64,000 nucleotides of DNA from Actinomycetota bacterium (GTDB lineage: Bacteria; Actinomycetota; Acidimicrobiia; Acidimicrobiales; Iamiaceae), in assembly GCA_019639075.1 (NCBI GenBank), contig JAHBSO010000003.1, positions 1 through 64,000 on the forward strand, written 5' to 3'. Every line of letters starts with the position of its first letter. Within the stretch, counting starts at the first letter, position 1. Position numbers and translations under genes: made by a program. This document shows, one piece after another, positions 1 through 64,000 of the stretch. The notes under the pieces were generated by a model. The model was not told the origin of the DNA. It searched no databases and saw only the letters and a program-made list of their open reading frames with translations.

Positions 1-8796: not shown

Positions 8797-10692
8797 ATGC
8801 GCACCGGCCCGCAGTCCGACCGCCGGTGGCCGGGGCGCTGGTGGTGGGTTCTGCTCGCGCTCACCGTGCTGCCGATCATCGGGTCGGGGATCCAGCGCAC
8901 CGCCGACGGGTGGTACCCGGAGAGCGACGACGCCACGATCACGCTGCTCGGCGGCGACGTGTTCAGCTCCGACGTGCCCCTGGTGGGCATGATCTCGACC
9001 GGCGGCGACGGTCTCGACGACCCCGAGCTGCACCACCCCGGGCCGCTCGAGCTGTACATGCTGGCGCCGTTCGTGGCCCTCCCCGGGTCGCCGGTGCCGG
9101 CCACGACGGTGGCCGTGGTCCTGCTGGCCGTGCTGGCGGTGGCGGTCGTCGGCCTGGCCCTGCGTCGGGTGGGCGGGGAGCTGGCCGGCGTGCTCGGGCT
9201 GGTGGCCGCCGGCTTCGCGGTCTGGGGCGTCGGCGGCGACGTGCCGGCGTCGGTGTGGAACCCCGACGTGGTCGCGCTCCCGTTCGCCGCGCTCGTGGCC
9301 TCGACCGCCGCCGTGGCCGCCGGGCACCGCCGGTGGCTGATTGTGCAGCTCGTGCTGGCGTCGTTCGTGGCCCAGACCCACCTCAGCTACGTCGGTCTCG
9401 TCGGGGTGCTGGTGCTGTGGTCGCTGGCCGTCACGGCGCGCGACCTGGTGCGCAGCGAGGGCGCCGACCGCACCGACCGGCTGCGCTGGCTGGGCGTCGC
9501 CGCCGGGGTGACGTTCGTGCTGTGGCTGCCACCCCTGGTGCAGCAGGTCACCGGGAGCCCCGGCAACCTCGGCCAGATCGTGCGGTCGATCACCGGGCCG
9601 GGTGGCGATCCGGTCGGCGCCGCCGGGCTCACCGACCTGGCCCGTGTGGTCGGGCTCCCGTTGGTCGGCGCCGCCCCGGCGGGTGACCTGGTCGTGGGCG
9701 TGGAACAGCCGTCGGCCCTCGACATCGCCCGCCTCCTGGTGCCCTTCGTCATCGGCGTCGCCCTGGTCGTCGCCGCGCACCGTCGGCGCGACGGCGTCGC
9801 CCGTCGACTCGCCGCCACCGCGCTGGTGACGCTGGTCGCCGGGGTGGTCACCGCCACCCGGATGCCGCTGGCCGACGGCATCCTCTACCGCTACTACGGG
9901 CGTTGGATGTGGCCGCTCGGCGCCCTGGTGTGGCTCCTGTTCGCCGTCGCGGCTCTCCGGCTCGCACCTGCCCGGTGGATGACCGCTCCCCCGGCACGGT
10001 TCGCGCCGCCCGCGCTCGCGGCGGTGGCCCTCGTGGTGGCGCTGCTCCCCCGGCCCGGCGCGTGGGAGCCGTGGCAGGTGCAGCGCCGGGCCGCCGGCGA
10101 CGTGGTCGACCGGGCCGCGGCCGTGGTGCAGGAATCGGGCGCCGAGCACGTCGTCGTCCGCTTCCGGGGCGGCACCGCGTTCCTCTCGACCGGGTCGGCC
10201 GTGGCGCTCGCCGTCGAGCAGCGCGGCATCCCGACCACCATGGACGCCGGCGCCCCCCTCGACGTCCTCCCCTGGGGCGACCAGCGGGCTCCCGACCGCA
10301 CCCCGGCCGATGCCACGGCCCTCTGGGTGGTGAGCGGTCCCGACCCGGTCGACCTCCCCACGTCGGCCCGGCTCGTCTCCCGGGCCGTGCTGCTGTCGGA
10401 CACCGAACGGGCCGAGGTGCAGCGCTCGGCCGACGAGTGGCGGGAGCGCATCGCCACCGACGGGATCGCGATCGGTGACCGCACGGCCGATGCGACCGAC
10501 GTGCGGGAACGCGTCGATGCGGCACTGGACGATCCGGTCGCCGCGTTCGATCGCGGCGAACTGGGTGACCTCGCAGCGCGGGGCCTCGTCGAGGTGCCGG
10601 GCGGGTCCGTGGACGACCTCTACACGCTCGACCGGCTCCGCTCCCAGGCCGAGGAGGACACGGTCCGGGTGTACCTCGTGACGCCGTCGTGA
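8797..10692 (+). CDS. Multi-pass membrane protein, GT-C-like, function unknown
   Basis: A 631-residue protein. After one N-terminal membrane segment comes a periplasmic loop rich in acidic residues (ESDDATITLLGGD) and then HHPGPLELYMLAPF. About nine membrane segments follow and a soluble C-terminal domain of about 200 residues. The layout and the loop acids suggest a GT-C type glycosyltransferase, but no named family could be assigned. It is a paralogue of the protein at 13816: both carry NHPGP/HHPGP and a WLPP-VQQ-TG-PGN block at matching places. The start is fixed by TAGGCT 7 nt upstream. It ends 4 nt before the opposing gene. Confidence 0.75.
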   Translation: MRTGPQSDRRWPGRWWWVLLALTVLPIIGSGIQRTADGWYPESDDATITLLGGDVFSSDVPLVGMISTGGDGLDDPELHHPGPLELYMLAPFVALPGSPVPATTVAVVLLAVLAVAVVGLALRRVGGELAGVLGLVAAGFAVWGVGGDVPASVWNPDVVALPFAALVASTAAVAAGHRRWLIVQLVLASFVAQTHLSYVGLVGVLVLWSLAVTARDLVRSEGADRTDRLRWLGVAAGVTFVLWLPPLVQQVTGSPGNLGQIVRSITGPGGDPVGAAGLTDLARVVGLPLVGAAPAGDLVVGVEQPSALDIARLLVPFVIGVALVVAAHRRRDGVARRLAATALVTLVAGVVTATRMPLADGILYRYYGRWMWPLGALVWLLFAVAALRLAPARWMTAPPARFAPPALAAVALVVALLPRPGAWEPWQVQRRAAGDVVDRAAAVVQESGAEHVVVRFRGGTAFLSTGSAVALAVEQRGIPTTMDAGAPLDVLPWGDQRAPDRTPADATALWVVSGPDPVDLPTSARLVSRAVLLSDTERAEVQRSADEWRERIATDGIAIGDRTADATDVRERVDAALDDPVAAFDRGELGDLAARGLVEVPGGSVDDLYTLDRLRSQAEEDTVRVYLVTPS

Positions 10693-10696
10693 ACGG

Positions 10697-12427
10697 TCAG
10701 CCGCAACGCTCGTAGAGCGAGAACCACGGCTCGCCGGCAGGGGTGGACCCGTAGTCGCCGACCCGGCAGAACTCGTCGCGCACCACCTGGTTCGGCGTGT
10801 CGGGCCCGAGGCGGTCGGACTCGTTGGGCTCGGTCCAGTTCGTCCACACGTTCGAGAGGATCAACCAGTCCGCCGACGCCACCTCGTCGGCCAGCCCCGA
10901 GTCCTCGGCGTCGGCGATGCCCGGGTCCATCTCGATGTAGTACGTCGCCGGCACCAGGTCGGGGAACAGGAAGTAGAACGACGCGTCGCTGTAGGGCGTG
11001 CGACGGAGATCCATCGGACCGACGAAGAGTCGCTCACTAGGCCTGGACCGAGCCCGCAGGTCGGCGGCGAGGGCGTTGGCGGCATCGGCGACCTCGGGTG
11101 ACCCGAGGTAGAAGTTCCGGCCCTCGTTGTTCACCGGATAGCCGAAGACGTTGCGGCCGAAGCTCTGACCGCTGAGGTCGACCCACGACCGCAGCGTGAA
11201 GTGCGGGATCACCGCGACGAGGATCACCACCACCGGCGCGATCGCCACCGGCAGCCGCACCCGGCGCGGCGCCGGCGCCCGGTGGCGGAACACCTCGGCG
11301 ATCGCCACGGGCACCAGCGCCATGGGCACGCAGCTCACCCAGGCCAGGTGCGTCGTGTCCGGCCGCTGGAGCGCCTGGCTCAGCATCCCGACGCCCAGGA
11401 GGCCCACGGCGCGCAGCGTCCGGGCCCGGCGATCGCCCGGCGCCTTCCGGACGGCCCAGATGCCGACACCGGCCACGAAGAACGCCGTGAGCACCGTCGC
11501 CCAGAACCACATCGCCACCTGGTGCGACAGCTCCGGCGCCGGGAACGGCCAGCCGAGCGTGCGCAGGCCCGACGCCTTCTGGAACCAGCCGTCGAGCTCG
11601 TCCCAGCTCGGCGGCACGGGAAGGTGACGCCCCGGTCGCAGGCGGAACACCGGGTCGAGCACCATGCCGTCGAAGGCGGCGGCGGGCCCGGCCATGACCA
11701 GGTGGATCAGGATCGGCGACACGCCGAGGACGGCGCCCGTGACGAGCGGTCGCCACCGGCGCCAGACGAAGGGCCACACCGCGGCGGCCAGACCCAGCGT
11801 GAGCGCGACCACGAGGTCGGGACGGAACAGGAGACCGAACCCGCCCAGCAGCCCGGCCACGACCAGCCCCCGCCGCACCGCGGGCGGATCCTCGACGACG
11901 TCCGCGTCGGCGTCGGGACCGTCAGGATCGCCGGGCGCGGGCGCGAGTGCGAGGGACGGCGGCACCCGGCGGGTGGCGAACCAGATCGACCACACGGCGA
12001 ACGCGAGCCCGCCGTTCCAGGCCAGCGCCGTGAGCCCGGCCGGCGGCACGACGATCAGCAGCGAGGTCAGCGCGCACACCAGGCCGAGGACCCGGCCCCA
12101 ACGGCGGGCGATCGCGAACACGCCGAACACGAACACCAGGTGCTGGCCGAGGCCGAAGATCCGCTCGGTGGCCAGCGACGTGCCGAACAGCTCGTAGGTG
12201 CCGGCCAACGCCCAGAGGCTGCCGGGCCCGTAGAGGTGGAGGAAGTCCTTGTTCGGGACGCTCCCCCGCAGCACCTCCTGGGGGAAGGTCAGCATGAACC
12301 CCTCCTCCATGGGCGGGCCCTGGAACCGCATCAGCCCCCGGAGCGGGATGGCGAAGGCGAGGAGGATGATCCCGACGCTGACGACGTCCCAGCCGTGCGC
12401 GGCCCACCACCGGCGGGTCGTGCTCAC
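10697..12427 (-). CDS. Multi-pass membrane protein, probable GT-C glycosyltransferase
   Basis: A 576-residue integral membrane protein. The first external loop carries an acidic pair (MEEGFML) and KDFLHLYGPGSLW, which resembles GT-C donor/acceptor loops. About ten membrane segments follow, then a soluble C-terminal domain of about 180 residues containing PATYYIEMDPGI and ending with ILSNVWTNW. I do not recognise a characterised homologue. The GTG start at 12427 overlaps the stop of the preceding GT39-like gene as GTGA (12424-12427), so the two are co-translated and probably act on the same glycan. Confidence 0.7.
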   Translation of the reverse strand: MSTTRRWWAAHGWDVVSVGIILLAFAIPLRGLMRFQGPPMEEGFMLTFPQEVLRGSVPNKDFLHLYGPGSLWALAGTYELFGTSLATERIFGLGQHLVFVFGVFAIARRWGRVLGLVCALTSLLIVVPPAGLTALAWNGGLAFAVWSIWFATRRVPPSLALAPAPGDPDGPDADADVVEDPPAVRRGLVVAGLLGGFGLLFRPDLVVALTLGLAAAVWPFVWRRWRPLVTGAVLGVSPILIHLVMAGPAAAFDGMVLDPVFRLRPGRHLPVPPSWDELDGWFQKASGLRTLGWPFPAPELSHQVAMWFWATVLTAFFVAGVGIWAVRKAPGDRRARTLRAVGLLGVGMLSQALQRPDTTHLAWVSCVPMALVPVAIAEVFRHRAPAPRRVRLPVAIAPVVVILVAVIPHFTLRSWVDLSGQSFGRNVFGYPVNNEGRNFYLGSPEVADAANALAADLRARSRPSERLFVGPMDLRRTPYSDASFYFLFPDLVPATYYIEMDPGIADAEDSGLADEVASADWLILSNVWTNWTEPNESDRLGPDTPNQVVRDEFCRVGDYGSTPAGEPWFSLYERCG

Positions 12428-13746
12428 GCCGGTTCCTCGTCGCGTGCCGGGGCGACGCGACCGGGCAGGAACTGGTCGACCGCGACCGCGGCCAGCACGA
12501 TCACCGCCAGGTCCATCGGGGTGCGGAAGCGGTTGTGCCCGTACGCGTAGATCGACGTCACCGTGAGGAGCACGGCGAGCGCCACGAACGGCAGCACCGG
12601 GGCGCCACGGCGGCGGAGGATCACGATCCCGGGGATCGCCAGCGCCAGGCCGGCGTACCAGACGAACACGCTCAACTGGCTCACCCACAGCGTCTTGCCG
12701 TCGATCTGGTCGAAGCGAGCGTTCTCGAACGGGGCGTACACGTTCCACGCCCGACCGACGCGGGCCGCGATCACCTTCGGGAGCTGGTCGGCGTGGTCGC
12801 GGGCGTAGTCGATGCCCTGCTCCCGCCAGAACCGGGCCTTCTCCGACGCGTCGCCGGGCGGGTCGCCGCCCATCTCGGCCCGCAGCTGCTCCTGCCACGG
12901 GAAGTACCAGAAGCCGAGGAACTTCCCGTCGGCCTCGTCGCCGTAGGCCCACGGGTTGTTGGCGTACACGAAGACCTCGTCGCTGTTGGTCGACAGCGGC
13001 ACGAAGTGCTCGAAGGTCACGGCGTTGCGGACCATCCACGGGGCGAGCACGAGGACGCAGGCCAGCGCCGCGGCGCCGAGGTCGCGCCACTCGCGGGCGT
13101 GCGGCCGCCCGGTGCGGAACAGGATCATCGGGGCGACGAGCAGGGCGGCCAGCCCGATGCCCTCGCCCCGGGTGAGCGCGGTGAGGGCCACGGCGCCGCC
13201 GGCCAGCGCGGCCCACCGCCAGCCCGGGGTGCCACGGGCCCGGATCGCGGCCCAGCACGACAGCGCCACCAGGCCGGTGAACAGCCCCTCGGGCCACAGC
13301 AGGGCGTCGATCGACCACAGCGGCGGGTACAGCGCGGCGAACCCGGCGGCGAGCAGCCCGGCCCGGTCGCCCGCGACCTCGCGGCCGAGCACGCCGATCA
13401 TCGCGACCGTCAGCGCACCGGCCACACATGACCAGATCCGGTGCGCGAGCGGCGTGTCCAGCCCGATCGCGGAGGGCACCGCCAGCCACAACGTGTAGAG
13501 CGGGGGGTGCACCGCGGCGGGCACGTCGCTGCCGTCGGCAGCCTGAAGGAACGGGTCCGAGAAGCCGCGGCCGTCGACCACCATGTTCGCCTGCACGTGG
13601 TAGTAGACGGGATCGGAGCGGACGGCGGTGTCGAGCGGCGGGATCGACCGCAACGTCCACAGACGGACCCCGAACGCGAGCAGCACGATCGCCCCGAGGA
13701 GCACCGCCCACCGGCGCGACGAGGGTGCGGCCGGCACGTTCGACAT
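12424..13746 (-). CDS. GT-C fold membrane glycosyltransferase (GT39-like), paralogue of 6533-7864
   Basis: A 440-residue protein with about ten membrane segments. The N-terminal loop contains SDPVYYHVQANM and VHPPLYTLW, the PMT_2-type arrangement of acidic residue and PPLY. The block VRNAVTFEHFVPLSTNSDE aligns with VRNAIRMDAFVPMSTNTGD of the protein at 6533-7864, showing common descent. The ATG at 13746 is preceded by TAGGAT with 8 nt between, so the transcript is probably leaderless. It is first in a two-gene operon and divergent from the gene at 13816; the two starts are 69 bp apart. Confidence 0.75.
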   Translation of the reverse strand: MSNVPAAPSSRRWAVLLGAIVLLAFGVRLWTLRSIPPLDTAVRSDPVYYHVQANMVVDGRGFSDPFLQAADGSDVPAAVHPPLYTLWLAVPSAIGLDTPLAHRIWSCVAGALTVAMIGVLGREVAGDRAGLLAAGFAALYPPLWSIDALLWPEGLFTGLVALSCWAAIRARGTPGWRWAALAGGAVALTALTRGEGIGLAALLVAPMILFRTGRPHAREWRDLGAAALACVLVLAPWMVRNAVTFEHFVPLSTNSDEVFVYANNPWAYGDEADGKFLGFWYFPWQEQLRAEMGGDPPGDASEKARFWREQGIDYARDHADQLPKVIAARVGRAWNVYAPFENARFDQIDGKTLWVSQLSVFVWYAGLALAIPGIVILRRRGAPVLPFVALAVLLTVTSIYAYGHNRFRTPMDLAVIVLAAVAVDQFLPGRVAPARDEEPA

Positions 13747-13754
13747 GGGCGACG

Positions 13755-13760
13755 ATCCTA
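13755..13760 (-). promoter_or_regulatory. -10 box TAGGAT of the 13746-10697 operon (leaderless)
   Basis: TAGGAT on the minus strand ends 8 nt before the ATG at 13746. No ribosome-binding site is visible in between. Confidence 0.55.
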
Positions 13761-13802
13761 GGACCGGGCCCACGGCGGACGGGTCACCGTCGGGGCCACC
13801 GG

Positions 13803-13808
13803 TAGGGT
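13803..13808 (+). promoter_or_regulatory. -10 box TAGGGT of the gene at 13816 (leaderless)
   Basis: TAGGGT is followed by 7 nt and GTG at 13816. The other in-frame GTG at 13807 overlaps the box itself, so it cannot be the start if this promoter is used. Confidence 0.55.
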
Positions 13809-13815
13809 GACCGCC

Positions 13816-15645
13816 GTGCCCGTGCTCGGTCGGTTCGACGCCCAGCTCCAGCGGCGTCCGGGACCGATCCTCGCGGTGGTCGTGGCCGTCGGGGCGCTCC
13901 CGCTGCTGGTCGCGGTGGTCGCGCTGGCCGGCCAGGACTGGCACCCGGTCGGCGATCTCGCACAGGCGGCGATGCGCCAGGAGAGCTTCTGGGCGCACCC
14001 ACCGCTCGTCGGCACGGCCGGCCGCATCGGCACGCTGGAGCAGCAGGGCAACCACCCCGGCCCGGCCATGTTCTGGTTCGCCTGGCCGATCTGGCGGCTG
14101 CTCGGCGCCAGCCCGTGGGCGCTGCAGGTGGCGTCCGCGGTCGGCGCGGTCGCGGCCTACGCGGGTGCGGTGGCGCTCGCCGCCCGGGCCCTCGGGGCGC
14201 GGGTCGCGCTGGCCGTCGCGGTGGCCGGGGCGGTGCTCGTCCGGGCCTTCGGTCCCGCGGTCCTCACCGAACCCTGGAACCCGTCGACGCCGCTGATGCC
14301 CTACCTGCTCTTCGTCGTGGCCTGCTGGACGACCGCGACCGGCCGTCAGCGCCACCTGCCGGTGGCGATCCTGGCCGGCTCGTACTGCGTGCAGTGCCAC
14401 GTGGGCTACGCCCCGGCGATCGTCGGCGGTCTCGTCGTGGCCGTGGCCGGGCTGCTGGTCGGTCGACGGGGCGACCGGGCCGCCACCGCGACCGCGCTGG
14501 GGTGGATCGGCGGCGCGGCCGCCCTCGGACTCGTGCTGTGGCTCCCCCCGATCGTCCAGCAGCTCACCGGCCACCCCGGCAACATCTCGATCATCCTCGA
14601 CACCTACCGGGACCAGACCGGTGAGGTCGTCGGCCTCCGCCAGGGCCTGGAGGTCATGGCCACCCAGCTCGACCCGATCGGCAACGTCCTACGGGGCTCC
14701 GACGACGTCACCGGCGCCCCGTGGGGCGGCATCGTGCTGCTGGTGGCGTGGGCGGCGTCGGTCGTGGTCGCCGTCCGCCGCCGTCACCGCCCCCTGCTGG
14801 CGCTCGACGCCGTGCTCGCCGTGCAGCTGGTGGCCATGGCCTACTGGTCGGTCCGTCTCGACTCGGTCCGCTTCCCCTACCTCGTCCAGTGGTTCTGGGT
14901 CGTCACCGTCCTCCTCCTCCTCGCCACCGCGTGGACGCTGGCACAGATGGGGTCGGACCCCGACCGTGCATCGCCGCAGCATCGAGCCGATGGAGGAGCA
15001 CGGTCGGGGTCCGACCCCATCTGTGCGCTCGCGGTGGTCGTGGTGGTCCTGGTGGCGGTGAGCGGGGTGGTGACGGCGGCGGAGGTCGAGCGGCCGTTCC
15101 CGAACCTGTCCGACACGGTCGCCACCATCGACGATCCCACGGCGGCTGCCCTCGACCACGGGGCCACGTATCGCGTCGACTGGCGCGACGGGGACTCGCT
15201 GGGCGCCGTGGGCTTCGGCCTGATGCTCGAACTCGAGCGGGACGGGTTCGACGTGGGCGCCGGCCCGGCGTACCGCGCCGCGGTCGAGCCCCACCGGGTG
15301 CTGGAGCCCGGCGAGGAGGACGCGGTACTCACCGTGGTCAGCGGCGACGACGCGATCGCGGCGGTCCGCGCCGCGGTGGCCGGCGACCCCGACGTCACCG
15401 AGCTGGTGGCGGTCGACGCCCGGTCGACCGCCGACCGGGCCCGGGCCGAGCAGATGCGCACCGACGCCGAGGCCCGCCTGCGCGCCCAGGGCCGCGACGA
15501 CCTCGCCGACGCGATGGACGCGTCGGTGTGGACCCCGCTGGTCGACCCGTCGATCGACGACGCCACCTACGACGAGCTGTGGCAGCTGGTCTCGATCGGC
15601 CGGCCGACGGCCGTCTTCCTCTCCCCCGGCACGCTGCCGGGCTGA
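13816..15645 (+). CDS. Multi-pass membrane protein, GT-C-like, carrying an in-frame REP-like insertion
   Basis: A 609-residue protein, paralogue of the one at 8797. It shares NHPGPAMFWF after the first loop, then WLPPIVQQLTGHPGN, about ten membrane segments and a soluble C-terminal domain of about 190 residues. Residues 376-404 are encoded by an inverted pair of family A repeats (14941-15027) and read as MGSDPDRA ... SGSDPICA. They lie between the last two hydrophobic segments. The insertion is 87 nt, 29 codons, and leaves the frame intact. The paralogue has no such sequence. The catalytic role is unknown; a glycosyltransferase is likely from topology and neighbours. Confidence 0.75.
   Translation: MPVLGRFDAQLQRRPGPILAVVVAVGALPLLVAVVALAGQDWHPVGDLAQAAMRQESFWAHPPLVGTAGRIGTLEQQGNHPGPAMFWFAWPIWRLLGASPWALQVASAVGAVAAYAGAVALAARALGARVALAVAVAGAVLVRAFGPAVLTEPWNPSTPLMPYLLFVVACWTTATGRQRHLPVAILAGSYCVQCHVGYAPAIVGGLVVAVAGLLVGRRGDRAATATALGWIGGAAALGLVLWLPPIVQQLTGHPGNISIILDTYRDQTGEVVGLRQGLEVMATQLDPIGNVLRGSDDVTGAPWGGIVLLVAWAASVVVAVRRRHRPLLALDAVLAVQLVAMAYWSVRLDSVRFPYLVQWFWVVTVLLLLATAWTLAQMGSDPDRASPQHRADGGARSGSDPICALAVVVVVLVAVSGVVTAAEVERPFPNLSDTVATIDDPTAAALDHGATYRVDWRDGDSLGAVGFGLMLELERDGFDVGAGPAYRAAVEPHRVLEPGEEDAVLTVVSGDDAIAAVRAAVAGDPDVTELVAVDARSTADRARAEQMRTDAEARLRAQGRDDLADAMDASVWTPLVDPSIDDATYDELWQLVSIGRPTAVFLSPGTLPG
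14941..15027. repeat. REP-like inverted pair (family A) inside a coding sequence
   Basis: Two 29-nt units, 14941-14969 and 14998-15026, are exact reverse complements of each other with a 28-nt spacer. Each unit is itself an imperfect palindrome around GGGGTCGGACCCC. The arrangement and spacer match the pair at 8675-8762. It sits within the membrane-protein gene at 13816 and is translated through. Confidence 0.9.
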
Positions 15646-15659
15646 CCGGCCGGCGGGCG

Positions 15660-16817
15660 TCAGGCCGACGTCGGCGTCGACGCCGGGACCGCGGCGGAGG
15701 TGCGGTGCCGGCGGCGGAACCGCTGCTCGACGAACCGGAAGCTGAGGTCCGAGAGCAGGATCGAGCTGCCGAGGCCGAGCAGGACCTTCACCGGCGTCGG
15801 CCAGGTGCGCAGGTGGAGCCCGATGGCGAAGAAGATCGGCACGTGCCACAGGTAGAGGCTGTAGCTGCGGTCGCCCAGCCACCGCAGCGGCGGCAGCGAC
15901 CACGTGCGCCCGAGCGGGCCGGCGGGGTTGGTCACGGCGTCGAGCACCACCGCCACCGCGGCGAGGGTGACCGCCACCATGCCGTACCGGTCGTAGAGGC
16001 GGTGGTCGCCGGTCTCGGACAGGCAGCTCACGACGCCGAGCACGACGACGCCGAGCAGCGCGGGCCCCAGGCTCCACCGACCGATCGAGGGCCGCAGGTC
16101 GCCCCACGCGGCGAGCAGCCCGAGCACGCTGCCGGCGAGCAGGACGTCGATCCGGGTGTCGGTGCCGACGTAGACCGACAGGTAGTGGGCCTGGTCGACC
16201 CAGACGTCGGCCCGGTGCCACCAGACCCAGAGGATCACCAGCCCGACGAGGCCGAGGATGACGGGCCGGGGCGCCCGCACCCGGTGCAGGGCGAGGAGGA
16301 CGAACGGCCAGACCAGGTAGTACTGGCCCTCGATGGCCAGCGACCAGGTGTGGGAGAGCTGCGACATGAACGGCCAGCCCGCGGCCTGCATCCAGTTGCT
16401 GGTGTAGGTGAGCGCTCCGGCGGCGGACTGCCACGTGGTGTGCCAGTCGGTGTCGTCGGACGGCCAGACCTTCGGGAGGTCGCCGAGCGCGGCCACGAAC
16501 GCCACGGTGGCGACCACGAAGACCACCAGGACCGGCACGAGCCGCCGGGCCCGACGCACCGCGAAGTCGCCCAGGTCGATCCCGTCCCTGCGCAGCAGGT
16601 CGGTCGCGAGCTTGCGGGTGATGAGGAAGCCGCTGAGCGCGAAGAAGACGTCGACCCCGACGAACCCGCCGGGCAGGATCCGCGGGCCCCACGGAAAGGT
16701 GAGGTAGGTGCTGTGGTAGGCGACGACGAGCAGCACGGCGGCACCGCGGAGGCCGTCGAGGACGCGCAGGTGCCGGTCGGGCGAGGCGATGGCGGCGGCC
16801 GCGCCGCCGGCGGTCAC
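15660..16817 (-). CDS. OafA-like membrane acyltransferase (acyltransferase family 3)
   Basis: A 385-residue protein with about ten membrane segments. RVLDGLRGAAVLLVV leads to the catalytic histidine H35 (AYHSTYL), and FFALSGFLITRKL marks the third segment. SLAIEGQYYLVWP is the conserved W-S-L-x-x-E-x-Q-Y-Y block. It should O-acylate an extracytoplasmic sugar. The GTG at 16817 overlaps the stop of the GT2 gene as GTGA (16814-16817). It is last in the operon from 18273 (methyltransferase, GT2, acyltransferase), which suggests stepwise decoration of one glycan. Confidence 0.85.
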   Translation of the reverse strand: MTAGGAAAAIASPDRHLRVLDGLRGAAVLLVVAYHSTYLTFPWGPRILPGGFVGVDVFFALSGFLITRKLATDLLRRDGIDLGDFAVRRARRLVPVLVVFVVATVAFVAALGDLPKVWPSDDTDWHTTWQSAAGALTYTSNWMQAAGWPFMSQLSHTWSLAIEGQYYLVWPFVLLALHRVRAPRPVILGLVGLVILWVWWHRADVWVDQAHYLSVYVGTDTRIDVLLAGSVLGLLAAWGDLRPSIGRWSLGPALLGVVVLGVVSCLSETGDHRLYDRYGMVAVTLAAVAVVLDAVTNPAGPLGRTWSLPPLRWLGDRSYSLYLWHVPIFFAIGLHLRTWPTPVKVLLGLGSSILLSDLSFRFVEQRFRRRHRTSAAVPASTPTSA

Positions 16818-17506
16818 CGCCCGCGGAGCCGGATGCGCAGCAGGATCCACAGCGCCGCCACCCCGTCGGTCCACTGGATCTTCTTGCCCTCGTCGCGACC
16901 CCGGGCCTTGTAGCGGATCGGCACCTCGAAGATGCGCTCCTTGCGGGCCAGCAGCTTGCCGGTGAGCTCGGCCTCGATGCCGAAGCCGTCCGAACGCAGG
17001 TCGACCGCCCGCCAGGTGGCCGTCGGCGCGACCTTCAGGCACGTCTCGATGTCGGTCAGCCAGGCGTCGAAGAGGAACGACGCCCACAGCGCCAGCATCT
17101 TGTTCCCCATCACGAACCAGAACGAGTACGCCGCGTGGCCGCCGTAGCTCCGGGCGCCGTACACGACCTTGGCGTCACCGCCCAGGATCGGGGCGACCAG
17201 CTCGGGGAGGTCGCGGGGGTCGTACTCGAGGTCGGCGTCGAGGATCGTGAGCAGCTCGCCCTCGGCCTCGGCGATGCCCCGGCGCAACGCCGCGCCCTTG
17301 CCCTGGTTCGGGTCCTGGCGGATCAGCCGCACGGCCCCGGACTCGACCAGGTCGGCGATCGTGTCGGTGCAGCCGTCGGTCGAGCCGTCGTCGACGACCA
17401 GCACCTCGGTGGGCACCGGCATCTCGACCGCGAGCAGCCGGTCGAGCGCCTCGCGCAGGGTGGCCCGCTCGTTGTAGACGGGCATGAGGACGGTGAGGGA
17501 GCTCAC
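16814..17506 (-). CDS. Glycosyltransferase family 2, DPG-synthase-like
   Basis: A 230-residue GT-A enzyme of the DPM/DPG-synthase-like group. It has MPVYNERATL at the start, VVDDGSTDGCTD for nucleotide binding, and LDADLEYDP with the metal-binding D-x-D. The C-terminal EVPIRYKARGRDEGKK block is typical of soluble polyprenyl-phosphate glycosyltransferases of this group. It probably charges polyprenyl phosphate or transfers a sugar at the inner membrane face. The start is GTG at 17506, 11 nt after the stop of the methyltransferase gene, and the 3' end is coupled to the acyltransferase. Confidence 0.85.
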   Translation of the reverse strand: MSSLTVLMPVYNERATLREALDRLLAVEMPVPTEVLVVDDGSTDGCTDTIADLVESGAVRLIRQDPNQGKGAALRRGIAEAEGELLTILDADLEYDPRDLPELVAPILGGDAKVVYGARSYGGHAAYSFWFVMGNKMLALWASFLFDAWLTDIETCLKVAPTATWRAVDLRSDGFGIEAELTGKLLARKERIFEVPIRYKARGRDEGKKIQWTDGVAALWILLRIRLRGR

Positions 17507-17517
17507 GACCGACCCGC

Positions 17518-18273
17518 TCAGTAGGGCCAGGTCGGCTCACGGTGCCCGAGGTACCGGGTGAGCCGACCGAGCTTGGCGACGATCAGGACCTTGATCACGA
17601 CGTTGCGCAGGAACCACGGCAGCTCGGCCAGCTGGCGGGCGGCGTTGCCGACCCGCTGGCGGCCGGTGAGCCGCTGACGGCGGTAGTGCGTCATCGACTG
17701 GGCCCGCCCGAGGTAGCGGAACTGCGAACCGAAGAACATCGTGACCACGAGCGCGAGGGTGACCCCGACCGACGAGAACGAGTCGTGGATCAGGAGGTCG
17801 CCGCCCTCGGGGATCTTCCGACCCCAGCGCACGATGTCGTCCCGGGCCGGCCCGAAGCGGTGCGCGCCGTCGATGTAGAGCAGGTCGATGTCCCCGTCGA
17901 CCGAACCGATCGCGTCGTCGGAGAACATCCGGAGGTGGGTGACGCGGTCGGCCACGCCCGCCGCGGCGAGGTTGGCGTTGAACACCTCGTTGTCCTCGGC
18001 CGCCTCCTCGGCGAAGCCCTCGATCTCCTGGGGACCGCGGTCGTTGCCGGCGTGGGGATCGATGGCGATCAGTTCGACGTCGGTGGGGGCCGCGGAGGCG
18101 AGCACGATCATCGACCGGCCCCGGAACGACCCGATCTCCACGATCCGCCCACCCGGCCGCACCGCCCGGGCCCCGTTCCAGAGCTTGCGGGCCTGGTCCT
18201 CGGTCATCCAACCCTCGACCTCGGCCACCGCGTCGAGCACGCCCTCGAACGTGGTGACGGGCGTGCTGGACAT
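17518..18273 (-). CDS. Class I SAM-dependent methyltransferase (Methyltransf_24)
   Basis: A 251-residue protein. Motif I for S-adenosylmethionine binding is VEIGSFRGRSMIVLA, followed by IAIDPHAG. The acidic/histidine block LLYIDGAHRFGP and IHDSF are features of the TylF/CmcI-like group that methylates sugars or phenols. It is first in an operon with GT2 and acyltransferase genes, so O-methylation of an envelope or secreted glycan is plausible. The ATG at 18273 has GGAGG 8 nt upstream. The C-terminal 70 residues are basic and hydrophobic and may attach to the membrane. Confidence 0.75.
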   Translation of the reverse strand: MSSTPVTTFEGVLDAVAEVEGWMTEDQARKLWNGARAVRPGGRIVEIGSFRGRSMIVLASAAPTDVELIAIDPHAGNDRGPQEIEGFAEEAAEDNEVFNANLAAAGVADRVTHLRMFSDDAIGSVDGDIDLLYIDGAHRFGPARDDIVRWGRKIPEGGDLLIHDSFSSVGVTLALVVTMFFGSQFRYLGRAQSMTHYRRQRLTGRQRVGNAARQLAELPWFLRNVVIKVLIVAKLGRLTRYLGHREPTWPY

Positions 18274-18421
18274 GTGGGGGACCTCCGCGGACCGGTCCGG
18301 GTCCAGGGTGCGAGAACCGGGCAGCACTAGTCTCGGAAGCGCCCCGGGTCGGTCGTTCGACCGGTCGTGCAGCGTACTGCACCCGTCTCGGGGCCCCGCG
18401 TACCTCCCACCCTGGCGAACC

Positions 18422-19591
18422 GTGCCCCCCACCCCTCCGCACATCCAGAAGCTGGGCGATCTCGCCGCCGAGGCGGGGATCCGGCGCATCCACGTCCTGG
18501 CCTGGCGCGACCTCGACGACGTCGAGGCCGGCGGCTCGGAGGTGCACGCCCACGAGATCTCGAAGCTGTGGGCCGAGGCGGGCATCGAGGTCGTCCACCG
18601 CACGTCGTTCGCGCAGGGCCATCCCGTCGAGGTCCAGCGTTCCGGCTACCAGGTGGTGCGGCGCGCCGGCCGCTACCTCGTGTTCCCCCGGGCCGCCGCG
18701 GCCGAGGCGTTCAACCGCAACGGCCGACGCGACGCGCTCGTCGAGATCTGGAACGGCATGCCGTTCTTCTCGCCGCTCTGGTCCCGGGGACCGCGGGTCG
18801 TCTTCCTCCACCACGTCCACGCCGACATGTGGAAGATGGTGCTGCCTCCCCGCCTGGCCAGGCTCGGTGACACCATCGAGTCCCGGATCGGTCCGCGGGT
18901 CTACCGGCGGTCGCACATGGTGACGCTGTCGGAGTCCTCGAAGGCCGAGATGCTCGAGATCGGCTTCCGCGACGAACTGGTCGACGTGGTGCCGCCCGGC
19001 ATCGACCCCCGGTTCCGCCCCGGTGGCGACCGCAGCACGACCCCCCTCGTCCTCGCCGTCGGTCGCCTCGTCCCCGTCAAGCGGTTCGACCGCCTGATCC
19101 GGGCCGCGGTCCGGGCCCGGGAGCAGGTGCCCGGCCTCGAGCTCCGCATCGTCGGCACCGGGCCCGAGCGGGAGGCGCTCGACTCGCTCGTGGCATCGCT
19201 GGGCGCCGAGCACATCGTGACGTTCACCGGCCGCGTCGACGACGACGAGCTGGTCTCGCTGTACCAGCAGGCCTGGGTGGTGGCGTCGACGTCGGTCCGT
19301 GAGGGCTGGGGCATGACCCTCACCGAGGCCGCGGCGTGCGGGACCCCGGCGGTGGCCACCCGCATCGCCGGCCACGAGGACGCCGTCGCCGAGGGTCGCA
19401 GCGGCCTCCTCGCCGACGACGACGACCAGCTCGTGGCCCACCTGGTGGCGATCACGACCGACGGCGACCTTCGGGCCCGGCTCCAGGCCGGGGCCCTCGA
19501 GCACGCCGGCCGCTTCACCTGGACCAACACCGCCACCCAGATCCTCCAGGCCCTGGCGTTCGAGGCCGAGCGACACGGGCGGTCCACCTAG
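18422..19591 (+). CDS. Glycosyltransferase family 4 (GT-B)
   Basis: A 389-residue retaining GT-B enzyme. The N-terminal acceptor domain has VEAGGSEVHAHEISKLW, typical of GT4. The donor domain has VGRLVPVKRFDRLI, LRIVGTGPE and EGWGMTLTEAAACGTP, the E-x7-E nucleotide-sugar site. It uses a nucleotide-activated sugar in the cytoplasm. The GTG at 18422 was chosen as the first start after the divergent promoter region; no clear ribosome-binding site precedes it. It is divergent from the methyltransferase operon, with 148 bp between them that hold no other gene. Confidence 0.85.
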   Translation: MPPTPPHIQKLGDLAAEAGIRRIHVLAWRDLDDVEAGGSEVHAHEISKLWAEAGIEVVHRTSFAQGHPVEVQRSGYQVVRRAGRYLVFPRAAAAEAFNRNGRRDALVEIWNGMPFFSPLWSRGPRVVFLHHVHADMWKMVLPPRLARLGDTIESRIGPRVYRRSHMVTLSESSKAEMLEIGFRDELVDVVPPGIDPRFRPGGDRSTTPLVLAVGRLVPVKRFDRLIRAAVRAREQVPGLELRIVGTGPEREALDSLVASLGAEHIVTFTGRVDDDELVSLYQQAWVVASTSVREGWGMTLTEAAACGTPAVATRIAGHEDAVAEGRSGLLADDDDQLVAHLVAITTDGDLRARLQAGALEHAGRFTWTNTATQILQALAFEAERHGRST

Positions 19592-19636
19592 TTCGAACGG
19601 CCCGGAGCGGGTCGGGGGCTCTCAACTCGACCCCCG

Positions 19637-21655
19637 GTGTGCCGATGGACACGGCCGAGGGGTGCGCCGCGCACACGGCACCGGAGGCCGGTCATCGAAC
19701 AGGGACGAACGACGATCGAGCAGCCACCCGACCTCGGGGGTCGCCGCGCGCTGATCGATCTGATCGCGCTGCTGGTGGTCTGCACCGTCGTCATCATCGT
19801 CACCGCTCGCCTCCAACCCCTCCAGGGCCTGGTGCTGCGGAACCGCACCTCCACCGCCAACCCCGACGCGCTGATCGCCGCCGCCGTCGTGTTCCCCATC
19901 GCCCTCGCCCTGTACGCCCGCCGGCGCTACCGGGAGGCGATCGAGGTCCGGGAGGAACTGGTGCGCTTCTCGCTCCACGACGCCCTGACCGGCCTGCCCA
20001 ACCGTCGCCTGCTCTTCAGCTGGCTCACCGACGACATCTCCCGGGCCCAGGGCCGGAGCGGCCAGGCCGCCGTGCTGTTCGTGGACCTCGACCGCTTCAA
20101 GCACGTGAACGACACCCACGGGCACGAGGTCGGCGACCGGCTGATGGTGGCCGTCGCCAAGCGCCTGGTGGACGTGGTCGCCGACCAGGGCCGCGTCCTG
20201 CGATTCGGGGGCGACGAGTTCGTCATCCTGGCCGCCGAGGTCACCCCGGTGTCGGCTCGTCGGCTGGCCGAGCTGGTCGTCCGTGTGGTCGAGCGCCCCT
20301 TCACGGTCGGCAACGAGTCGCTGCGCATCTCGGCCTCGATCGGCATCGCTCTGGCCGAGAAGGAGGGCGTGGCGCCCCAGGACCTGATCCACGACGCCGA
20401 CGCAGCCATGTTCCAGGCCAAGTCGGCCGGCACCGGCCAGGTCGTCGTCTACGACCGGTCGATGGCCGGGAGCCTCACCCCGGCAGGGGCCGAACACCTG
20501 ATCCGCAAGGCGCTCGACGACGGTGACCTGCACCTCTACTACCAGCCCGTGGTCGACCTGGCCTCGGGCCGCATCGTCGGCGCCGAGGCCCTCCTGCGCT
20601 GGATCGACGAGGAGCGGGGCACGATGGCCCCGTCCCAGTTCATCCCGGTCCTCGAGGAGACGGGGCTCATCGTCCCCGTCGGCACCTGGGTCCTCCAGGA
20701 GGCGTGCCGTCAGGTCGCGGTGATCAGCCAGCTCCTCCCCGACGTGCCGCCGATGACGATCACCATCAACGTGTCGCCCCGGCAGATCGCCCAGCTCAAC
20801 TTCGTCGACACCGTCGTCAACGCGGTCGCCGACGCGGGCATCGACCCCGCCCAGATCCACCTGGAGATCACCGAGGTCGCCCTGCTGCGCGACGTCGGAT
20901 CGGCCTGGACGACGTTGCGCCAGGTCAAGGCCCACGGCGTGAAGCTCGCCCTCGACGACTTCGGCACCGGCTACTCGTCGCTGTCCTACGTGCGCCGGTT
21001 CAGCCTCGACATGTTGAAGATCGACAAGAGCTTCGTCGACGGCATCGACTCCGCCAGCGAGGACCGGGCCATCGTCGAGCACGTGATCGGCATGGCCCAT
21101 GCGCTCGGCATGTCGACCGTCGGTGAGGGCGTCGAGCGGACCGAGCAGATCGCCGCCCTGCGGGCCCTCGGGTGTCGCATGGCCCAGGGCTACGTGTTCG
21201 CCCGCCCACTCCCCGCCGGGGACTTCGAGCGGCTGCTCCTGCAACGGGTCGACGAGCCGTTCGCCGTCGACACCAACACCCACCGCGACGACCTCCCCGT
21301 GACCGATCCCTCCGCACAGACCGGGACCGATCCCGCGTCACCGGACCTCGGCCCGGTGATCGAGCTCACGCCCCCGCGCAAGGCACGGGTGTGGCGGCCC
21401 CGGGTGCCGACCGAGGAGCCGTCCGACGTCGACCGCCTGGTCGTGCCGCCCGGCATGCTCGAGTCGGCCGACGACCGGCGGGCCACCGTGACGCCGATCC
21501 TCTCCCGTCCGGCGCCGAAGGCCCCGGTGCCGCCGGTCGTCGAGGACGACGAGGACGAGCTCGACGACGAGCCGACGGCGGTGGGCGAAGCGCCCAAGGC
21601 CGGTCCGTTGCTCCCCCGCATCCGCGAGTACCGCCGCGAGTCCGCCGAGGGCTGA
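19637..21655 (+). CDS. Membrane-anchored GGDEF-EAL cyclic-di-GMP protein
   Basis: A 672-residue protein. Two membrane segments lie at about residues 38-57 and 78-94, with no sensory domain between them. A diguanylate cyclase domain follows, with intact RFGGDEF (GGDEF at 191-195). A phosphodiesterase domain has intact EAL (317-319) and DDFGTGYSS. The RxxD product-inhibition site expected just before GGDEF is absent (ADQG), so the cyclase would lack that feedback. The last 110 residues are a low-complexity acidic and proline-rich tail. Both active sites look complete, so it may make or break c-di-GMP. The start at GTG 19637 is uncertain, as it has no ribosome-binding site. It converges on the conservon. 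Confidence 0.9.
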   Translation: MCRWTRPRGAPRTRHRRPVIEQGRTTIEQPPDLGGRRALIDLIALLVVCTVVIIVTARLQPLQGLVLRNRTSTANPDALIAAAVVFPIALALYARRRYREAIEVREELVRFSLHDALTGLPNRRLLFSWLTDDISRAQGRSGQAAVLFVDLDRFKHVNDTHGHEVGDRLMVAVAKRLVDVVADQGRVLRFGGDEFVILAAEVTPVSARRLAELVVRVVERPFTVGNESLRISASIGIALAEKEGVAPQDLIHDADAAMFQAKSAGTGQVVVYDRSMAGSLTPAGAEHLIRKALDDGDLHLYYQPVVDLASGRIVGAEALLRWIDEERGTMAPSQFIPVLEETGLIVPVGTWVLQEACRQVAVISQLLPDVPPMTITINVSPRQIAQLNFVDTVVNAVADAGIDPAQIHLEITEVALLRDVGSAWTTLRQVKAHGVKLALDDFGTGYSSLSYVRRFSLDMLKIDKSFVDGIDSASEDRAIVEHVIGMAHALGMSTVGEGVERTEQIAALRALGCRMAQGYVFARPLPAGDFERLLLQRVDEPFAVDTNTHRDDLPVTDPSAQTGTDPASPDLGPVIELTPPRKARVWRPRVPTEEPSDVDRLVVPPGMLESADDRRATVTPILSRPAPKAPVPPVVEDDEDELDDEPTAVGEAPKAGPLLPRIREYRRESAEG

Positions 21656-21690
21656 CCCGCCCACCGGGCGACCTGCAACGGCACCGGTGG

Positions 21691-21712
21691 GGTCGGGGTC
21701 GAGACCCCGACC
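21691..21712. terminator. Bidirectional hairpin between convergent GGDEF-EAL gene and cvnD
   Basis: A perfect 10-bp stem (GGTCGGGGTC / GACCCCGACC) with a 2-nt loop sits in the 67-bp gap between the two convergent stops. There is no U-run, as is usual in actinobacteria. It has a GGGGTC/GACCCC core like family A repeats but lacks their GCAC/GTGC ends. Confidence 0.6.
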
Positions 21713-21722
21713 GCCGCCGGGA

Positions 21723-22328
21723 TCAGCTGGTGGCGCGGACCAGCGCGTGCTGGACGAGCTCCAGGAGCGTCGACTTGGTCGACTCGCGCTCACGGGCGTC
21801 CAGCAGGACCACCGGCGTGTCCGGGGAGACCGCCAGGGCCTCGCGGACGTCGTCGGGGCTGTGGGTCGACTCGCCGTCGAAGCAGTTCATGCCGACGACG
21901 AACGGGATCCGGTGCTCCTCGAAGTAGTCGACCGCCGGGAAGCAGTCCTCGAGGCGCCGGGTGTCGATCAGCACCACGGCACCGATCGCGCCCCGCACGA
22001 GGTCGTCCCACATGAACCAGAAGCGGTCCTGACCCGGCGTGCCGAACAGGTAGAGGATCAGGTCGGAACCGAGGGTGATGCGCCCGAAGTCCATGGCCAC
22101 CGTGGTGGTGGACTTCGTGGCGACCTTCGACGTGTCGTCGACGCCCTCGCTGACCTTCGTCAGGGCGGCCTCGGTCGTCAGCGGCTCGATCTCCGAGATG
22201 GAGCCGACGAAGGTGGTCTTGCCCACGGCGAAGCCGCCGGCGACCACGATCTTGACCGGCATGGGCGCAGGCCCGCCGGTGTCGGTGTCGACCACGTCGG
22301 TGGTGGAGTCAAAGGGCTTGGAGACCAT
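21723..22328 (-). CDS. cvnD: Conservon small GTPase (CvnD-like)
   Basis: A 201-residue Ras-like/MglA-like GTPase. The P-loop is GGFAVGKTT, switch II is FGTPGQDRFWFMWD, and the base-recognition motif is GMNCFDG in place of NKxD, as in other CvnD proteins. It is the output switch of conservon complexes at the membrane. The ATG at 22328 was chosen over the in-frame TTG at 22343 because AAAGGG stands about 6 nt before it. The start lies within the end of the DUF742 gene (20-nt overlap), so it is coupled to it. It is last in the cvnABCD operon. Confidence 0.9.
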   Translation of the reverse strand: MVSKPFDSTTDVVDTDTGGPAPMPVKIVVAGGFAVGKTTFVGSISEIEPLTTEAALTKVSEGVDDTSKVATKSTTTVAMDFGRITLGSDLILYLFGTPGQDRFWFMWDDLVRGAIGAVVLIDTRRLEDCFPAVDYFEEHRIPFVVGMNCFDGESTHSPDDVREALAVSPDTPVVLLDARERESTKSTLLELVQHALVRATS

Positions 22329-22665
22329 CGAGGACCCTTTCAAGCAGTCGGAGGTCGGGTCGGCCCGTGGCCGAACGGTTGTTGACGGCGACGTAACCCT
22401 CGTCGATGAGGTCGCCGAGGATCACCCGTGCCACCCCGAGGGGGAGGCGCAGGCGGGCCGAGATCTCGGCCGTGGACTGGGGGGAGGACAGGAGGGCGAG
22501 GATCTGGCCACGCTCGAGCGGGAGCTCGGTGCCACGCTCCTCGCCGAGCGGCGTGCGGAAGACGATGGTCTCGACCTCGAGCTCGGTTCGAGCTCGCGTG
22601 CGGCCACCAGTGATCGCGTACGGGCGCACCCGCAGTCCGTCACCTGCTTCACCGAACGAGCTCAT
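22309..22665 (-). CDS. cvnC: DUF742 conservon protein (CvnC-like)
   Basis: A 118-residue cytoplasmic protein of the DUF742 family. The N-terminal segment has VRPYAITGGRT, the family hallmark. A winged-helix-like region follows (ILALLSSPQSTAEISARL, then VARVILGDLIDEGYVAV), as in DNA-binding folds. In conservons it bridges the kinase/Roadblock proteins and the GTPase; that role is family knowledge, not visible here. The ATG at 22665 lies 30 nt after the cvnB stop and has GAACG rather than a strong ribosome-binding site. The 3' end overlaps cvnD by 20 nt. Confidence 0.9.
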   Translation of the reverse strand: MSSFGEAGDGLRVRPYAITGGRTRARTELEVETIVFRTPLGEERGTELPLERGQILALLSSPQSTAEISARLRLPLGVARVILGDLIDEGYVAVNNRSATGRPDLRLLERVLDGLQAL

Positions 22666-22695
22666 GAGCGTTCCTTCCGACCATCGCCATGACCG

Positions 22696-23118
22696 TCATC
22701 GTGGCAGGGCTCCCTGGAGCTCTGCACGCAACTCGGGGGTGAGGACCTGTCCCGCCCGCTCGACCAGCACGGCCATCTCGTAGCCGACGAGGCCGACGTC
22801 GCACTGTCCGTCGGCCACGACGGCCAGGCAGGAGCCGTCGCTGATGCCGGTCACGAAGAGGAACGCGTGCTCCATCTCGATGACGATCTGGGTGACCGCG
22901 CCACCACCGAAGCGGCCGGCGGCGCCGTAGGCGAGCCCGATGAGGCCGGACGCGACCGCGGCGAAGCGGTCGGCGGCATCGGGGTCGAGACCGCGGGAGA
23001 CGGCCATCGGCAGGCCGTCGGCCGACACGACGACCGCCTCGGTCACGCCCGGGACCCGGTCGACGAAGTTCTCGACGAGCCAGTTCACGTTGCGGGCGGC
23101 GGCGCTCAGGTCGCTCAT
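22696..23118 (-). CDS. cvnB: Roadblock/LC7 domain protein (CvnB-like)
   Basis: A 140-residue single-domain Roadblock/LC7 protein. WLVENFVDRVPGVTEAVVVSADG and the GLAYGAAGRF helix are characteristic of actinobacterial CvnB. Such proteins dimerise and act as regulators of the partner small GTPase, in the manner of MglB with MglA. The ATG at 23118 overlaps the stop of cvnA as ATGA (23115-23118), so kinase and Roadblock protein are made in equal amounts. Cytoplasmic, no membrane segment. Confidence 0.92.
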   Translation of the reverse strand: MSDLSAAARNVNWLVENFVDRVPGVTEAVVVSADGLPMAVSRGLDPDAADRFAAVASGLIGLAYGAAGRFGGGAVTQIVIEMEHAFLFVTGISDGSCLAVVADGQCDVGLVGYEMAVLVERAGQVLTPELRAELQGALPR

Positions 23119-26100
23119 GTTTCGATCTCCTCGACGACTGGTTGTGGGGTGGGTTCGATCTTGGCCCGTTGCTGGCCGTCGCGGTAGCGGGACAGCAGGT
23201 TGCGGACCTCGTCCGGCGATCGGCGGGTGGCGCCGACGCCGCGCTCGACATCGGCGCCGGGGATCGCCCGGCTGCCGCCGGCGCCGCGCGGGGTGCGCTT
23301 CGCCAGGCCGGTCGACGTCTTCTCGGCGGCGGGGGCGTCCGGCGCGGCACCCCGAGCAGCCCGCGAGGCCAGCGGGGGCGCGGCGTCGCCGCCGAAGAGC
23401 CGTGTGCCGCCCTCGGCGGCCGCCGGCCCGGCCGCCTCGGCCGGGGCGTCCTCCTTGCCGAACAAGCGGGGCGGCTCGGCCTCCCCGAGGAAGCCTCCCC
23501 CGTTGCCGTTGCCGTTGCCGTTGCTCGCGCCGTTGCGGGTGCCGTTGCCGTTGCGGGTGCCGTTGCCCGAACCGTTGCGATCGGCCACGGGCGCGGCGCC
23601 GCGGGGTGCGAGCGCCTCCTCCCGCGCCGGCAACGGCGCCATCGGGGGCGGGCCGTCGCTGTGCACCTCGGTCGGGGCCGGCCGCTCCTTGGCGACCGGC
23701 GCCACGGGCGGGGCCTCCACCGGCGGTTCCGGGGTCGGCTCGGGTCGCGGCGGCGCGTCGAAGACCGACGGCGGCGGGAGCGGCCGCTTCGGCTGCTCGG
23801 GTGCTTCGGTGGAGCGCTCGGCGGCCGGCGCCTCCGGGGTGGGGGCCGACCCGTTCGTGCGGGACGGGGCCGGCGCCGCGGTGAGGCGACGGGTCGGGAG
23901 TCCGTTGGACGAGCCGTTCCCGTTGGCGTGGCCACCGGTGCCGTTCGGCGTCGGGACGGCAACGGGCCGGCGCACGGGGCCGGTGGGGCCGCCGGAGGGG
24001 CTGAAGGTCAGGGGTGCCGGCGCCGACTTCTCCGCGGCAGGAGCGGCGGGGGCGGCGGGGGTGGCCGCGGCCGGCGGGGCCTCGGGCGCCGAGGGCTCGA
24101 ACGGTGCGGCGGGCTCGGCCGCCGGCTGCCGGTCGAACGAGAGGGGCGGCAGACCGGAGTCGTCGTCGGTGCCGACCGCCACGAGCGGAGCGCCCGCGGA
24201 AGGCCCGCCGGGACCGGCGGGAGCCACCGGCGCCAGCGGCCCCTGGTCGGCGGCCCACGTGGGGGCCGCCGCGGGCGGCGCGGCCGAGGCGCCCGACAGG
24301 CCGTCGGTGATGATCGACGGCGGCAGGGTGACGATGGCGGTGACGCCACCGGAGGCCGACGCCATGGTCTTGACGGTGATGCCGTGGCGGCGGGCGAGCC
24401 GGCCGACCACGATGAAGCCGAGCGAACGGGACAGGGCCAGGCCCACGACGGGCGGCTTCGACAGCAGCTCGTTGGCCTCGGCCATCTGCTCGGCCGACAT
24501 GCCGATGCCCTGGTCGGTGACCGAGACGATGTAGCCCTCGGCCTTGGTGCGGTGCCCCACCACCTCGACCCGGGTCTCCGGCGGGGAGAAGTTGGTGGCG
24601 TTCTCCATCAGCTCCGAGAGCAGGTGGGCGATGTCGGCCGACGCGTTGGACGCGACGAGCACCTCGTCGAGGCTGAGCAGCTCGATCCGGGCGAAGTCCT
24701 CCACCTCGGCGAGCGCGGCGCGGACCACGTTGGCGAGCGGCGCCGGGCGACCACGACGGCGGGGCGGCTCGGCCCCGGCCAGCACCAGGAGCGACTCGGC
24801 GTTGCGCCGCATCCGGGTGGCGAGGTGGTCGAGGCGGTAGAGGTTCTCGAGCTGGTCCGGATCCTCCTCGGCCCGCTCCAGCTCGTCGATGAAGTCGATC
24901 TGGCGGTCGAGCAGGGCCTGGTTGCGGCGGGCCAGGTTGACGAACATCTCGCCGATGCCCTTGCGCAGCAGCGCGGCCTGCTCGGCGGCGACCTCGCCGG
25001 CCACCTTCTGCACGTCGTTGAACGCGGACGCCAGCTGCCCGATCTCGTCCTGCGAGCTCACCTCGATGGGCTTCAGGCCCCGGAGCTGGTACGCCAGGTC
25101 GTCCTCCGCGGGGTTCCGCAGGGACTCGACGAGCTTCGGCATCTGCTCCTTGGACAGCTTGTCGGCCGCCTCGGTGAGGCTCTGGAGCGGGCGGGTGATG
25201 CGGCGGCCGAGCAGCACCGCCGCGGCCGTGGCGAGCAGGACGCCGAGCAGGGCCGATGCGATGAACAGCGTCGCGGCCCGCTCCGAGTCGGCCTTGCGGG
25301 CCTGCGCCGAGGCGACCAGGTCGCGGTCGAGGCCGACCTCGACCTCGTGCAGCGACTCGAGCACCTCGCTGGTGTTCGCAGCGATCTTCTCGGGCGTCGA
25401 CGCCGTGACCGGCGTGCTGGCGGTGGCGTTGGCGACCGCCGCCTCGACCCCGTTCAGGGACAGGCGGCCGGGCGTGGTCACGGCGTCCCGGATGGCGCCC
25501 TTGTCGCTCGTGTCGGCGATCGAGTTGAGGATCGCCTCCTTGCTCTGCACCTCCTCGGTCGCCTGGTGGTACAGCTCGAGGCCGTCCTCACCGAAGGTCC
25601 CCGCCGTGCGGGCGCCGAGCAGGAGGGTCCCCTGCCGGGCGAGGGCCGACTTGTACGCGGCGATCGCCGACGACGTGCGGAGCTTCGAGCTCACGCTGGG
25701 CTCGCCCACGCTGGCGGCGATCGTCTCGTTGGCCAGCAGGAACCCGCTCTCGGTGGCCTGGTAGGTCTCGACGACCTGGGTCCAGGTGTAGCCCTGGTCG
25801 ACGGTGTTGCGGATGGCGTCGATCTTGGTGAAGCCCTTGACCGCGAGGGCCGCGGTCGTGGCCAGGTTGGCCGACACGGCCGGCACCGCACCCTGCATCG
25901 GGCCGAGGGCGGCCTCACCGGCGGCGTCGGTCTGCTTCCGCGCCTCGTCGAGCTCCGCCTTCCACTGCTTGCGGCCCGAGGCCACGTACCCGGTGCTGTA
26001 GAGCGCCTCGTCCTGGAGGGCGTCGATCAGGGTGGCGTTGCGCTCGGCGGCGGAGACGAGCATCGCGACGTCCGCGCTCTCGGCCGCGCTGTCCTGGCGG

Positions 26101-26195
26101 GCCTTCGCGCCCAGGGCGGCCAGGAGCACGATGATGACCATCGGGCCGGCGACGAGCAGCACGAGCTTGTTGCGGATCTTGAGACCGTCGAACAC
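23115..26195 (-). CDS. cvnA: Conservon sensor histidine kinase with nitrate/nitrite-sensor-like input (CvnA-like)
   Basis: A 1026-residue membrane kinase. A membrane segment at about 10-30 is followed by an all-helical extracytoplasmic NIT-like domain, a second membrane segment at about 306-330 and a HAMP linker. The helical region contains RLDHLATRMRRN with the conserved histidine. In the ATPase domain the N-box is ELMENATNF (about 527-535) and the G1 box is VTDQGIGMS. Residues from about 630 onward, some 390, form an alanine/proline-rich disordered tail. It includes a glycine-asparagine repeat (about 871-899). No response regulator gene lies nearby; conservon kinases act with CvnB-D instead. 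The start is GTG at 26195. Confidence 0.9.
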   Translation of the reverse strand: MFDGLKIRNKLVLLVAGPMVIIVLLAALGAKARQDSAAESADVAMLVSAAERNATLIDALQDEALYSTGYVASGRKQWKAELDEARKQTDAAGEAALGPMQGAVPAVSANLATTAALAVKGFTKIDAIRNTVDQGYTWTQVVETYQATESGFLLANETIAASVGEPSVSSKLRTSSAIAAYKSALARQGTLLLGARTAGTFGEDGLELYHQATEEVQSKEAILNSIADTSDKGAIRDAVTTPGRLSLNGVEAAVANATASTPVTASTPEKIAANTSEVLESLHEVEVGLDRDLVASAQARKADSERAATLFIASALLGVLLATAAAVLLGRRITRPLQSLTEAADKLSKEQMPKLVESLRNPAEDDLAYQLRGLKPIEVSSQDEIGQLASAFNDVQKVAGEVAAEQAALLRKGIGEMFVNLARRNQALLDRQIDFIDELERAEEDPDQLENLYRLDHLATRMRRNAESLLVLAGAEPPRRRGRPAPLANVVRAALAEVEDFARIELLSLDEVLVASNASADIAHLLSELMENATNFSPPETRVEVVGHRTKAEGYIVSVTDQGIGMSAEQMAEANELLSKPPVVGLALSRSLGFIVVGRLARRHGITVKTMASASGGVTAIVTLPPSIITDGLSGASAAPPAAAPTWAADQGPLAPVAPAGPGGPSAGAPLVAVGTDDDSGLPPLSFDRQPAAEPAAPFEPSAPEAPPAAATPAAPAAPAAEKSAPAPLTFSPSGGPTGPVRRPVAVPTPNGTGGHANGNGSSNGLPTRRLTAAPAPSRTNGSAPTPEAPAAERSTEAPEQPKRPLPPPSVFDAPPRPEPTPEPPVEAPPVAPVAKERPAPTEVHSDGPPPMAPLPAREEALAPRGAAPVADRNGSGNGTRNGNGTRNGASNGNGNGNGGGFLGEAEPPRLFGKEDAPAEAAGPAAAEGGTRLFGGDAAPPLASRAARGAAPDAPAAEKTSTGLAKRTPRGAGGSRAIPGADVERGVGATRRSPDEVRNLLSRYRDGQQRAKIEPTPQPVVEEIET
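23500..23583. repeat. Hexamer microsatellite in cvnA (Gly-Asn repeat)
   Basis: A run of imperfect gttgcc hexamers on the plus strand encodes alternating Gly-Asn with occasional Thr, Arg and Ser in the disordered tail of CvnA. The unit keeps the frame, so slippage would change tail length without breaking the protein. Confidence 0.8.
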
Positions 26196-26240
26196 GGCAG
26201 TCCTCGCTGAAGGGAACCAGGGGCGTCACGGGTCTGATGC

Positions 26241-26269
26241 CGGTATCCCTGATCGGCCGGACGATACCG
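26241..26269. promoter_or_regulatory. Inverted repeat upstream of cvnA
   Basis: CGGTATC at 26241-26247 and GATACCG at 26263-26269 are reverse complements with a 15-nt spacer, in the 164-bp gap between gltD (3' end) and cvnA (5' end). It could be an operator for the conservon operon or a weak hairpin after gltD. Nothing else is seen in the gap. Confidence 0.3.
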
Positions 26270-26359
26270 TCCTTGAGCCCCGATCGGGCGCATGCCCCCC
26301 ACTTGGGCCGAACGGACCAGGTGAGGACCGCCCGAGCCCCGAGGACCTCCGCTTCGAGG

Positions 26360-27811
26360 TCAGCGCAGGGGCACCGCCGTCGGAGCGATCGTGGACGGCA
26401 GCTCGGTGTATCCCATGAGGTCTCGATCCACGGCGGCGGCGCAGGAGCGGCCCTCGGCGATGGCCCAGACGATGAGGCTCTGGCCCCGGCCCATGTCGCC
26501 GGCGACGTACACGCCGGGCACGTTGGTCCGCCACGAGTCGTCCCGGGCCACGTTCGAGCGACCGTCGAGCTCGACGCCGAACTGCTCGGTGATCCACGCC
26601 GACTCCGGCCCGGTGAAGCCCATCGCGAGGAACACGAAGTCGGCCTCGATGTCGGCCTCGGTGCCCTCCACCTTCTCGAAGCGGCCGTCGACCATCTCGA
26701 CCGCGTGCGTGCGCAGGGCCTTCACCCGGCCGTCGTCGCCGCCGACGAACGCCTCGGTGTTGATCGAGTACACCCGCTCGCCGCCCTCCTCGTGCGCGGA
26801 GGCGGTGCGGTGGATGAGCGGCCAGGTCGGCCACGGCGTGCTGTCGGGCCGGGCGTCCGGCGGACGGGCCATGATCTCGAACTGGCGGATCTCGCTGGCG
26901 CCCTGACGGTGTGCGGTGCCGAGGCAGTCCGCCCCGGTGTCACCGCCGCCGATGATGACGACCTTCTTGCCGGCGACGTCGATCGGCGATTCGTCGAGGT
27001 CGCCCTCCTGCACCCGGTTGGCGAACGGCAGGTACTCCATGGCCTGGTGGATGCCGCCGAGCTCGCGCCCGGGGATCGGCAGGTCCCGCGCCGCGGTGGC
27101 GCCGCCGGCCAGCACGATCGCGTCGTAGGTGGCCTGCAGCTCCTCGCCGGTGACGTCGACGCCGACGTTCACGCCCGTGCGGAACTCGGTGCCCTCGGAC
27201 CGCATCTGGGCGAGGCGCCGGTCGAGGACCCGCTTCTCCATCTTGAACTCGGGGATGCCGTAGCGGAGGAGACCGCCGAGGCGATCGGCCCGTTCGAGCA
27301 CCACGACCTCGTGGCCGGCCCTGGTGAGCTGCTGGGCGGCGGCCAGGCCGGCGGGACCCGACCCGACGACGGCGACCTTCTTGCCGGTCCGCACCGCCGG
27401 CTTCACCGGGGCCACCCAGCCCTCGGCGAAGGCGTGCTCGATGATGGTGACCTCGACCTGCTTGATCGTGACCGGGTCCTGGTTGATGCCCAGGACGCAC
27501 GCGGCCTCGCACGGCGCCGGGCAGAGTCGCCCGGTGAACTCGGGGAAGTTGTTCGTGGCGTGGAGCCGGTCGATCGCGTCCTGCCACTGGTCCCGGTAGA
27601 CCAGGTCGTTCCAGTCCGGGATGAGGTTGCCCAGTGGGCAGCCGTTGTTGCAGAACGGGATGCCGCAATCCATGCAGCGGCTGGCCTGGGTCCTGAGGTG
27701 GTCCTCGCCGAACGGCTCGTACACCTCCTTCCAGTCCTTGAGGCGCACCGGCACCGGCCGGCGGGTCGGCAGCTCGCGCCCGTGCTTGAGGAAGCCCTGA
27801 ACGTCACCCAT
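26360..27811 (-). CDS. gltD: Glutamate synthase (NADPH) small subunit
   Basis: A 483-residue FAD- and iron-sulfur-containing subunit. It takes electrons from NADPH and passes them to GltB for reductive transfer of the glutamine amide to 2-oxoglutarate. Cysteines for the [4Fe-4S] clusters are in CMDCGIPFCNNGCPLGN and CPAPCEAACVLG. The FAD-binding site is VVGSGPAGLAAA, the NADPH site IIGGGDTGADC, and the C-terminal FAD block YVAGDMGRGQSL. Length is normal for the family. The ATG at 27811 lies 13 nt after the gltB stop, with GGAGGA just upstream. Second gene of the gltBD operon. Confidence 0.97.
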   Translation of the reverse strand: MGDVQGFLKHGRELPTRRPVPVRLKDWKEVYEPFGEDHLRTQASRCMDCGIPFCNNGCPLGNLIPDWNDLVYRDQWQDAIDRLHATNNFPEFTGRLCPAPCEAACVLGINQDPVTIKQVEVTIIEHAFAEGWVAPVKPAVRTGKKVAVVGSGPAGLAAAQQLTRAGHEVVVLERADRLGGLLRYGIPEFKMEKRVLDRRLAQMRSEGTEFRTGVNVGVDVTGEELQATYDAIVLAGGATAARDLPIPGRELGGIHQAMEYLPFANRVQEGDLDESPIDVAGKKVVIIGGGDTGADCLGTAHRQGASEIRQFEIMARPPDARPDSTPWPTWPLIHRTASAHEEGGERVYSINTEAFVGGDDGRVKALRTHAVEMVDGRFEKVEGTEADIEADFVFLAMGFTGPESAWITEQFGVELDGRSNVARDDSWRTNVPGVYVAGDMGRGQSLIVWAIAEGRSCAAAVDRDLMGYTELPSTIAPTAVPLR

Positions 27812-27824
27812 CTCCGTGTCCTCC

Positions 27825-32366
<4,542 letters not shown>

Positions 32367-32445
32367 CGGCGTCGGTTCCTCCAACTGCTCGGACGGGGGA
32401 ACTGCTCAGGCAGGGACGCCGTTGGCCCAACTCGCAGGTCGGACG

Positions 32446-32451
32446 ACCTTA
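32446..32451 (-). promoter_or_regulatory. -10 box TAAGGT of gltBD
   Basis: TAAGGT on the minus strand would start transcription near 32439, giving a leader of about 70 nt with a GGAGGA ribosome-binding site at 32382-32377. The -35 region is not clear. Confidence 0.45.
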
Positions 32452-32501
32452 CTCGTTCGCTCCCTCACCCACGAAAGAGAACCGGGCGCCGACCCGCGCC
32501 G

Positions 32502-32507
32502 TAACCT
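32502..32507 (+). promoter_or_regulatory. -10 box TAACCT of the M18 aminopeptidase gene (leaderless)
   Basis: TAACCT is followed by 8 nt and GTG at 32516. This favours GTG 32516 over the TTG at 32507, which overlaps the box. Confidence 0.5.
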
Positions 32508-32515
32508 TGCGAGCC

Positions 32516-33790
32516 GTGACCGACGTCGAAGACCTGCTCGCCTACGTCGACGCCTCGCCATCGCCGTACCACGCGGTCGAGGAGTCGGCCCGGAGGCTGC
32601 TCGCGGCCGGCTTCGAGGAGCTGGCCCCGGGTGCTCCGCTCCCGGCGGGTGGGTCGAGGTTCGTCCGCCGGGGTGGCGCCCTGGTGGCGTGGGCGGGCCC
32701 GTCCCGGGGCGCCGACGACCCGTTCCGCCTCGTCGGGGCCCACACCGACAGCCCGAACCTGCGCGTCAAGCCCCGACCAGACCTCGGCAGCGCCGGGTTC
32801 CGCCAGCTCGGCGTCGAGGTCTACGGCGGGGCGCTGTGGAACTCCTGGCTCGATCGCGACCTCGGCCTCTCCGGTCGGGTCGTCGTCCGCGGCGCCGACG
32901 GCCCCGAGACCCACCTCTTCCGCGTCGACGAGCCGCTGCTGCGGATCCCCCAGCTGGCGATCCACCTCGACCGCGACGTCAACGGCGGCGGCCTGAAGCT
33001 GAACCCGCAGACCGACCTCACCCCGGTGTGGGGCGTGGGCAGCAGCGGTCCCGACGACTTCCGCGCCTTCCTCGCCGACCGCGTGGGTGCCGCGGCCGCC
33101 GACGTCCTGGCCTGGGACGCGATGGTCCACGACCTCACCCCGTCGACCCGCCTCGGCCTCGACGGGGAGCTGGTGGCCGCACCCCGGATCGACAACCTGC
33201 TGTCGTGCTGGGCCGGCACCGAGGCGCTCGTCGCCGCGACCGAGCAGCTCGCGCCCCCGGCGGCCACCCCGGTGCTGTGCCTCTACGACCACGAGGAGGT
33301 CGGGTCGACCTCGACCACCGGCGCGGACGGCGCCCTCCTGGCGTCGCTCCTCGAGCAGATCGTGACCGCCGGGGGCGGCGACCGGGCGGCCTTCCTGCGC
33401 TCGATGGCCCGCTCCGCGTGCATCTCCGCCGACGGCGCCCACGCCACCCACCCCAACCACCCGGAACGCCACGATCCGGATCACCGCGTGGCGATCGACG
33501 GCGGCCCGGTCGTGAAGGTCAACGCGAACCAGCGCTACGCCAGCGACGCCGAGACGATCGCGCTCGCCGTCGACGCCGCCGAGCGGGCCGGGGTCCCCCA
33601 CCAGGTGTTCGTCTCCCGCAACGACCAGCCCTGCGGCTCCACGATCGGCCCGCTGACCGCGGCCCGCCTGGGCATCGCCACCGTCGACGTGGGCGTCGCC
33701 CAGCTGTCCATGCACTCGGCCCGCGAGCTGTGCGGGGCGCAGGACCCGCCCCGGTTCGTGCAGCTCCTCCACGCGTTCCACGCGGGCTGA
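32516..33790 (+). CDS. M18 family aminopeptidase (aspartyl aminopeptidase-like)
   Basis: A 424-residue cytosolic zinc exopeptidase of family M18. It would remove N-terminal residues, often acidic, from peptides. Metal-binding motifs are GAHTDSPNLRVKP (first zinc histidine and nearby aspartate), YDHEEVGSTSTTGADG (catalytic and metal glutamates) and the C-terminal LSMHSARE histidine. HATHPNH is also conserved. The length is normal. Starts at GTG 32516 behind a leaderless-type promoter. The J-domain gene begins 1 nt after its stop. Confidence 0.9.
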   Translation: MTDVEDLLAYVDASPSPYHAVEESARRLLAAGFEELAPGAPLPAGGSRFVRRGGALVAWAGPSRGADDPFRLVGAHTDSPNLRVKPRPDLGSAGFRQLGVEVYGGALWNSWLDRDLGLSGRVVVRGADGPETHLFRVDEPLLRIPQLAIHLDRDVNGGGLKLNPQTDLTPVWGVGSSGPDDFRAFLADRVGAAAADVLAWDAMVHDLTPSTRLGLDGELVAAPRIDNLLSCWAGTEALVAATEQLAPPAATPVLCLYDHEEVGSTSTTGADGALLASLLEQIVTAGGGDRAAFLRSMARSACISADGAHATHPNHPERHDPDHRVAIDGGPVVKVNANQRYASDAETIALAVDAAERAGVPHQVFVSRNDQPCGSTIGPLTAARLGIATVDVGVAQLSMHSARELCGAQDPPRFVQLLHAFHAG

Positions 33791-33791
33791 C

Positions 33792-34373
33792 GTGGACCGC
33801 GCCGAGGCCGCCCGCCTGCTCGGCGTCCCGACCTCGGCCGACGCGGCCACCGTCCGCCACGCCTTCCGGGTCCGCATCCGCGACCAGCACCCGGACCTCG
33901 ACCCGACGAGCGACGGCGGCCACGCCCGCACGCTGATCGCCGCCTACCGCCTCCTCTCGACGCCGCCACCCGAACCCGCGCCCGGGCCCGCGCCGTCGGC
34001 GACCGGCCCTTCCGGCGCGGCGCCGCCCGCCCCACCTCGTCCGGCGCCGCACGTCCACCTCGAACCGATCGGCCTGGCCCGACTGTCCGGCGACACGATC
34101 GCGATCGGCGCACCGGCCGACGAGGCCTTCCGGCTCCTGGTCGACGTCGCCCACGACGTCGGCGACGTCACCTACCTCGACCGCTCGGTACCGATCCTCG
34201 AGGTCCTGTGCCGGTTCGTCGACGAACCGGCGACCTCGCTCGTCCTCACCGTGCAGGGCCGGGCCACCTACACCGAGGTGTTCTGCACCGTCGAGTCGAT
34301 CGAGGCCCGGCCGGCGCCGCCCACCGACGCCGTCGTCGACGTGCTGGTCGACGCCCTCACCGCCCGGGGCTGA
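33792..34373 (+). CDS. J-domain (DnaJ-like) protein of unknown function
   Basis: A 193-residue protein. Residues 1-55 form a J domain: EAARLLGVPTSADAATVRHAFR, then the HPD tripeptide in DQHPDLDP, then ARTLIAAYRLL. HPD is what stimulates DnaK ATPase. There is no glycine/phenylalanine region or zinc finger. A proline/alanine linker (about 56-85) leads to a C-terminal alpha/beta domain of about 100 residues that I do not recognise. The GTG at 33792 follows the aminopeptidase stop by 1 nt, so it is translated by coupling. It converges on the M23 gene with a 3-nt gap. Confidence 0.75.
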   Translation: MDRAEAARLLGVPTSADAATVRHAFRVRIRDQHPDLDPTSDGGHARTLIAAYRLLSTPPPEPAPGPAPSATGPSGAAPPAPPRPAPHVHLEPIGLARLSGDTIAIGAPADEAFRLLVDVAHDVGDVTYLDRSVPILEVLCRFVDEPATSLVLTVQGRATYTEVFCTVESIEARPAPPTDAVVDVLVDALTARG

Positions 34374-34376
34374 GGG

Positions 34377-35678
34377 TCAGTTCCCGCCCTGCTGCTGCAG
34401 CGCGAGGCGTTCGGCGATGAGGGCGTCGTAGTCGACGTCCGCATCGAAGTCGACGATGCCCTCGGGGTCGACCGGCACGCCCTTGAGGCGGGTCTCGAAG
34501 TGCAGGTGCGGCCCGGTGGACAGCCCCGTGGAGCCGACCCAGCCGATGATGTCGCCCCGCTGCACCACGTCACCGACCTGGACGTTGATCCGGGACTGGT
34601 GGCCGTAGAGGGTGCCGAGCGAGCTGCCGTGGTCGATCACGACGCAGTTGCCGTAGCCGCCCCGCTCCCCCGCGAACACCACGACGCCGTCGGCCGGGGC
34701 GTGGATCGGGGTGCCGCTCGGCGCCCCGATGTCACCGCCGGCGTGGAGCCGGGCGATGCCCAGGATCGGGTGGAAGCGCATCCCGAACTTCGACCCGATG
34801 CGGTACCCGGGGATCGGGGTGGTGACGACCATCGCGTCAGGCGTCCAGTCCTCCTGGTCGGCCTGGACCTCGGCCAGCAGCTTCTCGACCCCGTCCGAGG
34901 CGAACTGCATCGAGATCAGTCGGACCTCGACCTCGGTCTTGCGGCCCTGGATCTCCTGGAGCTTGATGGTCTCGTTCCAGCGTTCGACGTCCAGCTGGTC
35001 GGCCAGGCTCTTCTGCTCGTTGCGGGCGACCGCCACGGACTTCGTGATCTTCTCGATCTCGTCCCGGTGGGTCGTCGCCGCCTTCCGGGCCGCCGCAGCC
35101 TCACGATGGATCCGGTCGCGCTCGACCTTCGCGTCCTCGTAGTCCTCGAGGAGCTGGTCGGTGTCTTCGACGACGACCTGCGAGTAGGTGAGGGCGGTCG
35201 AGGCCTCGGCGATGGAGTCGGCCTGGAGGATCGCCTCCATCACGTCGGTCTCGGCGTCGCCGCCGACGTACATGGCGATCGCCTGGTCGTGGAGCCGCTT
35301 CTGGGTCGTCTCGACGTCGCGCTCGGCCTTCGCCGCCTCCGCCTTCCGCTGCGCCTCGAGGGCCTCGGCGTCGGCCAGCGCGTCCCGGGCGGCAGCCAGC
35401 TCGACCCGGCGCTGGGCCAGATCGGCGTCGAGGCGGGCGAGCTCACCGCCCACCTGGTCGCGGCGGGCGACGATCTGGTCGAGCTCCGCCATGAGCCGCT
35501 GCTCCTCGACGACGACGTCGTCGTACTCCTCCTGGAGCCCGTGGTTCCCGGTGGAGCCGTCGGTGGGCGCCTGCTGCGGGGCGTCGGAGCGGGCCGATGC
35601 CGGGACGGCGGCGAGCACGAACGCGACCGCGACGCACACGCCCGCCAACCGCCGTCGTCTCGCGTCCAGGACCTTCAA
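34377..35678 (-). CDS. Secreted M23 peptidase with coiled coil (murein hydrolase or activator)
   Basis: A 433-residue protein. A signal peptide of about 25 residues ends in AAVPASA. A long coiled coil (about 45-260) follows, resembling EnvC/PcsB-type regulators. The C-terminal LytM domain has the complete zinc site: H and D in LHAGGDIG and the HLHFE motif. It would cleave peptidoglycan peptide bonds outside the membrane. The start is TTG at 35678, chosen because GGAAGGA lies 10 nt upstream and the signal peptide begins right after it. A GTG further upstream (35720) is possible but would bury the signal. Confidence 0.85.
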   Translation of the reverse strand: MKVLDARRRRLAGVCVAVAFVLAAVPASARSDAPQQAPTDGSTGNHGLQEEYDDVVVEEQRLMAELDQIVARRDQVGGELARLDADLAQRRVELAAARDALADAEALEAQRKAEAAKAERDVETTQKRLHDQAIAMYVGGDAETDVMEAILQADSIAEASTALTYSQVVVEDTDQLLEDYEDAKVERDRIHREAAAARKAATTHRDEIEKITKSVAVARNEQKSLADQLDVERWNETIKLQEIQGRKTEVEVRLISMQFASDGVEKLLAEVQADQEDWTPDAMVVTTPIPGYRIGSKFGMRFHPILGIARLHAGGDIGAPSGTPIHAPADGVVVFAGERGGYGNCVVIDHGSSLGTLYGHQSRINVQVGDVVQRGDIIGWVGSTGLSTGPHLHFETRLKGVPVDPEGIVDFDADVDYDALIAERLALQQQGGN

Positions 35679-35730
35679 CTGCCCGTGTTCCTTCCCCGTC
35701 CGGTGCGGACCACCGGTCACCCCGGCCGGC

Positions 35731-35736
35731 AAGGTA
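35731..35736 (-). promoter_or_regulatory. -10 box TACCTT of the M23 peptidase gene
   Basis: TACCTT on the minus strand would start transcription near 35724. That gives a leader of about 45 nt with GGAAGGA at 35695-35689 before the TTG start. Confidence 0.45.
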
Positions 35737-35795
35737 CTACTCCCGCACACCATCGGCGGAGCGGCCACGACCCTTGAGCGATCCGCGCGGTTGGG

Positions 35796-35883
35796 GCACG
35801 GATGGGGTCGGACCCCGAGTGTGCGGTCCATCGGCCGATGCGCGTTCCAGCGGCGCGCACTCGGGGTCCGACCCCACCTGCGC
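35796..35883. repeat. REP-like inverted pair (family A)
   Basis: Units at 35796-35824 and 35857-35883 are near-perfect reverse complements with a 32-nt spacer and the GGGGTCGGACCCC core. The pair ends 2 nt before the stop codon of the acetyl-CoA hydrolase gene and fills the gap to the M23 gene. Confidence 0.85.
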
Positions 35884-35885
35884 GT

Positions 35886-37181
35886 TCAGTCCGCGGGGAT
35901 GGTCTCGGCGTCGGCCAGGAGCTGGTCCCGGAACTCGGGGTGGGCGATCGCGGCGAGGGCACGGGCGCGCTCGCGCACGGTGCCGCCCCGCAACTCGGCC
36001 ACGCCGTACTCGGTGATCACGACATCGAGCTGGTGGCGCGGCGTCGTGATGACGGTGCCCGCCGGGAACCGGGACTGGATGCGCGACACCCGCTTGCCGT
36101 CGACCGCGGTCGACGACCGGAGGCACAGCAGCGAACGGTCCTCCAGCTCCAGCCCCGACGAGGCGACGAAGTCCTCGTGCCCACCGATCCCGGAGAACTG
36201 CCGGCCGCCCAGCGTGTCGGCCACCGCTTGCCCGGCGAGGTCGACGGCCAGCGCTCCGTTGATCGAGACCATGCGCCGGTTGCGGGAGATGATGTCGGGG
36301 CTGTTCACGAGGTGGACGGGCAGGAACCGGACCTCCTCGTTGCCGTCGAGCCAGTCGTACAGCTCCCGGGTCCCGGCCGCGAACGTCGTCACCGAGACCC
36401 CGTCGTAGATGCCCTTGCGGTTCGTCACCTTGCCCGCCCGGTGGAGCTGCATCAGCGCGGTGGTGAACATCTCCGAGTGGATCCCGAGGTCGCCCACCGG
36501 CCCGTCGGCGAGGATCGAGACGATCATCGACGGCACACCACCGATGCCCGTCTGGACCGTGCATCCGTCGGTGACGAAGCGGGCGGCGAGGTCGGCGATG
36601 GCGCGGTCGTCATCGGTCGGCGGCGGGTCGGTCAGGAGGAACGGCTCGCGGTCGGACTCCACCAGCACGTCGATCTCGTCGAGGTGCAGGCGATGCCGAT
36701 CCTCGCCGTAGCCCATCGTCACCGGGTACCCGACGCCGACCTCAGCCATCAGCACCCGGTCGGGGTCGGCGCCGGCCCGGTGGAGCTCGTCGATGCTCGC
36801 TCCGGCGTGGAGCGACAGGCTGCACCACCCGTCGGCGTCCGGGCGAGCGACCGCCGTGGCCATCACCCGTGGCCGCATCTGCTCGAGGGCGGGCGCGAAG
36901 CGGCGGAAGTCGGCGGGGACGAACTCGATCGCGCCGCCCTGGTCGCGCATCAGCCGCTCCACGGGTCCGAAGAACCCGGAGAGGAAGCGCACGCCGGGAC
37001 GGCCGAGCACCTCGTAGAAGTCGGTGAGGAGCGCACCGCTGATGGTGAGGTCCTCCCAGTCGTCGCGTGCGCCGAGCGCGTGCAGCACGCCGGTGGGGTG
37101 CCCGGGACCGAGCGGGATGCCGAACGAGTCGACGGGGCGGACGAGCGCCGCGGCCTCGTCGGGGCCGAGGTAGGTGGTCAT
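35886..37181 (-). CDS. Acetyl-CoA hydrolase/CoA-transferase family protein
   Basis: A 431-residue class I CoA-transferase, related to 4-hydroxybutyrate/butyryl-CoA:acetate CoA-transferases and Ach1. It moves CoA between acids, or hydrolyses acetyl-CoA, through a glutamyl-CoA intermediate. The likely catalytic glutamate is in LGIHSEMFT. The CoA-binding blocks TVQTGIGGVPS, GGRQFSGIGG and VITEYGVAELRG are present. Substrate cannot be read from sequence. The ATG at 37181 has TAGGTT 8 nt upstream, so it is probably leaderless with its own promoter. The wax-synthase gene upstream ends inside that promoter. Confidence 0.88.
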   Translation of the reverse strand: MTTYLGPDEAAALVRPVDSFGIPLGPGHPTGVLHALGARDDWEDLTISGALLTDFYEVLGRPGVRFLSGFFGPVERLMRDQGGAIEFVPADFRRFAPALEQMRPRVMATAVARPDADGWCSLSLHAGASIDELHRAGADPDRVLMAEVGVGYPVTMGYGEDRHRLHLDEIDVLVESDREPFLLTDPPPTDDDRAIADLAARFVTDGCTVQTGIGGVPSMIVSILADGPVGDLGIHSEMFTTALMQLHRAGKVTNRKGIYDGVSVTTFAAGTRELYDWLDGNEEVRFLPVHLVNSPDIISRNRRMVSINGALAVDLAGQAVADTLGGRQFSGIGGHEDFVASSGLELEDRSLLCLRSSTAVDGKRVSRIQSRFPAGTVITTPRHQLDVVITEYGVAELRGGTVRERARALAAIAHPEFRDQLLADAETIPAD

Positions 37182-37189
37182 CGACGCAG

Positions 37190-37195
37190 AACCTA
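37190..37195 (-). promoter_or_regulatory. -10 box TAGGTT of the acetyl-CoA hydrolase gene (leaderless)
   Basis: TAGGTT on the minus strand ends 8 nt before the ATG at 37181, and it lies 4 nt downstream of the stop codon of the preceding gene. Confidence 0.55.
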
Positions 37196-37199
37196 GGCC

Positions 37200-38600
37200 C
37201 TAGACCGGACGGCCGAGCGCGAGCACGTGGTCCCAGCCCTCGACGAGGCACTCCCGCATGACCTCCGGATCCGGCACGGCCGCGGGGTCGACGTTGACCC
37301 CGACGAAGACGTCGTCCCGGTACGACAGGAGCGTGAGGTCGACGCCGGCGCCCACCATCGGTCCGAGCGCGTACATGGCGGTCACCTCGGCGCCCGCCGT
37401 GTACAGCGCGATCGGGGCCCCCGGCACGTTGCTCGCCACCACGTCGACGCCCTTCAGCATCGACCCGAACAGCCCGGTGCTCATCGCCGTGGGGAGCTGG
37501 TTCAGCACGCGTGCCATCGGCTCCACCGCCGCCAGCGCGGGTTCGGCCCGCTGGACCGCCACCAGGTCCCGGAACGTGTGCACCGCCTCGAGCGGGTCGT
37601 CGATGTCGAGCGGGATGGCGAACCGGGCGGGGGCGAAGTTGTTGCCGGTGGCGTCGGCCTCCTCGTCCGAGCGCAGGTTGATCGGCATCGACACGCGCAA
37701 CGCCGTCGCCTCGACCCCGTGCCGGTCGTGGTAGCGACGCAACCCCGCGGCGGCTGCGGCCAGGAACACGTCGTTGATCCGGACGTCGGCCGCCTTGGCC
37801 GCCCGCCGGACGTCGTCGAGCGGCACCGACAGCGTGTCGAAGTGGACCGACAGCGACCGGCCGCGCATCAGCGGCGAGAGGGGCTCGTTGGCCGGAGCGG
37901 CCATGCGGGCGATGGACGCCGCGGCCTCGGCGGTGCGCCGGACCGCGCCGATCGGGTCGCGGGTGGCGGTCGCGGCTGCGCCGAGCGCCGCACCGGGGAG
38001 CCGCTTCACGATGCCGAGGTTCCGGCGCCGGGCGTGGTCGGCCGCGTCGATGAACCGTTGGAGCTGGTTCATCACCCGGGCCTCGGGCTCGTCGGGCAGC
38101 TCGCCGATCGACGCGTCCCGCTCCAGCTCGAACATGACGAGCGCGATCTTCACGGCCCCCACCCCGTCGGTGATCGCATGGTGCACCTTCATGATCACCG
38201 CGGCACCGCCGTCGGCCAGGTCCTCGACGACCACCGCCTCCCACAGCGGACGGGCCCGGTCGAACCCCTGCATGGCCATCGGCTGGGCGAGGTCGAGCAC
38301 CGCGCGCAGGTCCCGCGCCCCGGCCGCGCGAGACCACCGGAGGTGGTAGTCGAGGTCGAAGTAGGGGTCGTTCTCCCAGCGGGGCGGAGCCATCGACAGC
38401 GAGTTCGAGCGGACCCGCTGACGCATCCGCGGCACCAACCTGGTGCCGCGATCGAGCAGGGACCGGAAGTGCTCCCGGTCGGGTGCCCGGTCGAGGAGCA
38501 GCACCGCAGTGATCGTCGAGCGGAGCATCGGGTCCTTCTCGATGGTCCACATGAGCGAGTCCGAGTCGCTCATCCTCTCGTCGAAGCGGAGCTCGTCCAT
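37200..38600 (-). CDS. Wax ester synthase/diacylglycerol acyltransferase (WS/DGAT) homologue
   Basis: A 466-residue acyltransferase of the bacterial WS/DGAT family. The active-site motif HHxxxDG is intact in MKVHHAITDGVGAVKI. The second block NDVFLAAAAAGLRRYH and the C-terminal SNVPGAP, typical of the family, are also present. It would esterify diacylglycerol or a fatty alcohol with acyl-CoA to make storage lipid or wax. The ATG at 38600 has GGGGAGG about 10 nt upstream. Lipid storage and the downstream CoA-transferase could share an acyl-CoA pool, which is inference. Confidence 0.92.
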   Translation of the reverse strand: MDELRFDERMSDSDSLMWTIEKDPMLRSTITAVLLLDRAPDREHFRSLLDRGTRLVPRMRQRVRSNSLSMAPPRWENDPYFDLDYHLRWSRAAGARDLRAVLDLAQPMAMQGFDRARPLWEAVVVEDLADGGAAVIMKVHHAITDGVGAVKIALVMFELERDASIGELPDEPEARVMNQLQRFIDAADHARRRNLGIVKRLPGAALGAAATATRDPIGAVRRTAEAAASIARMAAPANEPLSPLMRGRSLSVHFDTLSVPLDDVRRAAKAADVRINDVFLAAAAAGLRRYHDRHGVEATALRVSMPINLRSDEEADATGNNFAPARFAIPLDIDDPLEAVHTFRDLVAVQRAEPALAAVEPMARVLNQLPTAMSTGLFGSMLKGVDVVASNVPGAPIALYTAGAEVTAMYALGPMVGAGVDLTLLSYRDDVFVGVNVDPAAVPDPEVMRECLVEGWDHVLALGRPV

Positions 38601-38744
38601 GCTCGTCGGCCTCCCCTGGGTCCCGGGTCCTCGCGGTCCCCATGGTGGCACCCCCGACCGACGCGGTCCTGCCGGAGGCGGACGATCGACCGGACCCGGT
38701 CCCGTCGTGGGAAGCTGAGCCGCCGACGATCGAAAGGGTCCCCC

Positions 38745-39173
38745 ATGTCCTTCTCCCCCTACGTCTTCTTCAACGGCGACTGTGCCGCCGCCTTCGCCCG
38801 CTACGCAGAGGTCCTCGGCGGCGAGACCCGGATCATGACCCACGCCGATCTTCCCGACGGCGAGGAGTCGATGCCCGGCGCCGAGCCCCACCACGTCATG
38901 CACGCGGCGCTCGTCACCGGTGACGGCAACGGCGACCTCCTGATGGGATCGGACGACCCGACGAGCGACGGCGGACCGAAGGTCGGCGTGTCGGTCGCCT
39001 ACACCGCCCCGGACGCCACCACCGGCCGATCGGTGTTCGAGCAGCTCGCCGAGGGCGGCACGATCGAGATGCCGTTCGCACCGACGTTCTGGTCCGCCGG
39101 GTTCGGCGCCCTCCGGGACCGCTGGGGCGTCCCGTGGTTCATCGACACCGCGTCGGAACCGGACGGCGCGTGA
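38745..39173 (+). CDS. VOC superfamily (PhnB/glyoxalase-like) protein
   Basis: A 142-residue protein of the PhnB-like branch of the vicinal-oxygen-chelate fold. PYVFFNGDCAAAFARYAEVLGGE at the N-terminus and the later FWSAGFGALRDRWGVPWFI repeat the paired beta-alpha-beta units. The PhnB-type group often lacks a full metal site. Function unknown. The ATG at 38745 has GAAAGGG 6 nt upstream. Divergent from the wax-synthase gene with 144 bp between. Confidence 0.85.
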   Translation: MSFSPYVFFNGDCAAAFARYAEVLGGETRIMTHADLPDGEESMPGAEPHHVMHAALVTGDGNGDLLMGSDDPTSDGGPKVGVSVAYTAPDATTGRSVFEQLAEGGTIEMPFAPTFWSAGFGALRDRWGVPWFIDTASEPDGA

Positions 39174-39192
39174 CCTCGGTCGACGAGCGGAG

Positions 39193-39951
39193 GTGAGGTT
39201 CCACCGGCCCCGAGGCGCCGAGCTGCCCGCCGACTGGCGGGACCTGGCCCGCAAGCACGTGCGCGCCTGGCAGCGGCTGACCGACGACGAGCGCGACCTG
39301 GTCGCGGTCCACGTCGAGGACCTCGTGACGGGCCGACGCTGGGAGGCGGCCCGGGGATTCGAGATCACCGACCGCATGCGCGTGGTGATCGCCACCCAGG
39401 CCGGGCTCCTCGCGCTCGGTCTGGACGACGACTGCTACCGGGACGTGGGTTCGATCATCGTGCACCCGTCGACGATGCGGGTCGACCGCACCTCGGCGGG
39501 TCCGGCGGAGGGCACCGAGTCGTGCGGCTCGGTGAACCTGCTCGGCGAGGCGGTGTTCGGCGGGCCCCTCGTCATCGCCTGGGACTCCGCGTCGGCCGCG
39601 GCCCGGCACCCGGAACGGGGCTCCGACGTCGTCGTGCACGAGTTCGCCCACAAGATCGACATGCTCGACGGGGTCGTCGACGGTACGCCGCCGCTCGTCC
39701 CCGGGCCGTTCGTCGACCGGTGGATCGAGGTCAACACCGCGACCTACCAGCACCTCGTGGAGCACGGCGACCGTCTGATCGACGACTACGCGGCCACGAA
39801 CGCCGGTGAGTTCTTCGCCGTGGTCAGCGAGCACTTCATCACCGTGCCCGACCGCCTCCACGCCGCCCACCCCGAGCTGTACGACCTCTACACCGAGCTG
39901 TACGGACAGGATCCGCTCGACCGCCTCCACCGGGTCCCGCGCCACGACTGA
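39193..39951 (+). CDS. MtfA-like zinc peptidase (family M90)
   Basis: A 252-residue cytosolic metallopeptidase. The zinc site is HEFAHKIDMLDG, the HExxH variant of family M90, with a further glutamate in FAVVSEHFI. The N-terminal LTDDERDLV and IATQAGLLAL segments match MtfA. In Escherichia coli MtfA acts as a peptidase and titrates the repressor Mlc; no such link can be inferred here. The GTG at 39193 lies 19 nt after the VOC gene, so the two may be co-transcribed, but GGAGG is too close to serve it well. Confidence 0.88.
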   Translation: MRFHRPRGAELPADWRDLARKHVRAWQRLTDDERDLVAVHVEDLVTGRRWEAARGFEITDRMRVVIATQAGLLALGLDDDCYRDVGSIIVHPSTMRVDRTSAGPAEGTESCGSVNLLGEAVFGGPLVIAWDSASAAARHPERGSDVVVHEFAHKIDMLDGVVDGTPPLVPGPFVDRWIEVNTATYQHLVEHGDRLIDDYAATNAGEFFAVVSEHFITVPDRLHAAHPELYDLYTELYGQDPLDRLHRVPRHD

Positions 39952-39961
39952 CGGGCCGGGA

Positions 39962-40768
39962 TCAGGTGCGGCGGCGCTGGCGGAGCACCTCGAAGCACAG
40001 GACCGTGCCGGCCATCGCCACGTTGAGCGACTCGGTGGGCCCGGCCATCGGGATGGTGACCGCGTCGTCGAGCGTCGGGACCAGTTCGGGTGGGAGGCCG
40101 CGGGCCTCGTTGCCGACCACGACCGCCACGGGTCCGGTCAGGTCGCAGTCGTCGTAGGGTCGCCCGTCCCGCACGACGGCACCGACCGACCGCACGCCCG
40201 CCGCGGCGAGGGCTCCGAACGCCGGGGCCGGGTCGTCGGCGACCGCCACCGGGACGGCGAACAGGGCGCCGGCCGACGCCCGGACCACCTTCGGACCCGA
40301 CGGATCGGCGCCCCCGATCGTCAGCACCGACGACGCGCCGGCCGCCACCGCCGCCCGCAGCAGGGTGCCGACGTTGCCGGGATCCCCCACGTCGACGAGC
40401 ACCAGGACGAACGCCGGCGCCGTGCCCGCCGCCGCGGCGACCCCGTCCAGGTCGGCCGGCGCCCAGTCGACGACGGCCAGGGTCCCCTGCGACGTGGACG
40501 CATCGCCGACGCGGTCGAGCACGCCCGTGGGCACGCTCCAGCGATCGACGTCGGGACCGAGCCGGTCGAGGACCGACGCCACTGCCGGGCGGTCGACGGC
40601 GGCCTCGTCGACGAACACGTCCCGCACGACCGCGCCGAGGTCGAGCGCGGCGGCGAGCACGGTCGGCCCCTCGACGAGCAACGCCCGCTGCTCGGCCCGC
40701 TCCCCGGGTCGTCGGGCCAGACGGGCCAGACGTTGGATCCGGGGGTTGCGGGCCGACAGCGGGCGCAC
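39962..40768 (-). CDS. TrmH/SpoU-family RNA 2'-O-ribose methyltransferase (23S rRNA type)
   Basis: A 268-residue SPOUT methyltransferase with an N-terminal L30e-like substrate-binding domain (ALLVEGPTVLAAAL). The catalytic knot has motif 1 DVGDPGNVGTLLRAA, motif 2 VGNEARGLP and motif 3 IPMAGPTESLNVAMAG. The position next to rplT is the classic place of the actinobacterial 23S rRNA methylase. The start is uncertain: GTG at 40768 is the first usable codon before the conserved RNPRIQRL. It leaves a 44-nt gap to rplT. Confidence 0.88.
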   Translation of the reverse strand: MRPLSARNPRIQRLARLARRPGERAEQRALLVEGPTVLAAALDLGAVVRDVFVDEAAVDRPAVASVLDRLGPDVDRWSVPTGVLDRVGDASTSQGTLAVVDWAPADLDGVAAAAGTAPAFVLVLVDVGDPGNVGTLLRAAVAAGASSVLTIGGADPSGPKVVRASAGALFAVPVAVADDPAPAFGALAAAGVRSVGAVVRDGRPYDDCDLTGPVAVVVGNEARGLPPELVPTLDDAVTIPMAGPTESLNVAMAGTVLCFEVLRQRRRT

Positions 40769-40812
40769 GTGCCGGGCCCGGCCGGTCGCGCCGGCCGGGT
40801 TGGTCGGGACGG

Positions 40813-41181
40813 TCAGGACGCGGCGGCGGCCTGGGCGTCGGTGGCCACCGCGACCAGCGCGCTGAACGCGGCCGGGTCGGTGACGGCGAGGTCGGCGAGG
40901 ATCTTGCGGTCGACCTCGACCCCCGCGTTCTTCAGCCCGTTGATGAACCGGCTGTAGCTGATGCCGTTCTGGCGGCAGGCCGCGTTGATGCGGGTGATCC
41001 ACAGCTTGCGGAACTCGCCCTTGCGCGCCCGGCGGTCCCGGTACGCGTACTGGAGCGAGTGCATGACCTGCTCGTTGGCGGCGCGGTACGAGCGGCTCTT
41101 GTTGCCGTAGTACCCCTTGGCCCGCTCGAGCGTGGCCCGGCGGTGCTTCTTCGAATGGACGGCGCGCTTGACCCTGGCCAT
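40813..41181 (-). CDS. rplT: 50S ribosomal protein L20
   Basis: A 122-residue basic protein with [25 protein letters not shown] at the start and [20 protein letters not shown] in the middle, standard L20 blocks. It binds 23S rRNA early in large-subunit assembly. AAAGGAG lies before the ATG at 41181. Third gene of infC-rpmI-rplT. The C-terminus is an alanine-rich tail slightly longer than usual. Confidence 0.98.
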
Positions 41182-41214
41182 CGTTGCTCCTTTGTCAGAT
41201 CTGTCGTCGGTGCG

Positions 41215-41409
41215 TTACTTGCCGAGCATCCGCTTGATGCGGGCGGCATCGCCGGGGGCGACCACGACCTCGTCCTTCAGGCGACGGGTCACGGTCGAGG
41301 GCTTCTTCTCGAGGATGTGGTTGCGGAAGGCGCGACGACGGCGGAGCTTGCCGCTCCCGGTCGTCTTGAAGCGCTTGGCGGCGCCGCTGTGGGTCTTCAT
41401 CTTCGGCAT
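41215..41409 (-). CDS. rpmI: 50S ribosomal protein L35
   Basis: A 64-residue basic protein, [20 protein letters not shown] at the start and RIKRMLGK at the end, typical of L35. GGAGAG lies before the ATG at 41409. It sits 41 nt after infC and 33 nt before rplT in the usual operon order. Confidence 0.98.
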
Positions 41410-41450
41410 GGCTGTGTTCTCTCCGGGTCGGCCGGTCCGGGACGGACCGG

Positions 41451-42137
41451 TCAGGCGTCGGCGTCGGCCGGGGCGGGTGCCTCGTCGTCGCCGGTGGGGG
41501 CGGTGGTGGTGTCGGGTGCGACGTCGGCCGGCTCGGGGGCGTCGTCCGGGCGCTGGGCGGCGGCCTCGGACTCGGCCTTCTTGAGCTCGGCGGCGTGCGC
41601 CGCCTGGGCCTTCTTGTCGGGAGCGAGGACCATGATCATGTTCCGGGGTCCGTCCAGCTTCGGGTAGACCTCCACGCGGCCGAGGTGGGCGATCTCGTCG
41701 GCGACCCGATCGAGGATCTTCTTGCCCAGCTCGGGGTGGGCCACCTCACGGCCACGGAACATGATCGTGACCTTGACCTTGTGACCCTCGGAGAGGAACT
41801 TCTCGACCTTCTTCGTCTTGGTCTCGAAGTCGCCGCCACCGATCTTGGGGCGGTACTTCATCTCCTTGATCACCACGTTGGTGCTCTTGCGGCGCGATTC
41901 CTTGGCCTTCTGCGCGGTCTCGTACTTGTACTTGCCGTAGTCCATGACCCGGCAGACCGGCGGATTCGCCTTGTCGGCGACCTCGACGAGGTCGAGGTCG
42001 AGCGAGCGTGCGAACGAGAGTGCCTCGGGCAACGGCTTGATGCCGACCTGCTCCCCGTCGGGTCCGACGAGGCGGACCTCCCGGGCGCGGATGCGGTCGT
42101 TGATCCGGGGCTCGTGGTTGGGCGTTGAGGCAGCTAT
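41451..42137 (-). CDS. infC: Translation initiation factor IF-3 (non-canonical start)
   Basis: A 228-residue protein. IF-3 N and C domains are complete: [33 protein letters not shown], and [16 protein letters not shown]. An acidic, alanine-rich tail of about 50 residues follows. IF-3 keeps subunits apart and checks the initiator codon. No in-frame ATG, GTG or TTG stands near the conserved N-terminus. The best start is ATA at 42137, giving [15 protein letters not shown]. Rare AUU/AUC/AUA starts on infC are known in bacteria and allow IF-3 to repress its own translation. ATC at the RINDR isoleucine is the alternative. A 6-codon ORF ends on the ATA. Confidence 0.93.
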
Positions 42138-42154
42138 GGCTGGTCGCTCTTCAT
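42134..42154 (-). CDS. Six-residue leader ORF overlapping the infC start
   Basis: ATG at 42154 reads MKSDQP and stops at TAG (42136-42134), which shares two bases with the ATA start of infC. GGGAGGA lies 12 nt upstream at 42173-42167. It could load ribosomes that then reinitiate at infC. The ORF is too short to judge by coding statistics. Confidence 0.35.
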   Translation of the reverse strand: MKSDQP

Positions 42155-42231
42155 CCGGTGCGTAGGTCCTCCCTGACGCAGGTGCGTTGTCGTGAACGGT
42201 GCAGGTGGCACCCGCGCCCGAAAAGCACGAA

Positions 42232-42258
42232 GCGGATGCCGGAAAAGCCGACATCCGC
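42232..42258 (-). promoter_or_regulatory. Hairpin in the infC leader (possible attenuator)
   Basis: An 11-bp stem with one U-G pair and a 5-nt loop, followed on the minus strand by TTCGTGCTTTT. It looks like a weak intrinsic terminator ahead of infC. Leader-mediated control of infC-rpmI-rplT is known in other bacteria, through L20 or antitermination; no L20-binding fold is recognised here. Confidence 0.45.
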
Positions 42259-42364
42259 TGACGCCCGGAGGCGCTGGCAGCATCGACCCGGGCGCACGGT
42301 TCGCCCCGGAGGGCGGTGGCCGGGTGGGGGGGCGAGCCCCGCTTTCCCTCGGTTGTACGTGCCG

Positions 42365-42371
42365 TAGGGTA
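42365..42371. promoter_or_regulatory. Overlapping divergent -10 boxes for infC operon and DUF1844 gene
   Basis: Within GTAGGGTACC the plus strand reads TAGGGT (42365-42370) and the minus strand reads TACCCT (42371-42366). Transcription would start near 42378 rightward and 42359 leftward, so the two promoters share the same melted bases. Confidence 0.55.
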
Positions 42372-42444
42372 CCAGCACCCTTCGTCGGAACCGCAACTCA
42401 CGCGGCGCCCCGACCTCCCCGAACGCCGACCGGAAGGCAGACGA

Positions 42445-42864
42445 ATGAGCTTGTGGACGCCCGGAGGAGAGCACCCCGTCGAGCGCGGTGGCTCGGGTGA
42501 GCCGCCCGCCGATCGGCCCTCACCGATGGCGGACGACCTCACGCCCGAGCAGCAGGCCGAGGCCCAGCAGATCGCCGCGGAGATGCAGCAGGTCCGTGAG
42601 CAGCTCTCGCAGGTGCCCGCCGCGGTGGTCATCGCCAACCACGCCATGGGCTGCTACGAGCTGGCGGCGATCCACCTCTCCAACGAACCCCCGAAGCTCG
42701 ACGAGGCGCAGCTCGCCATCGATGCGTTCGGCGCCCTGCTCGACACGGTCAAGGGCCGGCTCGGCCCGGACGAGGCCACGCTCCAGGACGCGCTCGGCCA
42801 GATCCGCCTGGCGTTCGTCCAGGTCAAGGCAGCGATGGACCAGCCGCCCCCCTCTGATCCTTGA
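42445..42864 (+). CDS. DUF1844 domain protein
   Basis: A 139-residue soluble protein. An N-terminal flexible segment is followed by three predicted helices, including VVIANHAMGCYELAAIHLSNEP and LLDTVKGRLGPDEATLQDAL, which match the DUF1844 family. In Streptomyces and other actinobacteria this gene also lies next to infC-rpmI-rplT; its function is unknown. GGAAGG precedes the ATG at 42445 by about 8 nt. The last three residues and the stop codon come from the first copy of a family E repeat, so the original C-terminus may have been replaced. Confidence 0.8.
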   Translation: MSLWTPGGEHPVERGGSGEPPADRPSPMADDLTPEQQAEAQQIAAEMQQVREQLSQVPAAVVIANHAMGCYELAAIHLSNEPPKLDEAQLAIDAFGALLDTVKGRLGPDEATLQDALGQIRLAFVQVKAAMDQPPPSDP

Positions 42865-43000
42865 GCGAGCGAAGCGAGTCGAAAGGTGGCCAACTCCTCT
42901 GATCCTTGAGCGCCCTTCGACTTCGTTCGCTGGCGCTCACTCCCGCTCAGGGAACAGCGTCAACCCCCTGATCCTTGAGCGAGCGGAGCGAGTCGAAAGG
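42853..43000. repeat. Family E repeat cluster (three copies)
   Basis: Copies at 42853-42885 and 42968-43000 are direct and share CTGATCCTTGAGCGAGCG followed by AGCGAGTCGAAAGG, with one base change. A middle copy (42898-42954) starts the same way, then switches to an inverted version (CCCTTCGACTTCG...CGCTCAGGGA). The cluster fills the gap between two convergent stops and supplies the stop codon of the DUF1844 gene. Confidence 0.85.
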
Positions 43001-43005
43001 CCGCC

Positions 43006-43239
43006 TCAGCCCGCGGGAGCGATCTCGAACGGCTCCAGGCCGGTCGGACCGGGCCGCACCCGGAAGGTCACCTCGGTGCCGACCGCGATGGTCCTGGTGC
43101 CGTCGGCGATCGACGTGCAGTGGAACGGCCAATCGGGCTGATCGTCCTCGGCGATCGTGCCCAGCCCGGCGTGGTCGTCGAAGAGCACCACGGTGCCGCG
43201 CCGCTCGGTGTACGCGGTCGACGGGTCGTGGGCGGTCAC
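43006..43239 (-). CDS. Cold-shock-domain-like small protein
   Basis: A 77-residue single-domain protein. RRGTVVLFDDHAGLGTI and WPFHCTSIADGTRTI keep the spacing of a CSD beta-barrel, although the RNP1 KGFGFI motif is replaced by AGLGTI. Nucleic-acid binding is likely but may be altered. The GTG at 43239 lies 5 nt after the hisG stop, so it appears to be co-transcribed with hisG. Confidence 0.75.
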   Translation of the reverse strand: MTAHDPSTAYTERRGTVVLFDDHAGLGTIAEDDQPDWPFHCTSIADGTRTIAVGTEVTFRVRPGPTGLEPFEIAPAG

Positions 43240-43244
43240 GGCCG

Positions 43245-44120
43245 TCAGTGCACGATCTTCGAGAGCGGCAGCTCGACGATGTCGGTCGCGCCGGCGTCCT
43301 TGAGCGCGGGGATCAACACGTTGATCTCGCGCTTGGCCACCACGAACTCGACCGCGAAGCCGTCGGTGCCGTGCAGCTTCGACACGGTGGGCGCCTTCAT
43401 GGCCGGGACGAGCTCGATCACGGCGTCGAGGTCGGTCTCGGCGACGTTCAGCTTGACCAGGACCTTCGCCCGGGCCTCGAGCACACCCTGCAGGAGGGTG
43501 CGGACCTGGTGCATGGCGTGCTGCTTCTCCGCGTCCGCGAACGAGGTCGGGTTGGCGATCAGCTCGGTGTAGGACTGCAGCACCTGGTCGATCTCACGGA
43601 GACCCGCGGCCCGGATCGCCCGGCCCGTCTCGGTGATCTCGACGATGCAGTCGACGATGTCGGGGATCTTGGCCTCGGTGGCGCCGTAGCTCAGGCGGAT
43701 GTCGGCCTCGATGCCCCGCTCGGCGAAGAACCGGCGGGTGACCTCGGGGTACTCGGTCGAGACCCGCACGCCGTGGGGCAGGTCGTCGACGCGCTGGTAC
43801 GGCGAGTCCCCGGCCACCGCGACGACCATGCGGATCGGCTTGGACGTGGCCTTGGAGTACTGCAGCTCGCCCAGCGACTCGACCTTGCTGTTCGTCTCCT
43901 CGATCCAGTCCCGACCGGTGATGCCGAGGTCGAACATGCCCTCGGCCACGTACACGGGGATCTCCTGCGGTCGCAGGATGCGGACCGACGCGATGCGGGG
44001 GTCGTCGATCGTCGCCTTGTAGTCGACGGTCGAGGACCGCTGCACCGGCAGGTCCGCCGCGGCGAACAGCTCCAGCGTCGCCTTCTCCAACGATCCCTTG
44101 GGCAGCACCAGGTTCAACAC
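43245..44120 (-). CDS. hisG: ATP phosphoribosyltransferase (long form)
   Basis: A 291-residue enzyme for the first step of histidine synthesis, joining ATP and PRPP. LVLPKGSLEKATLELF starts the catalytic domain, DLGITGRDWI and DIVDCIVEITETG are conserved blocks, and the C-terminal regulatory ACT-like domain (KAPTVSKLHGTDGFAVEFVV) binds histidine for feedback. The GTG at 44120 is the first codon of the conserved N-terminus and has TACCGT 8 nt upstream (leaderless). Unlike many actinobacteria, no hisE lies upstream; an FKBP gene and repeats do. Confidence 0.96.
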   Translation of the reverse strand: MLNLVLPKGSLEKATLELFAAADLPVQRSSTVDYKATIDDPRIASVRILRPQEIPVYVAEGMFDLGITGRDWIEETNSKVESLGELQYSKATSKPIRMVVAVAGDSPYQRVDDLPHGVRVSTEYPEVTRRFFAERGIEADIRLSYGATEAKIPDIVDCIVEITETGRAIRAAGLREIDQVLQSYTELIANPTSFADAEKQHAMHQVRTLLQGVLEARAKVLVKLNVAETDLDAVIELVPAMKAPTVSKLHGTDGFAVEFVVAKREINVLIPALKDAGATDIVELPLSKIVH

Positions 44121-44128
44121 GATCGTCG

Positions 44129-44134
44129 ACGGTA
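44129..44134 (-). promoter_or_regulatory. -10 box TACCGT of hisG (leaderless)
   Basis: TACCGT on the minus strand ends 8 nt before the GTG at 44120, with no ribosome-binding site. Confidence 0.6.
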
Positions 44135-44169
44135 CCCCCGCGCCCCCCGCTCCCCCCAGCCCAGAACCC

Positions 44170-44220
44170 CGAACTGGCGTAGGTGGTGGTGGCCGGGCCA
44201 CCACCACCTACGCCAGTTCG
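44170..44220. repeat. Perfect long inverted repeat (family B, copy 1)
   Basis: Arms of 24 nt (44170-44193 and 44197-44220) are exact reverse complements with a 3-nt loop. They contain CTGGCGTAGGTGGTGG. A second, imperfect copy of the family is at 54216-54268. It lies between the FKBP 3' end and the hisG promoter and could terminate the FKBP transcript. Confidence 0.9.
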
Positions 44221-44224
44221 ATGA

Positions 44225-44282
44225 GGGGGCCGGGGATCAGGGGGTCGGGGATCAGGGGGTCGGGGATGAGCGGGTTGGGTCA
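44225..44282. repeat. 15-bp tandem repeat at the 3' end of the FKBP gene
   Basis: Three units of GGGGGTCGGGGATCA (44225-44239, 44240-44254, 44255-44269), with one or two base changes, and a decayed fourth unit that runs into the FKBP stop codon at 44280. Confidence 0.85.
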
Positions 44283-44648
44283 GCCGACGCCGAGGAGATC
44301 GACCACGAAGACGAGCGTCTCGTTCGGTCCGATCACACCGCCGGCACCGGCGGCGCCGTAGCCCATGTGCGGCGGGATGGTGATGCGTCGACGTCCGCCG
44401 ACCTTCATGCCGGCGACGCCCTCGTCCCAACCGGCGATGACCTGGCCGGCGCCGAGGCGGAAGCCGAAGGTGTCGTTGCGGTCCCAGGAGGCGTCGAACT
44501 GGCGCCTGGTCGACCAGGCGACGCCGACGTAGTGGACCTCGACGGGATGCCCGGGGACGGCTTCGGCGCCGTCGCCCTCGATGAGGTCCTCGACCACCAG
44601 GTCGGAAGGAGGGGCGTCGTCGGGGATCGTGATCTCGGGCTTGGTCAT
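44280..44648 (-). CDS. FKBP-type peptidyl-prolyl isomerase
   Basis: A 122-residue single FKBP domain. VEVHYVGVAWSTRRQFDASWDR, VIAGWDEGVAGMKVGGRRRITIPPHMGYGA and LVFVVDLLGV contain the usual active-site residues (Y, F, D, V-I-x-G-W). No signal peptide, so cytosolic. It speeds proline isomerisation in folding. The ATG at 44648 has TAGGTT exactly 7 nt upstream (leaderless). Its stop lies in a decayed tandem repeat. Confidence 0.95.
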   Translation of the reverse strand: MTKPEITIPDDAPPSDLVVEDLIEGDGAEAVPGHPVEVHYVGVAWSTRRQFDASWDRNDTFGFRLGAGQVIAGWDEGVAGMKVGGRRRITIPPHMGYGAAGAGGVIGPNETLVFVVDLLGVG

Positions 44649-44655
44649 GGCCCCG

Positions 44656-44661
44656 AACCTA
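44656..44661 (-). promoter_or_regulatory. -10 box TAGGTT of the FKBP gene (leaderless)
   Basis: TAGGTT on the minus strand ends 7 nt before the ATG at 44648. Confidence 0.6.
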
Positions 44662-44697
44662 CCGCCCACCGTGCCCACCCAACCGCGGAGAGCACCC

Positions 44698-44751
44698 GGG
44701 TTTCCCCTGTGGTTCTGCACCAACAACGGTGCAGAACCACAGGGGAAACCC
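44698..44751. repeat. Perfect long inverted repeat (family C)
   Basis: Arms of 24 nt (44698-44721 and 44728-44751) are exact reverse complements around a 6-nt loop AACAAC. It lies 11 nt after the ribH stop, in the position of a terminator for the riboflavin operon. No U-run follows. Confidence 0.9.
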
Positions 44752-44762
44752 AAAAGGCCAGG

Positions 44763-45263
44763 TCAGGGGGTACGGGAGTGGGCGCGGGCGACGAGCGCAG
44801 CCATCTCGACGACGACCTTCGCACCGTCCTCGCCCACGTTGTGCTCGCCCGGGCCGCCGCTGCGGGCCAGCGCCTGATCGAGGTCCTCGACCGTGAGTGC
44901 GCTGAACGCGACGGGCACGCCGGTGTCGAGCTGGACCCGCTGGATCCCGGCCGCACACTCCCCCGCCACCGACTCGTAGTGCGTGGTCTCGCCCCGGATC
45001 ACGCACCCGATGCAGACCACGCCGTCGACACGGCCGGACTCGGCCCAGGCCTTCGCACCGAGCGGCAGCTCGAACGCACCGGGCACCCACTCGAGGACGA
45101 TGTCGTCGTCACCGACCCCGGCCTCGGCCAGACCCCGCCGCACCCCGTCGAGCAAGCGGACGGTGATCGCTCCGTTCCACCGGGCCGCCACCACGGCCAC
45201 CCGGAGGCCGGCACCGTCGAGCACGGCCGGCGGCACGTCGTCGGATCGGTGATCGCCGGCCAC
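44763..45263 (-). CDS. ribH: 6,7-dimethyl-8-ribityllumazine synthase
   Basis: A 166-residue enzyme that condenses the ribityl-pyrimidine with dihydroxybutanone phosphate, the penultimate step to riboflavin. VAARWNGAITVRLLDG, VPGAFELPLGAKAW (substrate binding) and GCVIRGETTHYESVAGE (catalytic histidine) are present. Fourth and last gene of ribD-ribE-ribBA-ribH. The GTG at 45263 begins 1 nt after the ribBA stop. A long hairpin follows its stop. Confidence 0.97.
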   Translation of the reverse strand: MAGDHRSDDVPPAVLDGAGLRVAVVAARWNGAITVRLLDGVRRGLAEAGVGDDDIVLEWVPGAFELPLGAKAWAESGRVDGVVCIGCVIRGETTHYESVAGECAAGIQRVQLDTGVPVAFSALTVEDLDQALARSGGPGEHNVGEDGAKVVVEMAALVARAHSRTP

Positions 45264-45264
45264 G

Positions 45265-46602
45265 TCAGGACTCCTCGGCCGGAGCGACGTCCTCGGCGGA
45301 CGCCGGCGCCACGGCCCCGGCCGCGTCGGGCGGCAGATCGTCGAGCCCCTCCAACAGGTGGCCCATCTTCTCGGCCTTGGTGCGCAGGTAGCGGAGGTTC
45401 TCCGGGTTCGGCGCGGTCACCGACGGCACCCGTGCGGTGATGTCGAGGCCGAACCCGTCGAGGCCGCCGTACTTCGCCGGGTTGTTGGTGATGACCCGCA
45501 TCGACGTGATGCCGAGGTCGACGAGGATCTGGGCCCCGATGCCGTACTCGCGCGAGTCGACGGGCAGCCCCAGCGCCTCGTTCGCCTCGACGGTGTCGTG
45601 GCCCTCGTCCTGGAGCTCGTAGGCCCGGATCTTGTGGCCGATCCCGATGCCGCGGCCCTCGTGGCCCCGGAGGTACACGACGACGCCGGTGCCCTCGTCG
45701 GCGATCATCTTCATCGCCGCGTCGAGCTGCACGCCGCAGTCGCAGCGCATCGAGCCGAACACGTCACCGGTGAGGCACTCGCTGTGGACGCGCACGAGCG
45801 TGTTCTCCGCGCCGGTCAGGTCGCCCTTGACCATCGCGATGTGCTGCTCGCCGTCGAGGGTGTTCTCGTACACGTAGCAGGTGAAGTCGCCCCACCCGGT
45901 CGGGATGCGGGCCTCGGAGACCCGGCGCACCAGCTTCTCGGTCCGCCGCCGGTACCGGATCAGATCGGCGATCGAGATCATGTGGAGGTCGTGCTCGCGG
46001 GCGAACCGCCGCAGCTCGGGCTGGCGGGCCATGCCCATCTTCTTCTCGTCGACGATCTCGCAGAGGATGCCCGCCGGGTAGAGGCCCGACATGCGGGCCA
46101 GGTCGACGGTGGCCTCGGTGTGGCCGGCCCGCTTGAGCACCCCGCCCTCGCGGGACTCGAGCGGCAGGATGTGGCCGGGACGGGCGAGGTCGCCGGGGCG
46201 GGTGCTCGGGTCGACGAGGGCCGAGACCGTCGCCGCCCGGTCGTACGCGGAGATGCCCGTCGTGGTGCCGTGGCGGAGGTCGACGCTCACGAGGAACGCG
46301 GTCCGCATGCTCTCGGTGTTCTGCTCGACCATCGGACGCAGGTCGAGCTCGGCCGCCCGCTCGCTCGTGATCGGCGCGCAGATGAAGCCCGAGGTGTGGT
46401 GGAGGAAGAAGGCGATCTTCTCGGGCGTGACGTGCTCGGCCGCCATGATGAGGTCGCCCTCGTTCTCGCGGTCCTCGTCGTCGACCACCACGAGGATCTC
46501 GCCCCGGGCGAACGCCTCCAGCGCGTCGGAGATCTCGCTGAGCGGCCCGTCGTCGGCGGGTCCCTTGGAGCCCGACCGGTTCGTCGTGTCGGCGTTCGTC
46601 AT
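45265..46602 (-). CDS. ribBA: Bifunctional dihydroxybutanone-phosphate synthase/GTP cyclohydrolase II
   Basis: A 445-residue fusion that makes both riboflavin precursors. The N-terminal RibB half has DDEDRENEGDLIMAAE (metal site) and HTSGFIC, then SREGGVLKRAGHTEA. The C-terminal RibA half has the zinc cysteines in GSMRCDCGVQL with the preceding HSECLTGD, and RGHEGRGIGIGHKIRAYELQ. A disordered Ala/Pro-rich tail of about 25 residues ends it. The ATG at 46602 overlaps the ribE stop as ATGA (46599-46602). Both halves look active. Confidence 0.98.
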   Translation of the reverse strand: MTNADTTNRSGSKGPADDGPLSEISDALEAFARGEILVVVDDEDRENEGDLIMAAEHVTPEKIAFFLHHTSGFICAPITSERAAELDLRPMVEQNTESMRTAFLVSVDLRHGTTTGISAYDRAATVSALVDPSTRPGDLARPGHILPLESREGGVLKRAGHTEATVDLARMSGLYPAGILCEIVDEKKMGMARQPELRRFAREHDLHMISIADLIRYRRRTEKLVRRVSEARIPTGWGDFTCYVYENTLDGEQHIAMVKGDLTGAENTLVRVHSECLTGDVFGSMRCDCGVQLDAAMKMIADEGTGVVVYLRGHEGRGIGIGHKIRAYELQDEGHDTVEANEALGLPVDSREYGIGAQILVDLGITSMRVITNNPAKYGGLDGFGLDITARVPSVTAPNPENLRYLRTKAEKMGHLLEGLDDLPPDAAGAVAPASAEDVAPAEES

Positions 46603-47168
46603 TGGCGATGTCCTTCCAGCAGCGACTCGACGTACTTGGCGATGACGTCGAGCTCGAGGTTCACGGGGTCCCCGGGCCCCTTGTGGCCGAGCGTGGTGAC
46701 CTCGGCGGTGTGGGGGATGACGGCGACGGAGAAGCCGTCGTGGTGGACGGCGGCGACGGTGAGGCTGACGCCGTCGACGGTGATCGATCCCTTGTGCACG
46801 ATGTAGCGGAGGTGGTCCGGGACCACCTCGATGCGCAGGTCGGGTGCACCGTGCACGATGGTCCCGACGGCGTCGACGTGGCCCTGCACGAGGTGCCCGC
46901 CGAGGCGGTCCTGGAGGCGGACCGGCCGCTCCAGGTTGACCGGCGAGCCGGGTTCGAGCGCGCCGAGCGCGGTGCGGGCGTAGGTCTCCTCGACCACGTC
47001 GGCCTCCCACCAGTCGTCGCCCCAGTCGACGACGGTCAGGCAGGTGCCGTTGACCGCGATCGACGCGCCGAGCTCGACGTCGTCGAGCACCGTGGTGGCG
47101 CCGATGCGGAGCTTGGGTCCCCGGCGGGACACGACGGTGCCCAGCTCCTCGACGATCCCGGTGAACAT
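46599..47168 (-). CDS. ribE: Riboflavin synthase alpha subunit
   Basis: A 189-residue enzyme that dismutates two lumazines to riboflavin. It starts with the invariant MFTGIVEELG. Each of its two lumazine-binding barrels has its signature: SIAVNGTCLTV and SITVDGVSLTV. GGHLVQGHVDAVG joins them. The ATG at 47168 shares one base with the ribD stop (TGATG), so translation is coupled. Confidence 0.98.
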   Translation of the reverse strand: MFTGIVEELGTVVSRRGPKLRIGATTVLDDVELGASIAVNGTCLTVVDWGDDWWEADVVEETYARTALGALEPGSPVNLERPVRLQDRLGGHLVQGHVDAVGTIVHGAPDLRIEVVPDHLRYIVHKGSITVDGVSLTVAAVHHDGFSVAVIPHTAEVTTLGHKGPGDPVNLELDVIAKYVESLLEGHRQ

Positions 47169-48175
47169 CAGGCAGCTCCTCGGTCGGTGACCAGGTCGAT
47201 CCGCAGGTCGTCGCCGACCCGGGTGCAGCGCTCGAACCGTCCCCGCCACAGCTCCGCCATGGTCGGGGCGCCGGCTCCCGAGAACAGCGCCACGGCGTCG
47301 TCGCCGCCGAACAGCGCCGGAGCGAGGTACACGACGTAGCGGTCGACCAGTCCGGCAGCGTGGAACGCGTGCGCGACGCGGGCACCACCCTCGACCAGCA
47401 CCTGCACGACGCCCTCGGCACCGAGGCGGGCGAGCAGTGGCTCGAGGTCGCCGTGGTGCTCCTCGGCGGGCAGCACGGCTGCGCCCGTGGGGATCGAGCC
47501 GAGCACGATCCGGCGGGGATCGCGCCCTTCGACGTGGCGGACCGTCAGCGACGGGTCGTCGGCCCGGACGGTGCCGGCCCCGACCACGATGGCGTCGCTC
47601 TCGGCCCGGAGCCGGTGCGCGTCGGCCCGGGCGTCGGCGCCGGTGATCCACCGGCTGGAGCCGTCGGGCGCCGCGGTCCGGCCGTCGAGCGTGGCCGCCA
47701 GCTTCAGCACGACCCACGGGCGCCCCGTTCGGCGGTGGTGCAGGTAGGGCGAGAGCTGCTCGGCGACCGCGTCGGCCGCCACGCCCACGGTGACCTCGAT
47801 GCCGGCCGCCCGCAGGCGGTCGATCCCGGCGCCGGCGACGTTCAGGTCGGGGTCGACGATCCCGACGACGACCCGGCCGACACCGGCGGCGATCAGCGCG
47901 TCGGCGCACGGGCCGGTCCGACCGGTGTGCGAGCAGGGCTCGAGGGTCGCGTACACGGTGGCGCCCGCGGCCGCAGGCCCGGCGGCGTCGAGTGCGACCA
48001 CCTCGGCGTGGCGGCCACCGGGCGGCTCGGTCGCGCCGACGAACGTCGTGCCGTCGGCGGCGACCACCACGCACCCGACCCACGGGTTCGGCGCGGTGGA
48101 CGCGCGCACGGTCGAGGCGGCGTCGAGGGCCTCTCCCATGTGTCGGCGATCGTCCACGTCGGTCCGTTCGGTCAC
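47168..48175 (-). CDS. ribD: Bifunctional diaminohydroxyphosphoribosylaminopyrimidine deaminase/reductase
   Basis: A 335-residue two-domain enzyme. The zinc deaminase has GGRHAEVVAL and LEPCSHTGRTGPC. The reductase domain has KLAATLDGRTAAPDGSSRWIT and VLVEGGARVAHAF, which bind substrate and NADPH. It carries out the second and third steps of the GTP branch. The GTG at 48175 gives DRRHMGEALDAAS, the expected N-terminal helix. The FMN riboswitch ends 31 nt upstream. There is no clear Shine-Dalgarno sequence. Confidence 0.97.
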   Translation of the reverse strand: MTERTDVDDRRHMGEALDAASTVRASTAPNPWVGCVVVAADGTTFVGATEPPGGRHAEVVALDAAGPAAAGATVYATLEPCSHTGRTGPCADALIAAGVGRVVVGIVDPDLNVAGAGIDRLRAAGIEVTVGVAADAVAEQLSPYLHHRRTGRPWVVLKLAATLDGRTAAPDGSSRWITGADARADAHRLRAESDAIVVGAGTVRADDPSLTVRHVEGRDPRRIVLGSIPTGAAVLPAEEHHGDLEPLLARLGAEGVVQVLVEGGARVAHAFHAAGLVDRYVVYLAPALFGGDDAVALFSGAGAPTMAELWRGRFERCTRVGDDLRIDLVTDRGAA

Positions 48176-48206
48176 GGGCGCGCGGCGCGACGGAGCGCGG
48201 AGCGCA

Positions 48207-48328
48207 CCCTCACTCTCATCCGGACTGTCACCGTCGGCCCCGGAGTTCCACCGGATCGGCCCGGGTCCGAGGACCAGGGTTCGCGGACTTTCACCGCCGG
48301 TTGGGAGTTGCACCCTGCCCCGTGAGGG
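48207..48328 (-). promoter_or_regulatory. FMN riboswitch (RFN element) controlling the rib operon
   Basis: On the minus strand the element has the conserved blocks GGGGCAGGGTGCAACTCCC, CCGGCGGTGAAAGTCCGCGA, GATCCGGTGGAACTCCGG and CCGACGGTGACAGTCCGGAT in order. The closing stem P1 pairs CCCTCAC (48328-48322) with GTGAGGG (48213-48207). It binds FMN and lowers rib expression. The GC-rich 31 nt between P1 and the GTG have no U-run, so control at translation start is more likely than termination. Confidence 0.97.
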
Positions 48329-48356
48329 GGCGTCGTTCGTTTCGGTTGTCGCCGGC

Positions 48357-48386
48357 AGTGTACGGGCGCCGCCCGCGAACCCTCAA
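48357..48386 (-). promoter_or_regulatory. Promoter of the rib operon
   Basis: TTGAGG (48386-48381) and TACACT (48362-48357) are separated by 18 nt, a good -35/-10 pair. Transcription would start about 20 nt before the riboswitch. The -35 box covers the rsmB stop codon. Confidence 0.65.
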
Positions 48387-49558
48387 AGCGTGGCGGCACC
48401 GGCGACGTCCGGACGGCCCGTCCGATCCGGGGACCGCCACGCGAAGATCGCCATGCCGTCGGTCCCGGCCACCTGCGGGAGCAACAGCGCCCCGGTGCCC
48501 CACGGCCGCCACGGACCGTCGGGAGTCGGCAGCGGCCGCCACCCCTCGTGGCCCTCGGCGAAGCGGTCCGCCACCCCGGTCGTCTCGGCCCGGGTGAGGG
48601 TGCACACCGAGTAGACGAGCACGCCGCCCGGTGCCACCAGGTCGGCGGCCGACGCCAGCAGGCGGTCCTGGAGCGCGGCGAGGCGCGCTGGCGCGGCCTC
48701 GTCGATGCGCCACCGGGCATCGGGGCGGCGCCGCAGCGATCCGAGACCGGAGCACGGCGCGTCCACCAGCACCCGGTCGAAGGTGCCCCGCCCGAACGGG
48801 GCCGCGGTGCCGTCGGCCACCACGACGGGCAGGGCGTCGGCGGCGAGCCCGACCCGCTCCCGGTTCGACGCCACCAGCCCGGCCCGAGCCGGACGGGCAT
48901 CGGCGGCCACGACGCCCGCGCCGGAGGCGGCGAGGGCGGTGGCCTTGCCGCCGGGTGCTGCGCACTGGTCGAGCACCCGCTCGCCCGCCCGGGCACCCAC
49001 GGCGGCGGCCACCTGCTGGGACGCCTCGTCCTGGACGTAGCCGTCGGCCCGTTCGGTGACCGACGCGGCACCGTTCATCGACACCAGCGCCGCCTCGGCA
49101 TCGTCGCGCCCCAGGTCGTCGACCATCGCATCGACGATCCAGTCCGGGTAGCTCAGGCGGACCGCGTCGCTCGGCCAGGCATCCTCCGCGGTGGCCACCT
49201 TGCGGAGGACCGCGTTGACCAGGCCCTTCACCCGTCGCGGGACGGCGTCGACGGTCGCGGAGACCGCGGCGTGCGCCGGGGTGCCGAGCATGCGCAGCTG
49301 GTAGGTGCCGAGGCGCAGCGCGGCGCGCACCTCGGGGTCGAGATCGCCGTGCGCGAACCGGTCGACGAACCAGTCGCAGGCCCGTCGGGAGCGGGTGGTG
49401 CCGTAGACGAGCTGGGTGACGAACGCACGGTCGCGCTCGCCGAGTCCGCTTCGGGCCAGCACCTTGGGCAGGACGAGGTTGGCGTACGCGCCGTCGCGGT
49501 CGATGCGGACGAGCGCGTCGATCGCCACCCGGCGCGGGTCGGGCGGGGCGGCGCTCAC
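48383..49558 (-). CDS. rsmB: 16S rRNA (cytosine-967-C5)-methyltransferase
   Basis: A 391-residue enzyme. The N-terminal NusB-like RNA-binding domain (AIDALVRIDRDGAYANLVLPK) precedes the catalytic domain. That domain has CAAPGGKATAL for SAM binding, DAPCSGLGSLRRRPD with one catalytic cysteine and YSVCTLTRAET with the other. The GTG at 49558 overlaps the fmt stop as GTGA (49555-49558). Third in def-fmt-rsmB. No rpe gene follows, unlike in many actinobacteria. Confidence 0.96.
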   Translation of the reverse strand: MSAAPPDPRRVAIDALVRIDRDGAYANLVLPKVLARSGLGERDRAFVTQLVYGTTRSRRACDWFVDRFAHGDLDPEVRAALRLGTYQLRMLGTPAHAAVSATVDAVPRRVKGLVNAVLRKVATAEDAWPSDAVRLSYPDWIVDAMVDDLGRDDAEAALVSMNGAASVTERADGYVQDEASQQVAAAVGARAGERVLDQCAAPGGKATALAASGAGVVAADARPARAGLVASNRERVGLAADALPVVVADGTAAPFGRGTFDRVLVDAPCSGLGSLRRRPDARWRIDEAAPARLAALQDRLLASAADLVAPGGVLVYSVCTLTRAETTGVADRFAEGHEGWRPLPTPDGPWRPWGTGALLLPQVAGTDGMAIFAWRSPDRTGRPDVAGAATL

Positions 49559-50484
49559 CTCGCCCCCGGACCGAGACGTTCACCGTCGGTCGGACGGGCG
49601 CCGTTCACCCACGCGGCGAACGGCTGCTCGGCCTTCCCCTCGGGCTGCACCACCACCAACCGGAGCCCACCCTCGCCACAGGCGACCACGTCGCCGTGGA
49701 GCTCGCCCGGAGAGCCCGACCCCACGTCGCCGGCCCGTGCGTCGACCACCTTCAGGCGCTTGTCGCGGAAGGTGGTCCACGCCCCGCCGACCCGCACGAC
49801 GCGGTCGAGGTCGACGGCGGAGCGGTCCCAGTCCAGCTCGAGGTCGGCGGCGCGGATCTTCTCCGCGTAGACGGGTGGACCGAGCTGGGGTTCGGGGTCG
49901 CGCAGCCCGGCCCGCAACGTGTCGACCAGCAGCGACGCGCCGACGACGGTCAGCTGCTCGCCCAACGCCGCAGCCGTGCTCCCACGCCGGACGGTCAGCT
50001 CGCGCCGGGCGTAGACGGCCCCGGTGTCGAGGCCCTCCTCGACCGCCATCACGCAGACGCCGGTGCGCTCGTCGCCGGCCATGATCGCCCGCTCGACCGG
50101 GGCCGCCCCGCGCCACCGGGGCAGGAGGGAGAAGTGGAGGTTCACCATCGGCAGCCGTTCGAGCAGCGGACGGCGGAGGATCCGCCCGAACGCCACCACG
50201 ACCCCCAGGTCGGCATCGACCCCGGCCGCGTCGTCGGGGTCGTGGGTCACCGGGATGCCTCGACGCATGGCCTCGATCCGCACCGGCGTGGGCGTCGGTT
50301 CGGCCCGCCTCCCGCGGCGCTTGTCGGCCCCGGTGACGACCAGGGCGACGTCGAAGCCGGCGTCGACCAGCGCGGCGAGCGGGGGCACGGCCATCGTCGG
50401 GGTACCGAAGTACACGAGACGGGTCGGGTTGACCGGTGGCGTGGGCAACGGCGCCCCGCCGGGTGCCTGATCGCTCGGGCTCAT
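49555..50484 (-). CDS. fmt: Methionyl-tRNA formyltransferase
   Basis: A 309-residue enzyme that formylates initiator Met-tRNA with 10-formyl-tetrahydrofolate. RLVYFGTPTMAVPPL opens the Rossmann domain after a flexible 20-residue extension. The catalytic Asn and His are in VNLHFSLLPRWRGAAPVERA, followed by DTGAVYARRE. The C-terminal OB-like tRNA-binding domain is complete. The ATG at 50484 is 7 nt after the def stop. Coupling with def pairs addition and removal of the formyl group. Confidence 0.97.
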   Translation of the reverse strand: MSPSDQAPGGAPLPTPPVNPTRLVYFGTPTMAVPPLAALVDAGFDVALVVTGADKRRGRRAEPTPTPVRIEAMRRGIPVTHDPDDAAGVDADLGVVVAFGRILRRPLLERLPMVNLHFSLLPRWRGAAPVERAIMAGDERTGVCVMAVEEGLDTGAVYARRELTVRRGSTAAALGEQLTVVGASLLVDTLRAGLRDPEPQLGPPVYAEKIRAADLELDWDRSAVDLDRVVRVGGAWTTFRDKRLKVVDARAGDVGSGSPGELHGDVVACGEGGLRLVVVQPEGKAEQPFAAWVNGARPTDGERLGPGAR

Positions 50485-50491
50485 CGGGACG

Positions 50492-51031
50492 TCAGCGCAG
50501 CGAGAGCCGGCGCGACGGCTCCTTCGACTCGGCCTGCCGGCCGAGGAGCAGCTCGCGGACCTGGCGCTTGGCCTCCTTGGCCTGGTCCTCGTCGAGGTGC
50601 TCGACCAGCAGCACGCCGTTGAGGTGGTCGAGCTCGTGCTGGAACATGCGGCCCTCGAGCTCGGAGGCCTCGTAGGAGACGTCGTTGCCGTCGAGGTCGA
50701 CACCGACGACGTGGACGTGGTTGGGCCGGACGATCTCCCACGACAGGCCGGGCACCGACAGGCAGCCCTCCTCGAAGACCCACTCGCCGTCGGACTCGAC
50801 GATGCGGGGGTTGACGATCGCGTGCGGACCGGTGCCGTCGTTGATGTCCCACACGAACAGCTGCTTCTGGATGCCGATCTGCGGGGCGGCGAGGCCGACG
50901 CCGGGGGCCGCGTACATCGTGTCGACCATGTCGTCGACCAGCTTCACGAGCTTGCCGTCGATGTCGGTGACCTCGGCCGCCTCCTGCTTGAGGACGGGGT
51001 CACCGATCACGCGGATCTCGTAGGAGGCCAT
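50492..51031 (-). CDS. def: Peptide deformylase
   Basis: A 179-residue metalloenzyme that removes the formyl group from new proteins. All three motifs are intact: GVGLAAPQIG, EGCLSVPG and HELDHLNG (metal cysteine and histidines). Length is normal for the type 1 group. The ATG at 51031 has TAGCCT exactly 7 nt upstream (leaderless). First gene of def-fmt-rsmB. Confidence 0.98.
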   Translation of the reverse strand: MASYEIRVIGDPVLKQEAAEVTDIDGKLVKLVDDMVDTMYAAPGVGLAAPQIGIQKQLFVWDINDGTGPHAIVNPRIVESDGEWVFEEGCLSVPGLSWEIVRPNHVHVVGVDLDGNDVSYEASELEGRMFQHELDHLNGVLLVEHLDEDQAKEAKRQVRELLLGRQAESKEPSRRLSLR

Positions 51032-51038
51032 GGGGGCC

Positions 51039-51048
51039 AGGCTACCGT
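51039..51048. promoter_or_regulatory. Overlapping divergent -10 boxes of def and the RsmC-like gene (both leaderless)
   Basis: AGGCTACCGT reads TAGCCT on the minus strand (51044-51039) and TACCGT on the plus strand (51043-51048). The boxes share the central TA. Each is followed by exactly 7 nt and a start codon (ATG 51031, GTG 51056), so only 24 bp separate two divergent genes. Confidence 0.65.
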
Positions 51049-51055
51049 CGGCACG

Positions 51056-51682
51056 GTGCCGTCCCCGTCCGAGCCGTCGCACTACTTCGACCCGGCTCCG
51101 TCGGTCGGTTCGCGCCGTCGCACGGTCGACCTTGTCCTGCCGGAGGGTCGGCTCGTCACGCTGATCACCGACCAGGGCGTCTTCTCCGGCGACCACGTCG
51201 ACCCGGGCACCCGCCTGCTGATCGCCACCGCCCCACCCCTCGACGACGCCCGCACGCTGGTCGACGTGGGCTGCGGCTACGGCCCGATCGCGATCACCAT
51301 GGCGCTGCGGGCGGCCGAGGACGCCACCGTGTGGGCGGTCGACGTCAACGAGCGGGCCCGCGTCCTCTGCGCGGAGAACGCCGAGGCCAACGGGGTCGGG
51401 GCCCGGGTGCGCGTCGTCGCCCCCGAGGAGGTGCCCGACGACCTCGTGGCCGACGTGGTCTGGTCGAACCCGCCGATCCGCATCGGCAAACCGGCGCTGC
51501 ACGCCCTGCTGACCGGGTGGTTCGACCGGCTCGCACCCGACGGCACGGCGGTGCTCGTCGTGCAGCGGAACCTCGGGGCCGACTCGCTGGCCCGCTGGAT
51601 CGGGGAGGGCGGGCGGCCGGTCGTGCGCCTCGCCTCGCGGGCCGGGTACCGCGTCCTGACCGTCGGCGGGGGCGACCCGTGA
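51056..51682 (+). CDS. RsmC/RlmG-like class I methyltransferase
   Basis: A 208-residue protein equal to the catalytic half of RsmC (guanine-N2 methylase of 16S rRNA). SAM binding is DVGCGYGPIAI with VDVNERA. The catalytic motif is SNPPIRIGKPALH, the NPPfh pattern of base-amino methylases. The N-terminal FSGDHVDPGTRLL segment matches this short actinobacterial type. The target RNA is not certain. GTG 51056 is fixed by the promoter. The 3' end overlaps the next gene as GTGA (51679-51682). Confidence 0.85.
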   Translation: MPSPSEPSHYFDPAPSVGSRRRTVDLVLPEGRLVTLITDQGVFSGDHVDPGTRLLIATAPPLDDARTLVDVGCGYGPIAITMALRAAEDATVWAVDVNERARVLCAENAEANGVGARVRVVAPEEVPDDLVADVVWSNPPIRIGKPALHALLTGWFDRLAPDGTAVLVVQRNLGADSLARWIGEGGRPVVRLASRAGYRVLTVGGGDP

Positions 51683-52209
51683 GCCGGTCGCTCGGCAGCA
51701 CCGACCTGAAGCGGCTCCACCGCGAGTGGCGGCGCCGGGCCGAGGGGCGGGTCGCCGTCCTGCTCGACTCGGTCGCCACCCCCTACAACGTGGGTGCGAT
51801 CCTGCGCACCGCGGCCGCGCTGCGGGTCGACGACGTCTTCGTCTGCGGGCAGACGGCCGACGAGCACGCCTCGGGAACGCAGAAGACCGCACTCGGGTCG
51901 CAGCGGTTCGTGACGGTCCGCCGCTTCGACGCCCCTGCCGATGCCGCCGTCGCGGTCCGCGACGCCGGCTACCGGCTGGTCGCGGTGGAGCTGGCGGAGG
52001 GCGCGGTCCCGATCCACGAGGTCGACCTGACCGGCGACGTGTGCCTCGGGGTCGGCCACGAGGACCGGGGCCTGAGCGCCGCGATCCTCGACCGGGCCGA
52101 TCAGGTGGCCTTCATCCCCCAGCTCGGTCGCATCGGGTCGCTCAACGTCGCCACCGCCGCCTCCATCGCGCTCTACGAGGCGAGGCGCCAGGGTTGGCCC
52201 GCCCCCTGA
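51679..52209 (+). CDS. TrmH-family tRNA/rRNA 2'-O-methyltransferase
   Basis: A 176-residue SPOUT enzyme without an added substrate domain. Motif 1 is DSVATPYNVGAILRTAAA, motif 2 GVGHEDRGLS, and motif 3 IPQLGRIGSLNVATAASIALYE. It resembles the group that methylates tRNA Gm18. The GTG at 51679 overlaps the stop of the RsmC-like gene, so the two RNA methylases are coupled. The stop codon falls within a decayed family E repeat. Confidence 0.85.
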   Translation: MSRSLGSTDLKRLHREWRRRAEGRVAVLLDSVATPYNVGAILRTAAALRVDDVFVCGQTADEHASGTQKTALGSQRFVTVRRFDAPADAAVAVRDAGYRLVAVELAEGAVPIHEVDLTGDVCLGVGHEDRGLSAAILDRADQVAFIPQLGRIGSLNVATAASIALYEARRQGWPAP

Positions 52210-52230
52210 CCCTCGAGCGAGCCGGAAAGG
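52204..52230. repeat. Decayed family E repeat
   Basis: CCCTGACCCTCGAGCGAGC followed by CGGAAAGGC matches the family E copies at 42853-43000 with changes and a deletion. It covers the stop codon of the TrmH-family gene and abuts the long palindrome. Confidence 0.6.
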
Positions 52231-52287
52231 CTTCAACTTTGTCCGGAAGTGCGCGCATTGCGCGCACTTCCGGACAAAGTTGAAGCC
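52229..52287. repeat. 59-bp perfect palindrome (family D)
   Basis: Arms of 29 nt (52229-52257 and 52259-52287) are exact reverse complements around a single base. It lies between two convergent genes and would stop transcription from both sides. The arms are less GC-rich than the surroundings and include CTTCAACTTTGTCCGGAAG. Confidence 0.95.
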
Positions 52288-52301
52288 GCGCCGCCCCCTG
52301 G

Positions 52302-54185
52302 TCAGGAACCCAGCGGGTCGACCTCGATCCGCAGGCGTTCGGGCGGCCGGGCGGTGGCGGCGAGCGCGTCGCACAGCACCCCGTGGTCGGGGGCCCGGAG
52401 CCGCCACACCCCGTCGACCGGCCCCTGGATCGCGAGCCCCTCCACCGGACCGATCCCCTCGACGAACGCCGCGCCCCCCGGACCCGACACCAGCGCCATG
52501 GCGGTGAACGGCGGCAGGCCCAGGCTCCGGCGCAGGGCCGCATCGTCCTCGGAGAACGACGCAGGGTCGCGACGGCGGACCGCCACCACCACGGGGTGGT
52601 CCGGGCTCCGGGTCTGCACCAGGAGTCGCCCGCCGGTGCGGCCGACGATCCGCGACGCCCGGGCGAGGATCGCGAGGGTCTGCTCCCCGGCCCGGTAGCG
52701 CGGGGCGAGCAGGTGCTGGTCGAGGTCGAGGAAGGCGACGCCGTCGGCCCGGTCGACCCGGTGCAGCACGGCTTCGGTGCCGATGAGCACCCGGGTTCCC
52801 GGGTCGGGGTCCCCGCCCGCCCGCGTGACCTCGCCGACCGGTTCCCCGACCAGGACCTCGAGCTCTTCCCGGGCCCGCCCCACACCCAGGCGCAGGTTGC
52901 GGAAGGTCGTCGCGCCGCAGTCCAGGCACAGCGGCGGACGGCGGTGCGTGGTGTCCCGGCTGCACACGAACACCTGCTCGCCGGCATCGCCCGCCTGCTC
53001 CTCGGACACGGCCGCGTCGCAGACGTCGCACCGGGCGAGGGTGCGGCACGACGAGCACGCCAGCAGCCGGACCCGACCGGTGCGGTTGAGCACGCACAGC
53101 ACCCGGCCGCCCGAACGGACCAGGTCGACGAGCGCCGGGGAGAACAGCGGGCCGAGGGCCGGGTCGAGGTCCCGTTGGTCGACCACCTCCAGGCGGGGCC
53201 ATCCGGCCCGCCGCAGCCCGGGTCCCGGGTCGAACACCGGGCCGGCCGCGAGCGCCTCCAACGTCGGCGTCGGCGACACCAGCAGGCAGGGCACCCCGGC
53301 CCGTCGGGCCCGCTCGACGGCGACGTCTCGGGCGTGCCAGGACGGTGTCTGGTCGCCCTGGTACGCCTCGTCGTGCTCGTCGAGGACCAGCACCCGCCCG
53401 AGCCCGCCGACCGGGCACCATGCGGCGGAGCGCGTCCCGACCACGACGTCGGCTCCCGAACGGGCCCGGGCCCACTGGCCGGCGGCCGCTGCCCCACCCT
53501 GCCCGGAGCGCAGCGCGACCGAGCGGCCGTCTCGGCGGAGCCGGTCGGCGAGCACGCGGGCATCGGCCGCGCCCGGCACGAGCACGAGCGTCGATCCGCC
53601 CCCGCTGCGGGCGAGCGCGGTGCGCACCAGCGCGGTTCGATCCGCGGCCGGTGGCCAGCGGAGCACCGCGCACGACTCGTCGAGGGCGCGGGACACGACC
53701 GCCCGGTCCGACGGGCCGAGGGCGTCATCGGCCCGGCCGACCGCCGGGGGCCGGGCCGGGCGCGACGCCGGCCCCGGCAGCCGGTCGACGTTGGCGTCGG
53801 GCGATGCCGTTCGCAGGAAGTGGGCCGGCGTGCCGGCCCATCGCCAGGCGGCCCATGTGGCGAGCTCGATCAGGTCGGGGGTCGGGCCCCGGCCGCTGAC
53901 CCTGGTGACGGCCAGCAGCCGGTGGCCGTCGTCGGGGACGACGTCGACCGCGGTGACCCACCCCCGGACCGGCCGGCCGGACAGCCGCACCCGGACCACG
54001 TCACCGACCTCGACGCGGGTGCCGGGCGCGACGAGGTAGTCGAACGACCTGCCGATGCCGACCACGTCGGGCCGCACCCGCACGACGCGCCCGTCCGGCT
54101 CCGAGGCGGCGCCGGACGAGGGCTGCGGAGCTCCGGCGTCGGTCTCGATGCCGAGGCCGAGCTGCTCGTGGTCCGGTCCCGGCAC
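52302..54185 (-). CDS. priA: Probable replication restart protein PriA, without Walker A
   Basis: A 627-residue PriA. The N-terminal 3'-DNA-binding domain (VDRLPG preceded by DLIELATWAAWRW) and the helicase-like core are present. The zinc cysteines CSSC, CDVC, CSRD and CLDC are complete. The Walker A loop is lost: WPPAADRTALV stands where GxTGSGKT is expected. The DEAH-like box is DEHDEAYQGDQ. Actinobacterial PriA proteins are known to lack ATPase, so it may only load DnaB. GTG 54185 has TACCGT 6 nt upstream (leaderless). Confidence 0.93.
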   Translation of the reverse strand: MPGPDHEQLGLGIETDAGAPQPSSGAASEPDGRVVRVRPDVVGIGRSFDYLVAPGTRVEVGDVVRVRLSGRPVRGWVTAVDVVPDDGHRLLAVTRVSGRGPTPDLIELATWAAWRWAGTPAHFLRTASPDANVDRLPGPASRPARPPAVGRADDALGPSDRAVVSRALDESCAVLRWPPAADRTALVRTALARSGGGSTLVLVPGAADARVLADRLRRDGRSVALRSGQGGAAAAGQWARARSGADVVVGTRSAAWCPVGGLGRVLVLDEHDEAYQGDQTPSWHARDVAVERARRAGVPCLLVSPTPTLEALAAGPVFDPGPGLRRAGWPRLEVVDQRDLDPALGPLFSPALVDLVRSGGRVLCVLNRTGRVRLLACSSCRTLARCDVCDAAVSEEQAGDAGEQVFVCSRDTTHRRPPLCLDCGATTFRNLRLGVGRAREELEVLVGEPVGEVTRAGGDPDPGTRVLIGTEAVLHRVDRADGVAFLDLDQHLLAPRYRAGEQTLAILARASRIVGRTGGRLLVQTRSPDHPVVVAVRRRDPASFSEDDAALRRSLGLPPFTAMALVSGPGGAAFVEGIGPVEGLAIQGPVDGVWRLRAPDHGVLCDALAATARPPERLRIEVDPLGS

Positions 54186-54191
54186 GGCGCC

Positions 54192-54197
54192 ACGGTA
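54192..54197 (-). promoter_or_regulatory. -10 box TACCGT of priA (leaderless)
   Basis: TACCGT on the minus strand ends 6 nt before the GTG at 54185, just downstream of the family B repeat. Confidence 0.5.
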
Positions 54198-54215
54198 CCG
54201 GTCCGCCCCCGAACG

Positions 54216-54268
54216 CGGTTCTGGCGTAGATCCGGGTGGGAACGCCACCAGGACCTACGCCAGAACCG
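54216..54268. repeat. Long inverted repeat (family B, copy 2)
   Basis: Arms of 24 nt (54216-54239 and 54245-54268) pair with two mismatches and a 5-nt loop. They share CTGGCGTAGGT and GGTGG with the copy at 44170-44220. It lies between the metK stop and the priA promoter. Confidence 0.85.
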
Positions 54269-54283
54269 AGGGTGCGGGTGCGC

Positions 54284-55477
54284 TCAGAGGCCCAGCGCGC
54301 TCTTCAGGTCGTCGGCCCGAGAGGTCTGCTCCCAGGTGAAGTCCGGGTCGGGGCGACCGAAGTGCCCGTACGCCGCCGTCTTCTGGTAGATCGGCCGGCG
54401 CAGGTCGAGATCGCGCAGGATGGCCCCCGGGCGGAGGTCGAACACCTGCTTGACGGCGTCGACGATCTTGGCCTCCTCGACCTTGGCGGTGCCGAAGGTC
54501 TCGACGAGGAGCGACACGGGCTCGGCGACGCCGATGGCGTACGCCACCTGCACCTCGGCCCGATCCGCGGCGCCGGCGGCGACCAGGTTCTTGGCGACCC
54601 AGCGGCCGGCGTAGGCGGCCGAGCGGTCGACCTTGGACGGGTCCTTGCCGGAGAAGGCGCCACCGCCGTGGCGAGCCATGCCGCCGTAGGTGTCGACGAT
54701 GATCTTGCGGCCGGTGAGGCCGACGTCGGCGTGGGGGCCGCCCAGCTCGAACTTGCCCGTCGGGTTGACGAGCACCCGGAAGTCGTCGTCGGCGAACTGC
54801 GCGGGCAGCGACGGCCGGATCACGTGCTCGATGAGATCGGGCTTGATGGTGGTCTCGGCGTCGATGCCGGGCTGGTGCTGGGTCGAGATCAGCACGGTCT
54901 TCAGGGCGACCGGGGTGTTGCCCTCGTAGTCGAACGTGACCTGGGTCTTCCCGTCGGGCCGCAGGTAGGGAAGGATCCCGGCCTTGCGCACCTCGGCGAG
55001 GCGGGCCGAGAGCTTGTGCGCCAGCCAGATGGGCAGCGGCATGAGGTCCTCGGTCTCGTTGCACGCGTAGCCGAACATCATCCCCTGGTCGCCCGCGCCC
55101 TGCTTGTTGAGCTCGTCCTCACCGGCCGAACCGGTGCGGGTCTCGAAGGCGGTGTCGACGCCCTGGGCGATGTCGGGGCTCTGCGGGTCGATCGAGGTGA
55201 TGACGCCACAGGTGTTGCCGTCGAAGCCGGTGTTGCCGTTGTCGAACCCGATGCCGTTGACGGTCTCGCGGACGACCTTCGGGAACTCGACGTACGCGCT
55301 GGTGGTGATCTCACCGGCCACCACCACGAGCCCCGTGGTGATGAGGGTCTCGCACGCCACCCGGGCCATGGGGTCCTGGGCGAGGATGGCGTCGAGGACG
55401 GCGTCGGAGATCTGGTCGGCCATCTTGTCGGGATGGCCCTCGGTCACCGACTCCGAGGTGAAGGTCCAGCGCGTCAC
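54284..55477 (-). CDS. metK: S-adenosylmethionine synthetase
   Basis: A 397-residue enzyme that makes SAM from methionine and [36 protein letters not shown] (ATP site) and [20 protein letters not shown] (phosphate loop) are intact. The length is normal. The GTG at 55477 has AAGGAG 8 nt upstream. No SAM riboswitch is seen in the 52-nt gap after coaBC. A family B repeat follows its stop. Confidence 0.98.
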
Positions 55478-55529
55478 AGCAAAGCTCCTTGCGGGTGCGA
55501 AAGGTGGTCGTCGCGTCGAACGGGATCGC

Positions 55530-56735
55530 TCAGCGGTCCGACGAACCGGGCGACCTTAGGCGGTGCGCGACGACAGCGTCGAGCACCCGGTCGGCCACCG
55601 CCGACTTGGCCGAGAGCGGCACCTCGAGGGCGTCCGCCACCGAGTGGATGACCACTGCGTTGGTGTCGTGCTCGAACCCGGTCGCCGGCGCCGACACGTC
55701 GTTGGCGACCAGCAGGTCGGCCCCCTTGCGCACGAGCTTGTCCCGCGCGTTGGCGGCGACGTCGTCGGTCTCCGCTGCGAAGCCGACGAGCGTCTGCCCG
55801 GGGGCCTTGGACGCCCCGAGCTCGGCGAGGATGTCGACGGTGGGCTCCAGGGTGATGGTCGGGACGCCGTCGGCCTTCTTGATCTTGTGGTCGGCGGTGT
55901 CGGCGACCGTGAAGTCGGCGACCGCGGCCGCCATCACGACGACGTCCGCCCCGTCGGCCGCGTCGACGACGGCGCGGTGCATCTGCGCCGCGGTCTCGAC
56001 CACCACCACCGCGGGGCCGGCCGGCGCGCTCGACGGTTGGGTGGTCACCAGGGTGACCTCGGCGCCCCGGCGCACCGCGGCCGCGGCGATGGCGTGGCCC
56101 TGCTTGCCCGAGGAGCGGTTGCCGATGAAGCGCACGGGGTCGATCGGCTCGCGGGTGCCGCCGGCGGAGACGACGACGTGGAGCCCGGCCAGGTCGGCGG
56201 TCGTGATGGCGGCCAGCACGGCGCTCACGATCCGTTCCGGGTCGGCCAGCCGGCCGTGGCCGACGTCGCCCCCGGCCAGGCGGCCGGCCTCGGGCTCGAC
56301 GACCACGACGCCCCGGTCCCGGAGCGTCGTGAGGTTGGCCTGGACCGCCGGGTGCTCCCACATCTCGGTGTGCATCGCCGGGCACACCACGACCGGCGCC
56401 CGCGTGGCGATCAGGGTGGCGGTCAGCAGGTCGGCCGAGCGACCCGATGCGTAGTCGGCCAGCAACCGGGCGGTCGCCGGGCACACCACGACGACGTCGG
56501 CGCCCTGGCCGAGGCGGGTGTGCGGGATCGGCGAGTCCTCGTCCCACAGGGAGCGCTGGACGGGTTCGGAGGCGAGCGCGCTGAACGTGGTCTCTCCGAC
56601 GAAGCGGGTGGCCCCCGCGGTCATGATCGGGCTGACGTGGTGGCCGGCGTCCACGAGACGTCGGCAGACCTCGACCGCCTTGTACGCCGCGATCCCGCCC
56701 GTGACCCCGAGCACGACGCGCGCGCTGCCGGACAC
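55530..56735 (-). CDS. coaBC: Bifunctional phosphopantothenoylcysteine decarboxylase/synthetase
   Basis: A 401-residue flavoprotein of coenzyme A synthesis. The N-terminal CoaC domain has [15 protein letters not shown] (FMN) and PAMHTEMW, where PAMN is usual. The C-terminal CoaB domain has [26 protein letters not shown] and the lysine-rich [10 protein letters not shown], with AANDVS-type LLVANDVS. It couples cysteine to phosphopantothenate and decarboxylates the product. The GTG at 56735 is 18 nt after rpoZ. Confidence 0.97.
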
Positions 56736-56753
56736 GGTCGGCCGCCGGCCGGG

Positions 56754-57083
56754 CTACTCGGCCTCGGCGGCGGCGTCGGCCTCCGCCGCGGCCAGGGCGT
56801 CGGCCTCGGCCTGGGCCTCGGCGGCGCGGGCCTCGGGGTCGATCTGCACCGCCTCGATCTTGTCGGCGTCGATCTCCTCGAACGCGATCGACAGCGGCTT
56901 GCGGGCCACCGAGGTGACCTGCGGCGGGATCAGCTGGCCGAGCCCGTCGTCGAGCTGGCCGAAGTAGGCGTTGATCTCACGGGCCCGCTTCGCCCCCAGC
57001 GTCACCAGGCGGAACTTCGATCCCGAACGCTCGAGGAGGCCCTCGATCGGCGGGTTCATCATGGTGTCGTGCTGCCAGGTCAT
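56754..57083 (-). CDS. rpoZ: RNA polymerase omega subunit
   Basis: A 109-residue protein. NPPIEGLLERSGSKFRLVTLGAKRAREIN holds the GAKRAR helix that grips the beta-prime C-terminus. The central LSIAFEEI segment is conserved, and the last 30 residues are an Ala/Glu tail. The start is ATG at 57083; an internal ATG pair (57062, 57059) would drop seven or eight residues. It has its own TACGAT promoter and leads rpoZ-coaBC-metK. Confidence 0.93.
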   Translation of the reverse strand: MTWQHDTMMNPPIEGLLERSGSKFRLVTLGAKRAREINAYFGQLDDGLGQLIPPQVTSVARKPLSIAFEEIDADKIEAVQIDPEARAAEAQAEADALAAAEADAAAEAE

Positions 57084-57118
57084 GGTGGTCCGATCCGGGA
57101 TCGTGCAGGGGACGGGTC

Positions 57119-57124
57119 ATCGTA
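57119..57124 (-). promoter_or_regulatory. -10 box TACGAT of rpoZ-coaBC-metK
   Basis: TACGAT on the minus strand would start transcription near 57112 and leave a leader of about 29 nt before the ATG at 57083. Confidence 0.45.
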
Positions 57125-57171
57125 CCAACCGGCCACCCCGTCGGGCGACTCCGCCCCCTCCCGGCCTTGGC

Positions 57172-57177
57172 TAGCGT
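57172..57177 (+). promoter_or_regulatory. -10 box TAGCGT of the first lipoprotein gene
   Basis: TAGCGT would start transcription near 57184. The leader of about 24 nt contains GAAAGG 8 nt before the GTG at 57208. Confidence 0.45.
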
Positions 57178-57207
57178 GCTCGTCGACGCCGTCGAAAGGT
57201 GCCCGCC

Positions 57208-57885
57208 GTGTCGGACCCATCCCCCCAGCGCCGCGAGGGCGATCGTCGCCGCCGGCGCGGTTCGGTCGCCATCGCCCTGCTCGCGGCCCTCGCGCTCGTC
57301 CTCGGGGCCTGCTCCGCGAGCGGCGAGGACTCGTCCGACGACGCGACGACCACCACCTCCGACGGCGGATCCACCTCCTCCACCGACGGGGCCACCACCA
57401 GCGAACCCGACGACACCACCACGACGACCGAGGACGACGGCCCCGACCCGCTGGACGAGGGCGTCGTCAGCGAGGTCGCCGACGGCCTCGAGAGCGGCCT
57501 CGAGATCGACGACCGGGCCACGGCGGTGTGCATCGCGGCGGGCTGGGTCGACATCGTCGGCGAGGACCGGATCTCCGACAGCGGCGCCGACCCGGCGGCG
57601 CTCGGCGACGGTGAGCCGGACGAGTGGTCGATGCTCGACATCTCCTCGTCGGAGGCGGACGCCCTCTACGCCGTGGTCGGCGACTGCGACCACGACGTGA
57701 TCGAGGCGCTCTTCGAGGCCTTCGAGACCGAGACCGACCTCACCGACGACCAGCTCGACTGCCTGCGCGACCTCATCGACGACCCGGCCATCGAGGAGGC
57801 GCTCACCGGCACGTTCCTCGGCGACGACGGGAACGACACCGACCTGGCGTCCGCCTTCGAGACCTGCACCGGCGAAGGCGGCTGA
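57208..57885 (+). CDS. Lipoprotein of unknown function, four-cysteine type (paralogue 1)
   Basis: A 225-residue exported lipoprotein. The basic stretch RRRRRG, a hydrophobic core and lipobox LGAC form the signal. A Ser/Thr/Asp-rich linker of about 45 residues follows. The mature domain is acidic and has four cysteines (VCIAAG, VGDCDH, LDCLRD, ETCTG). Paired disulfides are plausible outside the cell. The neighbour at 57972 has the same pattern. Function unknown. GTG 57208 was preferred over GTG 57199 because GAAAGG stands 8 nt upstream. Confidence 0.75.
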   Translation: MSDPSPQRREGDRRRRRGSVAIALLAALALVLGACSASGEDSSDDATTTTSDGGSTSSTDGATTSEPDDTTTTTEDDGPDPLDEGVVSEVADGLESGLEIDDRATAVCIAAGWVDIVGEDRISDSGADPAALGDGEPDEWSMLDISSSEADALYAVVGDCDHDVIEALFEAFETETDLTDDQLDCLRDLIDDPAIEEALTGTFLGDDGNDTDLASAFETCTGEGG

Positions 57886-57909
57886 ACCGGTCGGCTCCGA
57901 CCGACCCGG

Positions 57910-57915
57910 TACGCT
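57910..57915 (+). promoter_or_regulatory. -10 box TACGCT of the second lipoprotein gene
   Basis: TACGCT lies 25 nt after the first lipoprotein stop. Transcription near 57922 would give a leader of about 50 nt with AGGAG (57961-57965) 6 nt before the ATG. Confidence 0.45.
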
Positions 57916-57971
57916 GCGGCGACGTCTCCGCCGTCGGGTGGGTGACCCGCCGAACCCTGCAGGAGCCATCG

Positions 57972-58592
57972 ATGTCCATCGCCACGTCCCCGACCCGACG
58001 TCGGATCGTCGCCGCCGTCGCCGTCCTCGCCGTGAGCGTCGGCGCCGTCGGATGCAGCTCGGACGACAGCGGGTCCTCGGCGACCACGACGTCGACGACC
58101 GCCGCCACGAGCGACGGCACGACCGTCGATCCCGGCAGCGACTCGTCGACCACGGCGGTGACCGACGTCGCGAGCGCGACGGAGGCCGACTACGTCGCCG
58201 GCATGACGGCATCGCTCGGGTCGAGCGGCCAGTTCACCGACGAGGAGAAGGCGTGCATGGCCGAGGGCCTGGTCGGCGAGATCGGCTACGAGGCCTGGAA
58301 GGACGCCGGCGTCGCACCGAGCGAGCTCGCGAACGACAACCCGTTCGCCGAGCTCGGCCTCGACACCGCCGAGGCCGAGAAGCTGTACACGATCCTCGAC
58401 GACTGCGCCGGCGGCCTGTACGAGGCCTCGGTCGACTCGATCCTCGGTGGCGACGAGTCGAAGCGGGCCTGCGTCGAGGACGCGCTCACCGAGGAGCAGC
58501 TCAAGCAGGTCTTCATCGACGCCTTCCAGGGCAAGCAGGACGAGGGTGCGGCCTACGCCGCCGGGCTCTCGGCCTGCATGACCGACGGCTGA
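57972..58592 (+). CDS. Lipoprotein of unknown function, four-cysteine type (paralogue 2)
   Basis: A 206-residue exported lipoprotein with lipobox VGAVGC after the hydrophobic core and a Ser/Thr-rich linker. The mature domain has ACMAEGLVG, LDTAEAEKLYTILDDCAGGL, RACVEDALT and LSACMTDG. This is the same C - LYxxxxDC - C - C layout as the upstream neighbour (SEADALYAVVGDC, LDCLRD), so a tandem duplication is likely. AGGAG precedes the ATG at 57972. Ends 13 nt before the opposing kinase gene. Function unknown. Confidence 0.78.
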   Translation: MSIATSPTRRRIVAAVAVLAVSVGAVGCSSDDSGSSATTTSTTAATSDGTTVDPGSDSSTTAVTDVASATEADYVAGMTASLGSSGQFTDEEKACMAEGLVGEIGYEAWKDAGVAPSELANDNPFAELGLDTAEAEKLYTILDDCAGGLYEASVDSILGGDESKRACVEDALTEEQLKQVFIDAFQGKQDEGAAYAAGLSACMTDG

Positions 58593-58605
58593 CCCTCCCG
58601 GCCCG

Positions 58606-59130
58606 TCACGCCGCGGCCGCCGCCACGATGTCGGTGACCAGCAGCTCGGGCGCGCGGCTGGTGGAGTCCAGCACCAGGTCGTAGACCGACAGATCGGTCA
58701 GGTCGATGCCGTAGTAGGCGAGGTAGCGGGCCCGCTCGGACGCCTCGCGCACGCGGTTGGTCTCCAGCGCGTCGTCGACGTGGTGCACGTCCCGATCGGC
58801 CACGCGCCGGGCCCGCTCGACCTCGTCGCAGTCGATCCACACCCGAAGTCCGAGCGCGGTCGATCGGTGGGCCAGCCACCCGGCCAGGCGGGACTCGAGC
58901 AGGACGTCACCGTCGAGCGCGAGCCTGGTCAGCCGGTCGTCGAGCGCCTTGTCGATCGAGTCGTCCAGTTCGGCGAGCTCCGCGAACCTGGCCAGTGACA
59001 CACCCCGTTCGGTGGCCAGTGCGCGAAAGATCGTTCCCCCGTCGACGTGTTCCAGGCCGAGCCGGTCCGCGACGAGTCGTGCCACCGTGCTCGTGCCCGA
59101 GCCCGGCAACCCCGAGAGCGTGATCAGCAC
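58606..59130 (-). CDS. Archaeal-type CMP kinase-like P-loop kinase in the gmk position
   Basis: A 174-residue P-loop kinase. LITLSGLPGSGTSTVARLVA begins with the Walker A GLPGSGTST and resembles archaeal-type cytidylate kinases (Cytidylate_kin2). LESRLAGWLAH and YYGIDLTDLSVYDLVLDST near the C-terminus also fit that family. It should phosphorylate CMP or dCMP, or possibly another nucleoside. In most actinobacteria guanylate kinase (gmk) lies between mihF and rpoZ; this protein lacks GMK features. GTG 59130 begins 1 nt after the mihF stop, so the two are coupled. Confidence 0.82.
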   Translation of the reverse strand: MLITLSGLPGSGTSTVARLVADRLGLEHVDGGTIFRALATERGVSLARFAELAELDDSIDKALDDRLTRLALDGDVLLESRLAGWLAHRSTALGLRVWIDCDEVERARRVADRDVHHVDDALETNRVREASERARYLAYYGIDLTDLSVYDLVLDSTSRAPELLVTDIVAAAAA

Positions 59131-59131
59131 C

Positions 59132-59446
59132 TCAGGGGAAGGCGTTGAGCAGCGCCTCGCGCTGCTGCACACCGAGGCCGCGCACGCGACGCGTCTCGGC
59201 GATGCCGATGTCCTCCATGGTGCGGCGGGCCTTGACCTTGCCGACGCCGGGAAGGGACTCGAGCACGGCAAGGACCTTGGTCTTGCCGACCAGCTCGTCG
59301 TCCTGACCTTGTTGGAGGACCTCGGCGAGCGTGATCGACCCGAGCTTCAAGCGTTCCTTGAGCTCGGCCCGAGCACGTCGGGCGGCCGCGGCCTTCTCGA
59401 GGGCTGCGGCGCGCTGTTCCGGGGTGAGGGCTGGGGGCTGTGCCAT
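59132..59446 (-). CDS. mihF: Integration host factor, actinobacterial type
   Basis: A 104-residue DNA-binding protein. The N-terminal helix LTPEQRAAALEKAAAARRAR contacts DNA, and the helix-two-turn-helix LESLPGVGKVKARRTMEDIGI is the conserved core. It compacts DNA and was first known as the mycobacterial cofactor for phage L5 integration. ATG 59446 is fixed by TACCAT exactly 7 nt upstream (leaderless); the ATG at 59455 lies in the box. Confidence 0.96.
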   Translation of the reverse strand: MAQPPALTPEQRAAALEKAAAARRARAELKERLKLGSITLAEVLQQGQDDELVGKTKVLAVLESLPGVGKVKARRTMEDIGIAETRRVRGLGVQQREALLNAFP

Positions 59447-59453
59447 GTGACGC

Positions 59454-59459
59454 ATGGTA
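59454..59459 (-). promoter_or_regulatory. -10 box TACCAT of mihF (leaderless)
   Basis: TACCAT on the minus strand ends 7 nt before the ATG at 59446. It gives mihF and the kinase a promoter separate from the pyr genes. Confidence 0.6.
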
Positions 59460-59531
59460 CCCCTGTCGTGGGCGTCAGCCGTGGACGATGCACGGCACCC
59501 GGAACGGGTGTTCGATCGCGGCCGGCGCCGC

Positions 59532-60254
59532 TCAGACCTCGGTGCGGAGGCTGGCGACCAGCGCTTCGGCGGCCGCGGCCGGGTCCGGCGCGGCGGTGAC
59601 CGCCCGGCCGATGACCATGAGGTCCGCGCCGGCGGCCAGCGCCGCTCGCGGGGTTGCCGGACGGGCCTGGTCGTCGGCGGAGGTGCCGGCCGGGCGGATG
59701 CCCGGCGTGAGGATGGTCAGCTCCGGACCGAGCTCCCGCACGAGCGGCGCCTCGGCGACCGCGCAGACCACGCCACCGCACCCGACCGCGAGCGCCGTGG
59801 CCACCCGGTCCGGCACCCGCAGGGCGGCCTCGGGGCCGTCGCTCGTCAGCACGGTGACCGCGAGGGTCGTGGGCTCGGGGTGGCCCGCGGCGGCCGCGCC
59901 CTCGCGCAGGCCCTCGTCACCGGCCCGCAGCATGGCCTCGCCACCGGACGCGTGGATCGTGAGGTATGAGGCGCCGATGGAGCCGATCACCCGGGCGGCC
60001 TTGCCCACCGTCGTCGGGATGTCGTGCATCTTCAGGTCGACGAACACGTCGTAGCCGAGCTCGCGCAGCGCCTCGACGGCGTCGGGGCCGGCGGCGCTGA
60101 ACAGCTCCAGGCCGACCTTGGCCACCCGGAACCAGGGCTGCAGCTCCCGACCGAGGCGCCGCGCCACCTCGAGGTCGTCGAGGTCGAGGGCCAGGGCCAG
60201 GTGGCCGCTGATCCGCTCGTCGACGGAACGGGTGTCGGGTTCAGTGGTGATCAT
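59532..60254 (-). CDS. pyrF: Orotidine 5'-phosphate decarboxylase
   Basis: A 240-residue TIM-barrel enzyme for the last step to UMP. The catalytic D-x-K-x-x-D is in VFVDLKMHDIPTTVGKAA, the short type found in Escherichia coli rather than the long mycobacterial type. LTPGIRPAG and DLMVIGRAVTAAPDP bind phosphate. The ATG at 60254 overlaps the pyrD 3' end by 14 nt. Confidence 0.96.
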   Translation of the reverse strand: MITTEPDTRSVDERISGHLALALDLDDLEVARRLGRELQPWFRVAKVGLELFSAAGPDAVEALRELGYDVFVDLKMHDIPTTVGKAARVIGSIGASYLTIHASGGEAMLRAGDEGLREGAAAAGHPEPTTLAVTVLTSDGPEAALRVPDRVATALAVGCGGVVCAVAEAPLVRELGPELTILTPGIRPAGTSADDQARPATPRAALAAGADLMVIGRAVTAAPDPAAAAEALVASLRTEV

Positions 60255-61220
60255 GGATCGCTCCTGTCAGTCGGGTGAGGTCGTGGTGGCCGTGGGCGCG
60301 GCACCAGGTGACGAGGTCGGTGGCGACGCGCCCGGGTGCCCGCGGGTCGGCGAAGGTGGCCGTGCCGACCTGGACCGCCGAGGCACCGGCGACCAGCAGC
60401 TCGGCGGCGCTCTCGGCGTCGACGACCCCGCCGACGCCGACGATGGGCACCTCGGGCCGGGCGGCGGCGACGTCGTGCACGGCTCGAACCGCGACCGGGT
60501 GGATCGCCGCCCCGGAGAGCCCTCCCCCGCCGTTGCCGAGCCGGTATCGGGCGGTGGCCGGGTCGATGGCCATGCCCATCACGGTGTTGGCCAGGGTGAC
60601 CGCCTCGGCCCCACCGCGCACCGCTGCGTCGACGATGGGCAGCAGGTCACCGGCGTTGGGGCTGAGCTTGGCCCACCGCGGCCGCCCACAGCCGGCGGTG
60701 ACCGCCATGGCCGCCTCGGTGGCCTCGGCCGAGTGGGCGAACATGCCGGCCCGGTCCTCGACGTTGGGGCAGCTCAGGTTGACCTCGACCGCGACGACGC
60801 CCGGCGGCGCGTCGGCGAGGAGGTCGGCGGCCCGCCGGTAGTCGTCGACCGACCGACCCCAGATCGACGCCACCACCGTGGCACCCAGATCGAGCAGCGG
60901 GGGCAGGTCGTCGCGCAGCCAGGCGGCGATGCCGGGGCCCTGGAGCCCGACGGCGTTCAACATGCCGGCGGTGGCCTCGTGGACGCGGGGCGCGGGGTTG
61001 CCGGGCCAGGGATCGGCGTGCACCGACTTGGTGACCACGGCGCCGAGGCCGGCGAGGTCGACGTAGGGCGCGAGCTCGGCCCCGTGACCAGCGGTGCCCG
61101 ACGCGGTGAGCACCGGGTTGCGCAGGGCGACCGACCCGACGGAGGTCGGCAGCGACGGGATGTCGACGACCCGACGGACCGAGCGCCGGGTCCACCACCC
61201 CGGGACCGTCCGCCGACCCA

Positions 61221-61221
<1 letters not shown>
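60241..61221 (-). CDS. pyrD: Dihydroorotate dehydrogenase, class 1B-like catalytic subunit
   Basis: A 326-residue FMN enzyme that oxidises dihydroorotate. VNLSCPN has the catalytic cysteine of class 1 enzymes; class 2 enzymes use serine. GLQGPGIAAWL and TLANTVMGMAID match class 1B. Class 1B enzymes normally need the iron-sulfur/FAD partner PyrK to reach NAD. No pyrK is next to it: its ATG shares one base with the carB stop (TGATG). The start gives a 20-residue extension ahead of the conserved VGSVALRNPVLTASG. Confidence 0.93.

Positions 61222-64000
<2,779 letters not shown>

Follow-up and report, generated by a model that had tools for sequence, protein, structure and literature searches.

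A REPIN-like palindromic doublet as the probable inter-helix loop of a membrane protein in an actinobacterial genome

A palindromic repeat doublet lies in frame within a membrane protein gene of an actinobacterium of the family Iamiaceae. The gene belongs to a window of 64,000 nt, the whole stretch of DNA analysed here (contig JAHBSO010000003.1, positions 1 to 64,000). The evidence strongly favours the explanation that a REPIN with a GGGGTCNGACCCC core, mobilised by a transposase of the RAYT/TIRYT type, landed in the codons of an inter-helix loop of a GT-C-like protein and is now the only loop at that place. REPINs, their placement beside stop codons, and in-frame REP dimers are already known, and the finding leaves knowledge of the mechanism unchanged; its added value is orthologue evidence for loop replacement. 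It is an orthologue-controlled case in which hydropathy argues that a REP doublet is an indispensable piece of a protein, rather than an addition that the protein tolerates. With this family the GGGGWSAS/TIRYT class, and its clear linkage to transposases, now reaches an actinobacterial order in which the class is patchy and abundant.

In the doublet, a short spacer separates two REP units in inverted orientation. The first unit (GCACAGAT-GGGGTCGGACCCC-GACCGTGC) occupies positions 14941..14969 on the plus strand, and the second (14998..15026, minus strand) is its exact reverse complement; the two are complementary at 29 of 29 positions, which confirms the perfect inverted pair described in an earlier note on this DNA. 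The 28-nt spacer (14970..14997, plus strand) forms the loop region of the hairpin. The same note gave a length of 87 nt; the element itself measures 86 nt, base 15027 lying outside it and merely closing the last of 29 codons (14941..15027, plus strand; residues 376-404 with the ORF numbered from 13816), which are indeed read in frame, as AQMGSDPDRASPQHRADGGARSGSDPICA. The predicted RNA fold of the 86 nt reaches -75.7 kcal/mol, compared with -34.1 +/- 3.3 for shuffled sequences (z = -12.5). The hairpin is a prediction, and the slowing of translation that the same note suggested is hypothetical. The unit at 14941 recurs identically at two other sites in the genome (C12:35818 and C12:241340); the spacer is unique to its site, and two doublets with identical arms carry unrelated spacers. 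A pair of inverted REP units around a short, less conserved spacer, folding into a single predicted hairpin, is the form of a REPIN. The GTAG tag that marks the GTAG class of REPs is absent from the 29-nt units.

The host gene (13807..15645, plus strand, with its start at 13807 or 13816) encodes a multi-pass membrane protein of 609-612 amino acids, which shows weak similarity, under the curated Pfam cut-offs, to PMT_2 and PTPS_related. The ORF stays open through the doublet with coding-like codon use, and both halves of the gene are co-linear with single-protein homologues in 20-odd genomes. The gene is therefore neither an assembly chimera nor a pseudogene, the latter being a circumstance under which the earlier reading was to be abandoned.

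Comparison with homologues indicates what the element replaced. The 29-codon segment is missing from all 21 aligned homologues; its absence from the paralogue at 8797, remarked on earlier, is correct and is not particular to that protein. The distance from a conserved Trp to a conserved Thr is 60 residues in the window protein and 50-52 in its five closest orthologues, which are 45-55% identical to it in the 21-homologue alignment; over all homologues this distance is 48-63. The relatives carry an unrelated loop at the position of the element, and the window span without the 29 codons is only 31 residues, so a native loop of 15-20 residues has been lost and the element fills its place. The description of 29 inserted residues thus overstates the change, because the homologues have a different loop and the net difference from the closest orthologues is only +10 residues. 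Calling the insertion recent is likewise unsupported, as even the nearest orthologue shares just 55% identity and identical arms elsewhere hold unrelated spacers; a search of GTDB r220 for closer orthologues returned a single match, 53-56% identical and apparently the one already known. The insert had also been taken as direct evidence that the element moves. The alignment supports less: it documents a lineage-specific gain, for which an actual move would be the presumed cause.

In the protein, the 29 element codons form the sole hydrophilic stretch between two membrane segments, as the earlier note had placed them. When the insert is removed, the flanking hydrophobic segments merge on the hydropathy plot into one 45-residue stretch (residues 353-397); since the two membrane helices would fuse without it, the element is now the loop. 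Between the two fates originally proposed, an exapted loop is for this reason, and because the native loop is gone, favoured over a dispensable fossil. The element peptide contains three Arg and one His, as do the basic loops of the orthologues, and additionally three Asp; by this resemblance in Arg/His content, membrane topology is probably kept. A structure model built from two sequences (mean pLDDT 44) was too poor and was left out of the argument.

The doublet belongs to a large family. Each strand of the 2.74-Mb genome contains 54 copies of the 13-base core and 0 of the reversed control pattern. Sites were collected with the core and a one-mismatch variant (GGGGTCGGATCCC / GGGATCCGACCCC) and read from the stretches around the matches. 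The resulting 47 sites comprise 27 doublets, 12 singles, and 8 larger clusters. Doublets measure 86-97 nt; their arms are conserved, and their spacers diverge strongly but share a weak oriented consensus (log-likelihood 151 vs 73 +/- 6 for shuffled spacers). The units of a doublet pair with each other better than each pairs with itself, and the outer and inner arm halves covary between them (AGAT/ATCT, ACGT/ACGT, CGAT/ATCG). Despite a coding density of 91%, 44 of the 47 sites are extragenic and three lie in genes, in keeping with the view that the family avoids genes. Doublets are over-represented (27/47) and dispersed through extragenic space, a REPIN trait. At 30 of the 47 sites a facing stop codon lies no more than 15 nt away. 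Elsewhere in the window, a three-unit cluster (8615..8761) sits between divergent genes whose starts are 10 nt and 35 nt away, and a doublet (35796..35883) lies 2 nt past the stop codon of a minus-strand gene.

Target-site duplications, for which a check at the insert had been proposed, are lacking there, and across the 47 sites flanking match lengths equal those of permuted flanks, with one lone 8-base match (L106). HUH transposases of the IS200/IS605 group are not expected to leave such duplications, and their absence is consistent with an enzyme of this kind. The idea that insertion between genes generally replaces flanking DNA was rejected, as residual gaps between convergent genes equal those of element-free pairs (10.5 nt with elements, 13.5 nt without; p = 0.34). 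Two sites show further detail. At L079:2968-3158 (G000:C4), unit 2 and its flank are present as three tandem copies with a 48-49 nt period, so local duplication also enlarges clusters. At L089:2978-3067 (G000:C22:162477-162566), A-type units (GGGGTCAGACCCC / GGGGTCTGACCCC) contain a TGA that is the stop codon of the upstream gene.

The core has a patchy distribution among 298 genomes of the order, with 5-167 copies in 20 genomes and 0-3 in most others. By a 20-base pattern, the 23 other genomes in the same taxonomic family lack these elements. Y1_Tnp, the RAYT-like transposase domain, is present in 19 of the 19 other core-rich genomes vs one of 26 core-poor ones, four of which were counted by the 20-base pattern only; with the window's genome included, the comparison becomes 19/20 vs 1/26 (Fisher p about 1e-10). 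This association across genomes with a RAYT-type transposase is again what is seen for REPINs. Units lie 6-219 nt from the ends of five transposase genes (G046, G254, G133, G290, and G189), some overlapping the 3' end, and HUH and Tyr motifs are common to all five. The A-type units found at transposase flanks in relatives occur in the window's own genome as well; as text, GGGGTCAGACCCC was not found in the literature. Repeats flanking the Y1 transposase genes of relatives contain GGGGWSAS, the hallmark of TIRYTs, and the unit at 14941, which is G-type, differs from it at one motif position. In the core-rich genome G133, three in-gene matches are single cores, and the other sampled sites, all clusters included, are extragenic.

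Core patchiness, Y1_Tnp linkage, and unit-flanked transposases together identify the doublet as a REPIN of the RAYT/TIRYT (GGGGWSAS) type, and the transposase association in related genomes supports, at the level of sequence, the mobility of the doublet class. In the window's genome, whose assembly is 79% complete, neither Pfam nor alignment with the five transposases revealed Y1_Tnp, and none was found in the sampled genus mates. The window's copies may be orphans, or the fifth of the genome that the assembly lacks may hold the transposase gene.

The likeliest course is that a RAYT-type (Y1_Tnp, HUH) transposase inserted a copy of the doublet among the loop codons. The usual outcome of such an insertion would be loss of the gene and, with it, of the cell line. 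This loss would have been escaped through a product that was in frame, held no stop codon, and supplied a hydrophilic, positively charged peptide able to serve as a loop on the cytoplasmic side. The codons of the old loop, about 19 of them, would have disappeared during or after insertion, and with them gone the element could not be removed without helix fusion. A clean 86-nt insertion would shift the frame, because 86 nt, like the 131 nt of the cluster described below, leaves a remainder of 2 on division by 3. An indel at the time of insertion or afterwards must therefore be assumed, which fits the lost linkers. We infer all three elements of this history: insertion by the transposase, loss of the old loop during or after it, and a protein that works.

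Three other explanations were weighed. The elements might be host hairpins, either bidirectional terminators or stabilisers of mRNA 3' ends, selected at gene ends, with the in-gene copy a stray of recombination or conversion. This would account for the 30 of 47 sites that have a facing stop codon no more than 15 nt away, many of these sites being between convergent genes, and for arms that are strongly conserved and covarying while spacers drift. Stop-codon placement is, however, undiagnostic, since REPs elsewhere are placed alike (PMC3733652), and the similar gaps of convergent pairs with and without elements (10.5 vs 13.5 nt, p = 0.34) are as expected from insertion into short gaps. Patchy occurrence, tight linkage to a transposase, and absence at the 20-base level from 23 other genomes of the taxonomic family all speak against host hairpins, which we regard as improbable.

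The size and inverted-repeat form would also suit a MITE that derives from a conventional (DDE) insertion sequence and has terminal inverted repeats of 29 bp. Such a MITE is nevertheless a very remote prospect: target-site duplications, by which a MITE would be recognised, do not exceed the permuted expectation, each unit is itself near-palindromic and occurs also singly or in clusters of three to four, and the associated transposase is of the HUH type. An assembly of 28 contigs and 79% completeness, with identical arms at several sites, could also in principle have joined two genes at a repeat. Such an artefact is scarcely credible here and was rejected, because in many genomes one and the same protein aligns co-linearly with both halves of the gene, common read lengths exceed the 86-nt repeat, and the spacer is unique to the site.

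The REPIN reading places the doublet among several known systems. REPINs of Pseudomonas fluorescens SBW25 are REP doublets that form hairpins (Bertels and Rainey 2011, PMC3116915). The present elements resemble them in being inverted REP doublets of about 70-110 bp with conserved arms and a divergent spacer, in their extragenic dispersal, and in their link to RAYTs; they differ in core sequence, in having a copy within a gene, and in that no RAYT was found in this genome. Tyrosine transposases with flanking repeats that share GGGGWSAS are termed TIRYTs (Di Nocera et al. 2013, PMC3733652). Like TIRYTs and TIRtrons, the Y1-type genes of the relatives are flanked by GGGGWSAS repeats, with dimers and clusters, and GGGGTCAG fits the motif exactly; those systems come from other lineages, however, and the G-type core found here (GGGGTCGG) is off at one position. 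REPs adjoining stop codons have been published, as have in-frame intragenic REP dimers of 20-30 residues in genes of known function in O. terrae, Thauera, R. conorii, and others (PMC3733652). The doublet at 14941 is similarly in frame and has a similar residue count, and goes beyond those dimers in that orthologues show the element in place of a native loop or linker. Copies within genes are thus known elsewhere, yet rare. Rickettsia palindromic elements (RPE) are palindromic repeats read in frame in functional genes and are described as often intragenic. The parallel, drawn by description only, lies in the in-frame palindromes within genes; here just two or three of 47 sites are intragenic.

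A second in-frame case involves a three-unit cluster (C12:190,027-190,157; L087:2928-3058) that is read in the GSDP frame as 44 codons of an enoyl-CoA hydratase-type fusion gene, between an upstream domain and the enoyl-CoA hydratase domain. The fusion protein of genome G019 has a 14-residue linker there (HQRWLT-ERGPARRQGPDGPA-VAVDRVG), and the window's genome reads ...HHRWLT[44 element codons]VAAERSG..., so that conserved sequence directly borders the element at either end and the native linker has gone. These are the only two clear internal in-frame cases, too few for a rule. Since replacement is not general (the convergent gaps are unchanged), the lost linkers may reflect selection for compact in-frame products, not insertion chemistry. 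A bolder proposal, that REPIN insertion in this lineage entails linker loss and that the hairpin repeatedly becomes the only linker, as the loop here and the hydratase-type linker would suggest, seems rather doubtful; if true, small mobile DNA supplies obligatory protein loops by this route. At L088:131-275 (G000:C16), another three-unit cluster adds about 50 C-terminal residues to a BioF-like protein and stops just short of a BioD-like start codon.

The window contains other palindromes as well. Two perfect or near-perfect hairpins (44170-44220 and 54216-54268) share CTGGCGTAG ... CTACGCCAG, a pattern with 5 matches in the window vs 0.27 expected, and may represent a further palindrome family, one with a GTAG motif. 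At 52229-52287 the two 29-bp arms of a perfect hairpin (GGCTTCAACTTTGTCCGGAAGTGCGCGCA) enclose a 1-nt loop; this structure does not resemble the GGGGTC family and is probably a terminator.

Follow-up and report, generated by a model that had tools for sequence, protein, structure and literature searches.

We found that the 24 bp between two divergent housekeeping genes, one for peptide deformylase (def) and one for a class I SAM methyltransferase, very likely constitute a bidirectional housekeeping-sigma promoter from which both mRNAs would be leaderless. The genes lie in a window of 64,000 nucleotides from an uncultured actinobacterium. The site is explained by two known phenomena in combination; it is real and conserved, and neither unique nor the most extreme of its kind. 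Since relatives conserve the layout and other gene pairs of the order show it as well, we regard the site as a clear and compact case of an already known type of bidirectional promoter.

The sequence at 51029-51058 is CATGGGGGCCAGGCTACCGTCGGCACGGTG, which is composed, in order, of CAT, GGGGGCC, AGGCTACCGT, CGGCACG, and GTG. The central element, AGGCTACCGT (51039-51048), contains TAGCCT (minus strand) and TACCGT (plus strand), and each hexamer is separated from its own start codon by 7 nt. The start codons stand back to back, with 24 bp between the ATG of def and the GTG of the methyltransferase gene. In these respects the first-pass annotation was exact: the coordinates, the hexamers, the shared TA, the 7-nt spacers, and the 24-bp gap were all reproduced by sequence readout. 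Its description of the promoter as symmetrical is correct for the central TA and the outer A/T, and incorrect for the 24 bp as a whole, which do not form a palindrome. No Shine-Dalgarno motif was read in either 7-nt spacer, and the use of ATG and GTG as the starts fits leaderless actinobacterial genes lacking that motif. The position of TANNNT, approximately 12 bp before the start codon, together with the genome-wide positional enrichment described below, is also that of leaderless genes. Furthermore, an overlapping, shared -10 can be read on both strands, and both sequence and conservation agree with it. A consensus scan found no sigma-70 consensus with a -35, which is the expected outcome for TANNNT promoters, and no Rfam family matched within 50800-51300.

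Table 1 Features of the def/methyltransferase site and of the flanking genes.
Feature	Position	Strand	Remark
RsmB/F-type 16S rRNA methyltransferase with NusB domain	48383..49558	-	probably within def operon
fmt, methionyl-tRNA formyltransferase	49555..50415	-	probably within def operon
def, peptide deformylase, 179 aa (P0001)	50492..51031	-	Pfam Pep_deformylase 4.6e-49
def start codon ATG	51029..51031	-	predicted +1 at 51031; N-terminus conserved in relatives
-10 element TAGCCT, def operon (putative)	51039..51044	-	7-nt spacer to ATG; ranks 6th among leaderless -10 words
TA step common to both -10 elements	51043..51044	.	sequence; shared in 25/47 pairs
-10 element TACCGT, methyltransferase operon (putative)	51043..51048	+	7-nt spacer to GTG; ranks 2nd among leaderless -10 words
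Methyltransferase start codon GTG	51056..51058	+	predicted +1 at 51056; GTG/ATG aligned in genus
Class I SAM methyltransferase, MTS domain, 208 aa (P0002)	51056..51682	+	Pfam MTS 1.7e-26
SpoU/TrmH-type RNA methyltransferase	51679..52209	+	4-bp overlap with preceding MTS methyltransferase gene

The genes on both sides appear to form operons, whose functions are in translation initiation or RNA modification. P0002 scored 31.2 bits against the NCBIfam equivalog for RsmC (16S rRNA guanine-1207 methyltransferase), for which the cut-off is 295. Because this score is far under the cut-off, "RsmC-like", the label given at first reading, is appropriate for a protein related to RsmC, and "RsmC" is not.

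The position of TANNNT relative to start codons was surveyed in 1.25 Mb of the same genome, sampled in stretches, in which 1109 genes were called with a codon-usage script of our own that also chose the starts. TANNNT was observed 6-8 nt before the start codon in 151 of the 830 genes that were not internal to operons, namely in 78 of 362 genes with a divergent upstream neighbour and in 73 of 468 same-strand genes with a gap of at least 10 bp. At offsets of 12-44 nt the mean was approximately 1.5 per offset in each of these two groups, and 7 of 252 operon-internal genes carried the motif at 6-8 nt. Among the 151 leaderless-type -10 words, TAGGGT occurred 23 times, TACCGT 17 times (second), and TAGCCT 8 times (sixth). 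As TACCGT and TAGCCT are among the commonest words, neither half of the site is unusual among the leaderless-type promoter words of this organism. It could be argued that a TA-containing decamer simply arose by chance in a short gap, because the information content of TANNNT is low. This explanation can practically be dismissed: the background of TANNNT, measured in 460 kb of the same genome, was 2.7e-4 per base per strand, and the site was conserved in 46 further gene pairs, which refutes it. A chance origin is thus ruled out by the concentration of TANNNT 6-8 nt before start codons together with the conservation in relatives.

That conservation was examined at 47 distinct loci carrying the divergent def/methyltransferase pair, which were collected by a protein search of 61 related genomes and a genome-contig search with def. 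TANNNT at leaderless spacing was present on both sides in 40 of the 47 pairs; the TA was shared exactly as in the window in 25 of these 40 and split in the remaining 15. The def pair of Aquihabitans sp. G128, a cultured relative (L009/L032), shows the 7/7 layout as well. The split pairs carried similar words, each 6-9 nt from its own start, at a T-to-T distance that ranged from 1 to 82 bp. Since the spacing to the own start stayed within these 6-9 nt despite the variable separation, the two halves behave as independent promoters and not as one operator. A tree built from both proteins in concatenation showed all three layout labels to be clustered (11 changes vs 18.8 in shuffles); it was rooted at the midpoint for drawing only, which gives no order of the shared and split states.

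All 12 members of the window genus had the shared state. Each column of AGGCTACCGTCG was identical in 11-12 of these 12 members, and three columns of the def-side spacer were identical in only 5-6 of them. Such a footprint might instead indicate that AGGCTACCGTCG is a transcription factor operator for both genes and that the TANNNT matches are incidental, as the ten bases of the core, together with the CG after them, hardly vary within the genus, which is more than TANNNT demands. We consider this very unlikely, given that the 15 split pairs keep each half in place before its own start codon and that both words rank among the commonest leaderless -10 words genome-wide.

The two directions were not equally constant. 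Every one of the 47 pairs had TANNNT at the def start, and in 7 of them the def-side element alone was kept, 4 of the 7 belonging to one clade that contains Ilumatobacter; hence, the signal that maintains the plus side is not the same in every pair. These counts would fit a situation in which the def direction alone is a real promoter and the plus element is a relic, with the methyltransferase gene transcribed from within def or at a low level. However, the window genus and 40 of the 47 pairs keep the plus element at near-constant spacing, even when the halves are split, and we therefore regard a promoter for def alone as unlikely.

Several individual loci showed other arrangements. At four loci of the clade including Ilumatobacter (L019, L061, L062, and L094), the def -10 is kept, the methyltransferase gene has no leaderless-spaced TANNNT, and 19-21 bp separate the def start from the nearest methyltransferase start. 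In the def/methyltransferase gap of L047, TACCGT and 7 nt are followed by the ATG of a five-codon ORF whose TGA overlaps the methyltransferase ATG; this may be a leaderless upstream ORF with coupled translation. In that of L054, TACCGT and 7 nt are followed by a CTG, in frame just upstream of a conserved SHYF motif. This CTG is a possible start, although mycobacterial leaderless starts reportedly require ATG or GTG.

The site had initially been described as an extreme case, a view which could not be maintained. In the same genome, a YchJ-like/flavodoxin-like divergent pair (G000:C27:38569-38598; L205) has the identical 24-bp layout with 7/7 spacers and a shared TA. A second pair, FlK-like thioesterase and TldD-family genes (G000:C1:125315-125335; L136:5315-5336), diverges across 20 bp with TACGATA, where the -10 elements of both strands overlap almost fully, more tightly than at def. 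Nine relatives, moreover, hold 16-27 matches each, as described below. Elsewhere in the genome, at G000:C1:299206-299208, two long divergent genes of about 650 and 675 codons have starts overlapping in CATG; these starts may be miscalled.

When the 7/7 layout was searched with the pattern CAY-N7-ANNNTANNNT-N7-RTG, 1-2 matches per genome were obtained in 11 of the 12 genus members, mostly at def. G024, G025, G026, and G029 gave 4-6 matches each; in these four, the reversed pattern gave none, and a control with AT for TA gave 0, 0, 5, and 0, respectively. Because of its 5 control matches, G026 is not considered enriched. Approximately 16-17 of 20 sites fetched from outside the def locus lay between two plausible divergent genes, the criteria being the length of the ORFs, GC by codon position, and, for several, N-termini that could be recognised; the Pfam check among the 20 was made for the own-genome pair only.

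When spacers of 6-8 nt were allowed, each of nine genomes (G021, G024, G027, G029, G035, G036, G040, G047, and G051) held 16-27 sites and exceeded both the reversed and the AT controls (p<0.01, uncorrected for 61 genomes). The 61 genomes pooled gave 741 matches to the TA pattern vs 884 to the AT control, so that the claim of enrichment is restricted to those nine. The genome of the window was not above its controls (3 TA, 3 AT, and 2 reversed matches). In G047, 12 of 13 sampled TA sites lay between two divergent, coding-looking ORFs; none of 6 AT control sites beside this sample was convincing, and L227 was the only arguable one. It is about as likely as not that several families of the order use shared-TA, doubly leaderless bidirectional promoters as a standard means of pairing genes. 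Such a device would serve approximately 15-25 divergent pairs per genome, with one element of 23-27 bp as the whole intergenic region, so that neither UTRs nor operators would fit, and selected pairs would keep it across families.

Two other pairs were seen by eye in two different families each: a small gene next to one whose N-terminus is PafA-like (L204 and L214), and a pair including a small zinc-finger-like gene (L199 and L220). Both carry a shared-TA leaderless-type promoter.

As for the mechanism at def, RNA polymerase would bind ANNNTANNNT in either orientation, with the central TA forming the first two bases of both -10 elements. If transcription starts 8 bases beyond each hexamer, +1 would fall at 51031 on the minus strand and at 51056 on the plus strand, at the first codon or within 1-2 bases of it. 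Both mRNAs are accordingly predicted, very probably, to start at the first codon. With initiation at or near that codon, both would be leaderless, and their translation would begin at an AUG or GUG at the 5' end. In one direction the promoter would feed def, fmt, and the rsmB/F gene, and in the other the MTS methyltransferase and the SpoU methylase. The observed basis for this scheme is the sequence, the spacing, the genome-wide leaderless-type signal, the conservation of each half, and the independence of the halves. The genome-wide signal, the 47-pair comparison, and the genus footprint support the two overlapping divergent -10 elements with a common TA that had been proposed from the sequence; the same three lines, with the lack of Shine-Dalgarno motifs, support the accompanying prediction that both genes are leaderless. 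We infer activity in both directions and the exact starts, and co-expression of the two operons would be the benefit.

If so, the site is a minimal case that is conserved across the order: a single TA step drives two genes, and neither side is predicted to have any untranslated sequence. The shared and split versions in relatives offer a natural experiment on whether fusion of the -10 elements couples or antagonises the genes. Furthermore, the pattern and its spacing can be used to list candidate bidirectional leaderless promoters in uncultured Actinobacteria.

Acidimicrobiia and mycobacteria belong to the same phylum, and leaderless translation from both starts is plausible when the mycobacterial rules are carried over by analogy. 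Our literature search found no TSS map for Acidimicrobiia; nor did it yield an account of a shared -10 serving two leaderless genes, subscription papers being mostly outside the search. Warman, Wade, Grainger and colleagues described promoters with a pseudo-symmetrical -10 that RNA polymerase can use in both orientations (PMC12825309, PMC10268837). The def site resembles their promoters in that -10 elements on opposite strands overlap and divergent starts, here predicted, lie on either side. In their promoters the commonest separation of the TSSs is 18 bp, 10 and 23 bp are also common, and small variation is allowed (PMC12825309). By our own calculation, a TA shared at the 5' ends of the hexamers gives 23 bp with 6-nt spacers, which corresponds to their 23-bp class; the predicted separation here is 25 bp, with 7-nt spacers and +1 at the first base of each start codon, against published classes of 10, 18, and 23. 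Their commonest class, 18 bp, differs from the def site in having -7 and -11 reciprocally paired. Also unlike in their promoters, both predicted starts here are start codons, so that neither mRNA would have a 5' UTR. Opposing polymerases are unable to bind simultaneously at bidirectional promoters; five tested E. coli examples were too weak for competition at basal activity, and activating one direction brought competition about (PMC12825309). Steric exclusion between the two directions is thus physically expected at def, and its effect on output may be nil at basal activity.

Leaderless genes led by TANNNT are described in three reports on Actinobacteria (Zheng 2011, PMC3160421; Cortes 2013, PMC3898074; Shell 2015, PMC4633059). 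The two genes here share with them a TANNNT approximately 12 bp, counted from the first T, before the start, the absence of a Shine-Dalgarno motif, and an ATG or GTG start, and differ in being divergent neighbours with a single TA step between them. For leaderless translation in mycobacteria, a 5'-terminal ATG or GTG is both required and enough (PMC4633059). For M. tuberculosis, PMC3898074 gives a TANNNT -10 motif without a conserved -35 and calls closely juxtaposed divergent promoters common. It includes prpD / Rv1129c, adjacent divergent genes that both have mapped leaderless starts, and in its passages on the pair no shared TA is claimed. This pair resembles the def pair as divergent neighbours with leaderless starts, which are mapped in M. 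tuberculosis and predicted here.
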